64,000 bases of DNA from Salipiger sp. IMCC34102 (GTDB lineage Bacteria > Pseudomonadota > Alphaproteobacteria > Rhodobacterales > Rhodobacteraceae), in the NCBI RefSeq assembly GCF_004145405.1, contig NZ_SELQ01000006.1:62001-126000 (forward strand). The letters are read 5' to 3'. The translations under genes were made by a program, and so were the position numbers. The notes beneath the pieces were generated by a model. It had not been told where the DNA came from and did not search any database. It saw only the letters and a program-made list of their open reading frames with translations. Within the stretch, counting starts at the first letter, position 1. Each line of letters begins with the position of its first letter. Below are positions 1 through 64,000 of this stretch, one piece after another.

Positions 1-1
1 G

Positions 2-247
2 AAGTGGGCCGCGGCGGCTGGAACCGCGCCGGTCTGCGTGGCCAAGGGCACCGACGAGATTGCCGCCCGCATACGGGAAGTGGCGACGGAACACGCCATT
101 CCGATTCATTCCGATCCGCCCACCGCGCGCGCACTCTTCGCGACGACCGAAATTGGACAGGAGATCGCACCGGATCATTACCGTGCCGTGGCCGCGGCGA
201 TACGCTTTGCCGATGACATGCGCCGTCGCATGCGGGGCCGCCGATGA
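2..247 (+). CDS. flhB: Flagellar type III export protein FlhB, C-terminal end (5' end outside window)
   Basis: Only the last ~81 residues are present. They read as the cytoplasmic tail of FlhB: a conserved APVCVAKG segment, then an R-x-x-A-x-x-x-x-I-P-I pattern followed by P-P-x-A-R-A-L and the I-G-x-x-I-x-x-x-x-Y-x-A-V-A helix that close FlhB/YscU proteins. FlhB sits in the inner membrane export gate and its tail switches substrate specificity from rod/hook to filament proteins. The NPTH autocleavage site would lie upstream, outside the window. The stop codon overlaps the start of the next gene (ATGA), so the two are translationally coupled. Confidence 0.85.
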   Translation, partial: KWAAAAGTAPVCVAKGTDEIAARIREVATEHAIPIHSDPPTARALFATTEIGQEIAPDHYRAVAAAIRFADDMRRRMRGRR

Positions 248-636
248 CGCCCCGTCAGGCCGCAGAGCTTGCCCGGATCGCCCAGGTGGCGTTCCAGGCC
301 GATCGCGCCCGGATGGCAAAGGTGCAGCGGGCCGAGCAGCGACTTCGCGCACAGCTTGACGAGATCAAGGCGCAGGAACGTCAGGCCCGCGACCGTGCGG
401 CACAAGCGCCGGACGCTATGGCGTTGGCGGGGGGCGACCGCCTCTGGCACCAGTGGATCGAGGGCCGGCGCACGACCATCCAGACGGAGCTTGCGCAGCT
501 CTTGGCGCGCAAGGCGGATTTGCAGTCAGAGCTGAGAGCTTCGTTCGGACGCAAGGCGGCGGCCGAAGCCCTGGAGGCGCGCGCCGTCACGCTGGTCCAA
601 AAGGACCGAGACCGCCGAAACACATGGTCGGACTAG
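244..636 (+). CDS. FliJ-like coiled-coil flagellar protein (130 aa)
   Basis: A small, charged, Ala/Arg/Gln-rich protein with long uninterrupted helical stretches and no membrane segment, coupled to flhB by an ATGA overlap. Size, position in a flagellar cluster and composition fit a FliJ-type export chaperone, which in other systems escorts unused chaperones to the export gate and contacts FliI and FlhA. Sequence identity to FliJ cannot be judged by eye because FliJ proteins diverge quickly, so the assignment is by context. It ends 20 bases before the convergent fliL stop. Confidence 0.6.
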   Translation: MTPRQAAELARIAQVAFQADRARMAKVQRAEQRLRAQLDEIKAQERQARDRAAQAPDAMALAGGDRLWHQWIEGRRTTIQTELAQLLARKADLQSELRASFGRKAAAEALEARAVTLVQKDRDRRNTWSD

Positions 637-656
637 GTCGACCGTCGGCGCTCGGC

Positions 657-1172
657 TCAGACGTCCTGGCGCACGATATCGAGGACCAGCACGTCGAGGG
701 CCGTCTCTCCGACGATATCCCGGGCAGAGCGTAGCAGATCCTCGCGCAGTACCTGCATCTTGTCGTCGTGTGTATAGTTGCCGGTGAAGCCGCCGATGTT
801 GGCATGGGCGAACATGTCCTGCAGAAGCCGGTCGCGCAGGCGCGGTTCCTTGGCGAAGACTTGGTCCATTTCGCCTTCCGGCACCTCGATGCTGACCGTG
901 ACCAGCATCATGGCCCCCAGCGCCTCGTCCTCGATCACCGGGACGAGGAATTGTTTCTCAAGCAAGGCATATTCCGTCGCCGCCTCCGGTTCGATCGGCA
1001 GGACCGCCTCTGCCGCTTCAGGCCCCGACGGACCGCAGGGGGCAGTGGCTTCGTCGAGTTCCGGCAAGGTTTCGGCTGGGTCTTCGGGTTGCGCGCGTGT
1101 GGCGTAGGCCGCCCCCCCGCCGATGCCTGCACCGACCAAGATCATGCCGAGTGGCAAAAGGAATTTCTTCAT
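657..1172 (-). CDS. fliL: Flagellar basal body-associated protein FliL
   Basis: 171 aa with the FliL layout: a short positively charged N-terminus, one membrane helix (about residues 4-25, Gly/Ala-rich), a variable acidic Pro-rich linker, then a periplasmic domain that starts near FLVPVI and ends with the R-x-x-L-L-x-S-x-R-D-I-V-G helix. FliL surrounds the stator at the basal body and modulates torque. ATG start. It is the last gene of the minus-strand basal-body run; the gap to flgH is 21 bases. Confidence 0.88.
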   Translation of the reverse strand: MKKFLLPLGMILVGAGIGGGAAYATRAQPEDPAETLPELDEATAPCGPSGPEAAEAVLPIEPEAATEYALLEKQFLVPVIEDEALGAMMLVTVSIEVPEGEMDQVFAKEPRLRDRLLQDMFAHANIGGFTGNYTHDDKMQVLREDLLRSARDIVGETALDVLVLDIVRQDV

Positions 1173-1193
1173 CTCGAGGGGTCCTTTCGCGGC

Positions 1194-1925
1194 TTAGAAG
1201 GGGAGCACGGCTTCAAGCGCCTGCTGTCCGTAACGGGGTTGCACGACGTCGGTGATCTGACCGCGCCCACCGTAAGAGATGCGAGCCGAGGCGATCTTGT
1301 CGTAGGTAATCTCGTTCTGGCGGGTGATGTCGGTCGGCCGCACGAAGCCCGAGACCGTCAGCTCGCGCAACTCGAAATTCACGCGCACCTCCTGCTGGCC
1401 GGCGATGGACAGCACGCCGTTGGGCAGCACGTCGACCACCGTGGCGGCGATCCGAAGCTCCAACTGCTCGTTGCGACTGACGGACCCCTGCCCTTGCGCG
1501 CTGGACGAGGATTCGAGGCCCACCGCGCTGCCGAGGGTGGCCCCCTCGGGCAACCTGTCCTCGAGGCTCTGCGGCAGACCGAAGAGGTTCGGCATCCCCA
1601 ACGACTGGCTGGCCGAGCGTGACCGGTCGCCGGAGTTGGTGATCTCGGCGCTGTCGTCGATCTCGATCACGACTGTCAGTATATCGCCCTGCTGCATCGC
1701 GCGACGCTCGCCCAGAAGAGAGCCACGGTCGCTGGTCCAGAGGGAGGCCGTTTCGCCCGGGAAAGACGGCGTGTCGTCTATGGCCTGCGGCAAAGCGTAG
1801 GTCACCATGGCCGTGCGGTCCGCGGTGGCGGCGATCGAGGTCAGTTCCGGCGTGCGTCCGACCTTGGTGGTGGAACAGGCCGCACAGCCCAGCAGGCTGA
1901 GAAGGATCAGGTTACGGCGCAACAT
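1194..1925 (-). CDS. flgH: Flagellar L-ring lipoprotein FlgH
   Basis: Outer-membrane ring subunit, 243 aa from the ATG at 1925. That start is preferred to an upstream in-frame one because it gives a compact lipoprotein signal (M-L-R-R-N then a Leu-rich stretch) with lipobox L-L-G-C and Cys at residue 14. Recognisable FlgH pieces: L-W-x-S-x-x-G-S-L near residue 60, G-D-I-L-T-V-V-I-x-I, the Ser/Gly-rich middle, L-P-N-G-V-L-x-I-x-G-x-x-E-V-R-V-N and the terminal G-R-G-x-I-x-D-V-x-x-P. Its start overlaps the 3' end of flgA by 14 bases, so the genes are coupled. Confidence 0.92.
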   Translation of the reverse strand: MLRRNLILLSLLGCAACSTTKVGRTPELTSIAATADRTAMVTYALPQAIDDTPSFPGETASLWTSDRGSLLGERRAMQQGDILTVVIEIDDSAEITNSGDRSRSASQSLGMPNLFGLPQSLEDRLPEGATLGSAVGLESSSSAQGQGSVSRNEQLELRIAATVVDVLPNGVLSIAGQQEVRVNFELRELTVSGFVRPTDITRQNEITYDKIASARISYGGRGQITDVVQPRYGQQALEAVLPF

Positions 1926-2328
1926 AGGCGGCTCCATCGGCGGAAACGCGGGCGCTGACGGTCGCGCGCGAGGCAAGGTTCATGACGCGCAGGATTTCGC
2001 CTTCCCCCGCGCGGCCGAGCGCCCGTCCTTCCGTGGCGATCCGCAAGCCGCCCACGTCGTAGATAAGCGGCACGATCTGGTTCCGGTCGATCAACGCCGG
2101 CGCGCCGACATCCGCCGGCCGCACGGGGCGGCCCGCGTAAAGCGAGGTCCGCGCCTCCATCCCGATCAGAAGAAGGGGATCGTCTGTGCCACCGGGAACA
2201 TCGATGGCCTGAACCAGAAGGTCGTCGGGTCCGATGAGCGTTTGCGCGGGAATCGTCCGCGCGGCTATGACCGTATCGGCCTGGGCCGGACTGGCGAGCA
2301 AGGTCATCAGGGCAAGCGCACGGATCAT
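1912..2328 (-). CDS. flgA: Flagella basal body P-ring assembly chaperone FlgA
   Basis: 138 aa. Start ATG at 2328 overlaps the flgG stop (ATGA). An N-terminal signal peptide (M-I-R-A-L-A-L-M to A-Q-A) leads to a SAF-domain-like core with A-x-R-T-I-P-A-Q-T-L-I, the Y-A-G-R-P-V-R motif near residue 64, and V-x-x-x-x-R-A-L-G-R-A-G-E-G-E-x-I-R-V-M-N-L near the end. Shorter than enterobacterial FlgA (~220 aa), which is usual for this lineage. It acts in the periplasm to help FlgI assemble the P ring; flgI itself is not in this window. Confidence 0.87.
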   Translation of the reverse strand: MIRALALMTLLASPAQADTVIAARTIPAQTLIGPDDLLVQAIDVPGGTDDPLLLIGMEARTSLYAGRPVRPADVGAPALIDRNQIVPLIYDVGGLRIATEGRALGRAGEGEILRVMNLASRATVSARVSADGAAYVAP

Positions 2329-3110
2329 CGGATCTGCACCATCGCACTGAGCATCTGGTCGCTGGCGGTGATGATCTTGGAGTTCAGCTCGTATCCGCGC
2401 TGGGCCGCGATGAGGTCGGTCACCTCCTTGACCGGATCGACGGAGCTTTCCTCGAGGTAACCTTGGCGGAGGGTGCCAAGGCCGTCCTCCCCCGGGGTCG
2501 CGACCAGCGACGGGCCGGAGGCGTTGGTTTCGAGGAACAGGTTCGAGCCGACCGCCTCCAACCCCTTGGGGTTGGTGAAGTTGGCCAGGGACAGCTGACC
2601 GAGGGCGGCGGGCTGCACGTCGCCCAGGAAATAGGCCCAAACTTCGCCTTGGGCATTGATCGACAGGCTGCGCACATCCTCGGGAACGGTGATGTCGGGG
2701 ACGACGGGGTGGCCGTCGGCGGTCACGAGCTGTCCTTCCCCGGTCAGCTTCAAGGCGCCGTCGCGGGTGTAGGCTGCGGTGCCATCGGGAAGGGTGACCT
2801 CGAGGTAGCCGGCCCCTTCGATGGCGATGTCCAGCTCCCCGCCGGTGGCCGCCAGCGAGCCCTGTTCCAGCATCATGCTGACGGACGTCGGCCGCACGCC
2901 CAGGCCCAGTTGGATGCCCGTCGGCAGGATCGCCCCGTTCGAGGCGTTGATCGTACCCGGACGGGCCATCTGCTGATAGTGCAGGTCGGCGAATTCGGCC
3001 CGGCGGGCGTTGTAGCCGGTGGTCGACATGTTCGCGAGGTTGTTCGATATGACCTCGACCCGCATCTGCTGGGCGGTCATGCCTGCGGCGGCGATCTGTA
3101 AGGCGCGCAT
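2325..3110 (-). CDS. flgG: Flagellar distal rod protein FlgG
   Basis: 261 aa, the normal length for FlgG. Start ATG at 3110 gives the canonical opening M-R-A-L-x-I-A-A-A-G-M; an upstream in-frame start would add 19 residues that do not resemble the family. The N-terminal rod motif S-N-N-L-A-N-x-S-T-T-G-Y is at about residues 25-36 and the C-terminal helix with D-L-I-A-A-Q-R-G-Y-E-L-N-S-K is near the end. FlgG polymerises into the distal rod that crosses the P and L rings. Confidence 0.95.
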   Translation of the reverse strand: MRALQIAAAGMTAQQMRVEVISNNLANMSTTGYNARRAEFADLHYQQMARPGTINASNGAILPTGIQLGLGVRPTSVSMMLEQGSLAATGGELDIAIEGAGYLEVTLPDGTAAYTRDGALKLTGEGQLVTADGHPVVPDITVPEDVRSLSINAQGEVWAYFLGDVQPAALGQLSLANFTNPKGLEAVGSNLFLETNASGPSLVATPGEDGLGTLRQGYLEESSVDPVKEVTDLIAAQRGYELNSKIITASDQMLSAMVQIR

Positions 3111-3126
3111 TACACGTCTCCTGTAG

Positions 3127-3843
3127 TTAGCGGCCCATGGCCTGGATGACGCCGCGGATGCGGTCATCCTCGAGTTGCATGAAGCTTTGGCCCAGCTCGT
3201 AGGCGCGCTGCACCTCGATCATGCGGGACATCTGAAGGATCGGGTTCACGTTGCTGACTTCGAGGAACCCTTGAAGCACGCGGGCCTGCGGGGCGGGTTC
3301 GACGCCCGCTGGCGCGTCGAACAGGGTGCCGGTCTGGCGGCGCAGCTCGTCGGGATCGAGCGGCACCACGAGGCCGATCTGCCCGATCGCGCGCCCCTCG
3401 GCGCTGATCGTGCCGTCCGCGGAAATGCCCACCGGACCCGCATCGTTCGGCACGAAGACCGGCGCGCCGCCCACGTCGAGAACCGGGTCCCCGTCCGACG
3501 TCATCAGCGTGCCGAACCCGTCCGAGGTAAAATGCCCTGCGCGGGTCAGGCGCGGTCCCTCTGCCGTTTCGACCAGGAAATATCCGTCCCCCTCGATCGC
3601 CAGGTCGAAGGTCCCGTCGGTCCGTGACAGCGTGCCCTGTGCCTGGTTCGTCGACTTGATCCGGGCGGCAGCCATCGACAGGTCCCCGCGTTCGTGATCG
3701 AGGCTGCTGATGTATTCGGAAAAGACCATGCCTTCGGCCTTGAACCCCGTGGTCGAGGCATTCGCCACGTTGTTGGCCACGATCCGCATTTCCGACAGAA
3801 GGCCGCTCTGGCGGGTGAGGACGGCATAGGTCGCGTTGTCCAT
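3127..3843 (-). CDS. flgF: Flagellar proximal rod protein FlgF
   Basis: 238 aa. Has the flagellar rod N-terminus (V-A-N-N-V-A-N-A-S-T-T-G-F at about 22-34) and the C-terminal M-I-E-V-Q-R-A-Y-E-L-G helix shared with FlgG and FlgE. The body (D-L-A-I-E-G-D-G-Y-F-L-V, then T-R-A-G-H-F) is typical of FlgF. It is a proximal rod subunit exported through the flagellar secretion gate. Sixteen bases separate it from flgG, and four from fliQ. Confidence 0.93.
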   Translation of the reverse strand: MDNATYAVLTRQSGLLSEMRIVANNVANASTTGFKAEGMVFSEYISSLDHERGDLSMAAARIKSTNQAQGTLSRTDGTFDLAIEGDGYFLVETAEGPRLTRAGHFTSDGFGTLMTSDGDPVLDVGGAPVFVPNDAGPVGISADGTISAEGRAIGQIGLVVPLDPDELRRQTGTLFDAPAGVEPAPQARVLQGFLEVSNVNPILQMSRMIEVQRAYELGQSFMQLEDDRIRGVIQAMGR

Positions 3844-3846
3844 CGG

Positions 3847-4116
3847 TCAGCCTCCGGCGATGGTGGGAACGAGAGCGATCTGGAAGAAGCTCACCAGCCG
3901 CTCGGTCATGAATGCCATCGTGATCCAGAACACACCGACGATGGCGGCGAGTTTCGGCACGAAGGTCAGCGTCATTTCCTGAATGGACGTCAGCGCCTGG
4001 AAAAGGCCGATCGCCAGTCCGACGATCAATGCCACGCTCAGGATCGGCACAGAGATCGACAGGCCGATCCACAGTCCCTGCCGAAGCGTGTCGTAGAACT
4101 CGGACGCGGTCAGCAT
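3847..4116 (-). CDS. fliQ: Flagellar export gate membrane protein FliQ
   Basis: 89 aa, the exact FliQ size, with two hydrophobic helices (about residues 15-40 and 50-75). Conserved features are the I-S-V-P-I-L-x-V-A-L-I-V-G-L-x-I-G-L-F-Q-A-L-T-S-I-Q-E-M-T-L-T-F-V-P-K pattern (split here into its parts: helix 1, then QALTSIQEMTLTFVPK). FliQ forms the export gate with FliP and FliR in the inner membrane. Start overlaps the fliE stop (ATGA). Confidence 0.94.
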   Translation of the reverse strand: MLTASEFYDTLRQGLWIGLSISVPILSVALIVGLAIGLFQALTSIQEMTLTFVPKLAAIVGVFWITMAFMTERLVSFFQIALVPTIAGG

Positions 4117-4397
4117 CAGATCGGCATCCGCAGGATTTCCTGGTAGGCCTCGACCACCTTGTCGCGCACCGTTACCGCGGTCTGGACCGCCAGTTCGGTC
4201 TGCGCCAGGGCCTGCACCAGGCTGTGCGGATCGCCGCCCCCGGTCATCGAGGACATCGCCTGCTGTTCGGACGCCTGCAGCGTGGACATGAAGTCCTGCG
4301 CCGCCCCCGCCATCTGCGCGGCCGCACCGGGTTCGGGTTTTGCAGCGGCAAGGTTGCTCGCGTAGTTCTGCGCGACGAGCGTGTTCCGGATATCCAT
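4116..4397 (-). CDS. fliE: Flagellar hook-basal body protein FliE
   Basis: 93 aa with the FliE C-terminal pattern: D-P-H-S-L-V-Q-A-L-A-Q, then A-V-Q-T-A-V-T-V-R-D-K and V-x-A-Y-Q-E-I-L-R-M-P-I at the very end. FliE is the junction between the MS ring and the rod. It lies between fliQ and flgC, as in many alphaproteobacterial clusters; the 26-base gap to flgC leaves room for its own ribosome binding site (AAAAGAGG just before the ATG). Confidence 0.93.
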   Translation of the reverse strand: MDIRNTLVAQNYASNLAAAKPEPGAAAQMAGAAQDFMSTLQASEQQAMSSMTGGGDPHSLVQALAQTELAVQTAVTVRDKVVEAYQEILRMPI

Positions 4398-4423
4398 GTC
4401 GATACCTCTTTTGCTTGATGTTT

Positions 4424-4804
4424 CTATCTGCGGAGAAGGTCGAGAAGGCCCTGGTTCATCTGGCGAACCTGATCGAACATCTTGAGGTTGGCTTCGTAGC
4501 TGCGCTGGGCTTCGCGTGCGTCCGTGACCTCCATCAGAAGGTTCACGTTCGACCCCTCGTAGTAGCCGCGTTCGTCGGCCATGACGTGGCCCGGGTCGTA
4601 GACCTGCGGCAGAGGCGTGCGGTCCAGTTCCATCCGGCCCACGCGCACGGCGCCGCTGTCGCGGACCGCCTCGAACGAGATGGTCTTGCGGCGGAAACCC
4701 GGCGTGTCGGCATTGGCGATGTTCTCGGACACGTGGCGCAGGCGGGCGGCCTGCGCGCGCATGCCGCTGGTGATGATGGACCGTGCATCGGCGAAATCAG
4801 TCAT
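4424..4804 (-). CDS. flgC: Flagellar proximal rod protein FlgC
   Basis: 126 aa proximal rod subunit. Motifs seen: S-E-N-I-A-N-A-D-T-P-G-F-R-R-K at about 26-40, the D-P-x-H-x-x-A-D-E-x-G-Y region with S-N-V-N-L-L-M-E-V-T-D (about 75-100), and the closing A-x-R-S-Y-E-A-N-L-K-M helix. Located 9 bases after flgB in the same direction, the usual flgB-flgC pair. Confidence 0.94.
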   Translation of the reverse strand: MTDFADARSIITSGMRAQAARLRHVSENIANADTPGFRRKTISFEAVRDSGAVRVGRMELDRTPLPQVYDPGHVMADERGYYEGSNVNLLMEVTDAREAQRSYEANLKMFDQVRQMNQGLLDLLRR

Positions 4805-4813
4805 GGTCGCCCC

Positions 4814-5194
4814 CTATCGCCCGATGCTGGTCCGCAGGACCGTCATCGCGTGGCCGTAGACCGTCAGGGCGCGCCGGTGATCGCTCGCCACCTCTGCCGC
4901 GCCCAGAAGTTCATCCTCGAGCGAGACGGTGTTGCCATTGGGGGATGGTTCGCTGCCGCTGTCGACCAGCCGGGCCCGCCCGGTGACGTCCTCGCGGATC
5001 ATGTGCGTCGGACGCGTGGTGCGCTGCGTGATTCCGCTCATGCCGCCAAGCGTATCGGTAAAGGATTCCAGGCTTTGCGCGCGGTAGCCCGGCGTGTCGG
5101 CATTGGCGATGTTGCGCGCGATCTGGGCCTGTGCCTGACCGGCGTGGCGCGCCATGTCGGCGGACAGCCTGAAGACTGCGAGCGGTTCGTTCAT
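4814..5194 (-). CDS. flgB: Flagellar proximal rod protein FlgB
   Basis: 126 aa from the ATG at 5194, which is preceded by AAGGGAGA at proper distance; a further upstream start is less plausible. Carries the rod motif A-R-N-I-A-N-A-D-T-P-G-Y-R-A near residue 26-39 and a C-terminal rod helix. First gene of the minus-strand basal-body operon flgB-flgC-fliE-fliQ-flgF-flgG-flgA-flgH-fliL, so the promoter should lie in the gap shared with fliI. Confidence 0.93.
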   Translation of the reverse strand: MNEPLAVFRLSADMARHAGQAQAQIARNIANADTPGYRAQSLESFTDTLGGMSGITQRTTRPTHMIREDVTGRARLVDSGSEPSPNGNTVSLEDELLGAAEVASDHRRALTVYGHAMTVLRTSIGR

Positions 5195-5276
5195 CGGGGA
5201 TTCTCCCTTTTGGCGATGCACGAAGGATTAAGGGTGATTCCTTAAAAGAAGGTGAGTTGAGCCGAGGAAATCGACC
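5195..5276. promoter_or_regulatory. Divergent flgB / fliI intergenic region
   Basis: 82 bases between two divergent flagellar genes must hold both start signals. It contains an imperfect symmetric stretch with AAGGA and TCCTT arms 11 bases apart (about 5224-5244) and two TTAA tetramers separated by 10 bases. The latter is not the TTAA-N7-TTAA spacing of a CtrA site. No confident -10/-35 or sigma-54 element was found. Confidence 0.4.
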
Positions 5277-6593
5277 ATGACCGATCCATTCGACCTGCTG
5301 GGCCGCGCCCTGAGCGATCTTGATTGCCGGTCGCCCGGCGCGCGGATCACCGCGGTCGGGGGGGCAAGCGTGACCGTGGAAGGGTTCGGTCGCCTTCCGC
5401 GACTTGGCGACCGATTGCGCGTCCTGACGCCCGCGGCGGCGGTCATGGCGGAGGTCGTCAAGCTCGACGAAAAGCGCGTCGAGGCCATCGTGGAGGGAAC
5501 CACCGCCGGGCTGCACGTGGGCCAGACGGTCGCCCATGTCGGGCGGCCCAGGCTGCGGCCGGGGGACCATTGGATCGGTCGCGTGGTCGATCCTGACGGT
5601 GCGCCGCTCGACGGTCGCCCCCTGCTGCCGGGCGCAGAGGCGGTCGAGGTCCGCCGCGACCCGCCTGCGGCCCACGGACGGCGTGGCTTTGGGCCCCGCC
5701 TGAGCACCGGCGTGGCGGCGCTGAACACGGTGCTGCCCCTCGTGCGCGGCCAGCGGATCGGCATCTTCGCGGGCTCCGGCGTCGGAAAATCGACCTTGCT
5801 GGGCAACCTCGCCCGCGGGGTCGAGGCCGACGTGATCGTCATTGCACTGGTGGGGGAACGTGGGCGCGAAGTGCAGGATTTCGTGGCCAACGTCCTTGGC
5901 CCGGAGGGGATGGCGCGCAGCGTCCTGGTCGCCGCGACCTCGGACCGGGCGCCACAGGTCCGGCGGCGCTGCGCCCAAACCGCGACGGCCGTGGCCGAGC
6001 ACTTTCGGGACCGTGGCCAGCAAGTGCTTCTCCTGATCGATTCGGTGACGCGTTTCTGCGAAGCGCATCGCGAAGTGACCGTCGCCGCAGGAGAGACGGC
6101 AAACCTGCGCGGACATCCCGCTTCCACCGCCGGAATGGTGGCGCATCTGTGCGAACGGGCAGGCCCCGGGACGGCAGAGATGGGCGACATCACGGCGATC
6201 TACACCGTGCTCGTCGCCGGCTCCGACATGGAGGAGCCGGTCGCGGACATGCTGCGCGGGGTTCTCGATGGCCACATCGTGCTTTCCCGCGAGATCGCGG
6301 AACGCGGCCAGTTTCCCGCCATCGACGTCCCCCGCAGCGTGTCCCGTTCCTTGCCGGACGCGGCCAACCGGGCCGAGAACGAAACGATCCGGGAGGTCCG
6401 CCGCGCCCTGTCCCTTCACGCCGAATCCGAGATGATGATCCGCGCGGGGCTGTATCAGGCCGGATCGGATCCGGCGCTGGACCATGCGGTCGCCATCAAG
6501 GAACAGCTCGATGCGTTCTTGTCGATCATCGACAAATGCACACCGGAAATCCACTTCCGCCAACTCAGAAAGGCGCTGTCAGAATCCCGGTGA
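5277..6593 (+). CDS. fliI: Flagellum-specific export ATPase FliI
   Basis: 438 aa, the standard FliI length. Walker A G-S-G-V-G-K-S-T is at about residues 164-171; the F1-type A-L-V-G-E-R-G-R-E-V motif follows; the Walker B segment L-L-L-I-D-S-V-T-R is near residue 250, followed by a Q/A-rich catalytic stretch and D-G-H-I-V-L-S-R (about 345). FliI forms a hexamer at the base of the export gate and uses ATP to unload chaperoned flagellar substrates. GAGGAAA precedes the ATG. It is transcribed alone in this segment and its last 15 bases overlap the end of the convergent DUF1217 gene. Confidence 0.96.
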   Translation: MTDPFDLLGRALSDLDCRSPGARITAVGGASVTVEGFGRLPRLGDRLRVLTPAAAVMAEVVKLDEKRVEAIVEGTTAGLHVGQTVAHVGRPRLRPGDHWIGRVVDPDGAPLDGRPLLPGAEAVEVRRDPPAAHGRRGFGPRLSTGVAALNTVLPLVRGQRIGIFAGSGVGKSTLLGNLARGVEADVIVIALVGERGREVQDFVANVLGPEGMARSVLVAATSDRAPQVRRRCAQTATAVAEHFRDRGQQVLLLIDSVTRFCEAHREVTVAAGETANLRGHPASTAGMVAHLCERAGPGTAEMGDITAIYTVLVAGSDMEEPVADMLRGVLDGHIVLSREIAERGQFPAIDVPRSVSRSLPDAANRAENETIREVRRALSLHAESEMMIRAGLYQAGSDPALDHAVAIKEQLDAFLSIIDKCTPEIHFRQLRKALSESR

Positions 6594-7397
6594 AAGGAGC
6601 GGCTTGCGCGGAATGGCCTGGACAAGCGCCAGGGCGACGGTCGCGCCGTTGGCCTGTGCCACCCGGGCGGCCTCCGAGCGGACGAGGAACAGGCGCACCA
6701 GGTCCTCCTGCGTCTTGTCGCTTTGCAGGTCGGCGACTTGATCGGTGCCGAACGTCTTCTTCGCGCTGGTCTTGAAGGCCTCGAGCTGCAGGTCGATGTC
6801 GATCTGCGCCAGCGAACCGGGCAGGTTCAGAGCCTTCTCCATGACGGCGCGCACGGGGGGATCGCCCATGATGGCAAACCAGCGACCGTCGTTCGTCCTG
6901 GTTTTCTCGACGATCTGCGACAGGCCCGTGCCGAGGTTCAGCGCGCTGCGCATGTCGTTGTCCTGCGCCCCGACGGCGCGTTCGAACTGCTGACGTTCGA
7001 ACTGGCTCACCATCCGGTCCGCGAACCCCGGATCGCCCGTGCGCACACCAAGGGAGGACCCGAACCCGAAGGCATCGCTCAACCGACGGTAACGGTCGTC
7101 CGACAGGCGGCTGGCCAGGCTCTCGCGGCTTTCGGTCCCTTCCGAGAGGATCTTCTGGATGAAGAACGTGTTGTCCAGATCCTCGTCCAGCCCGAAGGCG
7201 CCCAGCGCCACCTGCAAGAGCTGACGGTCCTTGACCAGATCCTCTGCCGTGGTGATGTCCGCAATCCGCTCGCGGAAATGATCGGTCTGTCGTTCGATCC
7301 GCGGGGAAGCGGCAAACGTCTCCTGCTGGGTGTCCAGCGTGCGTTGCAGGAAGGTCCAGCCGACATACCCGGTCAGGGGAAGGATCGGCTGGAACAT
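6579..7397 (-). CDS. DUF1217-type flagellar protein (272 aa)
   Basis: Start ATG at 7397 overlaps the flbT stop (ATGA). The protein begins F-Q-P-I-L-P-L-T-G-Y-V-G-W-x-F-L and is largely helical. The text matches what I remember of the DUF1217 family, which occurs in alphaproteobacterial flagellar clusters; an early segment F-x-E-R-I-A-D-I-x-x-A-E-D-L-V-x-D-R-x-L-L-x-V-A-L-x-A-F-G-L is typical, and repeats of F-G-L-D-E-D-L/N-x-x-F-I-x-K-I-L occur. The function is not established; coupling with flbT and flaF suggests a role in flagellin expression or filament assembly. Confidence 0.75.
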   Translation of the reverse strand: MFQPILPLTGYVGWTFLQRTLDTQQETFAASPRIERQTDHFRERIADITTAEDLVKDRQLLQVALGAFGLDEDLDNTFFIQKILSEGTESRESLASRLSDDRYRRLSDAFGFGSSLGVRTGDPGFADRMVSQFERQQFERAVGAQDNDMRSALNLGTGLSQIVEKTRTNDGRWFAIMGDPPVRAVMEKALNLPGSLAQIDIDLQLEAFKTSAKKTFGTDQVADLQSDKTQEDLVRLFLVRSEAARVAQANGATVALALVQAIPRKPLLSPGF

Positions 7398-7801
7398 CAG
7401 CTCGCCCGCCCGGCCATGAGCGTGGTTTCGATGTCGAGCAAGCCGCGCAAGGACTTGAGGACGCGGTAGAAGTCGCCCTCTTCCAGCGCCTTGCTGGCGG
7501 CGGTCAGGCAGTCCTGCCCCTCGTGCCCGCAGAGTGCGGCCTTGAGTTGCGCTATTCCCTGGCGCAATTGCGCGGTGGAGGCTTCGATGCCGACGTCGCC
7601 GGACAACACGAGCTGGGCGATGTAGCACACCCGGCGGACGGGTGTGTTCGCCTCGTCCGGGCGGATCGCGTCGCGCAGGCGCAGGATGTTGGCATTGGGT
7701 GTGACGATCGACAGCTTGCTGCGGCGATGCCCGTTCTCGATGACGGCGCCGTTGATCAGCACGCGCTCGTAGGGGCTGAGTTTCAGGACAAGGCCCGACA
7801 T
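7397..7801 (-). CDS. flbT: Flagellin post-transcriptional repressor FlbT
   Basis: 134 aa. Opens with L-V-L-K-L-S-P-Y-E-R-V-L-I-N-G-A-V-I-E-N and contains D-x-N-I-L-R-x-R-D-A-I-like and R-R-V-C-Y-I-A-Q-L-V-L-S-G patterns typical of FlbT. In Caulobacter FlbT binds the 5' untranslated leader of flagellin mRNA and destabilises it until the hook is finished. It lies in a tight row with flaF and fliC, and both its start and stop overlap neighbours by four bases. Confidence 0.92.
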   Translation of the reverse strand: MSGLVLKLSPYERVLINGAVIENGHRRSKLSIVTPNANILRLRDAIRPDEANTPVRRVCYIAQLVLSGDVGIEASTAQLRQGIAQLKAALCGHEGQDCLTAASKALEEGDFYRVLKSLRGLLDIETTLMAGRAS

Positions 7802-8163
7802 CAGTGCGCTCCGACACCGTTGAGACCGCGGATCACCGCCGTGTTGATGTCGATAAGCGGCTCCAGCCCAACCTTACCCTTGAGAAACTGCGCTCCGTGC
7901 TGCTCGCTGAACTCTGCGAGGTAGAAGATCTGGGCGCGCAATTCGGGTGCAAGCTTGTTGTCGGCCGCGCTGACGTCCGCGGCCATCGTCGTCCAGAACC
8001 GGCGGTTTTCGTGCACCGCGGCTGCGGCCTTGGGGAAATCGGAGCCCGCCTGGGTCAACCGGGCGGTAATACGGGTCAGAAGCTGGGCTTCGACCGCTCT
8101 TTCGGTCTTCAAGGCAGGTCGGACAGGCGCGTAGGCCTGCCGGGCGAGATCGATGGCGTTCAC
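7801..8163 (-). CDS. flaF: Flagellar biosynthesis regulator FlaF
   Basis: 120 aa. The reading frame starts at a GTG (8161-8163) with AAAGGA six bases upstream. Conserved FlaF features: A-R-Q-A-Y near residue 7, E-x-x-L-L-x-x-I-T-x-x-L near 27, and N-R-x-F-W-T-x-x-A-x-D-V near 53-63. FlaF promotes flagellin synthesis and secretion and opposes FlbT. It follows fliC on the same strand with a 98-base gap that holds the flagellin terminator candidate. Confidence 0.9.
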   Translation of the reverse strand: MNAIDLARQAYAPVRPALKTERAVEAQLLTRITARLTQAGSDFPKAAAAVHENRRFWTTMAADVSAADNKLAPELRAQIFYLAEFSEQHGAQFLKGKVGLEPLIDINTAVIRGLNGVGAH

Positions 8164-8225
8164 ATCGGGTCCTTTCGGGACAGGGGAGAACGGGAGCCGG
8201 ATTCGTCACGGCCATTATGAAGGGC

Positions 8226-8252
8226 GCCGAGGGCACGCGAGGTGCCCCCGGC
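8226..8252 (-). terminator. Hairpin between fliC and flaF
   Basis: An 11-base stem with one mismatch (GCCGAGGGCAC against GTGCCCCCGGC, loop CGCGAG) sits 10 bases beyond the fliC stop. There is no clear T tract on the minus strand, so it may attenuate or protect the abundant flagellin message rather than fully terminate it. Confidence 0.45.
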
Positions 8253-8261
8253 TTGGGTGTC

Positions 8262-9548
8262 TTAGCGGAAGAGCGACAGGATCGACTGCGGTGCCTGGTT
8301 GGCGATCGACAGCGACTGGACCGCCAGCTGCTGCTGGACCTGCAGCGCCTGCAGCCGGGCGGAGGCTTCCTCCATGTTGGCATCGACCAGCGTGCCGATT
8401 CCGGACTTGAGCGAGTCGGTCAGGCTGCCGATGAATTCCGACTGGGTGTCCAGCCGGCCCTCTGCCGAACCGAAGGCCGCGGCAGAGTCGATGGAGGTCT
8501 GGATCAGGCTCTCGATTGCGGCAAGGCCTGCGGCCGCACCTTCGTCCGAGGTCACGTCGATGCCGTCCATCAGTTCGAGTCCGCCGCCGACGGTGCCGTC
8601 GGCTTCCGTTTCAAAGGTCGCCAGGTCGGCGTTGTCCGACTGGTTGCTCTGAGCGGAATCGGTGTCGATCGTCGCACCGGTGTTGTTGACGATGTCGATC
8701 TGACCCGCTGTGTCGGCATTCTCGACGAAGGACACGTCCATGCCCGCCTTCTCGGCGGCGGTGTTCAGACGGGCAACCATCGCGTTCGTCACGTCCTTGA
8801 GGGTGTCGCCGTCACGCGCCACGTATGCGACGTCGGCGCCGAAATCGATCGCATCGCCGCTGACGGTGTCCGTGATGCCCGCGGCGGAGACGACGAAGTT
8901 GGCCCCGGCGACCATCGTGTCGTCGGCGCCCAGGCCGTCGAAGGTCGCGAAGGCGGCCGATGCGCCATCGGCGAGACCCGTGTTGGCGGTTCCGACTTCC
9001 AGGTTGGCGGTTCCGGCCACGGCCGCATCGGTTCCCAGGTCCTGCTTGCTGACGCTGATGTTGGAGGCGGCGACACCGGTGGCGGAGCGGTCGAGCGACG
9101 ACAGGACATCGACGTTACGGGATCCCGCCTCGGTCTCGGAGTTGCTGAGCAGGTTCAGACCGTTGAACTGGGCGGCGCCGGTCACGGATTTGATCTGGTC
9201 GGTCAGCGCGTCGATGTCGGTCTGGATCTTCTCGCGGTCGACGTTCGCTTCCTGCGAGGAGACGATCTTGCCCTTGATCTCGGTCAGAAGCTCCGTGACG
9301 GTTTCGGAGGCGTTGCGGGCCACGGCCACCGTGCTGCTACCCAGCGACAGGCTCTCGGAGATGCCCTTGAAGCCCTTCACGTCCGATTCCATCTGCTTGG
9401 AGATGGCCCAGACAGCAGTGTTGTCGCGCGCGGATTCGACGGATTTACCGGTCGAGATCATCGATTGGGTCTTGCCCAGATCCTTGTTGATACCCTGGAG
9501 GGTTTGCAGCGCGACCATCGCGCCGTTGTTGGTCAGAATGCTTGACAT
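8262..9548 (-). CDS. fliC: Flagellin FliC
   Basis: 428 aa filament subunit. The conserved N-terminal D0/D1 region (M-S-S-I-L-T-N-N-G-A-M-x-A-L-Q-T-L, then S-T-G-K-x-V-x-S-A-x-D-N-x-x-x-W-A-I) spans about residues 1-135. The C-terminal D1/D0 region (about 340-428) ends Q-x-x-L-A-x-Q-S-L-S-I-A-N-Q-A-P-Q-S-I-L-S-L-F-R-like sequence, the alphaproteobacterial ending. The middle is an acidic, Ala/Asp/Thr-rich surface domain with little conservation. Exported by the FlhB/FliI gate seen in this window. Confidence 0.95.
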   Translation of the reverse strand: MSSILTNNGAMVALQTLQGINKDLGKTQSMISTGKSVESARDNTAVWAISKQMESDVKGFKGISESLSLGSSTVAVARNASETVTELLTEIKGKIVSSQEANVDREKIQTDIDALTDQIKSVTGAAQFNGLNLLSNSETEAGSRNVDVLSSLDRSATGVAASNISVSKQDLGTDAAVAGTANLEVGTANTGLADGASAAFATFDGLGADDTMVAGANFVVSAAGITDTVSGDAIDFGADVAYVARDGDTLKDVTNAMVARLNTAAEKAGMDVSFVENADTAGQIDIVNNTGATIDTDSAQSNQSDNADLATFETEADGTVGGGLELMDGIDVTSDEGAAAGLAAIESLIQTSIDSAAAFGSAEGRLDTQSEFIGSLTDSLKSGIGTLVDANMEEASARLQALQVQQQLAVQSLSIANQAPQSILSLFR

Positions 9549-9597
9549 GTATCGTATCCTGTTTCCGGACGGCTTTACCGCCCTATGTCTAGGGAAC

Positions 9598-9615
9598 GAC
9601 GCCGGTTTTGGCGTC
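9598..9615 (-). promoter_or_regulatory. Small hairpin in the probable flagellin 5' leader
   Basis: GACGCC and GGCGTC form a perfect 6-base stem around GGTTTT, 50-67 bases upstream of the fliC start. The whole 205-base gap 9549-9753 lies upstream of flagellin. Because flbT is present next door and FlbT acts on flagellin leaders, this stem is a candidate recognition element; that link is inference. Confidence 0.35.
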
Positions 9616-9753
9616 CTTTGGGAAAAGTCATTCTGACTGATGGGACGATCCCGGTGTCCGTTCTGGACGGGGTCTTTCTGGCACCCGAACCGTCTACGTA
9701 TCGTTAAGAGCCGCGTGCGGTGGCGATGCGAAATAGTTCCAGTTTTCCGTAAA

Positions 9754-10092
9754 TCAGGCGCGCTTTTCCAGTGCGGGGCCCGTGGCGGCGATCGTCTCGA
9801 CCGTGCCGTTCCTGGTATAGTGGTTCAGACCCGCGCGGACGCTGCGGACCTGTTCCAGCCGCGCGTGGGCGTCGCGCAGGCCGTTCCGGCAGGCCGTGAG
9901 CAGCGATTCGCTCCGGGACATCGCCTGCGCGATGCGCACCAGATCGCCGCGTGTCGGACGCGACGCTTCGAGCGTGGCCGCCAGACTTTCCTTGCGCGCG
10001 GCCAGATCGGCCAGCCCGTCGCTGCGCCCTTCGAGCAGAAGCGCGCGTTCCTCGTTCAGCAAATCGAGAAAGTCGGCAACGGGATCACGCAT
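9754..10092 (-). CDS. FlgN-like flagellar chaperone (112 aa)
   Basis: Helical protein, rich in Leu, Glu and Arg, with L-L-N-E-E-R-A-L-L-x-E-G near residue 11 and L-A-A-R-K-E-S-L near 30. The E-R-x-A-L-L-x-G-x-x-x-x-L-x-x-L-x-x-x-K-E-x-L pattern is that of FlgN, the export chaperone for the hook-filament junction proteins FlgK and FlgL. It overlaps the end of the short flgJ gene by 8 bases. Divergence makes the family call moderate. Confidence 0.65.
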   Translation of the reverse strand: MRDPVADFLDLLNEERALLLEGRSDGLADLAARKESLAATLEASRPTRGDLVRIAQAMSRSESLLTACRNGLRDAHARLEQVRSVRAGLNHYTRNGTVETIAATGPALEKRA

Positions 10093-10378
10093 CGGCCCGG
10101 GCCATCATCGCGTTGAACAGGGCTTCGGCCAAACCGATCCCACCGGCCTGCACCAGTTTCTCGGCCTGTGCGTCGCGCAGGAACGATCCGAACTGCTCGG
10201 CCCCCTGGTTGGATCCGAACCCGCCGGCTACCGTATCGAACTTCATGGCCTTCAGCATCTCGGACAGGAACGTCGCCTCCAGATCCTGGGCGGCCTTGAG
10301 CAACTTGAGGTTCTGCTGTCCCCCGGGCATGGGCGACAGCGGCGCCGATGGCGCGGGCGGGACGGGAATCGGGGTCAT
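10085..10378 (-). CDS. flgJ: Rod-binding protein, short FlgJ type
   Basis: 97 aa from the ATG at 10378, chosen because AGGAGG lies five bases upstream; a longer in-frame start at 10393 would place this signal inside the gene. The sequence L-K-x-A-A-Q-D-L-E-A-T-F-L-S-E-M-L-K-A-M is the FlgJ N-terminal rod-capping domain. The C-terminal muramidase domain of enterobacterial FlgJ is absent, as in other alphaproteobacteria. Confidence 0.85.
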   Translation of the reverse strand: MTPIPVPPAPSAPLSPMPGGQQNLKLLKAAQDLEATFLSEMLKAMKFDTVAGGFGSNQGAEQFGSFLRDAQAEKLVQAGGIGLAEALFNAMMARADA

Positions 10379-10477
10379 TCTGGCCTCCTGCACGTTTCTT
10401 TCAACATGGACCTGTCCGGTAAAACCTTTCCTAACTTTCCCCGGCCATGGTCCACGCCATCGCCAGAAGGGAAAACG

Positions 10478-12418
10478 ATGCAGATTGCAGCCGTCACATC
10501 AGGGGCCGCCCCGAAGCAGCCGGGTCAGAATGGATCCGCCGGGTCCGGCGACACTCAAGCAGCTTTCGCGGAGGCGTTGGCCAAGGTGGAGCGCACCGCG
10601 TCGGATCGGTCGAACTCCGGCAAGGCGCATTCGGACACCGAGGGCGCCCATGGCGAGTTGTCGCCTGACGCGGGCCCCGAGGGCATGGTCCCACCGGGCC
10701 CCGGCTTGGATCTATCCGCCGGGCCCACCCCCTCGGAACCGGCCAAGCCCGACCTTGATGGTGGTGTCCCGATCCTGCGCGAAAACGAGGCGGACGGAAG
10801 CGCTTCCTTCGAAGGAACGATGGACCGTCAAGAACGGGCCTCACAAGGGCCGATGATAGCGTCGTTGCCGGTGGCCGCGCGGGAGCTTTCTTCGATCTCG
10901 CAAGATCCGGATCGGAATGCTGCAGCGGGTCCGGTCGAAAGGGCGATCGCCGCGCCGCTCGCGATGGTCCGCGCCGCTCGACCCGATCCCTCGGCCATCG
11001 GTGCGCCGGTACGGGACGGCAATGGCGAAGATCTTGCGCCGCGACGACCGGACCCGCTCGCCCGCTTGTCTTCGATGGTCGATGTCAGGACCGGTGGCGG
11101 GGGGGCCGTCGCGTCGGACGAATCGACCGCTCCTTCGCATGGCCTCACCGGCGCGGAGGCAAAGATGTCGCAACCGAACATCCATGCCGTGCAGGGCAGT
11201 TCCCCCTCGGTTTCCGCAGGACCTCATCTCGCCCGCCCGAATGTGCCTGCAGAGCCGGGACACCTTCCCTCCGGGGTGTCGGGGGAGGCGCTTGGCCCGA
11301 TCAGATCACGGGATCAGCCTATGAACCCGGACCGACCCCAGGAAAATCCGACGCCTCGCCAAGTGGTCGTGGGAAAGTCCGAAGCCGGGCAGACGCACTT
11401 CAGGCGGTCTGCGCGCGCGGAGCCTGCGCCCATGATGCGCCCCGACATGGCAGCGGTCGAACGAGACGAACCGCACGGAAAGAGGCCAGCCCCACGCGGC
11501 CACGGAAAAACAGAGCTTGCGGCAATCCTGTCCGACCCGGGGCGCCTGAATCGACCGCCAGACCCCGGGGCACGGGGAAAGACTTCCGAACCGGTTCTCG
11601 CTCCCGGCGCGGTCCAGCGCGTGCAGGAGGCGGCGCCGACGCTGGCGTCCGCCACTGCCGCGATTCCTAAGACGGAGAGTGCTGCCGGGCTTGCGATGGA
11701 CGACCGTTCGGCCTTCGAAGATCAGGGGCTGTCCGAGCGCCCGCGACCGGACCCCGCCCCGCGACCGGCGGAGCCTTTTCGGCCCGACACGCAAGTGAGC
11801 CAAGCGGCTTCCGTCATCGCCTTCCGCGCGGCGGCGCGCCCGGATGGTTCGGCGATTCGCACAAGCGTCGGGGGGACCTTCGACCAGTTGCAGGTGGCGG
11901 AAAGCAATCGAAACGGCTTGCGTGTCGAGGATTCTTCGATCGACCCGGGCATAGCTGCAGGACCCGCAACGCTTTCCTCTTCTTCGCCGGTCGCAGCCGC
12001 CTCCAATAATCCGACGGGGTCGCAGGCCGCGGCGGTCGCCCAGCAACTCGCCTCCGCCGTCGTGACACGCCGGGACAATCAGGTGGAGGTCTCCCTCAAT
12101 CCCGCGGAGCTCGGGCGCGTGCGCATGTCGATCCAGGCGCAGGACAGTATGCTGACGCTCGTCATCCAGGTCGACCGCCCTGAAACGGCGGATCTCATGC
12201 GGCGCCATGCCGAGACGCTGGCAAGCGAATTTCGCCAGATGGGCTACAACAACCTGACAATGGATATCTCGACGGGTGGCGAAAGAGCCACTTCCGATCG
12301 CGGGACCAGCGCGTCCGCTCCGCCGGGAGCCGCTGACGAACCAAGCACCGACGGCATTCCCACCTCACCGCCCCCGGCGTTCACCGGAATTTCCGGCGGT
12401 CTCGATCTGAAAGTCTGA
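10478..12418 (+). CDS. fliK: Flagellar hook-length control protein FliK
   Basis: 646 aa from the ATG at 10478, which has AGAAGGGAA in front; the open frame continues upstream but that part overlaps flgJ antisense and is not FliK-like. The long N-terminal and middle parts are Pro/Ala/Arg/Glu-rich and disordered, as expected for the molecular ruler. The conserved C-terminal switch domain (about residues 525-605) carries V-x-L-N-P-x-E-L-G-R-V-x-x-x-I and the closing L-x-x-x-F-R-Q-M-G-Y pattern. FliK measures the hook and triggers the FlhB specificity switch. flgD follows after 10 bases. Confidence 0.9.
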   Translation: MQIAAVTSGAAPKQPGQNGSAGSGDTQAAFAEALAKVERTASDRSNSGKAHSDTEGAHGELSPDAGPEGMVPPGPGLDLSAGPTPSEPAKPDLDGGVPILRENEADGSASFEGTMDRQERASQGPMIASLPVAARELSSISQDPDRNAAAGPVERAIAAPLAMVRAARPDPSAIGAPVRDGNGEDLAPRRPDPLARLSSMVDVRTGGGGAVASDESTAPSHGLTGAEAKMSQPNIHAVQGSSPSVSAGPHLARPNVPAEPGHLPSGVSGEALGPIRSRDQPMNPDRPQENPTPRQVVVGKSEAGQTHFRRSARAEPAPMMRPDMAAVERDEPHGKRPAPRGHGKTELAAILSDPGRLNRPPDPGARGKTSEPVLAPGAVQRVQEAAPTLASATAAIPKTESAAGLAMDDRSAFEDQGLSERPRPDPAPRPAEPFRPDTQVSQAASVIAFRAAARPDGSAIRTSVGGTFDQLQVAESNRNGLRVEDSSIDPGIAAGPATLSSSSPVAAASNNPTGSQAAAVAQQLASAVVTRRDNQVEVSLNPAELGRVRMSIQAQDSMLTLVIQVDRPETADLMRRHAETLASEFRQMGYNNLTMDISTGGERATSDRGTSASAPPGAADEPSTDGIPTSPPPAFTGISGGLDLKV

Positions 12419-12428
12419 AGGGTTCCCC

Positions 12429-13106
12429 ATGGATACGATTCAAACGACCTCATCCTCTTCACTGCCCGCCGCCGCGACGGCGGCAGCACCGAAGAAGGAG
12501 GGCATCAATTCGGATTTCGACACCTTCCTGCGGATGCTGACGGTCCAGATGCAGAACCAGGACCCGCTCGATCCGGTCGATTCGGCCGATTACGCGACGC
12601 AGCTCGCGACCTTTTCGGGGGTGGAGCAGCAGGTCCAGACCAACGACCTGCTGCGCCAGATGGCGGGCCAGCTCGCGGCCGGCGGGTTGAGCGAGTTGGC
12701 GGGGTGGGTCGGCAAGGAAGCGCGAACCGAAGCCGCAGTCGCCTTCGACGGCACCCCCCTGACACTCCTGCCCAGCCCGGCGCGCGGCGCGACCTCGGCA
12801 CAGCTGATCGTCAAGGACGCGGCGGGCGCAACGGTGCAGACGATTTCGATCGAAACGGGCGGCGATCCCGTGGTCTGGTCCGGTCAGACCGAGGCCGGGC
12901 AGACCTTGCCGCACGGCACCTACAGTTTCGAGACGCGCAGCATCTCTGCCGGGGAAGTCATCGCAGAGACGCCTTCCAGCACCTACGCCACGGTGTCGGA
13001 GGTCCAGATCAAGGATGGCGAGACCTTCGTCGTCCTCGCCAGCGGACAGGCTCTATCGGCCAGTGCCATCAGCGCCATCCGCGACCCGAGCCTGCGGACC
13101 TCGTAA
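12429..13106 (+). CDS. flgD: Flagellar hook-cap protein FlgD
   Basis: 225 aa. The FlgD signature F-L-x-M-L-T-V-Q-M-Q-N-Q-D-P-L-D-P-V-D is at about residues 32-50, followed by Q-L-A-T-F-S-G-V-E-Q-Q near 57-68. The rest shows the FlgD Ig-like domain with V-W-S-G-Q-T and L-P-H-G-T-Y. FlgD caps the growing hook and is discarded afterwards. fliK-flgD pairing is usual. The stop lies two bases from the convergent ubiB stop. Confidence 0.94.
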   Translation: MDTIQTTSSSSLPAAATAAAPKKEGINSDFDTFLRMLTVQMQNQDPLDPVDSADYATQLATFSGVEQQVQTNDLLRQMAGQLAAGGLSELAGWVGKEARTEAAVAFDGTPLTLLPSPARGATSAQLIVKDAAGATVQTISIETGGDPVVWSGQTEAGQTLPHGTYSFETRSISAGEVIAETPSSTYATVSEVQIKDGETFVVLASGQALSASAISAIRDPSLRTS

Positions 13107-13108
13107 GC

Positions 13109-14638
13109 TCAGAGCACCTCCGTCAGCGCCCAGAGCACCGCGACGACACTCGCTCCAAGCCCGGCCCAGGCGGCGCGCGCCCGACGGCGCTGTGGTTTGG
13201 GTGGCGGCGGGGGGTTGTTCAACCGGATCAACGCGTCCTCGGCCAGGCGCGGCAATTGCGGACCGAAGCGGGCGAGCACCAGCGCCGTGCGTCGCAGATC
13301 GTCCAGCAGCGCGCGTGGGCCGATGCTCTTGCTGACGTAATCCGTGACGACCGGCTTGGCGGACTGCCAGATGTTCATGTGCGGATCGAGAGATCGTGCG
13401 ACTCCTTCGACGACGACCATGGTGCGCTGCAGCAGGATCAGTTCGGTCCGGGTTTCCATCCCGAACCGTTCGGTCACCTCGAAAAGGTAGGCCAGCAGTC
13501 GCCCCATCGAGATGCGGCTGGCGTCCATTCCGAAGATCGGCTCACCCACCGCGCGCAGGGCGCGCGCAAATTCGTCGACGTCCATGTGAGGTGGGACATA
13601 CCCGGCCTCGAAATGGACTTCCGCGACGCGCTGGTAGTCCTTGCGGATGAACCCGAACAGGATCTCGGCGTAGACGCGACGCGTGTATTCGTCGATCCGC
13701 CCCATGATCCCGAAATCATAAGCGATGATCGTCCCGTCGCGCGCGATCTTGAGGTTACCCTGGTGCATGTCGCCGTGGAAATAGCCGTCGCGCAGGGCGT
13801 GGTTCAGGAACAGTTTGAGAACCCGATCCGCCAGCGCACGGCGGTCCAGGCCCGCGGCATCCAGCGCCGCGTTGTCGCCTGCGCCGATGCCATCGACCCA
13901 GTCCAGCGTCATCACCCGGCGACCCGACAGGTGCCAGCGGATCTTCGGCACGGAAAAGCCTGCGTCATCCGCCGTGTTGGCCGCGAATTCGGCCGCCGCG
14001 GAGCTTTCGAGCCGCAAATCCAGCTCCCCCATGACCACGCCTTCGAAGTGCGTGATCACGTCCATCGGGCGCAACCGGCGGTAGGACGGCGAGAAGACCT
14101 CGATCACCCGTGCCGCGAAGTAGAAGGCGTCGATGTCGCGGCGGAAGGCACGCTCGATCCCGGGGCGCAGGATCTTCACGGCGACGTCCTCGCCGGTTTC
14201 GCGCAGGGTGGCCTTGTGGACCTGCGCCAGCGACGCCGCGGCCACCGGGTCCGAGAAGACGCTGAACGTGTCGTCGACCGACACGCCCAACTCGCGGCGC
14301 ACTTCCGCCCGAGCCTCCTCGACCGGGAAGGGCGGCAACTTGTCCTGCAGCACGCGCAGTTGCACGGCCAATTCGTCGCCGACCACGTCGGGGCGGGTCG
14401 ACAGGACCTGGCCGAACTTGATGTAGGCCGGTCCCAGCGCAGTCAGCGCACGCACGGCCGGAGGCATGGTTTCGTCCCCACGGTAGCCCAGCCACCGGAA
14501 TGGCCAGACGATGCCGCGCAGCACGCCGCGCAGGACGGGCCCCACCTCGAAGGCGTCCATGACGACCTCCATCGCGCCGGTCCGCTCCAGCGTGGCGCCG
14601 GTGCGGATCAGCCGGACGATGTTGTGCGGTCCGCGCAT
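13109..14638 (-). CDS. ubiB: Ubiquinone biosynthesis ABC1/ADCK kinase-like protein UbiB
   Basis: 509 aa atypical kinase of the UbiB/ADCK family. Key features: A-Y-I-K-F-G-Q-V-L-S-T-R-P-D (the KxGQ motif, about 90-103), A-A-A-S-L-A-Q-V-H-K-A (Ala-rich nucleotide loop), V-A-V-K near 175, H-G-D-M-H-Q-G-N-L near 300 and D-F-G-I-M-G. Two hydrophobic segments near the C-terminus can anchor it in the inner membrane. It supports coenzyme Q synthesis, probably in a lipid-handling role. It follows ubiE by one base. Confidence 0.93.
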   Translation of the reverse strand: MRGPHNIVRLIRTGATLERTGAMEVVMDAFEVGPVLRGVLRGIVWPFRWLGYRGDETMPPAVRALTALGPAYIKFGQVLSTRPDVVGDELAVQLRVLQDKLPPFPVEEARAEVRRELGVSVDDTFSVFSDPVAAASLAQVHKATLRETGEDVAVKILRPGIERAFRRDIDAFYFAARVIEVFSPSYRRLRPMDVITHFEGVVMGELDLRLESSAAAEFAANTADDAGFSVPKIRWHLSGRRVMTLDWVDGIGAGDNAALDAAGLDRRALADRVLKLFLNHALRDGYFHGDMHQGNLKIARDGTIIAYDFGIMGRIDEYTRRVYAEILFGFIRKDYQRVAEVHFEAGYVPPHMDVDEFARALRAVGEPIFGMDASRISMGRLLAYLFEVTERFGMETRTELILLQRTMVVVEGVARSLDPHMNIWQSAKPVVTDYVSKSIGPRALLDDLRRTALVLARFGPQLPRLAEDALIRLNNPPPPPKPQRRRARAAWAGLGASVVAVLWALTEVL

Positions 14639-14639
14639 C

Positions 14640-15389
14640 CTACAGCTTCCAGCCCGAATGCAGCGCGGCCACGCCCATCGTCAGGTTGCGGTAGCGCGCG
14701 TTCTCGAACCCGGCCTGGCGGATCATCGACAGGAAGGTGTCCTGATCGGGAAAGCGTCGGATCGATTCGACGAGGTACTGGTAGCTGTCGCGGTCGTTCG
14801 CGATCACCTGCCCCATGCGCGGGATCACGTTGAAGCTGTAGGCGTCGTAGGCCTTCTGCATCATCGGGTTGGGCAGCTGGCTGAACTCCAGCACCATCAG
14901 GCGACCGCCGGGCTTGAGCACGCGGAAGGCCTCCGCCAGCGCATCCTGCGGGCGGGTCACGTTCCGGATGCCGAAGCTGATGGTGTAGACGTCGAAGGTG
15001 GCGTCCTCGAACGGCAGCGCCATCGCGTCCCCCACGACCCAGTCGAGCTGGCCGGCCATGCGATCTGCTTCTGCCCGCTTGCGACCTTCGACCAGCATCG
15101 GCTCGGTCAGGTCGAGCACGGTGGCATGCCCTTCACCCGCGCGCCGCAGGAACCGGAAGGAGATGTCACCCGTCCCCCCCGCCACGTCCAGCAGCCGCTG
15201 GCCGGAACGTGGGGCCAGCCAATCCATCATGGCGTCCTTCCACAGCCGGTGGACACCGCCCGACATCACGTCGTTCATCACGTCGTAGCGGGATGCCACT
15301 GACGAGAAAACGCCCTGCACCCGGCCGGCCTTCTCGTCCTCGTCCACGGTCTGGTAGCCGAAATGGGTGGTCTTGCGTCCGTCAGTCAT
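14640..15389 (-). CDS. ubiE: Ubiquinone/menaquinone C-methyltransferase UbiE
   Basis: 249 aa from the ATG at 15389, giving [11 protein letters not shown]; a further upstream in-frame start would add seven residues. SAM-binding motif [14 protein letters not shown], is at about residue 64; Y-D-V-M-N-D-V-M-S-x-G-x-H-R-L-W-K and F-G-I-R-N-V-T are diagnostic for UbiE. It methylates the demethoxy-ubiquinol ring. Adjacent to ubiB in a two-gene unit, divergent from mutM. Confidence 0.95.
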
Positions 15390-15471
15390 GGTCTTGCGGT
15401 CCTGTCTCAATCCCCCCAGATGTAGGGTGCTGCCCAGTCCCTACAACGGCGTGCGACAGTAAGGAACCATC

Positions 15472-16323
15472 ATGCCCGAACTGCCAGAAGTCGAAACCGT
15501 CCGCCGCGGGCTCGCCCCCGCGATGGAAGGGCGGCGGATCGCGCGGGCGGAGGTGAACCGCCCCGACCTGCGCTGGCCGTTCCCCGAACGCATGGCGGAC
15601 CGGCTGACGGGGGCCAGGGTCGAACGGTTGCGGCGACGATCGAAGTACATCCTCGCCGATCTCGACAGCAAGGAGACGCTGCTGGTCCACCTTGGCATGT
15701 CCGGCCGGATGCTGGTGTCCGGGGCGCGGGTCGGTGATTTCCATCACGACCATCCCGCCCCCGCCAAGCATGACCACGTGGTGTTGCACATGGATCACGG
15801 CGCGCGAGTCACCTTCAACGATGCGCGTCGGTTCGGAGCGATGGATCTGATGGCCACGGGGTCCGAGGAGGACCATTGGCTGATCCGCGACATCGGGCCG
15901 GAGCCTCTCTCGAACCATTTCGACGAATCCTACCTCGTCGCCCGCCTCAAGGGTCGCAACACGCCGATTAAGGCAGCACTTCTGGACCAGCGGATCGTGG
16001 CGGGCCTGGGCAACATCTACGTCTGCGAGGTGCTGCACCGGGCGGGCATCCACCCGGCCCGAAAGGCCGGCCGGATCTCCGCCGCGCGGGTCGCGCGCCT
16101 CGTGCCACTGATTCGAGAGGTCCTGACGGAGGCGATCGCGGCGGGGGGTTCGTCGCTGCGGGACTATCGACAGGCGGATGGCGATCTGGGCTACTTCCAG
16201 CACGAATTCGCCGTCTACGACCGCGAAGGCGCGCCCTGTCCACGCCCCGCCTGCCCCGGCGTCATCCGCCGGATCGTGCAGTCGGGGCGGTCCTCCTTCT
16301 TTTGCCCGGCTTGCCAAAGATGA
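15472..16323 (+). CDS. mutM: Formamidopyrimidine-DNA glycosylase MutM (Fpg)
   Basis: 283 aa base-excision repair enzyme removing oxidised purines such as 8-oxoguanine. The catalytic Pro2/Glu3 start ([10 protein letters not shown]) is intact, with H-L-G-M-S-G-R near 68, the F-N-D-x-R-R-F-G pattern near 120 and the C-terminal zinc finger C-x5-C ... C-x2-C with Q-S-G-R-S-S-F-F before the last pair. AAGGAA lies before the ATG. Divergent from ubiE-ubiB; this neighbour pair is common in alphaproteobacteria. Confidence 0.96.
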
Positions 16324-16384
16324 CTTGAACGGTTCGGCGCTTTGGGCCAACACAGGTCTCTGACCCGAATGAACGAGGTGCTTC

Positions 16385-17161
16385 ATGGCCTTTGAGACCA
16401 TCACAGTCGACAACGCCGACGACGTCACCGTCATCACGCTCAACCGCCCCGACGCGATGAACGCGCTGAACCAGCAGCTTCTGAACGAGGTCTGCGATGC
16501 GCTGGAAGAGGCCGACAGGTCCGACGAATGCCGCTGCATCATCATCGCGGGCTCGGAAAAGGCCTTCGCCGCCGGTGCCGACATCACCGAGATGGCCGAC
16601 AAATCCTACGTCGAGATGGTCGGTCAGTCCTATTTCAAGCGCGAGGCCCAGCGGATCGGCGCGATCCGCAAGCCGATGATCGCCGCGGTTTCGGGCTATG
16701 CCCTGGGCGGCGGCTGCGAGCTTGCGATGATGTGCGACTTCATCATCGCCTCCGACACCGCCAAGTTCGGCCAGCCCGAGATCAACCTGGGCGTGATCGC
16801 GGGACTGGGCGGCACCCAGCGACTGACCCGGGTCATCGGCAAGGCGAAGGCGATGGACATGAACCTGACGGGCCGCTTCATGGACGCCGAGGAGGCGCTG
16901 CAATCGGGCCTCGTGAGCCGGGTCGTCCCCGCCCGCAAGCTGATGGAGGAAGCGCGGTCCGCCGCGGCCAAGATCGCCAGCAAGTCCCTTCTGGCCAGCA
17001 CGGCGGTCAAGGATTGCGTGAACCGCGCCTACGAGACGACGCTGGCCGAAGGCCTGAATTACGAGCGGCGGACCTTCTACGGTCTCTTCGCCACGCAGGA
17101 CCAGAAGGAAGGCATGGCCGCCTTCACCGAAAAGCGCGAACCCCAGTTCCGCGACAAATAG
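16385..17161 (+). CDS. Enoyl-CoA hydratase
   Basis: 258 aa crotonase-family enzyme that hydrates trans-2-enoyl-CoA in beta-oxidation. It shows A-A-G-A-D-I-T-E-M near residue 58-66 (oxyanion-hole region), [11 protein letters not shown] near 107 (first catalytic Glu) and [12 protein letters not shown] (second catalytic Glu) near 130. Both glutamates are present, which supports a true hydratase. GAGGTG precedes the start. Stands between mutM and rpsT. Confidence 0.93.
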
Positions 17162-17305
17162 GGGCTTTCCAAAGCCGGGCCCGCACTTTATAGCCCGCCC
17201 GACATGCGCGTGATGCCCGCTTTGGCAGATCAACCCGGCATCCAGACCCGGGCGGGCCGTTCAGGCGCTCTTGCAGTATTTTGACCGACCCGAAGGATCC
17301 AGATC

Positions 17306-17569
17306 ATGGCCAACACTCCCCAGTCCAAGAAGCGCGCCAAGCAGAACGAAGCCCGTTTTGCCGTCAACAAGATGCGCCGCTCGCGCATTCGCACCTACCT
17401 GCGCCAGGTCGAGGAGGCGATCGCCTCGGGCGATCAGGCAGCCGCGGCCGACGCGCTAAAGAAAGCTCAGCCCGAGCTGATGCGCGGCGTCTCGAAGGGC
17501 GTCGTTCACAAGAACACCGCCGCGCGCAAGATGTCGCGCCTGGCCTCGCGGGTGAAGGCTCTGGCCTGA
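17306..17569 (+). CDS. rpsT: 30S ribosomal protein S20
   Basis: 87 aa, basic, starting [14 protein letters not shown], the S20 pattern, and containing G-V-x-x-K-N-T-A-A-R-K-x-S-R-L near the end. Primary 16S rRNA binder of the small subunit. AAGGATCC precedes the ATG. Followed by a strong terminator. Confidence 0.96.
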
Positions 17570-17617
17570 TCCCGACAGGGCCGTTCGGCCCGACCCGTGG
17601 CACCGTTGCCACCGCCC

Positions 17618-17645
17618 AGCGCGCCCCTTTCGGGCGCGCTTTTTC
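17618..17645 (+). terminator. Rho-independent terminator of rpsT
   Basis: A perfect 9-base GC-rich stem (AGCGCGCCC / GGGCGCGCT) with a 5-base loop CTTTC, directly followed by a run of five T (17640-17644). Located 49 bases after the rpsT stop. Confidence 0.9.
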
Positions 17646-18138
17646 GTTCCGTTTCGGCCTTATCCAAAAGTTTTGTGACAGATCAAAGGGGTCCGGGATT
17701 CGGAGCGATCAAGGCTTGAGTCAAGCGCGTTGTGTTGTTGTCTCGGTCGCTCCGCTTGGTAGTTTAATCGAGCGATTCACAACGTTCCGGGGGGAACGAC
17801 AGGGGTTGCGGAAGGACGGGGACGGGATTTGGCCGGTGTTCGGCAGCCTCGCGTTTTAGTCCCTCTTCCGCGCTACCGACAGGATGAAGCGATCCGCGCA
17901 CGGCGATTGCCGTGGGCTCTCGCCGTTCGTCTGCGGGAACCGGGCATGCTGCTTGCCTGGACCACCCGTATCTGTCGTGACCGTCATCGCCCTTGCCGAC
18001 CCTCGCGGGTGGGCCGGGCGACCTTTGGCTGGGTCAGTCGGGCATAGATCCGGCGCAGGCCGAATGCCCCGGACCGGTTGTCGGATCGTGGCGGACCACG
18101 GGTCCGTCGTCAGAAACTGGAGATAGGGCAAGAAGATC
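17646..18138. other. Intergenic region between rpsT and dnaA
   Basis: About 490 bases without a credible gene. It should hold the dnaA promoter. One DnaA-box-like sequence, TTATCCAAA (17660-17668), occurs, but I see no cluster of TTATNCACA boxes or AT-rich unwinding region, so an origin is not supported here. Confidence 0.5.
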
Positions 18139-19518
18139 ATGGGCGATCAAACCGTGTGGGGACGGGTACAGGACGACCTTCGCAAGAACATCAGCCGGGC
18201 CAAGTTCCAAAGCTGGATCGCCTCGCTGGATTACGAAGGGGTGGAAGACAATACCGTGGTCTTCACGGTGCCCACGACCTTCATCGGCAATTACGTCGAC
18301 CAGAACTTCGGGGACCAGATCCTCTACGGGTTCAACCGCAACGGGCAGGCCACCGACCGGCTGGCCTTCAGGGTCGATGCCGACCGCGCGGCACAGGCCT
18401 CCGCGAAGGCGCCCGCCCCCTCCCCCGCGGCGACGACGGCTGCCAGCGCCACCGCCGATTTCGGTGGAGAGGACGATCCCCTGGGGCTTCCGCTCGACCC
18501 GCGCCTGACCTTCGACACCTTCGTCGTCGGCAAGCCCAACGAGCTGGCCCACGCCGCGGCCCGCCGGGTCGCCGAGGGCGGTGACGTGACCTTCAATCCG
18601 CTGTTCCTTTATTCCGGCGTCGGCCTCGGCAAGACGCACCTCATGCATGCCATCGCTCACGAGTTGCGCGCCCGGCAGCCGGAGCTAAAGGTCCTGTACC
18701 TGTCCGCCGAGCGGTTCATGTATCGCTTCATCACGGCCCTGCGCGAACGCCGGATGATGGAATTCAAGCACATGCTGCGCAGCGTCGACGTGCTTTTGGT
18801 CGACGACGTCCAGTTCATGGGCGGCAAGGATTCCACGCAGGAGGAGTTCTTCCACACGTTCAACGCGTTGGTGGATGCCCGCAAGCAGATTATCCTCTCT
18901 TCCGACCGGATGCCCAACGAGATCAAGGACCTCGAGGACCGGATGAAGTCCCGCCTGCAGTCCGGCCTCGTGGTCGACCTGCACCCGACCGATTACGAGT
19001 TGCGGCTGGGCGTCCTGCAGTCCAAGACCGAAGAGCAGCTGTCGAACTACCCCGACCTCGAGGTCGCGCCCGGCGTGCTGGAATTCCTGGCCCAGCGGAT
19101 CACCACGAACGTGCGCGTGCTCGAAGGGGCCTTGGTGCGGCTTTTCGCACACGCGAGCCTCGTGGGTCGTCCGATCGACATGGCGCAGACGCAGGATTGC
19201 CTGGCAGACACGCTGCGGGCCAACGATCGCAAGGTCACGGTGGAGGAAATCCAGCGCAAGGTGTCGGACTATTACCACATTCGCCTGTCGGATCTGCTGG
19301 GACCGAAGCGCGTGCGCAACTTCGCGCGCCCCCGTCAGGTGGCGATGTATCTGGCCAAGACGATGACCAGCCGGTCCCTGCCCGACATCGGACGCCGTTT
19401 CGGCAAGCGCGACCACACCACCGTGATGCATGGGGTCCGCAAGATCGAGGAATTGTCCCAGACCGACAGCCAGATCGCCGACGACATCGAGAATCTGCGC
19501 CGCGCCTTGGAAGAGTAG
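18139..19518 (+). CDS. dnaA: Chromosomal replication initiator protein DnaA
   Basis: 459 aa. Domain I (about 1-75) begins with a W-x-x-V-x-x-x-L pattern and ends near F-G-D-Q-I; a Pro/Ala-rich linker follows to about 110. Domain III has Walker A G-V-G-L-G-K-T near 160, Walker B L-L-V-D-D-V-Q-F near 218 and R-M-K-S-R-L-Q-S-G near 275. Domain IV holds the DNA-binding signature G-K-R-D-H-T-T-V-M-H near residue 424-433. DnaA-ATP opens the origin and loads the helicase. It heads the dnaA-dnaN-recF run. Confidence 0.97.
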   Translation: MGDQTVWGRVQDDLRKNISRAKFQSWIASLDYEGVEDNTVVFTVPTTFIGNYVDQNFGDQILYGFNRNGQATDRLAFRVDADRAAQASAKAPAPSPAATTAASATADFGGEDDPLGLPLDPRLTFDTFVVGKPNELAHAAARRVAEGGDVTFNPLFLYSGVGLGKTHLMHAIAHELRARQPELKVLYLSAERFMYRFITALRERRMMEFKHMLRSVDVLLVDDVQFMGGKDSTQEEFFHTFNALVDARKQIILSSDRMPNEIKDLEDRMKSRLQSGLVVDLHPTDYELRLGVLQSKTEEQLSNYPDLEVAPGVLEFLAQRITTNVRVLEGALVRLFAHASLVGRPIDMAQTQDCLADTLRANDRKVTVEEIQRKVSDYYHIRLSDLLGPKRVRNFARPRQVAMYLAKTMTSRSLPDIGRRFGKRDHTTVMHGVRKIEELSQTDSQIADDIENLRRALEE

Positions 19519-19620
19519 GCCACAGGTCCACAAAATCTGCGCGAAGCGCTTGAACGCCCGGGCAAAAGCGGTAGCGTCTCGGTCCGGGCAACGTGTGGCC
19601 GGGCAACGACGGGGACGACC

Positions 19621-20739
19621 ATGAAATTCAGTATCGAACGGGCCAGCCTTCTGAAGGCCGTGGCGCAGGCGCAATCGGTCGTCGAGCGGCGCAACACCAT
19701 CCCGATCCTGGCGAACGTGCTGATCGAGGCCGAAGGGGACACCGTCCAGTTCCGCGCCACCGACCTCGATATCGAGGTCGTGGACCGCGCGCCCGCGAAG
19801 GTCGACCGCGCCGGGGCCACGACCGTCGCCGCCGTCACCTTGAACGAGATCGTGCGCAAGCTGCCCGACGGCGCACTCGTGACCCTGTCCGAAGACAGCG
19901 CCACCCAACGTCTGACGATCCAGGCCGGCCGGTCGAACTTCCAGCTCGCGACCCTTCCGCGTGAAGATTTCCCGGTGATGGCGACGAGCGATTACACCAC
20001 CAATTTCAACGCCCCTGCCCCGGTGTTGCGGCGCCTCTTCGACAAGGCGAAATTCGCGATCTCGACGGAAGAGACGCGGTATTACCTCAACGGGGTCTAC
20101 ATGCACGAAGCCGATGGCGAGGGCGGGAAAACCCTGCGCTGCGTGGCCACCGACGGCCACCGGCTGGCCCGGATCGACGCGGATCTGCCGGAAGGGGCCG
20201 CGGGCATGGCGGGCGTCATCGTGCCCCGCAAGACCGTAGGCGAATTGCGCAAGCTTCTGGACGACGACGACCTGCAAGTGGCCGTCTCCGTGTCCGAGAC
20301 GAAGGTGCGGTTTGCAACGCCCGACATTACGCTGACGTCCAAGGTCATCGACGGGACCTTCCCTGACTACACCCGCGTCATTCCCACCGGAAACACCCGC
20401 AAGCTGGAAGTCGATGCCTCGGATTTCGCCAAGGCGGTGGACCGGGTCGCGACAGTCAGTTCCGAGCGCTCGCGCGCGGTCAAGTTGCAACTGGAAGAGG
20501 ATCGACTGGTCCTCTCGGTCAACGCCCCCGATTCGGGCAACGCCGAGGAAGAGTTGGCCGTCGCCTATTCCGACGAACGGCTCGAAATTGGCTTCAACGC
20601 CAAATACCTGCTGGAAATCGCGAGCCAGGTGGACCGCGAGAACGCAGTGTTCCTGTTCAACTCCTCCGGCGACCCGACCCTGATGCGCGAAGGCAACGAC
20701 ACGTCCGCGGTCTATGTCGTGATGCCGATGCGGGTGTGA
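19621..20739 (+). CDS. dnaN: DNA polymerase III beta subunit (sliding clamp)
   Basis: 372 aa. Opens M-K-F-S-I-E-R-A-S-L-L-K-A-V-A and continues with V-V-E-R-R-N-T-I-P-I-L-A-N-V, the DnaN pattern. Three similar clamp domains are apparent and the C-terminus ends with V-Y-V-V-M-P-M-R-V, the family's closing M-P-M-R. The ring-shaped dimer tethers DNA polymerase III (DnaE lies later in this window). It follows dnaA by 102 bases. Confidence 0.97.
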   Translation: MKFSIERASLLKAVAQAQSVVERRNTIPILANVLIEAEGDTVQFRATDLDIEVVDRAPAKVDRAGATTVAAVTLNEIVRKLPDGALVTLSEDSATQRLTIQAGRSNFQLATLPREDFPVMATSDYTTNFNAPAPVLRRLFDKAKFAISTEETRYYLNGVYMHEADGEGGKTLRCVATDGHRLARIDADLPEGAAGMAGVIVPRKTVGELRKLLDDDDLQVAVSVSETKVRFATPDITLTSKVIDGTFPDYTRVIPTGNTRKLEVDASDFAKAVDRVATVSSERSRAVKLQLEEDRLVLSVNAPDSGNAEEELAVAYSDERLEIGFNAKYLLEIASQVDRENAVFLFNSSGDPTLMREGNDTSAVYVVMPMRV

Positions 20740-20768
20740 TCCTTCCGGTTTCCTTCGAAAACCCGATG

Positions 20769-20786
20769 CCTCCGGCGGAGGTATTT
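20769..20786 (+). terminator. Short CCTCC/GGAGG hairpin after dnaN
   Basis: CCTCC-GGC-GGAGG followed by TATTT, 30 bases past the dnaN stop. The stem is only five bases. I recall CCTCCGGCGG-type elements followed by TATTT as frequent between genes of Rhodobacterales. It could act as a weak terminator between dnaN and recF. Confidence 0.4.
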
Positions 20787-20812
20787 CCGGCTGGAAGAAG
20801 GGAGGACCTCGC

Positions 20813-21922
20813 TTGGGCGGGCTGAGCTTGTCGCATCTGCGACTGTCGCACTTTCGCTCGCACCGGCAGGCGCGGCTGGACGTCGACCCGCGGCCCGTGG
20901 CGATCTTTGGACCGAACGGCGCGGGCAAGACCAACCTGATTGAGGCGATCTCCTTTCTGTCGCCCGGCCGCGGCTTGCGGCGCGCGGCCACCGGAGAGGT
21001 GGCCCGCAAGCCCGAGTCCCTTGGCTGGAAGGTCGCCGCCCGTGTGGAGGCCAACCATACGATCGAGATCGAGACCGGGGCGGAAGGCACGGCCACCCGC
21101 GACGTGCGAATCGACGGCAAGGCCACGACGCAGACGGCGCTGGCTTCCGTCTTGCGGGTGCTCTGGCTCATTCCGGCGATGGACCGGTTGTGGATCGAAG
21201 GGGCCGAAGGGCGTCGACGGTTCCTGGACCGGGCGACCTTGTCCTTTGTACCCGATCACGCTGAGGCCTCGTTGAGCTACGAGCGGGCGATGCGTGAGCG
21301 CAATCGCCTGCTCAAGGACATGGTGCGCGACGCGCATTGGTACGCCGCTCTCGAAGCGCGCATGGCCGAGGCGGGCGCCCAGGTGCAGGCCAACCGCATT
21401 GCCTGCCTTGAGGCCTTGCGAACGGCCCAAGACGGGGCCGAGACGGCCTTTCCTGCAGCCGATCTTTCCCTTTCGGACGGCAGTGCGATTCCCGCACAGG
21501 GGGCCGAGGCCTTGCGCGCCGCCTTTGCCGAAGGCCGCGCACGGGATCTTTCCGCCGGGCGCACGTTGTCGGGCCCGCATCGCGGCGATCTGGAGGCGGT
21601 CTTCGCCGGCAAGGGCGTGCCCGCCCGTGACTGTTCGACCGGAGAGCAGAAGGCGTTGCTCATCAGCCTGATCCTGGCGAACGCACGGGCCTTGCAGGCG
21701 CAGGTCGGTCGCCCCCCGGTGCTTCTGCTGGACGAGGTGGCGGCTCATCTCGACGAAGCGCGCCGGGCCGCGCTCTACGACGAAATCTGCGCGCTCGGGG
21801 CGCAGGCGTGGATGACGGGGACGGAGGTGGGCCTGTTCGACGCCTTGGGCGGGCGGGCGCAGTACCTCGAAGTGACCGAGGCCGATGCCTTGTCGGTCGT
21901 GAACCGACGGGAGCCGGCATGA
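20813..21922 (+). CDS. recF: DNA replication and repair protein RecF
   Basis: 369 aa SMC-like ATPase that loads RecA at single-strand gaps. Starts at TTG (20813), supported by GGAGG seven bases before and no in-frame ATG nearby; the next residues L-S-H-L-R-L-S-H-F-R-S-H match the RecF N-terminus. Walker A G-P-N-G-A-G-K-T is at about residue 35; Walker B L-L-L-D-E-V-A-A-H-L-D is near 307, preceded by the signature C-S-T-G-E-Q-K-A-L-L. Follows dnaN as in most bacteria. Confidence 0.94.
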   Translation: MGGLSLSHLRLSHFRSHRQARLDVDPRPVAIFGPNGAGKTNLIEAISFLSPGRGLRRAATGEVARKPESLGWKVAARVEANHTIEIETGAEGTATRDVRIDGKATTQTALASVLRVLWLIPAMDRLWIEGAEGRRRFLDRATLSFVPDHAEASLSYERAMRERNRLLKDMVRDAHWYAALEARMAEAGAQVQANRIACLEALRTAQDGAETAFPAADLSLSDGSAIPAQGAEALRAAFAEGRARDLSAGRTLSGPHRGDLEAVFAGKGVPARDCSTGEQKALLISLILANARALQAQVGRPPVLLLDEVAAHLDEARRAALYDEICALGAQAWMTGTEVGLFDALGGRAQYLEVTEADALSVVNRREPA

Positions 21923-21982
21923 CCCGGCAGATGGAAGATACGCGGCCCGGGCGACCGCACCAGCCAGAAAGGAGCACGCCCC

Positions 21983-22513
21983 ATGCATATTGAGACAATC
22001 CCGGAATGGGCGCTGAGCGTCGAGGACGATGCGGGGATTGCGGATCTGCTCGACCGGGCGTTCGGGCCGGACTTCGGCGGGCGCTCCTTCTACAAGCAGC
22101 GTCATCATTGCCGCGTCCTGTGCCGCGGCGAAAAGGGCCGCGTCGTGGGGCATATCGCCGTGCTGATGCGCGATATCCGCCTGGGCGACCGCCTCGTGCC
22201 GATCACCGGCCTCGCCGAAGTCGCGACCGATCCCGATCGCCGCGGCCAGGGGCTGGCGACGGCGCTCTTGCAAGAGGCCATCGCGACCTCACGCGCCTCT
22301 CTGGCCGACTTCATCGTGCTTTTCGGAGATCGCCCGATCTATGCGGGCCACGGCTTCGTGCGCGCCAACAACACGCTGACCTACACGGTCCTGGACGATG
22401 CAACGACCCACGGGGTCAAGCGCCGGGTGGAGGACACCTTGATGGTCCTGCCGGTGGGGTCTGCGCAATGGGACTTCGCGGCACCCGTGGATTTGCTGGG
22501 GCACCTGTTCTGA
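21983..22513 (+). CDS. GNAT-family N-acetyltransferase (176 aa)
   Basis: The GNAT acetyl-CoA binding loop is seen as V-A-T-D-P-D-R-R-G-Q-G-L-A-T-A-L-L near residue 74-90. F-Y-K-Q-R-H-H and a closing F-G-D-R-P-I-Y-A-G-H-G-F segment resemble the YhbS-type subgroup. The acetyl acceptor is not known. GAAAGGAG precedes the ATG. Its stop overlaps the start of the LysE gene (ATGA), so both are coupled; together they separate recF from gyrB. Confidence 0.85.
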   Translation: MHIETIPEWALSVEDDAGIADLLDRAFGPDFGGRSFYKQRHHCRVLCRGEKGRVVGHIAVLMRDIRLGDRLVPITGLAEVATDPDRRGQGLATALLQEAIATSRASLADFIVLFGDRPIYAGHGFVRANNTLTYTVLDDATTHGVKRRVEDTLMVLPVGSAQWDFAAPVDLLGHLF

Positions 22514-23133
22514 TGACGATCTCGTTTCCGGATCTGGCCTTGTATGTCGGCGCTCTTTTCGCGCTCTTCCTTACCCCCGGGCCGGTCTGGGTCGCGCTGA
22601 TCGCAAGGACGCTTTCGGGCGGCTTCAATGCGGCCTGGCCGCTTGCTTTGGGCGTGGTGGTGGGTGACGTGCTCTGGCCGCTTCTGGCGATCCTCGGCGT
22701 GGCTTGGGTCGTGTCGGTCTACGCGGACTTCATGATCGTGCTGCGCTGGGTCGCAAGCGTGACCTTCCTGATCATGGGCGCACTGGTCATCCGACACGCC
22801 GACAGCGGCGTGGGCTCCGACAGCCGGTTGACGCGGCCCGGCATGTGGGCGGGATTCCTGGCCGGACTTGCGGTCATCCTGGGCAACCCCAAGGCGATCC
22901 TGTTCTACATGGGCGTGCTGCCGGGGTTCTTCGACCTCGGCGCCCTGACCCGTCCGGACATCGCGGTGATCTGCATCGCCTCCTTTGCGGTTCCGCTGAT
23001 CGGCAACCTTGTACTGGCGGCATTCTTCGGTCGCGCACGCCGTCTGCTGACCTCCCCCGCCGCGCTGCGGCGGACCAACCTCACGGCCGGCGGATTGCTG
23101 ATCGCGGTGGGCCTCGCCATCCCCTTCGTCTGA
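22513..23133 (+). CDS. LysE/RhtB-family amino-acid exporter
   Basis: 206 aa membrane protein with about six hydrophobic helices. The LysE signature F-L-T-P-G-P-V-W-V-A-L-I is at about residues 18-29, and G-N-P-K-A-I-L-F-Y-M-G-V near 120 is conserved for the family. The probable role is export of an amino acid or derivative; the substrate cannot be read from sequence. Coupled by ATGA to the acetyltransferase upstream. Confidence 0.9.
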   Translation: MTISFPDLALYVGALFALFLTPGPVWVALIARTLSGGFNAAWPLALGVVVGDVLWPLLAILGVAWVVSVYADFMIVLRWVASVTFLIMGALVIRHADSGVGSDSRLTRPGMWAGFLAGLAVILGNPKAILFYMGVLPGFFDLGALTRPDIAVICIASFAVPLIGNLVLAAFFGRARRLLTSPAALRRTNLTAGGLLIAVGLAIPFV

Positions 23134-23195
23134 CCACAAAATCTAGGGGTTAGCGGGTGACAACCCACCGGGAAACGCATATATTTTGCGGATAA

Positions 23196-25631
<2,436 letters not shown>

Positions 25632-25637
25632 GGCCGT

Positions 25638-26533
25638 GTAGGGGGCAGCTTCGCCGGTCTCTCGGCCGCCATGCAGTTGGCCCGGGCGCGGCGGGATGTG
25701 CTGGTGCTCGATACGGACTCCCCCGCAATCGCTATGCCGCCACGTCACACGGTTTTCCCGGGCAAGACGGCAAGCGACCGGAGGAGATCAGGGCGACTTT
25801 GCGCAATGAACTTGGTCTCTATTCGACCGTCACATTCGAAGAGGACGCGGCGGTCACAGCGTCCCGGCATGGTGACGGTTTCCACATGGCATTGGCGAGC
25901 GGCGCCGCGGTCACGGCCCACCGGCTTGTCCTCGCCTACGGTGTTCGCGATACGCTGCCGGATCTGCCCGGCCTGCCTGAACGCTGGGGCCATGGTGTCC
26001 TGCATTGTCCTTACTGCCACGGCTACGAACTGAACCGTGGACCCGTTGGCGTACTGGCCCGGAACGAGATGGCCATGCACCAGGCGATGCTGCTGCCCGA
26101 CTGGGGGCCGACCACGCTCTTCACACAAGGCGCATTCGTGCCGACCGAAGAACACCGGCGGACGCTGGCCGCGCGAGGCGTCGCGATCGAGGACGTGCCG
26201 ATCATTAGCCTGTCCGGCCCGGCCCCGGCGCTCGACGCGGTGCAGTTGGAGGACGGGCGCGAAGTCCCGGTGGTGGGTCTGTTCATCGCGCCGCAGACTG
26301 CGCTTGCTGACGGCCTTGGTGCCGAACTGGGCTGCAAGACGACGGACGGTCCGACCGGCCCCTACATCGCCGTGGACGGAAAGCAGGCGACCAGCATTCC
26401 CGGCGTTTTCGCCGCGGGGGACCTTGCCGCCGCGATGGCCAATGCGACGCTGGCCGCGGCAGCGGGGGCGATGGCCGGGTTCGCAGCACATCAATCGCTG
26501 ATCTTCGCACCCAACCTCAGCGAAGACGCATGA
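25638..26533 (+). pseudogene. Thioredoxin-reductase-like NAD(P)/FAD oxidoreductase, broken
   Basis: Six bases after the gyrB stop, in the same frame, the text V-G-G-S-F-A-G-L-S-A-A-M-Q-L-A-R-A begins: the FAD-binding Rossmann turn of a TrxR-like flavoprotein without its first few residues or a start codon. After V-L-D-T-D-S the reading continues only in another frame as P-R-N-R-Y-A-A-T-S-H-G-F. A single C missing from the C run at 25720-25724 explains the shift. The rest is complete, with the redox motif C-P-Y-C-H-G-Y and the closing G-V-F-A-A-G-D-L near residue 240-250. A lost 5' end plus a frameshift make a functional product unlikely. Confidence 0.85.
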
Positions 26534-26823
26534 AGGGGATGCAAACGCGAACCAAACCTATCCAAGGTCGTTACCCCTGCCTTTATTTAAATCGCAGGGT
26601 CGGGGGGGCTACGTGATGCTCGAACTCATAAAACCGAGAGGAGGCGATGCGTAGCATCCCGACCGCCGACGCGCCATCGTGACAGAGCGCGTTCCGGGGA
26701 TGATACTTTCTAGGTTCGGAGTGCCCTAGGGCGGAAAGCCGTTGCACAGATTGATCGAACTTCGGCCCCCCTATCAGTCAGTCAACGAACCGGAGAACGT
26801 AACGGTCCGGCCATATCCAGAGG

Positions 26824-27825
26824 TCAGGTCTTGTTCTTCAGTATCTTCCAGGCCGCGAATCCTCCGATCGCGCCCAAGGCCAGCCCCAGGGGGATCGGAT
26901 GGCATCGGGCCGCGGCGTGCAAACTGCCAATTCGTCCACTTTGAGACAGCGATCGCTGCCGACCGCCCTCGCCCGGGTGGAAGAGATCGCCTGGCCGATC
27001 GACCCACTTCCCTTGATCGAGAAGCGTGCGGGCCGTCGTCTTGCCGATCCGGTCGTTGAGCCCGGGCAAGAGCCGCGTCGCTGCGACCGTGAACAGCCCC
27101 TGCCCGCCCACGTGAACATTGCCGCGACTGTGACAGGCGGCATCAAGGATGGCCTCGGCCACGACCTGCGGGTCATAGGTCGGACGCGGGATCAGCGCAT
27201 CACCTTCCGCATGGACGGCTGCATGTTCCGCAAGCGGGGTCGCGACGCCGCCGGGCAGCAACAGGGCGACCGTGACCGGCACGCCGTCCATGATGAGTTC
27301 CTGGCGCAGCGCTTCGGTGAAGGCCCGCATCGCGTGCTTTGACGCGGTATAGGCCCCGAGGATCGCGCTCGGAACCTCCGAGCCGATGGTGCCCATGTTG
27401 ATGATCGTTCCGCCGCGTTCGCGCATGTGCGACAATGCGACGAGCGAGCCGTTCCGAACACCGAAGTAATTGGTGCGAAACAGCCGCTCGTGTTCGTCGT
27501 CTGGCGTATCGGCCAAGCGCGCGTAGATCGCGACACCGGCATTGTTCACCCAGGTGTCGATTCGCCCGAACCTCTGGACCGCCTGGCGGGCCACGGCCTC
27601 CATCGCCGCCCTGTCGCCGACATCTGCTGCGGCGTGATCTGCCGCTCCTCCGGCAGCCCGGATGTCAGCCGCCACCTGACCGAGCGCCGCCTCGTTCCGG
27701 GCCACGAGCATGAGGGCCGCCCCCTTGGAGGCCAGCAACCGGGCCGCCGCGAGGCCGATCCCCGAAGTGGCACCGGTGAGGACGACGACCTGGCGGTCGA
27801 TGGGGACAGGGCGACGATGGGTCAT
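26824..27825 (-). CDS. Short-chain dehydrogenase/reductase (333 aa)
   Basis: Classical SDR: cofactor loop T-G-A-T-S-G-I-G near residue 17-24, N-N-A-G-V near 92, and Y-T-A-S-K catalytic pair near 162-166 with the active-site Ser in the M-G-T-I-G-S segment before it. Beyond the ~250-residue core there is an extension with a Ser/Arg-rich patch and a final hydrophobic segment (L-G-L-A-L-G-A-I-G-G-F-A-A-W-K) ending K-N-K-T, possibly a membrane anchor. The ATG at 27825 is chosen since it leads straight into the Rossmann strand; no strong ribosome binding site decides it. The substrate is unknown. The 290-base gap to the pseudogene on its 3' side shows no gene. Confidence 0.85.
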   Translation of the reverse strand: MTHRRPVPIDRQVVVLTGATSGIGLAAARLLASKGAALMLVARNEAALGQVAADIRAAGGAADHAAADVGDRAAMEAVARQAVQRFGRIDTWVNNAGVAIYARLADTPDDEHERLFRTNYFGVRNGSLVALSHMRERGGTIINMGTIGSEVPSAILGAYTASKHAMRAFTEALRQELIMDGVPVTVALLLPGGVATPLAEHAAVHAEGDALIPRPTYDPQVVAEAILDAACHSRGNVHVGGQGLFTVAATRLLPGLNDRIGKTTARTLLDQGKWVDRPGDLFHPGEGGRQRSLSQSGRIGSLHAAARCHPIPLGLALGAIGGFAAWKILKNKT

Positions 27826-28150
27826 GCTGCTCTTACTCTCGATAACACCTACAAAACGCGCTTCAGGAAAACGATGTTCCCTCTTCATCGAAGCAGTCCG
27901 CACGGCCTGTTGCGCACTATCGAATCAGGTGCTCGACGCGGAAATGCTTTGTCCCAGTCCGCAATCGGTGAAACTGGCGACAAACACGCTGGGAGTTTGC
28001 CCGGCCTCGTCCGGCGCGGCGCGGTGGTGTCGATCGCCGATACGCAGAAGATAGGTGCAAGCCACGACGCGCCGACCGGTTCGCCGTTTCGATCCGGGGC
28101 GCCGATACCCCGTTGACCCACATTCGGCTTACGATCATGGTCCCCGTAGA
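27826..28150. other. Intergenic stretch before the riboswitch
   Basis: About 325 bases between the divergent SDR gene and the cobalamin riboswitch. It must hold the promoter of the B12 operon, and possibly that of the SDR gene. No RNA gene, repeat or credible coding frame was seen. Confidence 0.45.
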
Positions 28151-28332
28151 TGGTTCCTGCGCGCCCCAAGGCAAGCGGGATGAAAAGGGAACACGGTGCG
28201 GTGTAGCCATCAGGCGCCAATTCCGTGACTGCCCCCGCAACTGTAAGCGGCGAGCCACCCGATACGACCACTGGGCCAACGGTCCGGGAAGGGTCGGGAC
28301 AGGCCGTGACCCGCAAGTCAGGAGACCTGCCG
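28151..28332 (+). ncRNA. Cobalamin (B12) riboswitch
   Basis: The region shows the order of conserved blocks of the adenosylcobalamin riboswitch: TGGTTCC at the 5' end, AAAAGGGAACACGGTG (28183-28198), GACTGCCCCCGCAACTGTAA (28227-28246) which includes the B12 box core, GAGCCACC, the CCACTG block (28268-28273), CGGGAAGGG, and the 3' GACCCGCAAGTCAGGAGACC (28308-28327). It lies on the same strand and upstream of the DUF1636-btuDFC genes, which it should shut off when B12 is plentiful. Confidence 0.95.
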
Positions 28333-28379
28333 TCATCGATGAATCTCAACCGGGCGGGGTGTCCCGGCAGGAGGCCATG

Positions 28380-28538
28380 ATGGCTTGTCGGCTGTTGCCG
28401 GTCACATATCGCCGGTCCCTCTTGTCCGCACGCACCCCGCGTATGCGCGGAGGGCTGCATGGACCGGACTTCGAAACACGTCTTGACCGTCTGCACCTCG
28501 TGCCGACACCAGAGCACCGACTGCAGGCCGGGCCTTGA
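28380..28538 (+). CDS. Possible small leader ORF (52 aa) overlapping the DUF1636 start
   Basis: A perfect AGGAGG (28369-28374) five bases before an ATG opens a 52-codon frame that ends 80 bases inside the next gene in another frame. The product is Arg/Leu/Pro-rich and resembles nothing I know. The strong binding site lies just past the riboswitch, so the frame may be a translated leader that couples riboswitch folding to translation; it may equally be chance. Confidence 0.3.
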   Translation: MACRLLPVTYRRSLLSARTPRMRGGLHGPDFETRLDRLHLVPTPEHRLQAGP

Positions 28539-28860
28539 CCTCATTCGCCGCTTGCGCGCCGCTTTCGATCGGGCGGGGCCTGCCGCAGGCCCCGACTTCG
28601 AGGTGAGCGGCACCGCCTGCCTTGCGGGATGCGGACGGCCCTGCACCGTGGCCTACCGCGCCTGCGGCAAGACGGTCTGGCTTTTCGGCGACATCGACGC
28701 GGACGAGGACGTGGCCGCACTCGTGGAATTCGGGCGGATGTATGCGGACTCCGACGACGGCTGGTTCAAGGCGGCGGAGCGACCGGGCAAGTTACGGCAC
28801 ACCGCCCTCGCGCGGGTGCCGGCCGCCGTGATCCGCGCCGATGCAGAGGCAGTGCAGTGA
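28459..28860 (+). CDS. DUF1636 Cys-rich metal-binding protein
   Basis: 133 aa. Cys pairs C-T-S-C (about 12-15), C near 22, then C-L-A-G-C-G-R-P-C (about 54-62) and C near 69 make a likely metal or iron-sulfur site; the pattern is that of the DUF1636 family, with a ferredoxin-like look. GGAGGG precedes the ATG. It is the first full gene after the B12 riboswitch and overlaps btuD (GTGA), so a role linked to cobalamin or cobalt is inferred. The biochemical function is not known to me. Confidence 0.8.
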   Translation: MDRTSKHVLTVCTSCRHQSTDCRPGLDLIRRLRAAFDRAGPAAGPDFEVSGTACLAGCGRPCTVAYRACGKTVWLFGDIDADEDVAALVEFGRMYADSDDGWFKAAERPGKLRHTALARVPAAVIRADAEAVQ

Positions 28861-29648
28861 CGCCCGCCTGCGTTACGGTCGAAGACCTCGGGTGGGGGCC
28901 GCCCGGTCGGCCTGCGATCCTGCGCGACATCGGCTTCGACCTCGCCGCCGGTCGCACGCTGGGAATCGTGGGGGCCAACGGGGCGGGCAAGTCGACGCTG
29001 CTGCGCCTGCTCTACCGCTATCACCGCCCGCACACCGGGACCGTGCGTATCGGCGGCGACGATATCTGGCGCCTCACGGCCCGCGACACCGCGCGCCGGG
29101 TGGCCGCCGTATTGCAGGAACAGCCGACCGACTTCGCTTTGACCGTGCGAGAGATTGTGGCCCTTGGCCGCACCCCGCACCGCAGCGGCCTCGCCTCCGG
29201 CGGCGCGCGGGACGCGGGCATCATCGCGGCCTCGCTCCATCGGCTGGACCTTGCACCGATGGCGGACCGGCTCTTTGGCACCCTCTCGGGCGGCGAGAAG
29301 CAGCGGGTGATGGTGGCGCGCGCGCTTGTGCAGGAACCGCAGGTGCTGATCCTCGACGAGCCGACCAACCATCTCGACATCCGTCACCAGCTCGAGGTGC
29401 TCGCCCTCGTGCGCGGTCTTGGCGTGACGGTCGTCCTCAGCCTGCATGACCTGAACCTTGCAGCGGGCCTTTGCGATGACGTGCTCGTGTTGTCGGGCGG
29501 CACGGCGCTGGCCTTCGGCGCGCCGGACGCCGTGCTGACCGAGGACAATGTCGCCCGCGCCTTCGACATCACCGCCCGCCGCGAACGGCTCGAGCCGTCG
29601 GGGTGGGCCCATTTCACCTATCACCTTCCCAACTCCGAAAAGATCTGA
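28857..29648 (+). CDS. btuD: Cobalamin-type ABC importer ATPase (BtuD-like)
   Basis: 263 aa from a GTG that overlaps the preceding stop. Walker A G-A-N-G-A-G-K-S-T at about 38-46, Q-loop Q-E-Q-P, signature L-S-G-G-E-K-Q-R near 143, Walker B L-I-L-D-E-P-T-N-H-L-D near 162-172 and H-loop L-H-D-L near 197. This is the FecE/BtuD subgroup energising metal-chelate uptake. The riboswitch upstream points to cobalamin or cobinamide. Confidence 0.9.
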   Translation: MTPACVTVEDLGWGPPGRPAILRDIGFDLAAGRTLGIVGANGAGKSTLLRLLYRYHRPHTGTVRIGGDDIWRLTARDTARRVAAVLQEQPTDFALTVREIVALGRTPHRSGLASGGARDAGIIAASLHRLDLAPMADRLFGTLSGGEKQRVMVARALVQEPQVLILDEPTNHLDIRHQLEVLALVRGLGVTVVLSLHDLNLAAGLCDDVLVLSGGTALAFGAPDAVLTEDNVARAFDITARRERLEPSGWAHFTYHLPNSEKI

Positions 29649-29651
29649 TCC

Positions 29652-30596
29652 ATGAACCGCACCTTCATTCTTCCCCTCGCCCTGCTGGCCACGCCCGCCG
29701 CGGCGCAGGATTATCCCGTCATCGTCCAAAGCTGCGACCGCGAGGTGACCTTCGAGGACGCGCCGGAAGCCGCGATCTCGAACGACGTCAACCTGACGGA
29801 GATGATGCTGGCGCTCGGCCTCACCGACCGGATGGTCGGCTATACCGGGATCTCGGGTTGGAAGACGCTGGACGAACGCCTGCGCGAAGGCGTCGAGGAG
29901 CTGCCCGAACTGTCCGCGCAATATCCCAGCCGCGAGGTTCTGCTGGGTGCGGGCGCCGATTTCTTCTTCGCCGGCTGGAACTACGGCATGCGCGTCGGTG
30001 GAGAGGTCACGCCCGAGACGCTGGAACCCTTCGGTATCCAGGTTTACGAGCTGACCGAAAGCTGCACGCACATCATGGACAAGTCCAAGGCGAGCCTCGA
30101 CGACCTCTATGCCGACATCGACAACCTCGGCGCGATCTTCGGCGTCTCCGACCGTGCGGAAGAGCTGGTCGCGGGCTGGCAGGACGAAGTGGCCGCGATG
30201 ACGGACGGCGTCGATCCGGCCGAAGGCCCGCGCGTCTTCGTCTACGACAGCGGCGAGGATACGCCCTTCACCGCCGGGCGCTACGCGATGCCTACCGCGT
30301 TGATCGAGGCGGCGGGCGGCACCAACATCATGGATGATTTCGAGAAGAGCTGGGCCACCGTCGGCTGGGAAGAGGTCATCGAACGCGACCCGGAGGTCAT
30401 CGTCATCGTCAACTACGGCGATGTCACCGCCGAGCAGAAGCGTGACTTCATGATGTCGAACCCGGCCTTCGCCGACCTCACGGCGGTGCGAGAGGACAAT
30501 TTCGTCACGCTCGAATACGTCGAGGCGACGCCGGGGCCGCGCAACATCGAGGCGATCGGCACCCTCGCCACGGCCTTCGCAGAGGCACGGGAGTGA
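29652..30596 (+). CDS. btuF: Periplasmic cobalamin-type substrate-binding protein (BtuF-like)
   Basis: 314 aa with signal peptide (M-N-R-T-F-I-L-P-L-A-L-L-A to A-A-A-Q). The class III binding-protein fold is suggested by E-M-M-L-A-L-G-L-T-D-R-M-V-G-Y and by the second lobe R-V-F-V-Y-D-S-G followed by A-G-G-T-N-I and W-x-x-V-I-E-R-D-P-E-V-I-V-I-V. It delivers the ligand to BtuC. Three bases after btuD; its stop overlaps the btuC GTG start. Confidence 0.88.
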   Translation: MNRTFILPLALLATPAAAQDYPVIVQSCDREVTFEDAPEAAISNDVNLTEMMLALGLTDRMVGYTGISGWKTLDERLREGVEELPELSAQYPSREVLLGAGADFFFAGWNYGMRVGGEVTPETLEPFGIQVYELTESCTHIMDKSKASLDDLYADIDNLGAIFGVSDRAEELVAGWQDEVAAMTDGVDPAEGPRVFVYDSGEDTPFTAGRYAMPTALIEAAGGTNIMDDFEKSWATVGWEEVIERDPEVIVIVNYGDVTAEQKRDFMMSNPAFADLTAVREDNFVTLEYVEATPGPRNIEAIGTLATAFAEARE

Positions 30597-31639
30597 GCGA
30601 CGCCCTGACAGCGACAAGCGCGGGAACCAGGTCCCGCGCCTTTCCAACGGCGCTCGGGCTGTCGGGCCTGGTGCTGGCGGTATCCTTCTCGGCCGCCGTC
30701 AGCCTGGGCGCCGTCGGCGTCAGCACCGGCACCGTCTGGGGCGTGATCCTGAACCATCTGGTGCCCGGTGCAGTCGAACCGGTCTGGAGCGCGGGGCACG
30801 AGGCCATCGTCTGGAACCTGCGCCTGCCGCGCGCGATCCTGGCGGCATTGGTCGGTGCGGGGCTTGCGTTGGTGGGGGCGACGCTTCAGGCGGTGACGCG
30901 CAATCCGCTGGCCGATCCGCACCTTCTGGGGATCTCGTCGGGCGGGGCCTTCGGTGCGATCACGGCGCTCTTGCACACGGGCTTCGTGCTGGGTCTCGCC
31001 ACGGTGCCGGTCTTCGCCTTCCTCGGCGCGCTCGGCGCGATGGGGCTGGTCCTTGGCGTGGCGCGGATCACGAATTCGGGGTCGGCCGACCGGCTCGTGC
31101 TGGCGGGGGTCGCCGTGTCGTTCGTCATCATGGCCGCGGCCAATGTGATGATCTTCCTGGGCGATCCGCGCGCGACGCATACGGTGGTGTTCTGGATGCT
31201 GGGCGGGCTTGGCCTCGCGCAATGGTCGCAGCTGATCTTTCCGCTCGGCGTGTTGATCCTGTGCGGTGCGTGGTTTCGTTTGCGGGCGGGGGATCTCGAC
31301 GCGATGACCGTGGGGGACGAGACCGCCTCCACGCTCGGCATCGCCGTTTCCCGCTTCCGGCTCGAAGTTTTCGTGGCCGGAGCCTTGGTGACCGGCGTGA
31401 TGGTGGCCTTTTCCGGCGTCATCGGTTTCGTCGGCCTGATGGTCCCCCACATCGCACGGATGGTCGTCGGTGGCAGCTACGCCCGCGTCCTCCCGGTTTC
31501 GGCCCTGTTCGGGGCAGTCTTTTTGCTTTGGTGCGACATCCTTGCACGGACGGTGATGGCACCGGACGACATTCCGATCGGGATCGTCACCGGGTTGATC
31601 GGCGGCGCGTTCTTCATCTGGCTCTTGCGGCGACGGTGA
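30593..31639 (+). CDS. btuC: FecCD-family ABC permease (BtuC-like)
   Basis: 348 aa, about ten hydrophobic helices. FecCD landmarks: L-P-R-A-I-L-A-A-L-V-G-A-G-L-A near 80, A-V-T-R-N-P-L-A-D-P-H-L-L-G-I-S-S-G near 100, and G-V-I-G-F-V-G-L-M-V-P-H-I-A-R near 273-287. GTG start overlapping the btuF stop. Completes a DUF1636-btuD-btuF-btuC operon controlled by the cobalamin riboswitch. Confidence 0.93.
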   Translation: MSDALTATSAGTRSRAFPTALGLSGLVLAVSFSAAVSLGAVGVSTGTVWGVILNHLVPGAVEPVWSAGHEAIVWNLRLPRAILAALVGAGLALVGATLQAVTRNPLADPHLLGISSGGAFGAITALLHTGFVLGLATVPVFAFLGALGAMGLVLGVARITNSGSADRLVLAGVAVSFVIMAAANVMIFLGDPRATHTVVFWMLGGLGLAQWSQLIFPLGVLILCGAWFRLRAGDLDAMTVGDETASTLGIAVSRFRLEVFVAGALVTGVMVAFSGVIGFVGLMVPHIARMVVGGSYARVLPVSALFGAVFLLWCDILARTVMAPDDIPIGIVTGLIGGAFFIWLLRRR

Positions 31640-31748
31640 CGACGCTTCCGCCGTAAAACCCTTGGAGACGGTCGTTGCAGGTCTTTCGCATGATTAGCGC
31701 TCCGCGCATACCCGGGAGCGTCGACCATGAAGAAAAGATCAGCCCCCG

Positions 31749-32408
31749 ATGACCGTCCCCGAGGCAACGCGCGGTGGCCTGCGCCCTTTCCTGATCGAGA
31801 CTTTCGGCTTCTGGCCGCAAGAGGGCATACGCCGCTGGCCCCTGCACCGTGCCCGGTTGCTGCGGAGTGCAGAGCACCTTGGGTATCCCTCCGATCCGCA
31901 GCGGCTGGACGCACAGGTCGCGGGACTGTCGGCAGAGATGATGAAGGAAGAGGCACCGCGTCGCTGTCGCCTGACCCTCGATGATGAAGGCTCGGTCAAG
32001 ATCGAGACATCCCCTATGGCGCCGCACGCCGGCCCCTGGACGGTCGAACTTTCCCCTGTCCGGTTGCGATCGGACGACTTATGGCTTCGGATCAAATCGT
32101 CGAACCGCGCGCTCTATGACCAGGTGCGGCAACAGATCGCCCGGCCCGACCACGAGGTCATATTCGCCAACGAGCGCGGCGAACTGTGCGAGGGGACGAT
32201 CACCAACCTCTTCGTGGAGGACGCGCAAGGCCGACGCCTGACCCCCGCGCTTGCCTGCGGCCTGCTGCCGGGAGTGCTGCGGCAGACCCTTCTCGACGAT
32301 GGGTTCGCGGAGGCGGTTCTGACCTTGGCCGACCTTCGGGCTGCTCGAAAGGTCTGGGTCGGGAACTCGCTGCGGGGCTTGATCCCGGCGCGGTTGAAGG
32401 CGGCTTGA
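31749..32408 (+). CDS. pabC: Aminotransferase class IV, probable aminodeoxychorismate lyase
   Basis: 219 aa PLP enzyme. The likely PLP lysine is in I-K-S-S-N-R-A-L-Y-D near residue 115-124; N-E-R-G-E-L-C-E-G-T-I-T-N-L-F and P-A-L-A-C-G-L-L-P-G-V-L-R are the class IV signature pieces. Proximity to pabB favours conversion of aminodeoxychorismate to 4-aminobenzoate for folate. Branched-chain or D-amino-acid aminotransferase activity is less likely given the short length. Confidence 0.8.
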   Translation: MTVPEATRGGLRPFLIETFGFWPQEGIRRWPLHRARLLRSAEHLGYPSDPQRLDAQVAGLSAEMMKEEAPRRCRLTLDDEGSVKIETSPMAPHAGPWTVELSPVRLRSDDLWLRIKSSNRALYDQVRQQIARPDHEVIFANERGELCEGTITNLFVEDAQGRRLTPALACGLLPGVLRQTLLDDGFAEAVLTLADLRAARKVWVGNSLRGLIPARLKAA

Positions 32409-32480
32409 CGTGGCGCTTTCGTCCTTCACGTCGCCAAGGTATGGGCACCGGCGCGGATCTGTCACAAAGGTGCAGGCTGG

Positions 32481-33605
32481 ATGCTGACACTCAGGTTCGA
32501 TCACGCCGATCCGACCGAAACCGACGGCCTCGTCTTCGACCGCCCCTCCGAGGTGATAGAGGCCTGGGAACCGGCGGAGGTCGCAGACGCCCTGGCGCGG
32601 ATGGATGCAGTTCGGGCCAAGGGAGGCTGGCTTGCCGGTTACGCCACCTACGAGATGGGTCACGCCTTCGAACCGCGTCTCCTAGCCGTCCTGCCGCAAG
32701 TGCGTCGCGGTCCGCTTCTGCGTTTCGGGGTCTTCGACGCCCCGAACCGGGACCGGCTCCCCCTGCCGGAAAAAGCCGCCGTCAGGAACGTTGCGCCGCA
32801 ACTGGGGCAAGCGGACTACGACCGGGCATTCGCCGCGATCCACGCGGCGATCGAGGCCGGAGATATCTATCAGGCAAACCTGACCTTCCCCATCATTGCC
32901 GGGGTCGAGGGTGCGCCCGTGGATCTTTACGCGCACCTTCTGCGCCGCCAGCCCGTCCCGCACGCGGCCCTTGTCGAACAGGGACCGGATGCGCCGGCCT
33001 TCGTCAGTTGCTCGCCGGAGCTGTTTTTCCGCACCACGCCCGACGGTCTGATCGAGACGCGCCCCATGAAGGGCACCGTGGCCCGGGGCGAGACGCCCGA
33101 CCAGGATGTCGCGCGACGCGATTGGCTGCGACAGGACCCCAAGAACCTGGCCGAGAACACGATGATCGTGGATCTGCTGCGCAACGATCTGTCACGGGTC
33201 TGCCGGACCGGCAGCGTCCGCGTGCCGCGCCTGTTCGACATCGAACCCTACGCCAGCGTCTTCCAGATGACGAGCACGGTGCAGGGCCAGCTCATGCCGG
33301 ACGCGGCCCTGTCGGACATCCTTCGCGCGCTCTTTCCCTGCGGGTCGATAACCGGGGCGCCCAAGATCATGGCGATGCAGATCCTGGCGGCACAGGAACG
33401 CGCGGCACGCGGGATCTATTGCGGCACGATAGGCTGGGCCGCGCCGGATGGGACGTCCTGCTTCAACGTGGCGATCCGCACCCTGATCGTTCAGGACGGC
33501 ATGGCACGGCTGAACGTGGGCGGCGGCGTGGTGTGGGACAGCACCGCCGTGGAAGAATACGCGGAAGCGCTGCTGAAGAGCCGTTTTGCGCAAACCACGG
33601 AATAG
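32481..33605 (+). CDS. pabB: Aminodeoxychorismate synthase component I
   Basis: 374 aa chorismate-binding enzyme. Signature blocks: S-C-S-P-E-L-F-F near 175, E-T-R-P-M-K-G-T near 191-198, N-L-A-E-N-T-M-I-V-D-L-L-R-N-D near 221-235, and F-P-C-G-S-I-T-G-A-P-K near 285-295 containing the conserved Lys of PabB. Lacks the long N-terminal half of TrpE. With the pabC-like gene 72 bases upstream it forms a folate-precursor pair, here in pabC-pabB order. Confidence 0.92.
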   Translation: MLTLRFDHADPTETDGLVFDRPSEVIEAWEPAEVADALARMDAVRAKGGWLAGYATYEMGHAFEPRLLAVLPQVRRGPLLRFGVFDAPNRDRLPLPEKAAVRNVAPQLGQADYDRAFAAIHAAIEAGDIYQANLTFPIIAGVEGAPVDLYAHLLRRQPVPHAALVEQGPDAPAFVSCSPELFFRTTPDGLIETRPMKGTVARGETPDQDVARRDWLRQDPKNLAENTMIVDLLRNDLSRVCRTGSVRVPRLFDIEPYASVFQMTSTVQGQLMPDAALSDILRALFPCGSITGAPKIMAMQILAAQERAARGIYCGTIGWAAPDGTSCFNVAIRTLIVQDGMARLNVGGGVVWDSTAVEEYAEALLKSRFAQTTE

Positions 33606-33793
33606 CGCCGCGTCTGTAAGGCAAGACCGTCTAGGCGCTTCCATCTAGGCGCGTGCGAACGAAGGCGTCCCGTGTCGCGGATGGTCACATTCAGCGCCCA
33701 CCGTCGCGGGCCTGTTACATGGCCGCGACCATAAGGGCGGCGGTTGCGCGCCCGGTCGCGCCCATCCGTTCGACGCCATAAGGGAGAATGAAA

Positions 33794-35935
33794 ATGGCCA
33801 TTCGCGTGCTGACGACAACGTCGGCCCTCATGTGTCTTGCCGTGCCGGCTTCGGCACAGGACATGAACTTCAACCGCATCGCGTCCTTCCGTGTCGCCGA
33901 CAACCTGCCCGACGCCGAGGAAACCTCGGCCGAGATCATCGCCGCGACCGAGGACGGCATGACCCTCGTCTACACCGACAGCCCGGGCGCTTCGATCGGC
34001 TTCATCGACATCACCGACCCGGCCAATCCCACCGCCGCCGGCGTCTTCATGCCCGAAGGCGAGCCGACGTCGGTCGCCGTGATCGGCAACCACGCGCTGG
34101 CCGGGGTGAACACCTCGGAAAGTTTCACCAACCCCTCGGGCTACCTGGTCGAAATCGACGTCACCACGCAGCAGGAAGTCGGCCGGTGCGATCTGCCCGG
34201 CCAACCCGACAGCGTCGCCGTGGCCCCCGACGGTTCCTTCGTGGCGGTCGCGATCGAGAACGAGCGCGACGAGGATCTGGGCGACGGTCGCGTGGGCCAG
34301 CTGCCCGCGGGATCGGTCTTCATGGCGGACCTGACCGAGGACGGACAGATCGATTGCGACACGGCGCGGACCGCCGACGTGACCGGACTGGCCGACATCG
34401 CCCCCGAAGACCCCGAGCCCGAGTTCGTCTCGATCAACGCGGAAAACGAAGTCGTCGTGACGATGCAGGAGAACAACCACATCGTGGTCCTGTCCGCAGC
34501 CGGCGAAGTCCTGAGTCATTTTTCCGCAGGTGAGGTCACGCTGGACGGCGTCGACACCGAAGAGGAAGGCGCGCTGGTCTTCACCGACACGATCACCGTC
34601 CCGCGCGAGCCCGACAGCATCGCCTGGATCGACGACACGCATTTCGCCATGGCCAACGAGGGCGACATGGACGGTGGGTCGCGCGGCTGGTCGATCTTCA
34701 GCCAGGATGGGGAGCTGATCTACGATGCCGGCATGGCGTTCGAGACCGCCATCATCGAGATCGGCCATTACCCCGAGCAGCGTTCGGGCAACAAGGGTGT
34801 CGAGCCGGAAAGCGTGACCTTCGACACCTTCGGTGACACGCCCTTCGTCTTCGTCGGGGCCGAACGGGCCTCGGTCGTCGGCGTCTACGACGTGACCGAC
34901 CCCTCGGCCCCGGTCCTGCGGCAGCTTCTGCCGTCTGGTATCGGTCCGGAAGGCTACGTCACGATCCCCGGGCGCAACCTGCTCATCTCGGCCAACGAGA
35001 CCGACGACGAAGGCCCCCGTGCGCATGTCATGCTCTTCAAATACCAGGACGCGCCGGCGGTCTATCCGCACCTAACCTCGGCGGGCATGGACGAGCTGAC
35101 CGGTTGGGGCGCGATCTCCGGCCAGGTCATGGAAGAGGACGGCACGATGTACGCCGTCTCCGACAGCTTCTACGCGATGCAGCCCACGATTTTCGAGATC
35201 GACGTGACGCAAACGCCGGCCCGGATCATCGACGCGATCCGCGTGACGCGCGCGGGCCAGCCCGCGCAGCTGATGGACATGGAAGGCATCGCGCTCGATG
35301 GCGAGGGTGGGTTCTGGATCGCCTCCGAAGGCCGCTCGGATCGGCTCGTTCCGCATGCGATCTATCACGTGGCGGCCGACGGTGAAATCGAGGATTACGT
35401 CACCCTCCCCGAGGAACTTCTCGCCGTCGAAACCCGCTACGGCTTCGAGGGGATCACCCGTGTGGACGACATGCTCTACATCGCCGTGCAGCGCGAATGG
35501 CGCGACGATCCGGAGCATCACGCGAAGGTGCTGGGCTACGACATTTCGTCCGAGGAATGGTCGGTGATCCACTACCCGCTGACCGAGCCGTCGACCGGCT
35601 GGGTCGGCCTGTCCGAGATCGTGGCCCACGACGACCACGTCTACTTCATCGAGCGCGACAACCAGCTCGACGCCCGCGCCGTGACGAAGATCATCACACG
35701 GATCCCGATGAGCGCCTTGGACCAGATGGTTCCCCTTGGCGAGACTCCCGCCGTGTTGGAGCCCGAACTGGTCGTCGACCTGTTGCCCCACCTGACCTCG
35801 ACGGGCGGTTACGTGCTCGACAAGGTCGAAGGGCTGGCCATCGCGGCCGACGGCACGATGTGGGTTTCCACGGACAATGACGGTGTCGACGAACACTCCG
35901 GCGAGACGATGCTCTTTTCCGTCACCGCCGAGTAG
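33794..35935 (+). CDS. Secreted beta-propeller / phytase-esterase-like protein (713 aa)
   Basis: A signal peptide (about residues 1-22, A-S-A-Q) precedes an acidic, all-beta protein. The N-terminal half shows repeated V-x-D-I-T-D-P-A-x-P blades (F-I-D-I-T-D-P-A-N-P, then V-Y-D-V-T-D-P-S-A-P). The C-terminal half (from about residue 415) has D-M-E-G-I-A-L-D-G-E-G-G-F-W-I-A-S-E-G-R-like and V-E-G-L-A-I-A-A-D-G-T-M-W patterns of the esterase-like / phytase-like domain. ATG 33794 fits AGGGAGA at seven bases; ATG 33788 is too close to it. Exported, perhaps a phosphoesterase; the substrate is unknown. Confidence 0.75.
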   Translation: MAIRVLTTTSALMCLAVPASAQDMNFNRIASFRVADNLPDAEETSAEIIAATEDGMTLVYTDSPGASIGFIDITDPANPTAAGVFMPEGEPTSVAVIGNHALAGVNTSESFTNPSGYLVEIDVTTQQEVGRCDLPGQPDSVAVAPDGSFVAVAIENERDEDLGDGRVGQLPAGSVFMADLTEDGQIDCDTARTADVTGLADIAPEDPEPEFVSINAENEVVVTMQENNHIVVLSAAGEVLSHFSAGEVTLDGVDTEEEGALVFTDTITVPREPDSIAWIDDTHFAMANEGDMDGGSRGWSIFSQDGELIYDAGMAFETAIIEIGHYPEQRSGNKGVEPESVTFDTFGDTPFVFVGAERASVVGVYDVTDPSAPVLRQLLPSGIGPEGYVTIPGRNLLISANETDDEGPRAHVMLFKYQDAPAVYPHLTSAGMDELTGWGAISGQVMEEDGTMYAVSDSFYAMQPTIFEIDVTQTPARIIDAIRVTRAGQPAQLMDMEGIALDGEGGFWIASEGRSDRLVPHAIYHVAADGEIEDYVTLPEELLAVETRYGFEGITRVDDMLYIAVQREWRDDPEHHAKVLGYDISSEEWSVIHYPLTEPSTGWVGLSEIVAHDDHVYFIERDNQLDARAVTKIITRIPMSALDQMVPLGETPAVLEPELVVDLLPHLTSTGGYVLDKVEGLAIAADGTMWVSTDNDGVDEHSGETMLFSVTAE

Positions 35936-35949
35936 GACTTGCAGCCGAC

Positions 35950-35980
35950 AGGAGGCCCCGCCGTGCGGTGCGGGCCTCCT
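35950..35980 (+). terminator. Hairpin after the phytase-like gene
   Basis: AGGAGGCCC pairs with GGGCCTCCT, extended by GC/GC after one bulged C. It starts 15 bases past the stop. The following bases (CGTTCA) are not T-rich, so terminator strength is uncertain. Confidence 0.5.
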
Positions 35981-36046
35981 CGTTCACCGGTCGCTTGCGT
36001 ATCTGGCAAAGGGCGCCGTTCCCGGGGCCGCGGGCGACCCGCCGCG

Positions 36047-36757
36047 TCAAAGCCTGGGCGTGTTGACCCGGACCGATAGCTCCGCCGCGCTTTCCACGCG
36101 TTCGGAATACCGGTCGGTGAGGGACGCGCTGCGACCGCGCACCATGTAGGTGAACTTCATCAACTCCTCCATCACGTCGACGATACGCAGGTAGAGCGGG
36201 GAAAACCGCATCCGGCCCGCGTCGTCGAACTCGTCCCAAGCCTTCGGCACAGAAGACTGGTTCGGGATCGTGACCATGCGCATCCAGCGCCCCAGAATGC
36301 GCATCTGGTTCACCGTGTTGAAACTCTGGGATCCGCCGCAGACCTGGCAAAGCGCAAGGGTCTTGCCCTGCGTGGGTCGCACCCCCCCGAGCGAGAGCGG
36401 AATCCAGTCGATCTGCGCCTTCATCACCGCCGACATCGCGCCATGACGCTCGGGCGAGGACCAGACCATCCCTTCGGACCATGTCGCAAGGTCGCGCAAT
36501 TCCGCGACCTTGGGATGATCCGCCTCGGCCGCGTCGGGCAGAGGCAGACCCGTGGGGTCGAAATGGCGAACCTCCGCGCCCCAATGCTCAAGGAGCCGGC
36601 CCGCTTCCTCAGCCAGGAGCCGCGAATAGGAGCGGCTGCGCAGCGACCCGTGCAGGATCAGGATACGCGGCGCGTGACCGTCATCGCTTTCGTTCGCGTA
36701 GTCTGCGGGATCGATGGCGTGCAGGTGGTCGAAGTCTATGTTCGGCAGATCGGTCAC
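36047..36757 (-). CDS. arsH: ArsH-type NADPH-dependent FMN reductase
   Basis: 236 aa from the GTG at 36757, which gives T-D-L-P-N-I-D, the usual ArsH opening; longer upstream frames would add about 30-40 unusual residues. Flavodoxin-like fold: [12 protein letters not shown] (FMN phosphate loop, about residue 34-45), S-P-E-R-H-G-A-M-S near 100, and [13 protein letters not shown] near 120. ArsH oxidises trivalent organoarsenicals or acts as a quinone reductase. No arsR or other ars gene accompanies it here. It follows the DUF3299 genes on the same strand after a 147-base gap. Confidence 0.88.
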
Positions 36758-36804
36758 GGGGTCACCACGGGTCAGTTTTCCTCGGTCGAGGCCCCGATAT
36801 CGCA

Positions 36805-36816
36805 ATTTTGCAAAAT
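36805..36816. promoter_or_regulatory. 12-base perfect palindrome upstream of arsH
   Basis: ATTTTGCAAAAT reads the same on both strands and lies 48 bases upstream of the arsH start, within an otherwise GC-rich gap. It is a plausible dimeric repressor site. Confidence 0.45.
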
Positions 36817-36904
36817 GTCGAGCATCGTCTCGGACGACCGACATCGCCGCGGGTCCCCTCGCGAGATCCGGATGGGGGACATTCAAAATCGTCAGCGAAC
36901 TATT

Positions 36905-37410
36905 TTATCTTAACTGGCCCCGGGCCCGATGCGGTCTGACCTCATCCGCCAACAGTGTATAACCGATCTCGGCGAACCGGATCGGGGTCGACACGGTTTC
37001 GAACAGGCCGACCGGCTGACGGCCTCGAACTGGCCGGAGCTTTAATAGGGCCGGACGGCGGTCACGAAGAGGAGTTAAGTTGCCGTGGGCAAAGGCACGT
37101 GCACGAAGGCGCAAACGAAAGGCATGAAAATCAAAGCTGCGGTTCCGGCCCCCTCGTAACCGATCGGCACGATGAAACCTTGGAGCCGGACGATCTGCCC
37201 GTTTCGGTCCGTACGCACGCCCGTCGACATCGGCGGCCGGGCGGGAAGGCTGCCCTTCATCCTGCGGCATGAGGCCCGCCAGGTTCCCGGGGAGGGACGC
37301 ATCGCCATTGGGCAGAAGGTCCCGCCACGCGCGTTCGACCGCCGTTTTCGCAAAAGCGCGCCCCGCAAGCCCCGTCACCAAGCGAGACCGCGCCGCGAGG
37401 GCAGGGTCAT
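36905..37410 (-). pseudogene. Second DUF3299 protein, decayed
   Basis: Starts at an ATG (37410) overlapping the stop of the intact DUF3299 gene. Fragments in two frames together resemble that gene: W-R-D-L-L-P-N-G-D near the start, then G-Q-I-V-R-L-Q-G-F-I-V-P-I-G-Y-E-G and V-H-V-P-L-P in the other frame, and R-F-A-E-I-G-Y-T-L-L-A-D-E-V in the first frame again. In the core frame stops occur at 37075-37077 and 37042-37044, where the relative has N-Q-L-V-F-V and K/S residues. At least two frameshifts are needed, so this is a genuine relic rather than one read error. Confidence 0.85.
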
Positions 37411-37919
37411 TGCCATTCGTAGATTTCGATCCGTTCGGCCCCGATCTGGTAGCCGACATCGGCGATCTGGGTGGTCATCGCCCGGGCCTGCAGGCGCCCG
37501 GACACCCAGACGGGATCCCACATCGACTCGCTCGGCCAAGGCGTCCGGGTGGTCACGAAGACAAGCTGGTTCGGCGGCGGCGGCGGCGTGTGGATACAGG
37601 CGCCCACGTAAAGCACGAGCATGAAGCTGGTCACGCCGTCGGCCCCGATGTCGAACGGAATGATATAGCCCGGCAGCTTCACCGGTTGCCCGTCCCGCCG
37701 GGTATTCACCTTGCTGGCATTCTCGTCGAACTCCGGCACCCAGGTATCGTTCATGACGTCCATCTGGCCGGGGCCGATGATTTCCCCGTAGGGCACGCCC
37801 CGGGGGATCAGGTCCGGCCACGCGATTTCACGGAATGAGTCGGCGAAGGCGCGACCCGGCAGAAAGGTCGCGGCGGCAAGCGCCATGAAGCTGCGTCTGG
37901 ATGGGTCTAGGCGGGTCAT
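37407..37919 (-). CDS. DUF3299 exported protein
   Basis: 170 aa. A twin-arginine-like leader (S-R-R-S-F-M then an Ala-rich stretch ending A-F-A) is followed by the DUF3299 core: W-x-D-L-I-P near 34, G-Q-P-V-K-L-P-G-Y-I-I-P-F near 77-89, and C-I-H-T-P-P-P-P-P-N-Q-L-V near 108-120. Possibly binds metal through Cys108/His110. ATGA overlaps on both sides tie it to the ABC permease upstream and the pseudogene downstream. DUF3299 proteins belong to the zrg-type zinc locus of Vibrio as I remember it. Confidence 0.82.
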   Translation of the reverse strand: MTRLDPSRRSFMALAAATFLPGRAFADSFREIAWPDLIPRGVPYGEIIGPGQMDVMNDTWVPEFDENASKVNTRRDGQPVKLPGYIIPFDIGADGVTSFMLVLYVGACIHTPPPPPNQLVFVTTRTPWPSESMWDPVWVSGRLQARAMTTQIADVGYQIGAERIEIYEWQ

Positions 37920-39166
37920 ATCCGGACCATCATGCCATCGGCGAGCGACAGGCGATAGGCCCTGAGGGCGGGCAAAAGGCTCGCAACCGCTGCCACGGCG
38001 ATCACACCTGCGAGAACGGTCAGCTCCCGCAGGCTCGGCGCGTCGATCGGCAGCCACAGGCCGAACGCGCTGTCGACCAGCGGTTGGGCGACGAGCAACC
38101 CGGCATAGAGCAGGGCCAGCCCCAGGATCGCGCCGATCGCCGCCATGAGCGTCGCCTCCAGCAACAGCAGGCCCAAGATCGTCGCCGGCCTTGCCCCCAT
38201 CGCCCGCCAGATCGCCATTTCCCGACGCCGTTCGTTGAGCGACGAGAAAATCATCGCCATCATCCCCAGAAGCGCCGTGACCACCACCATGGCCGACACG
38301 CCGACCAGCGCCGTCTCGGCCACGCCGACGATCTGCCAGAGCTCCTGCAGGGCGACGCCCGGCAGGATCGCCAGAAGCGGCTCCTCTGGGTAGGTGTTGA
38401 TCGCCCGTTGCAAGCCGAAGATCTGCAGCCGGGAGTCCACCCCGACCAGGGCCGCGGTCACCGCCGTCGGGGTCAGGTCCATCTGCCGGATCCGCTCGAC
38501 CGGCGTGGTCTGGCCGGGGATCTGCGCGCCCGACTGCCAATCGACGTGGATCGCCTCGATCGCCTCGAGGCTGACGATCACCGTGCGATCGACCGGCGTA
38601 CCGGTGCGCGCGACGATCCCGGCGACGCGGAACGGCTGGTCGTCGTGATCCGTGAAGCTGGCCAACCCGTGCGAGACCACGATCGGGTCGCCCACCTCGT
38701 AATCGAGGGCCGCCGCGACCTCCGCCCCGATCACTGCGTCGTAAAGGTCATCGAGGCCCTGCCCCTCTTCGATGGCAAGGGACCGGCCGCCGCGATACTT
38801 GTAATGGTCGAAAAAGGCTTGCGTGGTGCCCATGACCCGGAACTGCCGGTGGCTGTCCCCGAGCGATATCGGGACGATCCAGTCGACCTCCGGGCGTGCC
38901 GCGATGTCCTGGTAGCTTTCCCAGGTCACATTGTTGGTGGCATTGCCGATCCGGAACACGGAATAGAGCAGCAATTGGACGGACCCCGAGCGCGCCCCGA
39001 CGATCAGATCCGTGCCGGAGATCGTGTCGGCGAAACTGGCCCGCGCACCCACGCGGACGTTCTCGACCCCGAGGAACAGGGCAACCGACAAGGCGATGGC
39101 GAGGATCGTCATGCTCACGGTCAACGCCCGCGCCAGAAGCGACCCCAGGGCAAGCCGCAGGATCAT
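37916..39166 (-). CDS. MacB/FtsX-type ABC transporter permease
   Basis: 416 aa with an N-terminal membrane helix (about 12-38), a large periplasmic domain (to about 270) and three C-terminal helices, the FtsX/LolC-E topology. R-R-R-E-M-A-I-W-R-A-M-G-A-R-P near 320 is the coupling motif of this class. Works with the ATPase that overlaps it by four bases. Such transporters use mechanotransmission across the periplasm rather than classical import. Confidence 0.9.
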   Translation of the reverse strand: MILRLALGSLLARALTVSMTILAIALSVALFLGVENVRVGARASFADTISGTDLIVGARSGSVQLLLYSVFRIGNATNNVTWESYQDIAARPEVDWIVPISLGDSHRQFRVMGTTQAFFDHYKYRGGRSLAIEEGQGLDDLYDAVIGAEVAAALDYEVGDPIVVSHGLASFTDHDDQPFRVAGIVARTGTPVDRTVIVSLEAIEAIHVDWQSGAQIPGQTTPVERIRQMDLTPTAVTAALVGVDSRLQIFGLQRAINTYPEEPLLAILPGVALQELWQIVGVAETALVGVSAMVVVTALLGMMAMIFSSLNERRREMAIWRAMGARPATILGLLLLEATLMAAIGAILGLALLYAGLLVAQPLVDSAFGLWLPIDAPSLRELTVLAGVIAVAAVASLLPALRAYRLSLADGMMVRI

Positions 39167-39858
39167 GCGGCCATCCGTTCGGTCCGGGCGATATTGGAAA
39201 GGTGCACGACCCGGTCGAAGCGCGCGCCCAGCCTTTCGTCATGGCTGACCATCAGCAGCGACGACCCCGCAGCTGCGATCCGGTCGAAGAGCAGGCCGAG
39301 GAACGTGGTCTGCGTCGCAGCATCCAGGGCCGAGGTCGGCTCGTCCGCGACGATCAGCGATGGTTGCCCGATCAGGGCGCGGGCCACGGCGACCCGCTGC
39401 TGCTGGCCGACCGACAGCCGCCCGGCGGAGGTCCCGGCAATCCCGTCCGGCAGGCCCAGCGCGGAACACAAGGTGGCGACCTCGCCCGCTGCGGCGCGGC
39501 TGCGCCGTTCGGGGGCAAATTGCAGCGGCAGCAGAATGTTGTCGGACACACTGGCATAAGGCAGCAGGTTGAACTGTTGAAAGATCACGCCGATCCGTTC
39601 GGCCCGGAACCGGTCGCGCGCCCCGGCACGAAGGGCGGACAGATCGGTGCCGCCCACCGTGATACGCCCACCGTCCGCGGTGACGATCCCGCAGATCAGG
39701 GACAGCAAGGTCGACTTGCCGGAGCCACTTTCGCCCAGAAGCAGGACGCTTTCGCCCTGCTCCACCCGGAAACCCGGTACGGACAGGCCGAAAGACGCCC
39801 GCCCCGGCCAGCGGAAGCGGACGTCTTCGAGCGTCAGCACCGGGTCGACGATCGTCAC
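39163..39858 (-). CDS. LolD/MacB-type ABC transporter ATPase
   Basis: 231 aa. GTG start (39858) overlapping the upstream stop. Walker A G-E-S-G-S-G-K-S-T near residue 42-50, Q-loop I-F-Q-Q-F-N-L-L-P near 91, signature L-S-V-G-Q-Q-Q-R near 147 (Val in place of the first Gly), Walker B L-I-V-A-D-E-P-T-S-A-L-D near 167, H-loop S-H-D near 200. Partner of the FtsX-type permease. Confidence 0.92.
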   Translation of the reverse strand: MTIVDPVLTLEDVRFRWPGRASFGLSVPGFRVEQGESVLLLGESGSGKSTLLSLICGIVTADGGRITVGGTDLSALRAGARDRFRAERIGVIFQQFNLLPYASVSDNILLPLQFAPERRSRAAAGEVATLCSALGLPDGIAGTSAGRLSVGQQQRVAVARALIGQPSLIVADEPTSALDAATQTTFLGLLFDRIAAAGSSLLMVSHDERLGARFDRVVHLSNIARTERMAA

Positions 39859-40538
39859 TCCAGCGCAAGCTCCGGTGCGTCGCGCCCGATTTCGGCCTGA
39901 CCGGCACCCGCTTCGGTGACGTATTCGGCCTCGATCTCCTGCGCGTTCTCGAACTGGTCGAAGAACGGGAAGAAGATCGTGGTCAGTGCGGTCTCGTCCT
40001 CGCAGGCGAAGGCATAGGTGATGTGGAATTCGCTGTGCTGCGCCTCTTCCGCGTGATCGTCGTGATCGTGGTCGTCCTCGGCCTGCGCGTCGTCGTGATC
40101 GTGGTCGTGGTCGTCTTCCGCATGCGCGTCCTCATGATCGTGGTCATGGTCGTCGCCTTCGGCATGCTCCTCGTGATCGTGATCCTCGTCCATATGCGCA
40201 TCCGCATCCTCGTGATCGTGATCGCCGCCATGCAGGTGGGCCAGGATGTCGGTCAGCCGGCAACCGGCGGCCTCGGGCAGGGTCACGATGTTCTCGGGCG
40301 ACAGCATGGTGCGGATGGCGGCCTCCACCGCGTCCTGATCCTCGGCGGACGTCGCTTCGTATTCGAAGCCGACGATATCCATGCCGGGCGAGACGATGTC
40401 GATCTCGAGCGTGCCGTCCTCGATGGCGATCTGCGCGGTGGAGACGCCATGCACATGGGCGTCCATCTCGCGGGTGTCCTGCGCAAAGGCGGGCACGGCG
40501 AGCGTCGAGGCGGCGAGGGTCAGCTGGATGGGTTTCAT
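39855..40538 (-). CDS. ZrgA-like DUF2796 His-rich metal-binding protein
   Basis: 227 aa from ATG 40538, preceded by AAAGGA; an upstream ATG (40583) overlapping the previous stop would put 15 polar residues before the signal peptide (M-K-P-I-Q-L-T-L-A-A to A-F-A). After D-A-H-V-H-G-V-S-T-A there is a long loop, about residues 105-170, made almost only of His, Asp, Glu and Ala, a strong metal-binding feature. The ends flank a DUF2796-type fold. The role is probably periplasmic zinc capture, working with the adjacent ABC pair and DUF3299. Confidence 0.88.
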   Translation of the reverse strand: MKPIQLTLAASTLAVPAFAQDTREMDAHVHGVSTAQIAIEDGTLEIDIVSPGMDIVGFEYEATSAEDQDAVEAAIRTMLSPENIVTLPEAAGCRLTDILAHLHGGDHDHEDADAHMDEDHDHEEHAEGDDHDHDHEDAHAEDDHDHDHDDAQAEDDHDHDDHAEEAQHSEFHITYAFACEDETALTTIFFPFFDQFENAQEIEAEYVTEAGAGQAEIGRDAPELALE

Positions 40539-40579
40539 GTTGAGTCCTTTCGAGGTTAATCGAATAAGAGTTGGACGGG

Positions 40580-42022
40580 TCATCGCAACGCCCCCACGAC
40601 ACGCGGCGCGGTCACATCGACCTTAGCCGCAGTTGTGCCGAGCGACAGCATCTTGTCCGCCGTCCGCGAGACCAGCGCCGGGTCATGGCTGACCAGCATG
40701 ATGGCGCATCCCTCGCTTCGGGCCGTCTCGCAAAGCAAGTCGATCACCTGTTTCTGCGTGATCGGGTCGAGGCGGGACGTCGGCTCGTCGGCGAAGATCA
40801 GGCTAGGCCGCACGAGCAGGAGGCGCAACAGCGCCAGACGCTGCAGCTCTCCGCCCGAGACGGCATCGGGCCTGCGCGACAAGAGCGCCGGGGAAAGCCC
40901 CAGACGTGGCAGAAGCTCCTCGATACGCCCCAAGGCCTGACCGTGCCGCCGGGCCACGTCGTCAAGCGTGCGGGCCAGGGTCCTGTGGCGCGGGAACGCG
41001 GCGACCGGGTCCTGGTAGAGCTTCTGGAAGGCCGTGGCTTTCAACCCGTCCGCGCGGTTCACAACGCCGTCCGCAGCATCGATCAACCCCAGGACCACGC
41101 CGCCGAGCGTCGATTTCCCGCAGCCCGACGGTCCCGTGACCCCCAGGATTTCACCCTCCGACAGATCGAACGACACGTCGGAGAAAAGTCGCGTGCCGCC
41201 ACGCCCCGCCGCCAATCCCGTTGCCGTCAGGACCGCCGAACCGGCCGCCTGTTTGGTGCGCGGTTTCCAGTTTTCGGGGTCGGCTGCGATCAGCTCGCGG
41301 GTGTAGGCTTGTGACGGTGCCGCCATCACGGCGGCGGTCGGTCCCTCTTCGACCACCTGGCCCTTGCGCAGGACGATCATCTGCCCGCCGATACGTCGTG
41401 CGAGGGCGAGGTCGTGGGTGATGACCAGCAATCCGCCACCCCGCGCCAGTTCGGCCAGAAGCAGGTCCGCGACATCGTCACGCCGCGCGGCGTCCAGCCC
41501 CTTCGTCGGTTCGTCGGCGATGACGATGCGTGCTCCACCGGCCCGCGCCGCGGCGATCGCGACGCGTTGTGCCATGCCGCCGGACAACTCGTGCGGGTAG
41601 CGATGCCCGGCGCCGGTCAGGCCAAGCCGGTCGAGGTCGGCCGAGGCCTGCGTCCGCGCCTCCGCCACCGGCTTGCCGTTCACCAGCCGATGCGCCTCGG
41701 TCACCTGGGACTGCACGCGCATCAGCGGATCGAGCGACAGCCACGGTTCCTGCGGCAGCACCGCGATCTGACGCCCCCAGAGCGCACGGAACCCGACGGG
41801 GCGTGCCGCGTCCAGCAGGTGATCACCCAGTGCGACCTGGCCCCGGGCCGCAAGATCACGCGGCAGCGTGCCCATGATGGCCTGTGCGAGCAAGCTCTTG
41901 CCGGAACCGGTCTCGCCCAGGATGACCAGCGGCTCCCCCGCCTCCAGGCGCAGCGACACCGGCTCGAGGATGGGCGTGCCGTCTTGCGAGACGGTAATGT
42001 TCGAGGCTTTCAACAGGCTCAT
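40580..42022 (-). CDS. Peptide/nickel-type ABC ATPase, two fused nucleotide-binding domains
   Basis: 480 aa. NBD1: Walker A G-E-T-G-S-G-K-S near 34-41, signature L-S-G-G-M-A-Q-R near 146, Walker B V-I-A-D-E-P near 168. NBD2: Walker A G-P-S-G-C-G-K-S-T near 301, signature V-S-G-G-E-L-Q-R near 393, Walker B I-F-A-D-E-P. The two ATPases that are separate in nik/dpp systems (D and F / D and E) are fused here. ATGA overlap with the permease. The next gene (ZrgA-like) starts 41 bases after its stop, so a shared message is possible. Confidence 0.92.
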   Translation of the reverse strand: MSLLKASNITVSQDGTPILEPVSLRLEAGEPLVILGETGSGKSLLAQAIMGTLPRDLAARGQVALGDHLLDAARPVGFRALWGRQIAVLPQEPWLSLDPLMRVQSQVTEAHRLVNGKPVAEARTQASADLDRLGLTGAGHRYPHELSGGMAQRVAIAAARAGGARIVIADEPTKGLDAARRDDVADLLLAELARGGGLLVITHDLALARRIGGQMIVLRKGQVVEEGPTAAVMAAPSQAYTRELIAADPENWKPRTKQAAGSAVLTATGLAAGRGGTRLFSDVSFDLSEGEILGVTGPSGCGKSTLGGVVLGLIDAADGVVNRADGLKATAFQKLYQDPVAAFPRHRTLARTLDDVARRHGQALGRIEELLPRLGLSPALLSRRPDAVSGGELQRLALLRLLLVRPSLIFADEPTSRLDPITQKQVIDLLCETARSEGCAIMLVSHDPALVSRTADKMLSLGTTAAKVDVTAPRVVGALR

Positions 42023-42837
42023 GTCTCACGGCTCCCGGCCAGAAGGGTCAGGCCCAGAAGCAGGGCAAAGGTGGCGATGACTGGCGACAGAAGCGCCAGC
42101 GGTGCCTCGCGCCAGTAAGGCAGAAGTTCCACCATCATCAGGCCGAGTTCCGGCGTGGGCGCGCGCATGCCCGTGTGGACGAACCCGAGTGCCGCGATGG
42201 ACATGATGGCGGTCGCCGTACCGAAGGCGGCGGCCGTCAGCATCATCGGCGCGATCTCGGGCCAGATATGCGTGCGGAAGATGTACACCGGCCCGAACCC
42301 CAGAAGTTGCGAGGCCTGCACGGCGGGCGACGCCAGAGTCTCTCGCGTGGCGGCACGCGCCAGGCGGAAGAACTCGATCCAGAGAACGAGTGTCAGTCCG
42401 ACCCAGAAGCCAAGCGCCGTGCCGGGCACCATGGCCAGCACGATCAGCACCAGCAGAAGGCCCGGAAGGGCCAGCAACGCGTCGGTCAGAATCACCAACG
42501 CGCGCTCGACCCAGCCGCCGCGGGCGGCGGCCAGCGTGCCCAGGATCAGGCCCGTCGCGCCCGCCATCGCCACGGCCGCGAGCGCGATCAGGGGCGACAG
42601 GCGCAAGGCATGGATGAGGCGGTGGAAGACCGACCGGCCCAGGTGGTCGTAGCCCAGCGGCGCCGTCGCCTCTGGACCCGCAAGCGCCTTCGTCAGCGAT
42701 TGCGCGTAAGGATCGCCCGGCACGATCAGCCCCCCGAGGAGCGCCAAGGCCAAAAGGGCAAGGACGAGGGTTGTTCCGACGCCCCGGGCGCGCAGGACGC
42801 TCGGACGCCGCAGCGGCAGGTCTGTGGTGGCGGTCAT
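42019..42837 (-). CDS. Peptide/nickel-type ABC permease (DppC/NikC class)
   Basis: 272 aa with about six hydrophobic helices. P-L-G-Y-D-H-L-G-R-S-V-F-H-R-L-I near 61-75 is the hallmark T/P-D-x-x-G-R-D pattern of NikC/DppC-like subunits, and the EAA-like loop P-A-V-Q-A-S-Q-L-L-G-F-G near 175-186 contacts the ATPase. ATGA overlaps with both neighbours. Confidence 0.92.
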   Translation of the reverse strand: MTATTDLPLRRPSVLRARGVGTTLVLALLALALLGGLIVPGDPYAQSLTKALAGPEATAPLGYDHLGRSVFHRLIHALRLSPLIALAAVAMAGATGLILGTLAAARGGWVERALVILTDALLALPGLLLVLIVLAMVPGTALGFWVGLTLVLWIEFFRLARAATRETLASPAVQASQLLGFGPVYIFRTHIWPEIAPMMLTAAAFGTATAIMSIAALGFVHTGMRAPTPELGLMMVELLPYWREAPLALLSPVIATFALLLGLTLLAGSRET

Positions 42838-43763
42838 GATGCGGTCCTCGGATCAAGGCGGTTCACGGCAAGGTCGATGGCCGCGTTGATCAGGACAAAG
42901 CCCAGCCCCAGCATCAGGGCGGTGCCCTGAACCATCGGCACGTCGCGCGAGAAGATCGCGTGGACGAGCGCGTGTCCGATCCCGGGCCAGCCAAAGATCG
43001 ACTCCACGATGATGACCCCTTCAACCAGCGTGACGAATTGCAGACCCAGATAGGTCACGAGCGGCACCGAAACGCCGCGCAGACCGTGGCGCAGCAGGGT
43101 CTGCCGCTCGCTCAGGCCCTTCCACTGCGCGAACCGCCAGTAGGGCATGTCCGCGATCCGGGCCATGGCGTCGCGCGCGATCCGTGCGTTCACCGCGGAT
43201 AGGCCAAGGGCCAGCGTCAGCGCAGGCAGTATGAAATGCCGCGGCTCGCCATGTCCGGCGGCGGGCAACCAGCGCAACTGGACGGCGACCAGCACGATCA
43301 ACACGAGTGCGATCAGAAACTGCGGCGCGGCCTTCAGCCCGGTCGAAGCGACAAGCAGTGCCCGGTCGAGCGCACCGCCGGGCCGCAGCCCCGCGAGGAT
43401 GCCCAGCGGCGGGCCGATGAGCAGCGACAGAAGCAAGGCCGCCAGCGCGAGCGACACGGTGGCGCCCAACTGGTGCACGATCTCCTTGATGACCGGCTGC
43501 CCGGTGACGAGCGAGGTGCCGAAGTCGAACCGCGCCAGATCGCCCAGCCATTGCACAAGCGCGGGCAGCGTCGGTCCGTCCAGCCCCAGTTCCGCGCGCA
43601 CCGCATCGGCAGAGGCCGCGTCCACGCGATCGTAGCCGTACCGTCCGGCGGCGATGCGCCAGGCGGCATCCCCCGGCAGGCTGCGCATCATCACGAAGGT
43701 CGCGGTCCCGATCAGGACCGCGACCATCACCGCCTGAACAAGGCGGGAGACGAGGACGTTCAT
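42834..43763 (-). CDS. Peptide/nickel-type ABC permease (DppB/NikB class)
   Basis: 309 aa from ATG 43763, overlapping the substrate-binding protein stop. N-terminal R-L-V-Q-A-V-M-V, then F-V-M-M-R-S-L-P-G-D-A near 27-37, F-D-F-G-T-S near 78, and the C-terminal E-S-I-F-G-W-P-G-I-G near 255-264, all typical of NikB/DppB subunits. About six membrane helices. Confidence 0.93.
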   Translation of the reverse strand: MNVLVSRLVQAVMVAVLIGTATFVMMRSLPGDAAWRIAAGRYGYDRVDAASADAVRAELGLDGPTLPALVQWLGDLARFDFGTSLVTGQPVIKEIVHQLGATVSLALAALLLSLLIGPPLGILAGLRPGGALDRALLVASTGLKAAPQFLIALVLIVLVAVQLRWLPAAGHGEPRHFILPALTLALGLSAVNARIARDAMARIADMPYWRFAQWKGLSERQTLLRHGLRGVSVPLVTYLGLQFVTLVEGVIIVESIFGWPGIGHALVHAIFSRDVPMVQGTALMLGLGFVLINAAIDLAVNRLDPRTAS

Positions 43764-45271
43764 TCCGCCCAACGCATGTCTTGCAGGCCGAAGGACCGCT
43801 CGAAGGGGTCGATTTCCGCCCCCTCCACGCGATCCAACACCGCGAGGGTCTGCTGGTACCAGGCGATCGGGATGATCGGCAGCTCGTCCTGCAGGATCGC
43901 CGCGGCCTGCGCCCGGTCGCCGTCGTCCCCTTCGCCGCGCGCGATGCCGCGCACCAGGGTGGCGAATTGCTCATTCTGCCAGTTCATCGCGCCCCAGTCG
44001 CCGTTGCCCACGTAGTCCGACATGACCGTCCCGATGGGGTCCGGGACCAGCGAAAAGTTGCGCGCGATCAGGGCCAGTTCCAGCGAGCCGTCCTGGTGAC
44101 CCGACGGAATCTCGGAGGAGTTGGTGGTGTTGATCGTGAGTTCCACGCCGATCGTGCGGAACTGCTGTTCCAGCACCGCGGCGACCAGCGGCAACTCGGG
44201 CCGGTCCGGGTAGGTCGTCAGGGTCAGCGCGAACCGTTCGCCGTCGCGCGCGAGGATGCCGTCGCTTCCGGCTTCCCACCCGAGGTCCGCCAGGATCTGT
44301 TGTGCCTGCGCCACGTCGTATCCAAGCGGGGCGATCTCGTCGCTGTGCCAGCCGGCGACCGAGGGCGGGAACAGCTGGTCTGCCCCTTCGGGATAGCGCA
44401 GCACCGCCGCGGCGATCCCCGCGCGATCGATGGCGAGGCTCAGCGCGCGCCGCGCCTCGGGCTTGGCCAGGAAGGGATGCCCGGCGTTCACCTTCATGAG
44501 CAGCGTGCGCGGAATGGCGACCGACAGGACATCGACGGTATCGAGGCCCCCAAGCCGCGTGACACTGGCGGGATCAAGGCCGAAGACGAACTCCGCCTCG
44601 CCGGACTCGGCCATCAAGGCGCGCGTCTCGACCCGGCTGACGCCGGAATAGGTGACCTCGGCGATTTGGGGCATATCGCCCCAGTAGCCTTCATAGGCCG
44701 TCGCATCGAGCGACAGCGGCGGTTCCATCGCGGTGATGCGATAAGGGCCGGTGCCGATGATGTCGGTCCCGCTGCCGTCCGCACCGTAGGACGCGGGCGC
44801 CAGGATCTGTGCGCGGAATTCGGCCAGGAAGGCGGGCAGTGCTGCCAACGGCTCCGACAATGCGATCTCGACGGAGCCGTCGCCCGCCGTGATTCCCGTG
44901 ATCGGCAGATCCGCCAGCGGGCCGGGTTTGCCCCGCGCGATTTCCAGCGCGTTCACGACCGTGGCCGCGTCCATCGCAGTCCCGTCGTGGAACGTCACGC
45001 CTTCACGCAAGGTGAAGTCCCACGTCAGCCCGTCGTCCGAGACGCTCCACTCAATCGCCAGACCGCGCGTCAGCTGCCCGTCCGCGTCGGCGTTCACCAG
45101 CGTCTCGCTGATGCCCATGCGGGTGAAGATGTAGCCGCTGGTGGAGGGTTCCGGCCCCTGGATCTCGTATTGCGCGGCGACGTCGAGCGTCTCGCCGGTC
45201 TGCGCGAGACCGGCACCTGCGACGAGAGCGGCCACGGCGGTGGTCGCGATAAAGCTGCGGATCACGTTCAT
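43760..45271 (-). CDS. ABC transporter substrate-binding protein, family 5 (peptide/nickel)
   Basis: 503 aa with signal peptide (to about residue 23, A-G-L-A-Q). Family 5 landmarks: G-I-S-E-T-L-V near 53, W-D-F-T-L-R-E-G-V-T-F-H-D-G-T near 83-97, G-T-G-P-Y-R-I near 172 and A-R-R-A-L-S-L-A-I-D-R near 276. The ligand could be nickel, a metal-opine complex or a peptide; its tie to COG0523 and ZrgA favours a metal chelate. Couples to DUF6525 upstream and NikB-like permease downstream by ATGA. Confidence 0.9.
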   Translation of the reverse strand: MNVIRSFIATTAVAALVAGAGLAQTGETLDVAAQYEIQGPEPSTSGYIFTRMGISETLVNADADGQLTRGLAIEWSVSDDGLTWDFTLREGVTFHDGTAMDAATVVNALEIARGKPGPLADLPITGITAGDGSVEIALSEPLAALPAFLAEFRAQILAPASYGADGSGTDIIGTGPYRITAMEPPLSLDATAYEGYWGDMPQIAEVTYSGVSRVETRALMAESGEAEFVFGLDPASVTRLGGLDTVDVLSVAIPRTLLMKVNAGHPFLAKPEARRALSLAIDRAGIAAAVLRYPEGADQLFPPSVAGWHSDEIAPLGYDVAQAQQILADLGWEAGSDGILARDGERFALTLTTYPDRPELPLVAAVLEQQFRTIGVELTINTTNSSEIPSGHQDGSLELALIARNFSLVPDPIGTVMSDYVGNGDWGAMNWQNEQFATLVRGIARGEGDDGDRAQAAAILQDELPIIPIAWYQQTLAVLDRVEGAEIDPFERSFGLQDMRWAE

Positions 45272-45552
45272 GTCTTTCTGTGGGTGTCGAATGAGGTGGT
45301 TTGTCCAGGGATCTGGACCGTGTCGCGCGCCAGTGTCTTGGCCTGCGCACGATCGAGCCGTGCGAGGACCGTATCGATGCCGCAGCCGTCAGACCGGGCC
45401 CGCATCCAGATGCGGCGGCAGGATCTGGGCGACCAGGGCAACGAGGCGTCGGCCAGCCAGCGTCGCAACTCCGGTGGCAGGGCATCGAAGTCGCGCATGG
45501 GGTTGTTCGATTGACGCCGTTTCAGCGAGGTCTGACCGAGGTTACGGCTCAT
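45268..45552 (-). CDS. DUF6525 small basic protein (94 aa)
   Basis: Arg-rich cytoplasmic protein starting [20 protein letters not shown] and containing [20 protein letters not shown], a pattern I associate with the DUF6525 family of Rhodobacterales. Overlaps the COG0523 gene stop and the substrate-binding protein start by four bases each, so it is a fixed part of the operon. Function unknown. Confidence 0.72.
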
Positions 45553-46763
45553 GCGGCCTCCGTGCTGCTGCGCCATGCCGGGAAGGGATCGGGCAGGTCC
45601 GGCAGGGCATCGGGTCCGGCCGCGTCGGACTCGGGCAGAAGGGCCGCGTCCAGCTTCGCCTTGAGCGCGGACCAGTCGATGCCGGACCCGATGAAGACGA
45701 TCTCCTGCCGGCGGTCACCCCAGGGCTCCTGCCAGTGGGCTTTCATGTAGGTGCGCGCGCCCTCGTGGTCGGGCCAGCGCTCCTTCGGGACGGAAGCCCA
45801 CCACGTGCCCAGGGGCTTCACCGACGACAGGGCCCCGGCAAGCGAGAATTCGGCCACCCATTGCGGACGCGTGGCGATCCAGAAATGCCCCTTGGCGCGG
45901 ATCACGCCGGGCATCTCGCCATCCAGCACGGCCATGATCCGCTCTGGCACGAAGGGCCTGCGCGCGCGGTAGACGTAGGACGTGACGCCGTATTCCTCCG
46001 TCTCGGGGACGTGGTCGGCGAAGCCGTAAAGCTCCTTGGCCCATTGCGGGTGCGCGTGGGCCGTGTCGAAATCGAAAAGGCCTGTGTCGAGGATCTCTCT
46101 GGCCGCGACGTCCGACTGGTCGGTCTCGATGATCTTCGCGTCCGCGTTCAGGCTGCGGATGATCTTGCGCGCGGCGTCGGTGCGCTCGGGCCCTGCATCG
46201 GTGACCTTGTTCAGGACCACGACGTCGGCGAACTCGATCTGCTCGACCAGCAAGGTCACCAGGGTGCGCTCATCACCTTCGCCCATGGTCTCTCCACGGT
46301 CGCTCAGGAAGTCGTGGCTCGAATAATCCTGCAGCAGGTTCACCGCGTCCACGACCGTGACCATCGTATCGAGGCGCGACACGTCCGACAGGCTGTCACC
46401 GAACTCGTCGCGGAAATCGAAGGTCGCGGCGACCGGCAGCGGCTCCGAGATGCCGGTGGATTCGATCAGCAGGTAATCGAAGCGGCCTTCGGCGGCGAGG
46501 CGGCGGACCTCCTCCAGAAGGTCGTCGCGCAGGGTGCAGCAGATGCAGCCGTTCGACATCTCGACCAGCGTCTCGTCGGTATGGCTCAGGTTCGCCCCAC
46601 CCTCGCGCACGAGATCGGCGTCGATGTTCACCTCGGACATGTCGTTGACGATGACGGCCACGCGGCGGCCTTCGCGGTTGTTCAGGACACGGTTGAGAAG
46701 CGTGGTCTTTCCGGCGCCAAGAAAGCCGGAGAGCACGGTAACGGGAAGGCGTGTATCGGTCAT
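45549..46763 (-). CDS. COG0523-family metal-binding GTPase (CobW/YciC/ZagA-like)
   Basis: 404 aa from ATG 46763. The G3E GTPase P-loop G-F-L-G-A-G-K-T is at residues 13-20; the metal site G-C-I-C-C is at 72-76, followed by T-L-R-D-D-L-L; V-L-N-K-V-T-D (NKxD) is near 188; E-S-T-G-I-S-E-P near 104. The C-terminal CobW-C domain carries W-A-S-V-P-K-E-R-W. These proteins deliver zinc, cobalt or other metals. As first gene it should respond to the repeats just upstream. In this lineage, members beside metal uptake genes are usually zinc-related. Confidence 0.93.
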
Positions 46764-46795
46764 CAGCTTGCGTCTCGATTTGGGATCGGTATGGT

Positions 46796-46853
46796 TCCGC
46801 AACTACTGAGGTTGCGGATTTTCCGCAACTCCAACTGTTACGCAACTTGCGGG
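46796..46853. promoter_or_regulatory. Repeated GTTGCGGA/TCCGCAAC operator cluster
   Basis: The 101-base gap between divergent COG0523 and Rrf2 genes contains TCCGCAAC (46796-46803), then GTTGCGGA-TTT-TCCGCAAC (46811-46829, perfect 8-base arms), then CGCAACTTGCG (46841-46851, perfect 5-1-5). At least three half-sites share the core TTGCGG. A dimeric regulator, most simply the adjacent Rrf2 protein, could bind here and control both genes. This does not look like the usual alphaproteobacterial Zur box. Confidence 0.65.
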
Positions 46854-46864
46854 ATTTTCATTCC

Positions 46865-47284
46865 TTGAAACGCAACAGCCGTCTGTCCCTTGCCCTTCAT
46901 ACGCTTGGCCACATGGCGGGGCAGCCGGATCGCATCCGAAAATCAGCCGACATCGCCGCTCACGCAGGGACGAACCCCGTGGTCGTGCGCCGCGTCTTGG
47001 GAAGCCTGCGCCAGGCCGGGCTTCTCGTCTCCGAATCGGGCCACTCGGGCGGCTGGCGGCTGGCCCGCCCACCGGAGGAGATCACGCTCGCCGACGTCTA
47101 CCTGGCGCTGGACGAACGCCTGGCCGCGCCGGATGCGGAGGAAGAACCCCATGATTGCACCGTGGCCCACGCGTTTCACCACCGCGTTTCCACCGTGATG
47201 GCCGAGGTCGAGCAATCCCTGATCCAGAAGCTCGGCAAGACGACGATCTTCGAGATCCGCGAAACGGCCACTGACCTGTCTTGA
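46865..47284 (+). CDS. Rrf2-family transcriptional regulator (139 aa)
   Basis: The winged helix starts L-K-R-N-S-R-L-S-L-A-L-H-T-L-G-H-M-A from a TTG (46865). The first ATG would delete helix 1, and further upstream starts run into the operator repeats. S-A-D-I-A-A-H-A-G-T-N-P-V-V-V-R-R-V-L is the recognition helix; S-G-G-W-R-L-A-R is the wing. Instead of the three Cys that hold an Fe-S cluster in IscR, NsrR and RirA there is a single Cys98 in H96-D-C98 with H102, H105 and H106 close by, which suggests direct metal sensing. Ribosome binding site weak. Confidence 0.85.
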   Translation: MKRNSRLSLALHTLGHMAGQPDRIRKSADIAAHAGTNPVVVRRVLGSLRQAGLLVSESGHSGGWRLARPPEEITLADVYLALDERLAAPDAEEEPHDCTVAHAFHHRVSTVMAEVEQSLIQKLGKTTIFEIRETATDLS

Positions 47285-47649
47285 GGGCCGGCAAGGGCCG
47301 GTCCTGGTGAAGAGTCGAACGGTCTTTGCAGGATGTCCGGACAACCCGGCTCATAGCATCAGGGACGATGCACGGTGTTGGTGCTGAAACTTGCATGCCG
47401 GTCGAAATTTTTTTCGGCAGAGAGAAGCCTAGTGAATCCGAGCCACTTAGCGGCGGCGAGCGCCTCAAACCCTCGTGTCGAAAACGGTTGAATTTTCACC
47501 GTTGGCCTCTCCTGAGACGAGCGCTGTAAATGGGCCGGCTCCTTTTCGCACTGCGGGCAAAGCCGAAGGTCGATAAGGTGAGGATACGCGCGACCGCCAT
47601 ACGATGCGATCTCGTGGTCCGATGTGAAAGCGGTCGGTATCGCGTCTGC
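47285..47649. other. Convergent intergenic region
   Basis: 365 bases between the Rrf2 gene and the convergent GlxA-type gene. An AACGGT/ACCGTT stem of six bases (47483-47503) is the only structure noted; it could be a weak terminator. No gene recognised. Confidence 0.4.
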
Positions 47650-48591
47650 TCACGCCCGGAATCTCAAGCGGTACTCTCCCGGCGTCAGCCCGACGATCCG
47701 ATGGAAGATCTTGCGGAAGGCGCCAGCGTCGGCATAGCCGACCTCCCAGGCAATCCGCTCGATCGGCAGTCGGTTGAATTGCAACAACTCCTGCGCCTTC
47801 GCGACCCGCAGGCGCTGCGCGTAAGCCGTTGTGGTCAGGCCAGTCGCTTTCTGGAAGCGACGCAGGAGGGTGCGCTGTTCCAGCCCGGCCGCCTTCGCGA
47901 GAACCGCCAGACGCGCATCGCGCCCCTGGTTCGCTTGCAGGACGTGTTGCGCCTTGAGCACGGCCGCATCACCATGGGTCAGTCGGGGTGCAAAGCCACT
48001 GTAATAGCGCTGCTCGCGGCCCGGAGGATCGACGAGCATCATCCGCGCCGTCCGTCCCATGACCACGGGGCCAAGGAAACGGTCCACCAGTTTCAAACCG
48101 AGGTCCGTCCACGACATCAGTCCACCTGCCGACAGTATGTCACCCCCGTCGATGATCAGCCGGTCGGTGTCGAGCACCACGTCAGGGAACCGCGCACGAA
48201 AAGCGTCGGCGTAGACCCAATGGGTCGTGACGGTCCGTCCCGCCAGAAGCCCGGTCTCGGCCAGGAGGAACGCGCCGCCGCAGACCGAGGCGAGCGTCGC
48301 ACCCGCGTCGTGACAGGCGTGCAGCCAGTCAGCCAGCGGCGCGGCGATCACGGGCGGAATGGGCTCCTCCAAGGAGGGAGGAAGGATCAGGACGTGGCTC
48401 GTATCCTGCCCCTTCGCCAGTTCGGCCGCCCCGTTCATCTGTGGGTCGATGGTCCTGACCTGCAGACGAGGTGCACCTTCCCCCGCACGCTCCGCTAGGT
48501 CACTGGCGATCTTGAACAGGTCCGCCATCCCCATCGCCGCAGAGAGCTGTGCACCGGGATAGAGAACGATACCGATCCTGATCTCGTCCAT
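47650..48591 (-). CDS. GlxA-type transcriptional regulator (DJ-1/PfpI plus AraC)
   Basis: 313 aa. The N-terminal amidotransferase-like domain (about 1-190) has I-G-I-V-L-Y-P-G-A near 6 and the nucleophile-elbow-like region S-V-C-G-G-A-F-L-L-A-E-T-G-L-L-A-G near 100. The AraC-type double HTH (about 215-313) holds R-T-L-L-R-R-F-Q-K-A-T-G near 247 and A-W-E-V-G-Y-A-D-A-G-A-F-R-K-I-F near 284-299, then G-L-T-P-G-E-Y-R. Divergent from the cysteine hydrolase 100 bases away, which it may control. Confidence 0.92.
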   Translation of the reverse strand: MDEIRIGIVLYPGAQLSAAMGMADLFKIASDLAERAGEGAPRLQVRTIDPQMNGAAELAKGQDTSHVLILPPSLEEPIPPVIAAPLADWLHACHDAGATLASVCGGAFLLAETGLLAGRTVTTHWVYADAFRARFPDVVLDTDRLIIDGGDILSAGGLMSWTDLGLKLVDRFLGPVVMGRTARMMLVDPPGREQRYYSGFAPRLTHGDAAVLKAQHVLQANQGRDARLAVLAKAAGLEQRTLLRRFQKATGLTTTAYAQRLRVAKAQELLQFNRLPIERIAWEVGYADAGAFRKIFHRIVGLTPGEYRLRFRA

Positions 48592-48691
48592 TTGTCGGTA
48601 TTGCCCCGGGTTCTGTCGATTGCGCCAATGGCGGTCGATCTAGATCCGGGCCAGATCGAAGACAAGAAACGTGCACTCTGAAAGGTTTTCC

Positions 48692-49234
48692 ATGTCCAAG
48701 CGCGCCATCGTCGTGATCGACCTCCAGAACGAATACTGGCCTGACGGTAACCTGCCGCTCGAAGGCATCGATGCCGCTGCAGCGAATGCCGCCCGCGTGA
48801 TCGCACACGGCCGCGCGGTGGGCGATCTGATCGTTAACGTGCGTCACGAGATGCCGGGGGCCCCGGTCTTCGTCCCCGGTTCGACGGGTGTCGAGATCCA
48901 CGAAGCCGTCACCCCCGGCCCGGGCGAACCGGTCATCACCAAGAACTTTCCGAACGCCTTCCGCGAGACCGGCCTTCAGGAACTGCTCGTCGAGAAGGGC
49001 ATCGAGGAGGTCATCGTCATCGGAGCCATGAGTCACATGTGCATCGACGCGACGACCCGGGCCGCCAACGATCTTGGCTACAAAACGGTCACGATCCACG
49101 ATGCCTGTGCCACGCGCGAATTGGTATTCGACGGCATGACCGTGCCTGCGGACAAGGTCCATGCGGCGATCATGGCGGCGCTCGCCTTCTTCTACGGAGA
49201 GGTCATCTCGACCGCCGACTTTGCCGGACGGTGA
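48692..49234 (+). CDS. Isochorismatase-like cysteine hydrolase (180 aa)
   Basis: Start ATG 48692 with AAAGG before it; an upstream in-frame start is not needed. The catalytic triad is readable: Asp in V-I-D-L-Q-N-E-Y near 8-13, Lys in I-T-K-N-F-P-N-A-F near 84, and Cys in G-A-M-S-H-M-C-I-D-A-T-T-R near 116. Members hydrolyse nicotinamide, N-carbamoylsarcosine or isochorismate; the substrate is not decided. Divergent from a GlxA-type regulator, a common pairing. Confidence 0.9.
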   Translation: MSKRAIVVIDLQNEYWPDGNLPLEGIDAAAANAARVIAHGRAVGDLIVNVRHEMPGAPVFVPGSTGVEIHEAVTPGPGEPVITKNFPNAFRETGLQELLVEKGIEEVIVIGAMSHMCIDATTRAANDLGYKTVTIHDACATRELVFDGMTVPADKVHAAIMAALAFFYGEVISTADFAGR

Positions 49235-49539
49235 ACCAAAGGAACTCGTGGCCCACGGGGCGACGTCATACGTCGCCCCGCCCGCACCGCGCCAGGATCC
49301 GGGCCTGCAACGCCACCGCATCCGCTACGAGGGCATGAACGATACGAAGGCAGCGCTCGGGCACGGTGGGACCCGAAAGACTCTCACCGCCATTCAAGGT
49401 CATCCGACCCACTGAAACGGCTCGAGCGGCCAACTAACCATTGGAATCGTCCAATGGCCAGCTTTTGGTTGTCATAATGGACAAATGACCCCGAAAATGG
49501 TCAATAATTGGTGGTCGCTTCACACACCTTACCCGAAAC
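49235..49539. other. Convergent intergenic region with two inverted repeats
   Basis: 305 bases after the hydrolase gene and after nrdJ (both end here). A perfect 10-base stem with 3-base loop (GGGGCGACGT/ACGTCGCCCC, 49257-49279) is probably the hydrolase terminator. A second perfect repeat, CCATTGGA-ATCG-TCCAATGG (49438-49457), with TAATGGACAAATGACC-like words nearby, is unexplained. No coding frame credible. Confidence 0.5.
49257..49279 (+). terminator. 10-bp hairpin after the cysteine hydrolase
   Basis: Perfect stem GGGGCGACGT / ACGTCGCCCC with loop CAT, 22 bases past the stop codon. No T run follows. Confidence 0.5.
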
Positions 49540-51801
49540 CTACCCGCACTTGGAGTAACCGCAACTGGCGCAGGTCACGCACCCCTCCACCATCCGCAGT
49601 TCGTAGCTGCCGCAATTGGAGCAGGCCTTGCCGCGAGGGGGGGAGAGCGGGGTGACTTCGGCGGTCGGGTCGCTCTTCAGGCCTGCTCCCTCGCCCGACA
49701 AGAAGCCGGTCGCGATCATGTGGCGCTCGATCACCCCGCCGATGGCGGCCAGGATGCTGGGCACGTACTTGCCCTTGACCCAGGCCCCGCCCCGCGGGTC
49801 GAAGACGGCTTTCAGTTCCTCCACCACGAAGGAGACGTCGCCCCCGCGTCGGAACACGGCGGAGATCATCCGCGTCAGGGCGACGGTCCAGGCGAAATGC
49901 TCCATGTTCTTGGAGTTGATGAAGACCTCGAACGGACGACGGTGGCCCGCCACGACCAGGTCGTTGACGGTGATGTAGATCGCGTGCTCGCTGTCGGGCC
50001 ATTTCAGCTTGTAGGTCGCGCCTTCCAGTTCCTGCGGGCGGTCGAGCGGTTCGGACATGTAGATCACGTCGCCCGAATGGGTGTCGTCGACCTGTTCCTG
50101 CGGCTCAGGGCTGACCGAGAGCACGGAGCCCGTCACCGCGTTGGGGCGGTAGGTGGTGCAGCCTTTGCAGCCCTGGTCCCAGGCGGCCATGTAGACCTCC
50201 TTGAAGTCTTCGAAGCCGATATCCTCGGGGCAATTGATGGTCTTCGAAATGCTGGAATCGACCCAGGCCTGCGCCGCCGCCTGCATCCGGACGTGGTCCA
50301 GCGGCGCCAGCGTCTGCGCGTTCACGAAGTAATCCGGCAAGGGGGCGTCGCCGTGCAGGTCGCGCCACATCTGCACGGCGTAGTCCACGACCTCCTCCTC
50401 GGTGCGCGCGCCGTCCTTCTGCAGCACCTTGCGGGTGTAGGCGTAGGCGAAGACCGGCTCGATCCCCGACGAGACGTTGCCCGCGTAGAGGCTGATCGTC
50501 CCCGTGGGTGCGATCGACGTCAGCAGCGCGTTGCGGATGCCATGGGCCCGGATCGCCTCGCGGACGTCGTCGTCCATCGACTGCATGGTGCCGGAGGCGA
50601 GGAACGCCTCCGCATCGAAGAGCGGGAAGGCCCCCTTCTCCTTGGCCAATTGCACCGAGGCCAGGTAGGCGGCGCGGGCAATGGCGTGCAACCAGCGCTC
50701 CGTCCGACGCGCCGCCTCCTCGGAGCCGTAGCGCAGGCCGACCATCAATAGCGCATCCGCAAGCCCGGTCACCCCAAGGCCGATCCGCCGCTTCGCGCGG
50801 GCTTCGGCGGCCTGCGCCTCCAGCGGGAACTGGCTGGCGTCGACGGTATTGTCCATCATCCGCACGGCGGTGGAGACGAGATCCGACAGCGCCGCCTCGT
50901 CGAGACCCGCATCCGCGCCGAAGGGATCGGTGACCAGCCGCGCGAGGTTCACCGACCCCAGCAGGCAGGCGCCATAGGGGGGCAACGGTTGTTCGCCGCA
51001 AGGATTGGTCGCGGCGATCGTTTCGCAGTAGCTGAGGTTGTTGGCGGCGTTGATCCGGTCGATGAAGATCACGCCGGGTTCGGCCACCTCGTAGGTCGAC
51101 TTCATGATGGCGTCCCACAGATCCCGCGCCTTGACCGTGCGATAGACGGTGCCGTCGAACACGAGGTCCCAGTCGGATCCGAACTTCACGGCCGCCATGA
51201 AGGGATCGGTCACCAGCACCGACATGTTGAACATCCGCAGCCGGGCCGCATCGTGCTTGGCGGTGATGAAATCCTCGACGTCGGGGTGGTCGCAGCGCAT
51301 GGTCGCCATCATCGCGCCGCGACGGGACCCCGCGGACATGATGGTACGGCACATCGCGTCCCAGACGTCCATGAACGACAACGGGCCCGAGGCATCCGCC
51401 GCAACCCCCTTCACCGCAGCACCCTTGGGCCGGATGGTCGAGAAATCGTAACCGATCCCGCCACCCTGCTGCATCGTCAGCGCGGCCTCCTTGAGCATGT
51501 CGAAGATGCCGCCCATGTCGTCGGGCACCGTGCCCATGACGAAGCAGTTGAACAGCGTCACCTTGCGCGCCGTGCCGGCCCCCGCGGTGATCCGCCCCGC
51601 GGGTAGGAACTTGAATCCTTCGAGGGCCGCGTAGAACCGGTCGCTCCAGGTCGCGGGATCCTCCTCGACCGCGGCCAGGGCGTTCGCGATGCGCCTCCAG
51701 CTGTCTTCGACGGTCGTATCGATGGGTGTGCCGTCCGCCTCCTTGAAGCGGTACTTCATGTCCCAGATCTGCTCTGCGATGGGGGCGCTGAAGGGGGTCA
51801 T
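49540..51801 (-). CDS. nrdJ: Adenosylcobalamin-dependent (class II) ribonucleotide reductase
   Basis: 753 aa from ATG 51801 with GAGGA upstream (a TTG two codons earlier is less likely). Class II landmarks: F-N-C-F-V near 88, N-P-C-G-E-Q-P-L near 269 with the catalytic Cys/Glu, I-A-P-T-G-T-I-S near 440, S-S-I-S-K-T-I-N near 518, and a C-terminal zinc-ribbon tail (C-x2-C ... C-x2-C, from about residue 726) ending C-G-Y-S-K-C-G. It makes deoxyribonucleotides with B12, independent of oxygen. The btu operon in this window provides the cofactor. Confidence 0.96.
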   Translation of the reverse strand: MTPFSAPIAEQIWDMKYRFKEADGTPIDTTVEDSWRRIANALAAVEEDPATWSDRFYAALEGFKFLPAGRITAGAGTARKVTLFNCFVMGTVPDDMGGIFDMLKEAALTMQQGGGIGYDFSTIRPKGAAVKGVAADASGPLSFMDVWDAMCRTIMSAGSRRGAMMATMRCDHPDVEDFITAKHDAARLRMFNMSVLVTDPFMAAVKFGSDWDLVFDGTVYRTVKARDLWDAIMKSTYEVAEPGVIFIDRINAANNLSYCETIAATNPCGEQPLPPYGACLLGSVNLARLVTDPFGADAGLDEAALSDLVSTAVRMMDNTVDASQFPLEAQAAEARAKRRIGLGVTGLADALLMVGLRYGSEEAARRTERWLHAIARAAYLASVQLAKEKGAFPLFDAEAFLASGTMQSMDDDVREAIRAHGIRNALLTSIAPTGTISLYAGNVSSGIEPVFAYAYTRKVLQKDGARTEEEVVDYAVQMWRDLHGDAPLPDYFVNAQTLAPLDHVRMQAAAQAWVDSSISKTINCPEDIGFEDFKEVYMAAWDQGCKGCTTYRPNAVTGSVLSVSPEPQEQVDDTHSGDVIYMSEPLDRPQELEGATYKLKWPDSEHAIYITVNDLVVAGHRRPFEVFINSKNMEHFAWTVALTRMISAVFRRGGDVSFVVEELKAVFDPRGGAWVKGKYVPSILAAIGGVIERHMIATGFLSGEGAGLKSDPTAEVTPLSPPRGKACSNCGSYELRMVEGCVTCASCGYSKCG

Positions 51802-51891
51802 GGGCAATCCTCGGACAAAGGTCGGGGTCAGATCGATCTGGAAGAATCGCGGCGGAGGCCTATCTTAGCAACAGCATCTAGGGGTGAACAA

Positions 51892-52323
51892 GTGACGAAC
51901 ACCGTAAATCTGGTGAAGCTTTCGGTCGGGACGGAAACGGTGGATGGCCTGCTCGACTGGCAGACCCGGCGCTCGAAGCAGGTATCTGATGGCCAGTATT
52001 ACCACATCACCCGCATGTGGCCCAAGCGCGCGGACGAGCTGCTGAACGGCGGGTCGATCTACTGGGTCATCAAGGGCGTGATCCTCGCCCGTCAGCGCGT
52101 CACGGATCTGCGGGAGATCATCGGAAACGACGGCATCCGGCGCTGCGGCCTCGTGCTCGACAAGGACGTCGTCCGCGTGGCGGCCACACCGCGCAAGGCC
52201 TTCCAGGGGTGGCGATACCTTGCCCCCGACGATGCACCGCCCGACGTCGCAGCAAACCGCCAGGCCGAGGAACCGCTCCCCCCCGCCCTGTCCAAGGCGC
52301 TGGCCGACATCGGCGTGAGGTAG
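51892..52323 (+). CDS. DUF1489 family protein (143 aa)
   Basis: GTG start (51892) with AGGGG before it. Text V-N-L-V-K-L-S-V-G-x-E-x-V-D-G-L-L-D-W-Q and W-V-I-K-G-V-I-L-A-R-Q-R-V-T-D-L matches the DUF1489 family, conserved in alphaproteobacteria. No known function. Lies divergently from nrdJ. Confidence 0.82.
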   Translation: MTNTVNLVKLSVGTETVDGLLDWQTRRSKQVSDGQYYHITRMWPKRADELLNGGSIYWVIKGVILARQRVTDLREIIGNDGIRRCGLVLDKDVVRVAATPRKAFQGWRYLAPDDAPPDVAANRQAEEPLPPALSKALADIGVR

Positions 52324-52383
52324 CCCCGCGTCACGCGTGACAGCAACGAACCCGCGTGGCAGGCTTCCCTGACGGAGGAGCCC

Positions 52384-53937
52384 ATGCACATCTATCCCAA
52401 CAAGTTCGACGACGTCCCCCTGCGCGACGTCTCCATCACCGAAGCGGTCTTCGAGGGGCTGGAGGCCCGCCCCGACGAGGTCGTCCTGACCGACGGTCCC
52501 ACGGGCCGGACCCTGACCGCGGCGAAGTTCATGACCCAGGTCCGGACTCTCGCCGGGGGTCTGAAGGCGGCGGGTTTCGGGCCAGGCAAGGTCCTTGGCC
52601 TGATGGCGCCGAACATCCCCGAATACTGCGTCGTCTTCCATGCCGCGGCCTTCGCGGGGGGCACCGTGACGACGATCAACCCGACCTATACGGCCCTTGA
52701 AGTGCGCCATCAGTTGACCGACAGCGAAGCCGATCTGCTGGTCACCGTCGCGGCCTTCGCCGAGACCGCGCGGGAGGCGATGGAAGGGACCGATTGCCGC
52801 GATCTCTACGCCATCGGCGACGCCGTCGGGGCCACATCGCTGACTGCGCTGATGGGCGATCCCATGACCGCGCAAGTCCCCGTCGACCTCGACCGCCATA
52901 CGGTCGTGCTGCCCTATTCCTCGGGCACCACGGGTCTGCCGAAGGGCGTGCGGTTGAGCCACCGTAACCTCGTGGTGAACGTGGACCAGATCATCCGGGG
53001 TGCCGGTTTCGAACCCGGGGAGATCGCGGCGGCGTTCCTGCCGTTCTTTCACATCTACGGGATGACCGTGCTGATGAACGTTCACCTCGCCGGTGGCGGC
53101 GCACTGGTCACCCTGCCACGCTTCGACCTGGATCTGTTCCTGAGGGTCAGCCAGGACCACGGGGCGCGCCGTCTTTGGGTCGTCCCGCCCGTGGCACTGG
53201 CGCTGGCCAAGCACCCGCTTGTAGACGACTTCGACCTGTCATCGGTCACACAGACCTTCTGCGGCGCGGCCCCACTGGGGGCGGACCTGTCGAACGCCGT
53301 AAGCGCTCGTCTGAATTGCATCAGCCTGCAAGGCTACGGCATGACGGAGATGTCGCCGGTCAGCCACCTCTGCCCCGAAGACGACGCCAAGCCGGGGTCG
53401 TCCGGTATCGCCGCCCCCAACGTCCAGTGCCGCATCGTCGATTCCGAAACCGGGCGCGACGTCGAACCGGGCACGGAAGGCGAGTTGTGGATCAAGGGCC
53501 CCAACGTCATGCAGGGCTACCTCAACAACGATGCGGCCACCGCCGCGACCATCGTCGAGGGCGGCTGGCTGCGCACCGGCGACATCAGCCGCATCGACGC
53601 GGACGGGCATATGTTCGTGGTCGATCGCCTGAAGGAGCTCATCAAGTACAAGGGGTTCCAGGTCGCGCCGGCGGAGCTGGAGGCGACGATCGTGGCCATG
53701 GACGGCATTACCGACGTGGCCGTCATCGGCTTGCCCGACCCGGATGCCGGCGAGCTGCCGATGGCCTTCGTGATCGAAGGCGAGAACGCCCCGACGGACG
53801 ATCAGATCAAGGCGCATCTTGCCGCGACGTTGTCCTCCTACAAGCAGGTCCACCGGATCGAGCGAGTGGACGAAATTCCCAAGAGCGCCTCTGGCAAGAT
53901 CCTGCGACGCCTTCTGCGGGATCGCGTTACCGAATAG
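52384..53937 (+). CDS. AMP-forming acyl-CoA ligase, 4-coumarate--CoA ligase type
   Basis: 517 aa ANL enzyme. A3 core S-S-G-T-T-G-L-P-K-G-V near 178-188, A5 G-Y-G-M-T-E near 319, A7 G-W-L-R-T-G-D-I near 398, A8 R-L-K-E-L-I-K-Y-K-G-F-Q-V near 416-428, and the catalytic Lys in S-A-S-G-K-I-L-R-R near 505. It activates an aromatic or medium-chain acid; the exact acid is not fixed. GGAGGAG precedes the start. Confidence 0.9.
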   Translation: MHIYPNKFDDVPLRDVSITEAVFEGLEARPDEVVLTDGPTGRTLTAAKFMTQVRTLAGGLKAAGFGPGKVLGLMAPNIPEYCVVFHAAAFAGGTVTTINPTYTALEVRHQLTDSEADLLVTVAAFAETAREAMEGTDCRDLYAIGDAVGATSLTALMGDPMTAQVPVDLDRHTVVLPYSSGTTGLPKGVRLSHRNLVVNVDQIIRGAGFEPGEIAAAFLPFFHIYGMTVLMNVHLAGGGALVTLPRFDLDLFLRVSQDHGARRLWVVPPVALALAKHPLVDDFDLSSVTQTFCGAAPLGADLSNAVSARLNCISLQGYGMTEMSPVSHLCPEDDAKPGSSGIAAPNVQCRIVDSETGRDVEPGTEGELWIKGPNVMQGYLNNDAATAATIVEGGWLRTGDISRIDADGHMFVVDRLKELIKYKGFQVAPAELEATIVAMDGITDVAVIGLPDPDAGELPMAFVIEGENAPTDDQIKAHLAATLSSYKQVHRIERVDEIPKSASGKILRRLLRDRVTE

Positions 53938-54015
53938 AGACCGGTCGCGCGCCGCAAGCCCCTCTCGCCGGGGCGGTCTGACAAGGGGCGCTTTGGCGCC
54001 ATGACCCGACGCAGG

Positions 54016-54594
54016 CTAGCGCCGGGGTCCCAGCCGGGACGACAGCTCGGCGAATGCCTCGTCGAGCAGGGCCGCCAGTGTCTGTCCGGTGGTCTCCGCC
54101 CAGCGGGAAATGCACCTGTCCAGCAACGCCACCGCGGCGGCGGCCACCATCTCCGCGGCGAACCTGCCCTCTCCTTGCTCGACCATTTCGTCGACCAGCC
54201 GCTCGATCTGTTCCATGCGCGCACGGCGCAGGCGATCGCCCAGTTCGGGATGGTCCCGCACCATGAGGATCCGGGCCCGCACGCGTTCGGCATCCGCTTC
54301 GGCGCTCGTGACTGACGGCTCGAAGGCCGCACGTATTCGATCCCACAAGGACTGCGACGACGTGGCGTCCGCGAAGGCCGCCGCGAAGGCGGACGTGGGT
54401 TCGACCATCGCCGCGACGGCGACTTCGTCCTTCGAGCCGAGGTAACGGAAGAATGTCGCCCGCGAAACGCCGACCCCTTTCGCCAATTCCTCGACCGTCA
54501 GGGCATCATAGCCGTGCCGCACCATCAGATCGAACGCCGCAACCGCCAGTTCGGTGCGTTTGATATCACGCGTACGCGTCTTGAGATCTTGCAT
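54016..54594 (-). CDS. TetR-family regulator
   Basis: 192 aa. N-terminal HTH L-A-V-A-A-F-D-L-M-V-R-H-G-Y-D-A-L-T then L-A-K-G-V-G-V-S-R-A-T-F-F-R-Y-L-G-S-K near 38-56. The ligand domain is helical and variable. Divergent from an MFS pump across a gap with two similar operator-like sites, so it probably represses the pump and itself until a drug-like ligand binds. Confidence 0.9.
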   Translation of the reverse strand: MQDLKTRTRDIKRTELAVAAFDLMVRHGYDALTVEELAKGVGVSRATFFRYLGSKDEVAVAAMVEPTSAFAAAFADATSSQSLWDRIRAAFEPSVTSAEADAERVRARILMVRDHPELGDRLRRARMEQIERLVDEMVEQGEGRFAAEMVAAAAVALLDRCISRWAETTGQTLAALLDEAFAELSSRLGPRR

Positions 54595-54610
54595 GTCCCC
54601 CTCCCTTTTT

Positions 54611-54642
54611 GATACTCAGTCTCACAAAAGATACTCAATATC
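54611..54642. promoter_or_regulatory. Paired operator-like sites between TetR and MFS genes
   Basis: GATACTCAGTCTC (54611-54623) and GATACTCAATATC (54630-54642) are near-palindromic copies starting 19 bases apart, about two DNA turns, in the 64-base divergent gap. Confidence 0.6.
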
Positions 54643-54658
54643 AATCGGAAAGCATCCG

Positions 54659-56068
54659 ATGCGTGTCCAGCCCACCCGTGACTTCCAGTCACCATACACT
54701 CAAACGCATCAGACCTTCATGGTCGCCGTGCTCGCCTTCGCCGGGCTGACGGCGTCCTTCATGCAGACGATCGTCATCCCGATCCAGGGTATTCTGCCCA
54801 GATTGCTGGACGCCGATGCCGCGAACACGGCTTGGGTCATTACGATCACGCTTCTGACCGCCGCCATCTCGACCCCCATCGCCGGGCGCTTGGGCGACAT
54901 GTTCGGCAAGCATGCCGTGGCCCTGAGCCTGATGGGGATCCTGCTTGCGGGGTCCGTGGTCTGCGCGCTGGCCTCGGGCCTTCTTCCCATGATCGCCGGC
55001 CGGGCGCTCCAAGGGCTGGGCATGGGGGTGATCCCGCTCGGCATCTCGCTTTTGCGAGATCTTGTCGATTCCCGCAGGCTGGGCACGTCGATCGCGCTGG
55101 TGAGTGCCACGATGGGCGTCGGAGGCGCGATCGGCATGCCCGTCAGTGCCCTCGTCACCCAGCATCTCGATTGGCACATGCTGTTTATCCTTGCGAGCCT
55201 TCTGGCCGCCCTGTCGATCGCGCTGATTTATTTCATCGTGCGCCGCACGGGGATCCGAAGCGGCGGGCATGTCGATCTGGTCGGCGTCGCCGGTCTGACC
55301 GTGGGTCTCTCGGGCGTGCTGCTTGCCATCTCCCGCGGGAGCAGCTGGGGGTGGGGATCCGCGCCCACGCTTCTGAGCCTCGCGATCGGGCTCATGGCCC
55401 TCGCGGCTTTCGCGATCTACGAGTTGCGCATCCCGAATCCTCTGGTCGACATCCGCGTCAGCGCGCGGTCTGCCGTGTTGACTACCAACCTCGCCTCGGT
55501 CGCCATGGGGTTCGCGCTCTTCTCGGCCAGCGTCGCCTTCCCCCAGATCCTGCAGTTGCCTGTCGCCTCCGGCGGGCTCGGCGTCGATCTGTTCACCGCC
55601 AGCCTGATGCTCGTACCGGCAGGGTTCGCCATGCTGGTGATGTCTCCGGTGGCCGGCCGGATCGAGCGGACCGCCGGACCGCGCATTCTGCTGATCCTCG
55701 CCGCCATGGTCCTGCTGATCGCCTATATCGGCTGCCTGGTGATCCCGCTGGGAGCCATCCAGATCGCGATCATCAACACGGTCGTCGGCACCGGGATCGG
55801 GCTTGGCTATGCCGCCATGCCCGCCCTCATCATGAATGCCGTGCCGCGAAACGAAACCGGCGCCGCGAACGGGCTGAACGCTCTGATGCGGGCCTTCGGA
55901 ACCACCCTGGCCGCCGCCGTCGTGGGATCGGTGATCGCCGCCTCGCACGGGCAAGGCGGTTCGTTCGAATCCGTCTTCCTGATGGGGGTCGTCGCCTCCG
56001 CCGCCTGCGCGATCCTGGCCTTCTTCATTCCGTCACCGCAAGCGGAAGGAGAGGTCGCGGTGGTGTGA
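54659..56068 (+). CDS. MFS multidrug transporter, EmrB/QacA (DHA2) type
   Basis: 469 aa from ATG 54659 (GGAAAG before it; upstream starts would overlap the TetR gene). Many hydrophobic helices, probably 14. G-R-L-G-D-M-F-G-K near 78 is the MFS loop 2-3 motif A; G-R-A-L-Q-G-L-G near 115 and V-G-G-A-I-G-M-P near 158 (motif C-like). A proton-driven exporter of hydrophobic compounds, paired with TetR. Confidence 0.92.
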   Translation: MRVQPTRDFQSPYTQTHQTFMVAVLAFAGLTASFMQTIVIPIQGILPRLLDADAANTAWVITITLLTAAISTPIAGRLGDMFGKHAVALSLMGILLAGSVVCALASGLLPMIAGRALQGLGMGVIPLGISLLRDLVDSRRLGTSIALVSATMGVGGAIGMPVSALVTQHLDWHMLFILASLLAALSIALIYFIVRRTGIRSGGHVDLVGVAGLTVGLSGVLLAISRGSSWGWGSAPTLLSLAIGLMALAAFAIYELRIPNPLVDIRVSARSAVLTTNLASVAMGFALFSASVAFPQILQLPVASGGLGVDLFTASLMLVPAGFAMLVMSPVAGRIERTAGPRILLILAAMVLLIAYIGCLVIPLGAIQIAIINTVVGTGIGLGYAAMPALIMNAVPRNETGAANGLNALMRAFGTTLAAAVVGSVIAASHGQGGSFESVFLMGVVASAACAILAFFIPSPQAEGEVAVV

Positions 56069-56112
56069 TCCGCGATGTGTTCCCGCAGGAGAGCCGCCTG
56101 AATGATCGCCCT

Positions 56113-56141
56113 GCCCGACCGCGAGTTGCGACCGGTCGGGC
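56113..56141. terminator. Inverted repeat between convergent MFS and hisG genes
   Basis: GCCCGACCG and CGGTCGGGC form a perfect 9-base stem around an 11-base spacer in the 146-base gap where both flanking genes end. It may serve as a bidirectional terminator, though no T run follows. Confidence 0.4.
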
Positions 56142-56214
56142 GGTGGCGGTCGACGATCGGGGATCCATGCTGCGTGGCAAGCTGCACGGGTCCCTTCGCG
56201 GGGCCCAAGGGACA

Positions 56215-56904
56215 TTACAGCCCCAGCCGCTCCTCGAGCCGCTTGAACGTATCGCGCTGGTCGTTCGTCCAGCCGCGGCGCGGGGTGCGGAACAGCGTGG
56301 CCTGGCTCGCATGGATGAGCGCGTCGGACAGGATCTTCAGCCCGTTGGCGCGCAGCGTCTCGCCGGTCGAGGTGATGTCGGCGATCGCCTCTGCGGTCTC
56401 GTTGCGCACGGTGCCCTCTGTGGCGCCTTGGCTGTCGACGAGCGCGTAATCGGCGACTCCCTCGCGCGCCAGGAACTCGCGCACCAGCCGGTGGTACTTG
56501 GTGGCGATCCGCATGCGGTGTCCGTGGGTGTCGCGGAAGGCCGCGGCGGCGGCGTCCAGATCGTCGAGCGTGTCCACGTCGACCCAACCCTGCGGCACCG
56601 CGATGATGAGGTCCGCACCACCGAAGCCCATGCCCGTCACCTGACGCACCCGGCTGTCCCAGCGCGACAGCTTCTCGCGCACCAGGTCGGACCCAGTCAC
56701 GCCAAGCTGGATGCGACCCGCCGCCAGTTCGCGCGGGATTTCCCCGGCCGAGAGAAGCACGAGTTCGACCCCGTCGATCCCCTCGACGGTGCCGCTGTAT
56801 TCCCGGTCCGCCCCGGCCTTGCGCAAGGTCACCCCGCGCTTGCCGAACCAGTCGAAGGTCTTGTCCATCAGCCGCCCCTTGGACGGAACGCCCAGTTTCA
56901 GCAC
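56215..56904 (-). CDS. hisG: ATP phosphoribosyltransferase, short HisG
   Basis: 229 aa from a GTG (56904). L-G-V-P-S-K-G-R-L near 3-11 and G-V-T-G-S-D-L-V near 74 (PRPP region), then G-F-G-G-A-D-L-I-I-A-V-P near 98. The ~80-residue regulatory domain of long HisG is absent, which requires HisZ, encoded next to it. First step of histidine synthesis. Overlaps the hisZ end by 7 bases. Confidence 0.93.
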   Translation of the reverse strand: MLKLGVPSKGRLMDKTFDWFGKRGVTLRKAGADREYSGTVEGIDGVELVLLSAGEIPRELAAGRIQLGVTGSDLVREKLSRWDSRVRQVTGMGFGGADLIIAVPQGWVDVDTLDDLDAAAAAFRDTHGHRMRIATKYHRLVREFLAREGVADYALVDSQGATEGTVRNETAEAIADITSTGETLRANGLKILSDALIHASQATLFRTPRRGWTNDQRDTFKRLEERLGL

Positions 56905-57983
56905 GTCGCAGCCTCCTTCAGCGCCACCACCAGGTCGGGGCGGATCACGCCGCCCACCGCGGGCACGGCACGATCACCCAGACGCGCCGTCAGCGCGTCG
57001 TAGCGCCCGCCGGTCGCCACCGGCTGCGGATCGCCGGAGCCCGCGTAGAAGCCGAAGACGAAACCGTCGTAATACTCCAGCGAGGTGCGTCCGTAGCTGC
57101 CCTCGAAGTCGAGCGCGTCCACGTCGATCCCCCGCGCGTCAAGCGCGTCGAGCCGCGCGGCCATCCGTGTGACGGCCTCGCCGATCGCGGGCAGATCTAC
57201 CGCGATGTCGCGCAACCGGCCCAGTGCCTCTGGCGCAGAGGCCCGGAGCGACAGGATCGTGTCGAGCAGCATGATCTCCTCGCCCGAGATCGGCGGGGTC
57301 GCCGCATCCGCGCGCAGGGCGGCGATCCGCGCCTCGATCTCGGCCAGCGTGCGCTTGCCGGAAAGGACGGGCGCCTGCGCCAGGGGGTCGGTCTGCGCCA
57401 GCAAGGCCGCGCGCGTGGGCGGCACCGGCGTGCGGCCGCCGAAACGGTCCAGCAGCGCGCGGAACCGGCGCGGACGCCACAGGTGCCGCAAGAGCGCATC
57501 CTGGCGCGCCCGGCTGGTGCGCAGACCCGTGACGGCTGCGCGCAGCACGCCGATGTCCCCGGTGGCCGCCCGCAGGTCGAGACCGTCCAGCGCCGCGCGC
57601 AAAAGCGCGAAGACCTCGGCTTCCGCCTCGGCCGGTTCACGCGCGCCCATGATCTCGAACCCGACTTGCACGAATTCCGCCGCGCGGTCGGGGTCGCTGT
57701 CCTGCTTGCGGTAGACCGGGCCCGCGTAGGTGTAGCGGGCCTCGCCCCCGGCGCGCGCCATGTGCGCCTGCACCAACGGCACGGTGAAGTCGGGCCGCAG
57801 CACCAGCTCGCCCCGTGCCGCGTCCCCGGTCAGGTAGGACCGGGCGCGGATCTCCTCTCCGTAGAGGTCGAGCAGGATGTCCGCGGGCAACAGGGTGTCG
57901 GTGTCGAACCGATCGGCGCCCGCGTCCTCGAACCTGCGCAAGACCTGTTCCGCGTAGGCCGTGACCGCGCGCGGATCAGTCAT
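56898..57983 (-). CDS. hisZ: ATP phosphoribosyltransferase regulatory subunit HisZ
   Basis: 361 aa, from ATG 57983 (8 bases inside hisS). It is a histidyl-tRNA-synthetase paralogue without tRNA function: L-R-P-D-F-T-V-P-L near 71-79, Y-A-G-P-V-Y-R-K near 95, [10 protein letters not shown] near 299, A-T-G-G-R-Y-D near 321. Activates short HisG and gives histidine feedback. Part of hisS-hisZ-hisG. Confidence 0.92.
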
Positions 57984-59559
57984 CGGCCTGCCCGGCCAGC
58001 AGGTCGCGGATGTGAGCGACCAGATCGGTGCGCGCGATTTCCGCCTGGCTGGGGCGGTCCTTCCATTCCTCCAGCGTGGCGTTCTGGGCGATCTTCGCGC
58101 CAAGGATCAGGTCCTTGACCTGCACCACGTCGCGTCCGAATTCGTCCTCGCCCGCGATGACCGCCACCGGGCTGCCGCGCTTGTCCGCGTATTTCAGCTG
58201 GTTGCCGAAATTCTTCGGGTTGCCGAGGTAGACCTCCGCCCGGATGCCCGCCTGGCGCAGTTCGGACACCATCGCCTGGTAGTCGGGCATGCGCGCCCGA
58301 TCCATCACCGTGACGATCACCGGACCATCGGCGGCAGTCTCCAGCCGGCCCTTCGCCTCCAGCGCCCCCAGCAGCCGATCGACCCCGATGGAGACGCCGG
58401 TTGCCGGCACCTCCTGCCCCGTGAAGCGCTTGACGAGGTCATCGTAGCGCCCGCCCCCCGCGACGGAGCCGAAGTTGCGCGGGCGGCCCTTCTCGTCCGT
58501 GACCTCGAAGGTCAGCTCCGCCTCGTAGACCGGCCCGGTGTAATAGCCAAGGCCACGCACCACGGAGGGGTCGATGACGATGCGGTCGGGGCCGTAGCCT
58601 TGGGCGGCGAGCAGATCAGCAATCTCGCGCAGCTCTTCGACGCCCTTCAGCCCGGTCTCATTCTCCCCGACGATATCCGTGAGCGTCTGCAACGTCGCCG
58701 CGTTGTCCGGAGGGTGGGCCCCGACCTCGGAGGGGGTGGTAGCCCCCTCCCGGGGGGAGGTCGGGGGCTGCCCGGCGGTGTCGCCGGGCGCGTTATCACC
58801 CGACACCCGCGAACCGACCGCCAGAAAGTCCATCACCGGACGCATCTGCGCCTCATCCAGCCCCGCCCCCTTTGTGAAATCCCCGCTCTCGTCCTCGCGG
58901 CCTTTTCCCAGCAGCGCCTGAACGCCCTCGATCCCCAGCCGGTCCAGCTTGTCGATGGCGCGCAGCACGATGCCGCGCTCGGCCTCCTTGTCGTCGCCGG
59001 ACAGACCCGCGACCTCCAGCACACCGTTCAGGACCTTGCGGTTGTTCACCCGGATCACGTAGTCGCCGCGCTCGATACCCACGGCTTCCAGGCAATCGGA
59101 CAGCATCGCACAGATCTCGGCGTCGGCGGCGACGGAAGGCGCGCCCACCGTATCCGCATCGCATTGATAGAATTGGCGAAAGCGCCCCGGACCGGGCTTT
59201 TCGTTGCGCCAGACGGGGCCCATGGCGTAGCGGCGGTAGGGCGAGGGCAGATCGTTGCGATACTGCGCCGCGACCCGCGCCAGGGGCGCCGTCAGGTCAT
59301 AGCGCAGCGCCAACCAATCGCCGTCCTCCTCCCATGCGAAGACACCTTCGTTGGGGCGGTCCACGTCCGGAAGAAACTTGCCAAGCGCCTCGACCGTCTC
59401 CACGGCGGAAGTTTCGAGCGGGTCGAACCCGTAAAGCCTATAGACCTCGGCGATCTTGGCCAGCATGGCGCTGCGATGGGTGACCTGGGCGCCGAAGTAG
59501 TCGCGGAAGCCCTTGGGCGTCTGGGCCTTGGGGCGCGGAGTCTTCTTGGGCTTGGCCAT
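57976..59559 (-). CDS. hisS: Histidyl-tRNA synthetase with internal insertion
   Basis: 527 aa. Class II motif 1 at the start, motif 2 [14 protein letters not shown] near 116, histidine motifs L-G-Y-Y-T-G near 336 and A-G-G-R-Y-D-D near 363, then an anticodon domain. Between about residues 250 and 285 is a stretch rich in Pro, Gly, Ser, Thr and acidic residues absent from the conserved architecture; it is encoded by the palindromic element at 58719-58788. The frame stays open across it. Remaining motifs look intact. Confidence 0.9.
58719..58788. repeat. Palindromic element inserted in hisS
   Basis: Nested inverted repeats: outer CCCCGACCTC (58719-58728) with GAGGTCGGGG (58757-58766); inner GGAGGGGG (58729-58736) with CCCCCTCC (58743-58750); then a second hairpin CCCGGCG-GTGT-CGCCGGG (58771-58788). 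The element stays in frame in hisS. It may be a member of a dispersed palindromic repeat family. Confidence 0.7.
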
Positions 59560-59656
59560 CGCATCACCTGTCGATCTCGGTCGCGCGCGGCATAGCGCGC
59601 GCGGGCCAGCGGGGCAATGGCTTGGCAGCGCGCGGCCCCCGCGCTAGATGCGGGTC

Positions 59657-59857
59657 ATGGATACCACAGCCCTCGAAGAACGCATCGCGCACCTGACCCG
59701 CCTGGTCGAGGATCTGTCGGACGTCGTCGCCCGACAGGACAGCGACTTGACGCTGGCCGCCCGCCGGATCGAAATGCTGATGCAGCGCGAAGCCACGCGC
59801 GAGGCGGACCAGCCCGGCTCCATCCCTCTGGGCGACGAACGGCCGCCGCACTGGTAG
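59657..59857 (+). CDS. slyX: SlyX family protein
   Basis: 66 aa from ATG 59657. L-E-E-R-I-A-H-L-x-x-x-V-E-D-L-S near 6-20 and a heptad pattern, with the closing P-L-G-D-E-R-P-P-H-W, the SlyX ending. Short coiled-coil protein of unknown function. Divergent from hisS; the upstream ATG (59648) is also possible. Confidence 0.82.
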   Translation: MDTTALEERIAHLTRLVEDLSDVVARQDSDLTLAARRIEMLMQREATREADQPGSIPLGDERPPHW

Positions 59858-59861
59858 GCGA

Positions 59862-60440
59862 TCAGCGTTCGACCCCGGCCGCGGCGACGGTGCCCTCGTG
59901 CAGCAGGATTTCCGTCCACTCCGCGCTGCCCGAAAATTGCGGATAGGCCGTCACGAAGGTCGTGCGCTGGCCCAGCGCCTCGATCCGGTCGCCGCAGGGC
60001 GTGCCCGCGGGCGCGCTGCAGAAGGCCAGCTTGATCGCCTCGTAGGCGGTATCGGCCTGCGTGTAGGCCCGTTCGTCCGCGGATTGCGAATACCGCAGCA
60101 CTTCGTGCGTGCCGATGTCGCCGGTCAACACCAGGGCCGCGGTGAACTGCCGCGCGCAGCCGTCCGCGAAGCCGTCGATGTAATGGACACGCTGGGCCGT
60201 GCTGCCGGGCAGGCTGTCGTAGATCGTGTAGCCGGCCGAGGTCGCGACGGGCTGGCCCATCTGACCGCGCGGCAGCTCGCAGGTGGTGGCGATCTGTCCG
60301 AAGGGCAGCCCGGCAGCAGGGCCCACCCGCCGCGCGTCGGCATCGGATGTCACCAAGGGGGAGCCCCCGCCCACGGGCAGCGCGTCACAGGCCGCAAGGG
60401 ACAGGGCGCCCAGCGCCGCGATGAAGGATGTTCGCATCAT
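59862..60440 (-). CDS. Predicted lipoprotein (192 aa)
   Basis: Signal sequence M-M-R-T-S-F-I-A-A-L-G-A-L-S with lipobox L-A-A-C (Cys near residue 18). Further Cys near 54, 95, 141 and 149 could pair in the periplasm. Text G-Y-T-I-Y-D-S near 70 and Y-I-D-G-F-A-D-G-C-A-R-Q-F near 87-99. I do not recognise the family. GGAG precedes the start (60440); ATG 60437 also possible. Lies 83 bases after the dnaE stop. Confidence 0.72.
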   Translation of the reverse strand: MMRTSFIAALGALSLAACDALPVGGGSPLVTSDADARRVGPAAGLPFGQIATTCELPRGQMGQPVATSAGYTIYDSLPGSTAQRVHYIDGFADGCARQFTAALVLTGDIGTHEVLRYSQSADERAYTQADTAYEAIKLAFCSAPAGTPCGDRIEALGQRTTFVTAYPQFSGSAEWTEILLHEGTVAAAGVER

Positions 60441-60523
60441 GCGGCATACTCCGCGCCCGGACGCACGAGGTCCAGAGACCTTGAACGAATACGGCACCCC
60501 GGGCGCGCTTTTCCGCCCAGGCG

Positions 60524-63500
60524 TCAAGCGTCCTCGACCTCGATCACCCCGCCGAGGGATCGCAACGCCCCGCGGATCTGCGGATTGACGGGGAAATCCT
60601 GGCCCAGATCGACCTCGACCTCGCCCGGCAGCCCCTCGTCCATCAGGCAGAAATAGATCGGCCCGCGCGCGCCCTTGACCTTGTCCTGCGCCGCCCGGTC
60701 CAGGATCGAGGCCACCGAGGGGATCGCCTCCGGCCCGTCGAGGAACACCCGCAAGCCGCTGCTGACCGCATCCACCACCGCCGTGTCGATCGGGCTCACG
60801 GACCGGCCCAGAAGCTTGAGCTGGTCGCTTTCCATCGTTGCCTCGCACTGGACCACGACCTGGGCCCCGGTTTCGAGGTGTTCGCGGGCCAGTTCCAGCG
60901 TGTCGCTGAACATGGTCACCTCGTATTGCCCCGTCGGATCGGACAATTGCACGAAGGCGAAGCGGTTGCCGCGGGCGGACTTGCGCTCCTGCCGGCCCGA
61001 GACGGTGCCCGCCATCTTGACGATGCAGGCCCCCCGCTCGGCCTTCTCCGTCACCTCGTCGAGGGTCAGCACCTGCTTGCGCCTGAGCGCGCCCATGTAG
61101 TCGTCAAGCGGGTGACCCGAGAGGTAGAAGCCCACGGCCTTGAACTCTTCGGCCAGCCGTTCGGCGGGCAACCAGTCGTCCCCGCCGGCCAGCCGCGGTT
61201 CGGGCAGATCCTCGCCCGCCTCGCCGAAGAGGCTCGTCTGGTTGCTGGCCTTCTGGTCGTGAATCGCCGCGGAATAGCCCACCAGCGCGTCGAGCGACGA
61301 CAGCACCCGGCGCCGGTTCGGATCGAGTACGTCGAAGGCACCGGCCCGCGCCAGCATCTCGAGCGGGCGCTTGCCGACCCGCTTGAGATCCACCCGGCGC
61401 GCGAAATCGAAGAGCGTCACGAAGGGCTGCGAAGGGCCCCGGGCGGGATCGGCGGCCGAACCGTCGCGGGCGGTGACGATCAGTTGCATGGCATCGAGAC
61501 CGACGTTCTTCAGCGCGCCCAACCCGTAGACGAGCTTGCGGTCCTTCACGTCGAAACTCGCCATGGAGCGGTTCACGCAAGGCGGGACGTAGCCGATGCC
61601 CAGGCCCTTCTTCACCTCCTGGAAATAGATGCCCAGCTTGTCGGTCAGGTGGATATCGCAGTTCATCACCCCGGCCATGAACTCTACGGGGTGGTTCGCC
61701 TTCAGCCAGGCGGTCTGGTAGCTGACGACCGCATAGGCCGCCGCGTGGGACTTGTTGAAGCCGTAGTTGGCGAACTTTTCCAGAAGGTCGAAGACCTCGC
61801 GGGCCTTCTTCTTGTCGACGCCGTTGGCGACGGCGCCCACCTCGAACTTGGGGCGTTCCTTGGCCATCTCCTCGGCGATCTTCTTGCCCATGGCGCGGCG
61901 CAGAAGGTCGGCACCGCCAAGGCTGTAGCCCGCCATGACCTGCGCGATCTGCATCACCTGTTCCTGGTAGACGATGATGCCTTGCGTCTCTTCGAGGATG
62001 TAGTCGATCGAGGGATGGACCGATTCCAGCTCGCGCTGGCCGTTCTTGACCTCGCAATAGGTCGGGATGTTCTCCATCGGGCCGGGCCGGTAGAGCGCCA
62101 CGAGCGCCACGATATCCTCGATGCAGGTGGGCTTCATCCGCTTGAGCGCATCCATCATGCCCGAGCTTTCCACCTGGAACACGGCGACCGTCTTGGCCGA
62201 AGCATAGAGCGCGTAGGATTTCGGGTCGTCGAGCGGGATGCCCCCGATGTCATTCTCGACCCCCTCGGGAGGCTGGTACAACTCGTTGCCGTCGGCATCC
62301 ACATGAAGCGGACGGCCCGACTTCAGGATCAGGTCCACGGCGTTCTGGATCACCGTCAGTGTCTTCAGGCCAAGGAAGTCGAACTTCACCAGACCCGCCT
62401 GTTCGACCCATTTCATGTTGAACTGCGTCGCCGGCATGTCCGAACGCGGATCCTGGTAGAGCGGTACAAGCTCGTCCAACGGCCGGTCCCCGATCACGAC
62501 ACCGGCGGCGTGGGTCGAGGCGTTGCGCAACAGCCCTTCGACCTGCTGGGCATAGGTGAGCAGGCGGTCGACGACCTCCTCGTTCTTGGCCTCCTCGCGA
62601 AGCCTCGGCTCGTCGGCGAGGGCCTTCTCGATCGAGACGGGCTTCACCCCTTCCACGGGAATCATCTTCGACAGGCGGTCGACCTGCATGTAGGGCATCT
62701 GCAACACCCGGCCGACGTCGCGCACGGCGGCCTTCGACAGCAACGCGCCGAAGGTGATGATCTGCCCCACCTTGTCGCGTCCGTACTTGTCCTGCACGTA
62801 GCGGATCACCTCTTCCCGGCGGTCCATGCAGAAGTCGATGTCGAAGTCGGGCATCGAGACCCGCTCGGGGTTCAGGAACCTCTCGAACAGCAGCGAGTAG
62901 CGCAGCGGGTCCAGATCGGTAATCAACAAGGCATAGGCCACGAGGCTGCCTGCCCCGGACCCGCGCCCCGGTCCCACCGGAATGTTGCGGGCCTTGGCCC
63001 ACTTGATGAAGTCGGCCACGATCAGGAAGTAACCGGGAAAGCCCATCCCCTCGATGATGCCAAGCTCGAAGTCCAGCCGCTTCTCGTAGTCCTCGACCGG
63101 GGCCGCGTGCGGAATGATCGCAAGGCGCGCGCGCAGGCCGTCCTGCGCCTGGCGCCGCAGCTCGGCCACCTCGTCCTCGGCGAAGCGTGGCAGGATCGGC
63201 GCGCGCTTGTAGGCCTTGAAGGCGCAGCGCCTGGCGATCTCGACGGTGTTCTCCAGCGCCTCCGGCAGATCGGCGAAGAGCGTCGCCATCTCGCGCTGGC
63301 TCTTGAAGTAGTGCTGCGGGGTCAGCCGGCGGCGGTCCTCCTGCTGATCGACGTAGGACCCTTCCGCGATGCACAAGAGCGCGTCATGCGCCTCGTAGAT
63401 ATCCGTCTTGGGAAAGTAGACATCGTTGGTCGCGACCAGCGGAATGTCCCGGGCGTAGGCGATCTCGACGTGCCCCTGCTCGGACATCGCCTCGGCCTGC

Positions 63501-64000
63501 GGCAGACCACCGCCTTCGGGGTGGCGTTGCAGTTCCATGTAGAGCCGGTCGCCGAAAAGCGCCTGCAACGTCTCGACCAGCGCCTCCGCCCGCGGGCGCT
63601 GGCCTTGCCGCAGAAGCCGCCCCACCGGGCCATCCGGCCCGCCCGTCAGGCAGATGAGGCCCGCGTGGTGGCTGGCCAGATCGTCCACCGTCACATGCGC
63701 CACCTGCCCGTCGCCTCTCAGGTAAAGTGCCGAGTTCAGCTTCATCAGGTTCATGTAGCCGGTCTCGTTCTGCGCGAGCAGCACGATGGGCGCGGGCGCA
63801 TCGGGTCGCTTGCCCGGTTCCGGCGTGGTGTAGGACAGGCTCACCTGGCAGCCGATGATCGGCTGGATGCCCGCCTTGGACGCCGCTTCGGAAAACTCGA
63901 GCGCCGCGAACATGTTGTCGCTGTCGGTCACGGCGACGGCGGGCATGTTCGCCGCTTCCGCAAGACCCGCGAGCTTCTTGACGGGCACGGCACCTTCCAG
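60524..64000 (-). CDS. dnaE: DNA polymerase III alpha subunit DnaE (5' end outside window)
   Basis: About 1158 residues visible, ending V-I-E-V-E-D-A. The first few residues (expected H-V-H-T-E-Y-S type PHP start) lie beyond 64000. PHP remnants (V-T-D-S-D-N-M near 20), polymerase palm P-D-F-D-I-D-F-C-M-D near 375-385 with catalytic Asp, G-P-G-R-G-S-G-A-G-S near 343, G-K-K-I near 680, and an OB-fold near 990. Replicative polymerase working with the DnaN clamp. Confidence 0.96.
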   Translation of the reverse strand: MEGAVPVKKLAGLAEAANMPAVAVTDSDNMFAALEFSEAASKAGIQPIIGCQVSLSYTTPEPGKRPDAPAPIVLLAQNETGYMNLMKLNSALYLRGDGQVAHVTVDDLASHHAGLICLTGGPDGPVGRLLRQGQRPRAEALVETLQALFGDRLYMELQRHPEGGGLPQAEAMSEQGHVEIAYARDIPLVATNDVYFPKTDIYEAHDALLCIAEGSYVDQQEDRRRLTPQHYFKSQREMATLFADLPEALENTVEIARRCAFKAYKRAPILPRFAEDEVAELRRQAQDGLRARLAIIPHAAPVEDYEKRLDFELGIIEGMGFPGYFLIVADFIKWAKARNIPVGPGRGSGAGSLVAYALLITDLDPLRYSLLFERFLNPERVSMPDFDIDFCMDRREEVIRYVQDKYGRDKVGQIITFGALLSKAAVRDVGRVLQMPYMQVDRLSKMIPVEGVKPVSIEKALADEPRLREEAKNEEVVDRLLTYAQQVEGLLRNASTHAAGVVIGDRPLDELVPLYQDPRSDMPATQFNMKWVEQAGLVKFDFLGLKTLTVIQNAVDLILKSGRPLHVDADGNELYQPPEGVENDIGGIPLDDPKSYALYASAKTVAVFQVESSGMMDALKRMKPTCIEDIVALVALYRPGPMENIPTYCEVKNGQRELESVHPSIDYILEETQGIIVYQEQVMQIAQVMAGYSLGGADLLRRAMGKKIAEEMAKERPKFEVGAVANGVDKKKAREVFDLLEKFANYGFNKSHAAAYAVVSYQTAWLKANHPVEFMAGVMNCDIHLTDKLGIYFQEVKKGLGIGYVPPCVNRSMASFDVKDRKLVYGLGALKNVGLDAMQLIVTARDGSAADPARGPSQPFVTLFDFARRVDLKRVGKRPLEMLARAGAFDVLDPNRRRVLSSLDALVGYSAAIHDQKASNQTSLFGEAGEDLPEPRLAGGDDWLPAERLAEEFKAVGFYLSGHPLDDYMGALRRKQVLTLDEVTEKAERGACIVKMAGTVSGRQERKSARGNRFAFVQLSDPTGQYEVTMFSDTLELAREHLETGAQVVVQCEATMESDQLKLLGRSVSPIDTAVVDAVSSGLRVFLDGPEAIPSVASILDRAAQDKVKGARGPIYFCLMDEGLPGEVEVDLGQDFPVNPQIRGALRSLGGVIEVEDA

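Follow-up and report, generated by a model that had tools for sequence, protein, structure and literature searches.

How a palindromic stretch of DNA comes to lie in frame inside a conserved protein gene is the question raised by the histidyl-tRNA synthetase gene (hisS) of Salipiger sp. IMCC34102. In the window, by which we mean the whole stretch of 64,000 nucleotides that was analyzed, hisS lies on the reverse strand at positions 57979–59559 and encodes 527 aa, and the TIGR00442 hisS model is matched in two stretches. The element core inside this gene spans 78 nt on the same strand (read from 58789 to 58712, with its ends set from the copy collection described below), and the hisS frame stays open across it. 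An earlier note had claimed here an in-frame palindromic element with nested 10- and 8-base inverted repeats and a second hairpin of 7 bases; the element and its nested repeats were confirmed, and the stem of the second hairpin was found to be 8 bp, not 7.

On the hisS strand, the GC-rich element consists of a 20-nt hairpin followed by two long pairing arms. The hairpin, P1 (58770–58789, reverse strand), has an 8-bp stem and a 4-nt loop and is supported by inverted repeats, by the predicted fold, and by pair counts across copies. It is followed on the same strand by a 5′ arm (58741–58769) with two possible pairings, either within itself (P2) or with the 3′ arm, and by a 3′ arm (58719–58736), which pairs with the 5′ arm through 8 bp on the inside and 10 bp on the outside. 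Exact 8-bp inverted repeats are present at 58729–58736/58743–58750 and at 58770–58777/58782–58789 (the P1 stem), the 10-bp outer pair is CCCCGACCTC (58719–58728 on the forward strand and 58757–58766 on the reverse strand), and a 22-nt enclosing pair (58707–58728/58757–58778) is 77% complementary. When this element was folded as RNA or as DNA, the structure was in each case stronger than those of all 200 dinucleotide shuffles (z of −3.7 and −4.4, respectively). The core is flanked on the reverse strand by an imperfect direct repeat, with the left word GATAACGCG at 58789–58797 and the right word GACAACGCG at 58699–58707, which have 8 of 9 bases in common.

The earlier note had put the coding length of this insertion at about 35 residues, close to the 33 extra residues found when this HisS was compared with compact relatives (102 versus 69 residues between the same landmarks). 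The corresponding 99 nt of extra DNA is longer than the element core. In an AlphaFold2 model of moderate quality (36-sequence alignment, mean pLDDT 71.6), the insert forms a loop between two helices, residues 254–282 have pLDDT values below 50 (10-residue block means of 41, 26, and 29), and the best Foldseek matches of the whole prediction are histidyl-tRNA synthetases. The model suggests that the ∼30-residue insert is probably disordered. Only one HisS match was found in this genome, which is rated 100% complete.

The insertion is not shared by related HisS proteins. The element gave no significant match in any of 109 other hisS loci (best chance-level E values of 0.38–0.44; some organisms are counted twice in this set). 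Loktanella, Yoonia, Roseobacter, and Sulfitobacter are among the named hisS relatives. Among eight genomes of the same genus, the HisS loop is compact in four (G001, G003, G005, and G008) and contains other long inserts in the remaining four (G002, G004, G006, and G007), and the element has no match in these other HisS inserts. As a separate observation, unrelated inserts, tens of residues long and often acidic, occur in this same loop in many relatives (window positions 58703–58830 and loci L055–L062 and L086–L162). A selected function of the insert in HisS is very improbable; the insert sits in the sole HisS found and keeps the frame, but it is missing from all of these other loci, is predicted to be disordered, and has similar peptides in unrelated proteins.

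BLAST analysis of the same genome identified two further strong copies of the element, both of them intergenic. One of these (C10:534102, E = 1.1e-10) follows an rlmN-like gene, and the other (C10:545886, E = 2.4e-9) lies between recO-like and acyl-CoA dehydrogenase-like genes, all gene names being read from translations. The third-best match, inside a gene read from its translation as thioredoxin-reductase-like, looks like chance and was set aside. Separately, at L003:1620–1800, the acyl-CoA dehydrogenase-like gene seems to have its 3′ end duplicated alongside, with hairpins around TCCACTGGA.

A nucleotide model built from an alignment of the three copies in this genome (R1) identified the element in 28 of 101 relatives, each a member of the same family, with 33 copies in genome G076. 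A wider model (R2) was built from 28 copies; at E ≤ 0.001, and with up to 20 candidates scored in each genome, it had a match in 133 of 295 family genomes. The Salipiger genome has a low copy number of six matches, and in the hisS copy the family model matches 58741–58789 at 63.8 bits. When a sample of 190 genomes from the class was searched, R2 matched two, both of the same family, and it found no match in one further genome of this family or in the other ∼187 genomes. Matches were also present in 156 plasmid records (Pseudosulfitobacter, Phaeobacter, Leisingera, Tritonibacter, Paroceanicella, and Ruegeria). No element match was found in phage records, which speaks against a phage origin, and an exact pattern, narrow enough to be a weak test, found nothing in viral contigs.

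From the existence of these other copies and the lack of the insertion in the 109 other hisS loci, we conclude that the earlier reading of this stretch as a repeat is supported. The hisS stretch is likely to be a copy of a palindromic element that is dispersed among the Rhodobacteraceae, a family name used broadly here; NCBI places Leisingera and Phaeobacter in the Roseobacteraceae. These copies also bear on whether the insert arose by local, lineage-specific growth of a variable HisS loop that is palindromic by chance. The variability of this loop within the genus and its predicted position between two helices would fit such growth, but the DNA matches independent copies in this genome and in the family, and the other HisS inserts lack any match to it, so that this origin is hardly credible.

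To describe the element in general terms, 168 unique copies were collected, and the 132 in which a 3′ arm was recognized were used for length and flank counts (the other 36 were excluded from them). In the core plan, P1 and a 5′ arm are followed by a middle that varies in length and then by a 3′ arm able to pair with the 5′ arm. A short form of less than 110 nt, mostly 75–86 nt, accounts for 87 of the 132 copies, and another group is mostly 139–146 nt long. The core opens with a 4-nt word, usually GCCC, and closes with this word again and not with its complement. Pairing is maintained across copies by two-sided changes: in an alignment fitted to P1 alone (A4), 92.6% of 430 cells are paired with 30 two-sided changes versus 8.2 in shuffles, and in one fitted to the whole structure (A6), 98.4% of 1229 cells are paired with 101 versus 25.

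The two ends of the core also covary. In a set of 135 copies, chosen by a slightly different rule from the set of 132, 125 start with GCCC and 98 of these also end with it; the remaining 10 start with another word, which is repeated at the 3′ end in eight. Four of these eight come from a single spacer, that between cysS and cimA. Each internal word can pair with either core end, and since the script demanded an internal complement, its presence in all copies is no result. Either selection at the RNA level or correction of imperfect palindromes during replication may explain the covarying ends. The cysS-cimA spacer contains a copy in seven genera, which in five is reversed and in two direct with respect to cimA (cysS and cimA were named by models in L410 and by end motifs elsewhere), and it may be either a hot spot or a site that has been domesticated. 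The P1 hairpins in the spacer before cimA (L300, L301, L303, L304, L310, L408, and L410) differ strongly, and they stay paired.

These observations raise the possibility that the element is a functional structured RNA, or an mRNA-processing or terminator element, that is kept between genes and enters genes by accident. The two-sided changes in its stems, the matched non-GCCC ends (half of them from one spacer), and the recurrence of a copy between cysS and cimA in seven genera are consistent with this proposal. However, copies occur in both orientations, within one spacer as well as in genes, and they are present in seven unrelated genes. In addition, Rfam searches at the gathering score over 19 loci found no match except two tRNAs, those extended to E = 5 at two loci found none, and the three matches in the window are below threshold (E = 0.66 or worse); template switching during replication can likewise produce covariation in palindromes. 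Taken together, we regard a functional RNA as unlikely.

The seven genes that contain copies are hisS, nrdJ, bchD, a moeB/thiF-like gene, nnrD, a gene with FG-GAP and permease matches, and xdhC, and in all seven the copies are also matched by the nucleotide model R2. Among the 131 copies (45 + 86) found by nucleotide models alone, at least three are inside genes (hisS, nrdJ of G016, and nnrD of G220), the remainder being intergenic-looking or ambiguous as judged by open frames, codon-position G+C, and Pfam; further copies in genes were found by peptide profiles. Most copies appear to be intergenic. Many long open frames around copies were rejected as genes, being antisense or upstream extensions without a domain. 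Open frames of 360–1100 aa without a domain match cross many copies (L427–L438 and L301–L310) and could mislead annotation in GC-rich genomes.

Within these genes, the position of the element can be compared with domain matches. The nrdJ gene of G277 is in frame through the element and encodes 868 aa, with the barrel at 88–554, a helix-turn-helix at 596–640, the element at 649–676, and a TSCPD domain at 711–809. In nrdJ of G016 the element is at the corresponding place and the sequence downstream of it is shifted out of frame by one base, which reflects either an assembly error or a broken gene. Both of these genes (L225 and L299) encode an HTH_3 domain immediately ahead of the element, within the linker of the B12-dependent ribonucleotide reductase. 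In BchD of G341, the magnesium chelatase D model covers residues 40–589 and the element lies at 190–214. The ThiF/MoeB-like protein of G277 contains the element at 227–254, right after a ThiF match that ends at 224, and a reading of the downstream sequence suggests that the gene continues past it. In NnrD (YjeF) of five genera (G123, G175, G180, G220, and G314), the element is reversed and lies between the two domains of the protein. In a G145 protein to which permease, FG-GAP, and UnbV models match, the element follows the FG-GAP match at 493–526, and in Leisingera the element is inside genes annotated as XdhC by NCBI.

Peptide searches were performed with three forward frames and one of the three reverse frames, and long open frames were retrieved in part. 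The copies in hisS, nrdJ, bchD, and the ThiF/MoeB-like gene have one forward frame in common, that on which the peptide search was built; searches with the other two forward frames added one gene, that of G145, in frame 2. The xdhC copy also appears, in our reading, to be in frame 2. A single common reading frame was rejected as a rule on the basis of the xdhC and G145 genes in frame 2 and of the reversed nnrD copies. Selection for translatability was rejected as well: most frames of the short copies are open, but these 87 copies have 451 open frames versus 465 in dinucleotide shuffles, indicating that openness is a by-product of composition.

The xdhC gene provides alleles with and without the element. 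Seventeen records, all from Leisingera, contain one place covering at least 80% of this gene; eight have a long form of 1002–1008 nt (five L. aquaemixtae and three L. caerulea) and nine a short form of 894 nt, two of these from L. caerulea. Of seven alleles that were read, four long ones carry the element (40.8–60.9 bits) and three short ones lack it, and in each the sole stop is at the end of the gene. L. caerulea therefore has xdhC with the element in some strains and without it in others, S185 and S216 being strains that represent the two alleles. The long and short forms differ by 114 nt, or by 108 nt in one strain whose element has a further gap of 6 nt, with the reading frame preserved; this extra DNA exceeds the element core by ∼35 nt. 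Distant xdhC matches from Pseudosulfitobacter and Ruegeria are also split in two, with a section of the query absent, and this favors gain over loss.

Copies were also found in shortened form. At the site next to rfbB, the copy is complete in Phaeobacter piscinae P13, shortened in strain LSS9, and reduced to remnants in P. inhibens DSM 17395. This Phaeobacter site, considered as a candidate empty site, proved to hold the remnants of a deletion. L. aquaemixtae M602 is missing ∼24 nt from a copy that is intact in three other strains. These are deletion derivatives, and copies decay by internal deletion.

Whether the element is moved as a known type of mobile sequence was considered using its flanks, its ends, and candidate transposases. 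Over 132 copies there was no excess of 9-nt flank repeats (two at 8/9 or better versus ∼3.3 expected from shuffled flanks), which lends little support to the 9-bp imperfect direct repeat at hisS as a target-site duplication. Exact shared flank words of 5 nt (22 versus 11.0 expected) and 6 nt (7 versus 2.5 expected) are in mild excess in this set, which kinship of the copies could cause. The Y1 transposase domain (PF01797) had no match in 12 of 13 genomes picked for many copies, its sole match among the 13 has an internal stop, and it is present in 2 of 15 comparison genomes; its absence from the 12 disfavors mobilization by a RAYT. Two genomes, G076 and G242, have the core embedded in a larger unit that carries terminal inverted repeats GACCTCTGCATAA, making a transposase acting in trans plausible in these two; there are 71 sites for this repeat in G076 and 289 in the 2.2-Mb genome of G242. 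Six other genomes that were searched, including that of the Salipiger strain, have 0–4 such sites each. As an aside, the GACCTCTGCATAA units (L235, L264, and L194–L213) are MITE-like, and many have no listed core match.

It is a rather poor prospect that the element is a REP or REPIN moved by a RAYT, or an insertion sequence-derived MITE with terminal inverted repeats. The larger units in G076 and G242 and, in our reading, look-alike flanking words at a few G076 copies point in this direction. Against it are the end consensus of GCCC...GCCC rather than GTAG or CGTC (132–135 copies), the single copy-rich genome with a Y1 transposase, the scarcity of GACCTCTGCATAA sites elsewhere, and the lack of excess 9-nt flank repeats.

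The explanation that we favor, and consider probable, is a dispersed element whose copies inside genes are tolerated and later decay. Copies would spread at the level of DNA, through a transposase in trans or through hairpin-driven copying during replication. One that enters a gene could survive if its net length is a multiple of three, if its frame is free of stops (which is common by chance at such a G+C content), and if it lands in a loop or a linker between domains; internal deletion would erode it at a later stage. In hisS, the element would have entered a loop that varies among relatives, adding ∼30 probably disordered residues to what seems to be the sole HisS. We infer that it was gained there rather than lost and that the insert is neutral. 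Points that weigh against this explanation are the lack of excess 9-nt flank repeats, the single Y1 match with its internal stop among the copy-rich genomes, the nrdJ copy of G016 with its shifted frame, and the variability that the hisS loop shows in any case. The element may be called selfish, in the sense of being able to move, on the basis of its dispersal and the presence/absence difference in xdhC.

A tentative extension of this explanation is possible, in which the element would serve as a lasting supply of disordered linkers, inserted in either direction, for core enzymes (HisS, NrdJ, BchD, NnrD, and XdhC), would still be segregating within species, and would have a single internal guide that recognizes both covarying ends during copying. 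The excess of flank words and the extra DNA beyond the core slightly lower the odds of both the favored explanation and this extension.

Since xdhC alleles with and without the insert exist in one named species, the cost or benefit of the insert and its in-frame entry are testable in laboratory strains. In-frame palindromes as in Rickettsia are thereby extended to roseobacter-type bacteria, and annotators, who meet such inserts as odd linkers in good enzymes, would be helped by knowing of them. If the extension is true, palindromes across a family of mostly free-living bacteria repeatedly supply new protein segments. No report of such an element in Rhodobacterales was found in titles and abstract openings of the open-licence literature (subscription papers lie outside this scope), and the element was compared by description with systems known from other bacteria.

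CIR of Caulobacter and Brucella is tabulated with ERIC/RU-1, RU-2, RU-3, and Correia/NEMIS among small mobile MITE-like sequences (PMC2229807). Like these, the roseobacter element is non-autonomous, dispersed, and hairpin-forming, and some of them carry reading frames; unlike for them, no general terminal repeat or target-site duplication was found for it. The likeness to CIR, which is an alphaproteobacterial sequence, is one of description. GTAG- and CGTC-tagged REPs include intragenic copies in several species as well as RPE-4 and RPE-6 (PMC3733652); the words Rhodobacter, Roseobacter, Ruegeria, and alphaproteobacteria are absent from the main text of that paper. These REPs are likewise short palindromes that are mostly intergenic and in some cases inside genes, whereas the roseobacter element lacks GTAG or CGTC ends, is longer, and has two arms and a hairpin.

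Rickettsial palindromic elements (RPEs) are dispersed palindromes of ∼100–150 bp that occur in intergenic positions and also within conserved protein genes, to which they are fused in frame (PMC2229807 and PMC10969869); protein-coding palindromes of Wolbachia were a later addition, going by a title cited in PMC2229807. The roseobacter element differs from RPEs, to which it is likened by description, in its lineage, in its shorter common form, and in being mostly intergenic with few copies inside genes. The proposal that a similar repeat exists in this lineage, made from the hisS stretch, is supported by the dispersed copies and by the in-frame copies in six further genes. As a dispersed palindrome of ∼50–150 bp, with several copies per genome and some in frame in conserved genes, the element appears to behave like an RPE in another lineage, a likeness of behavior and not a claim that it is one.
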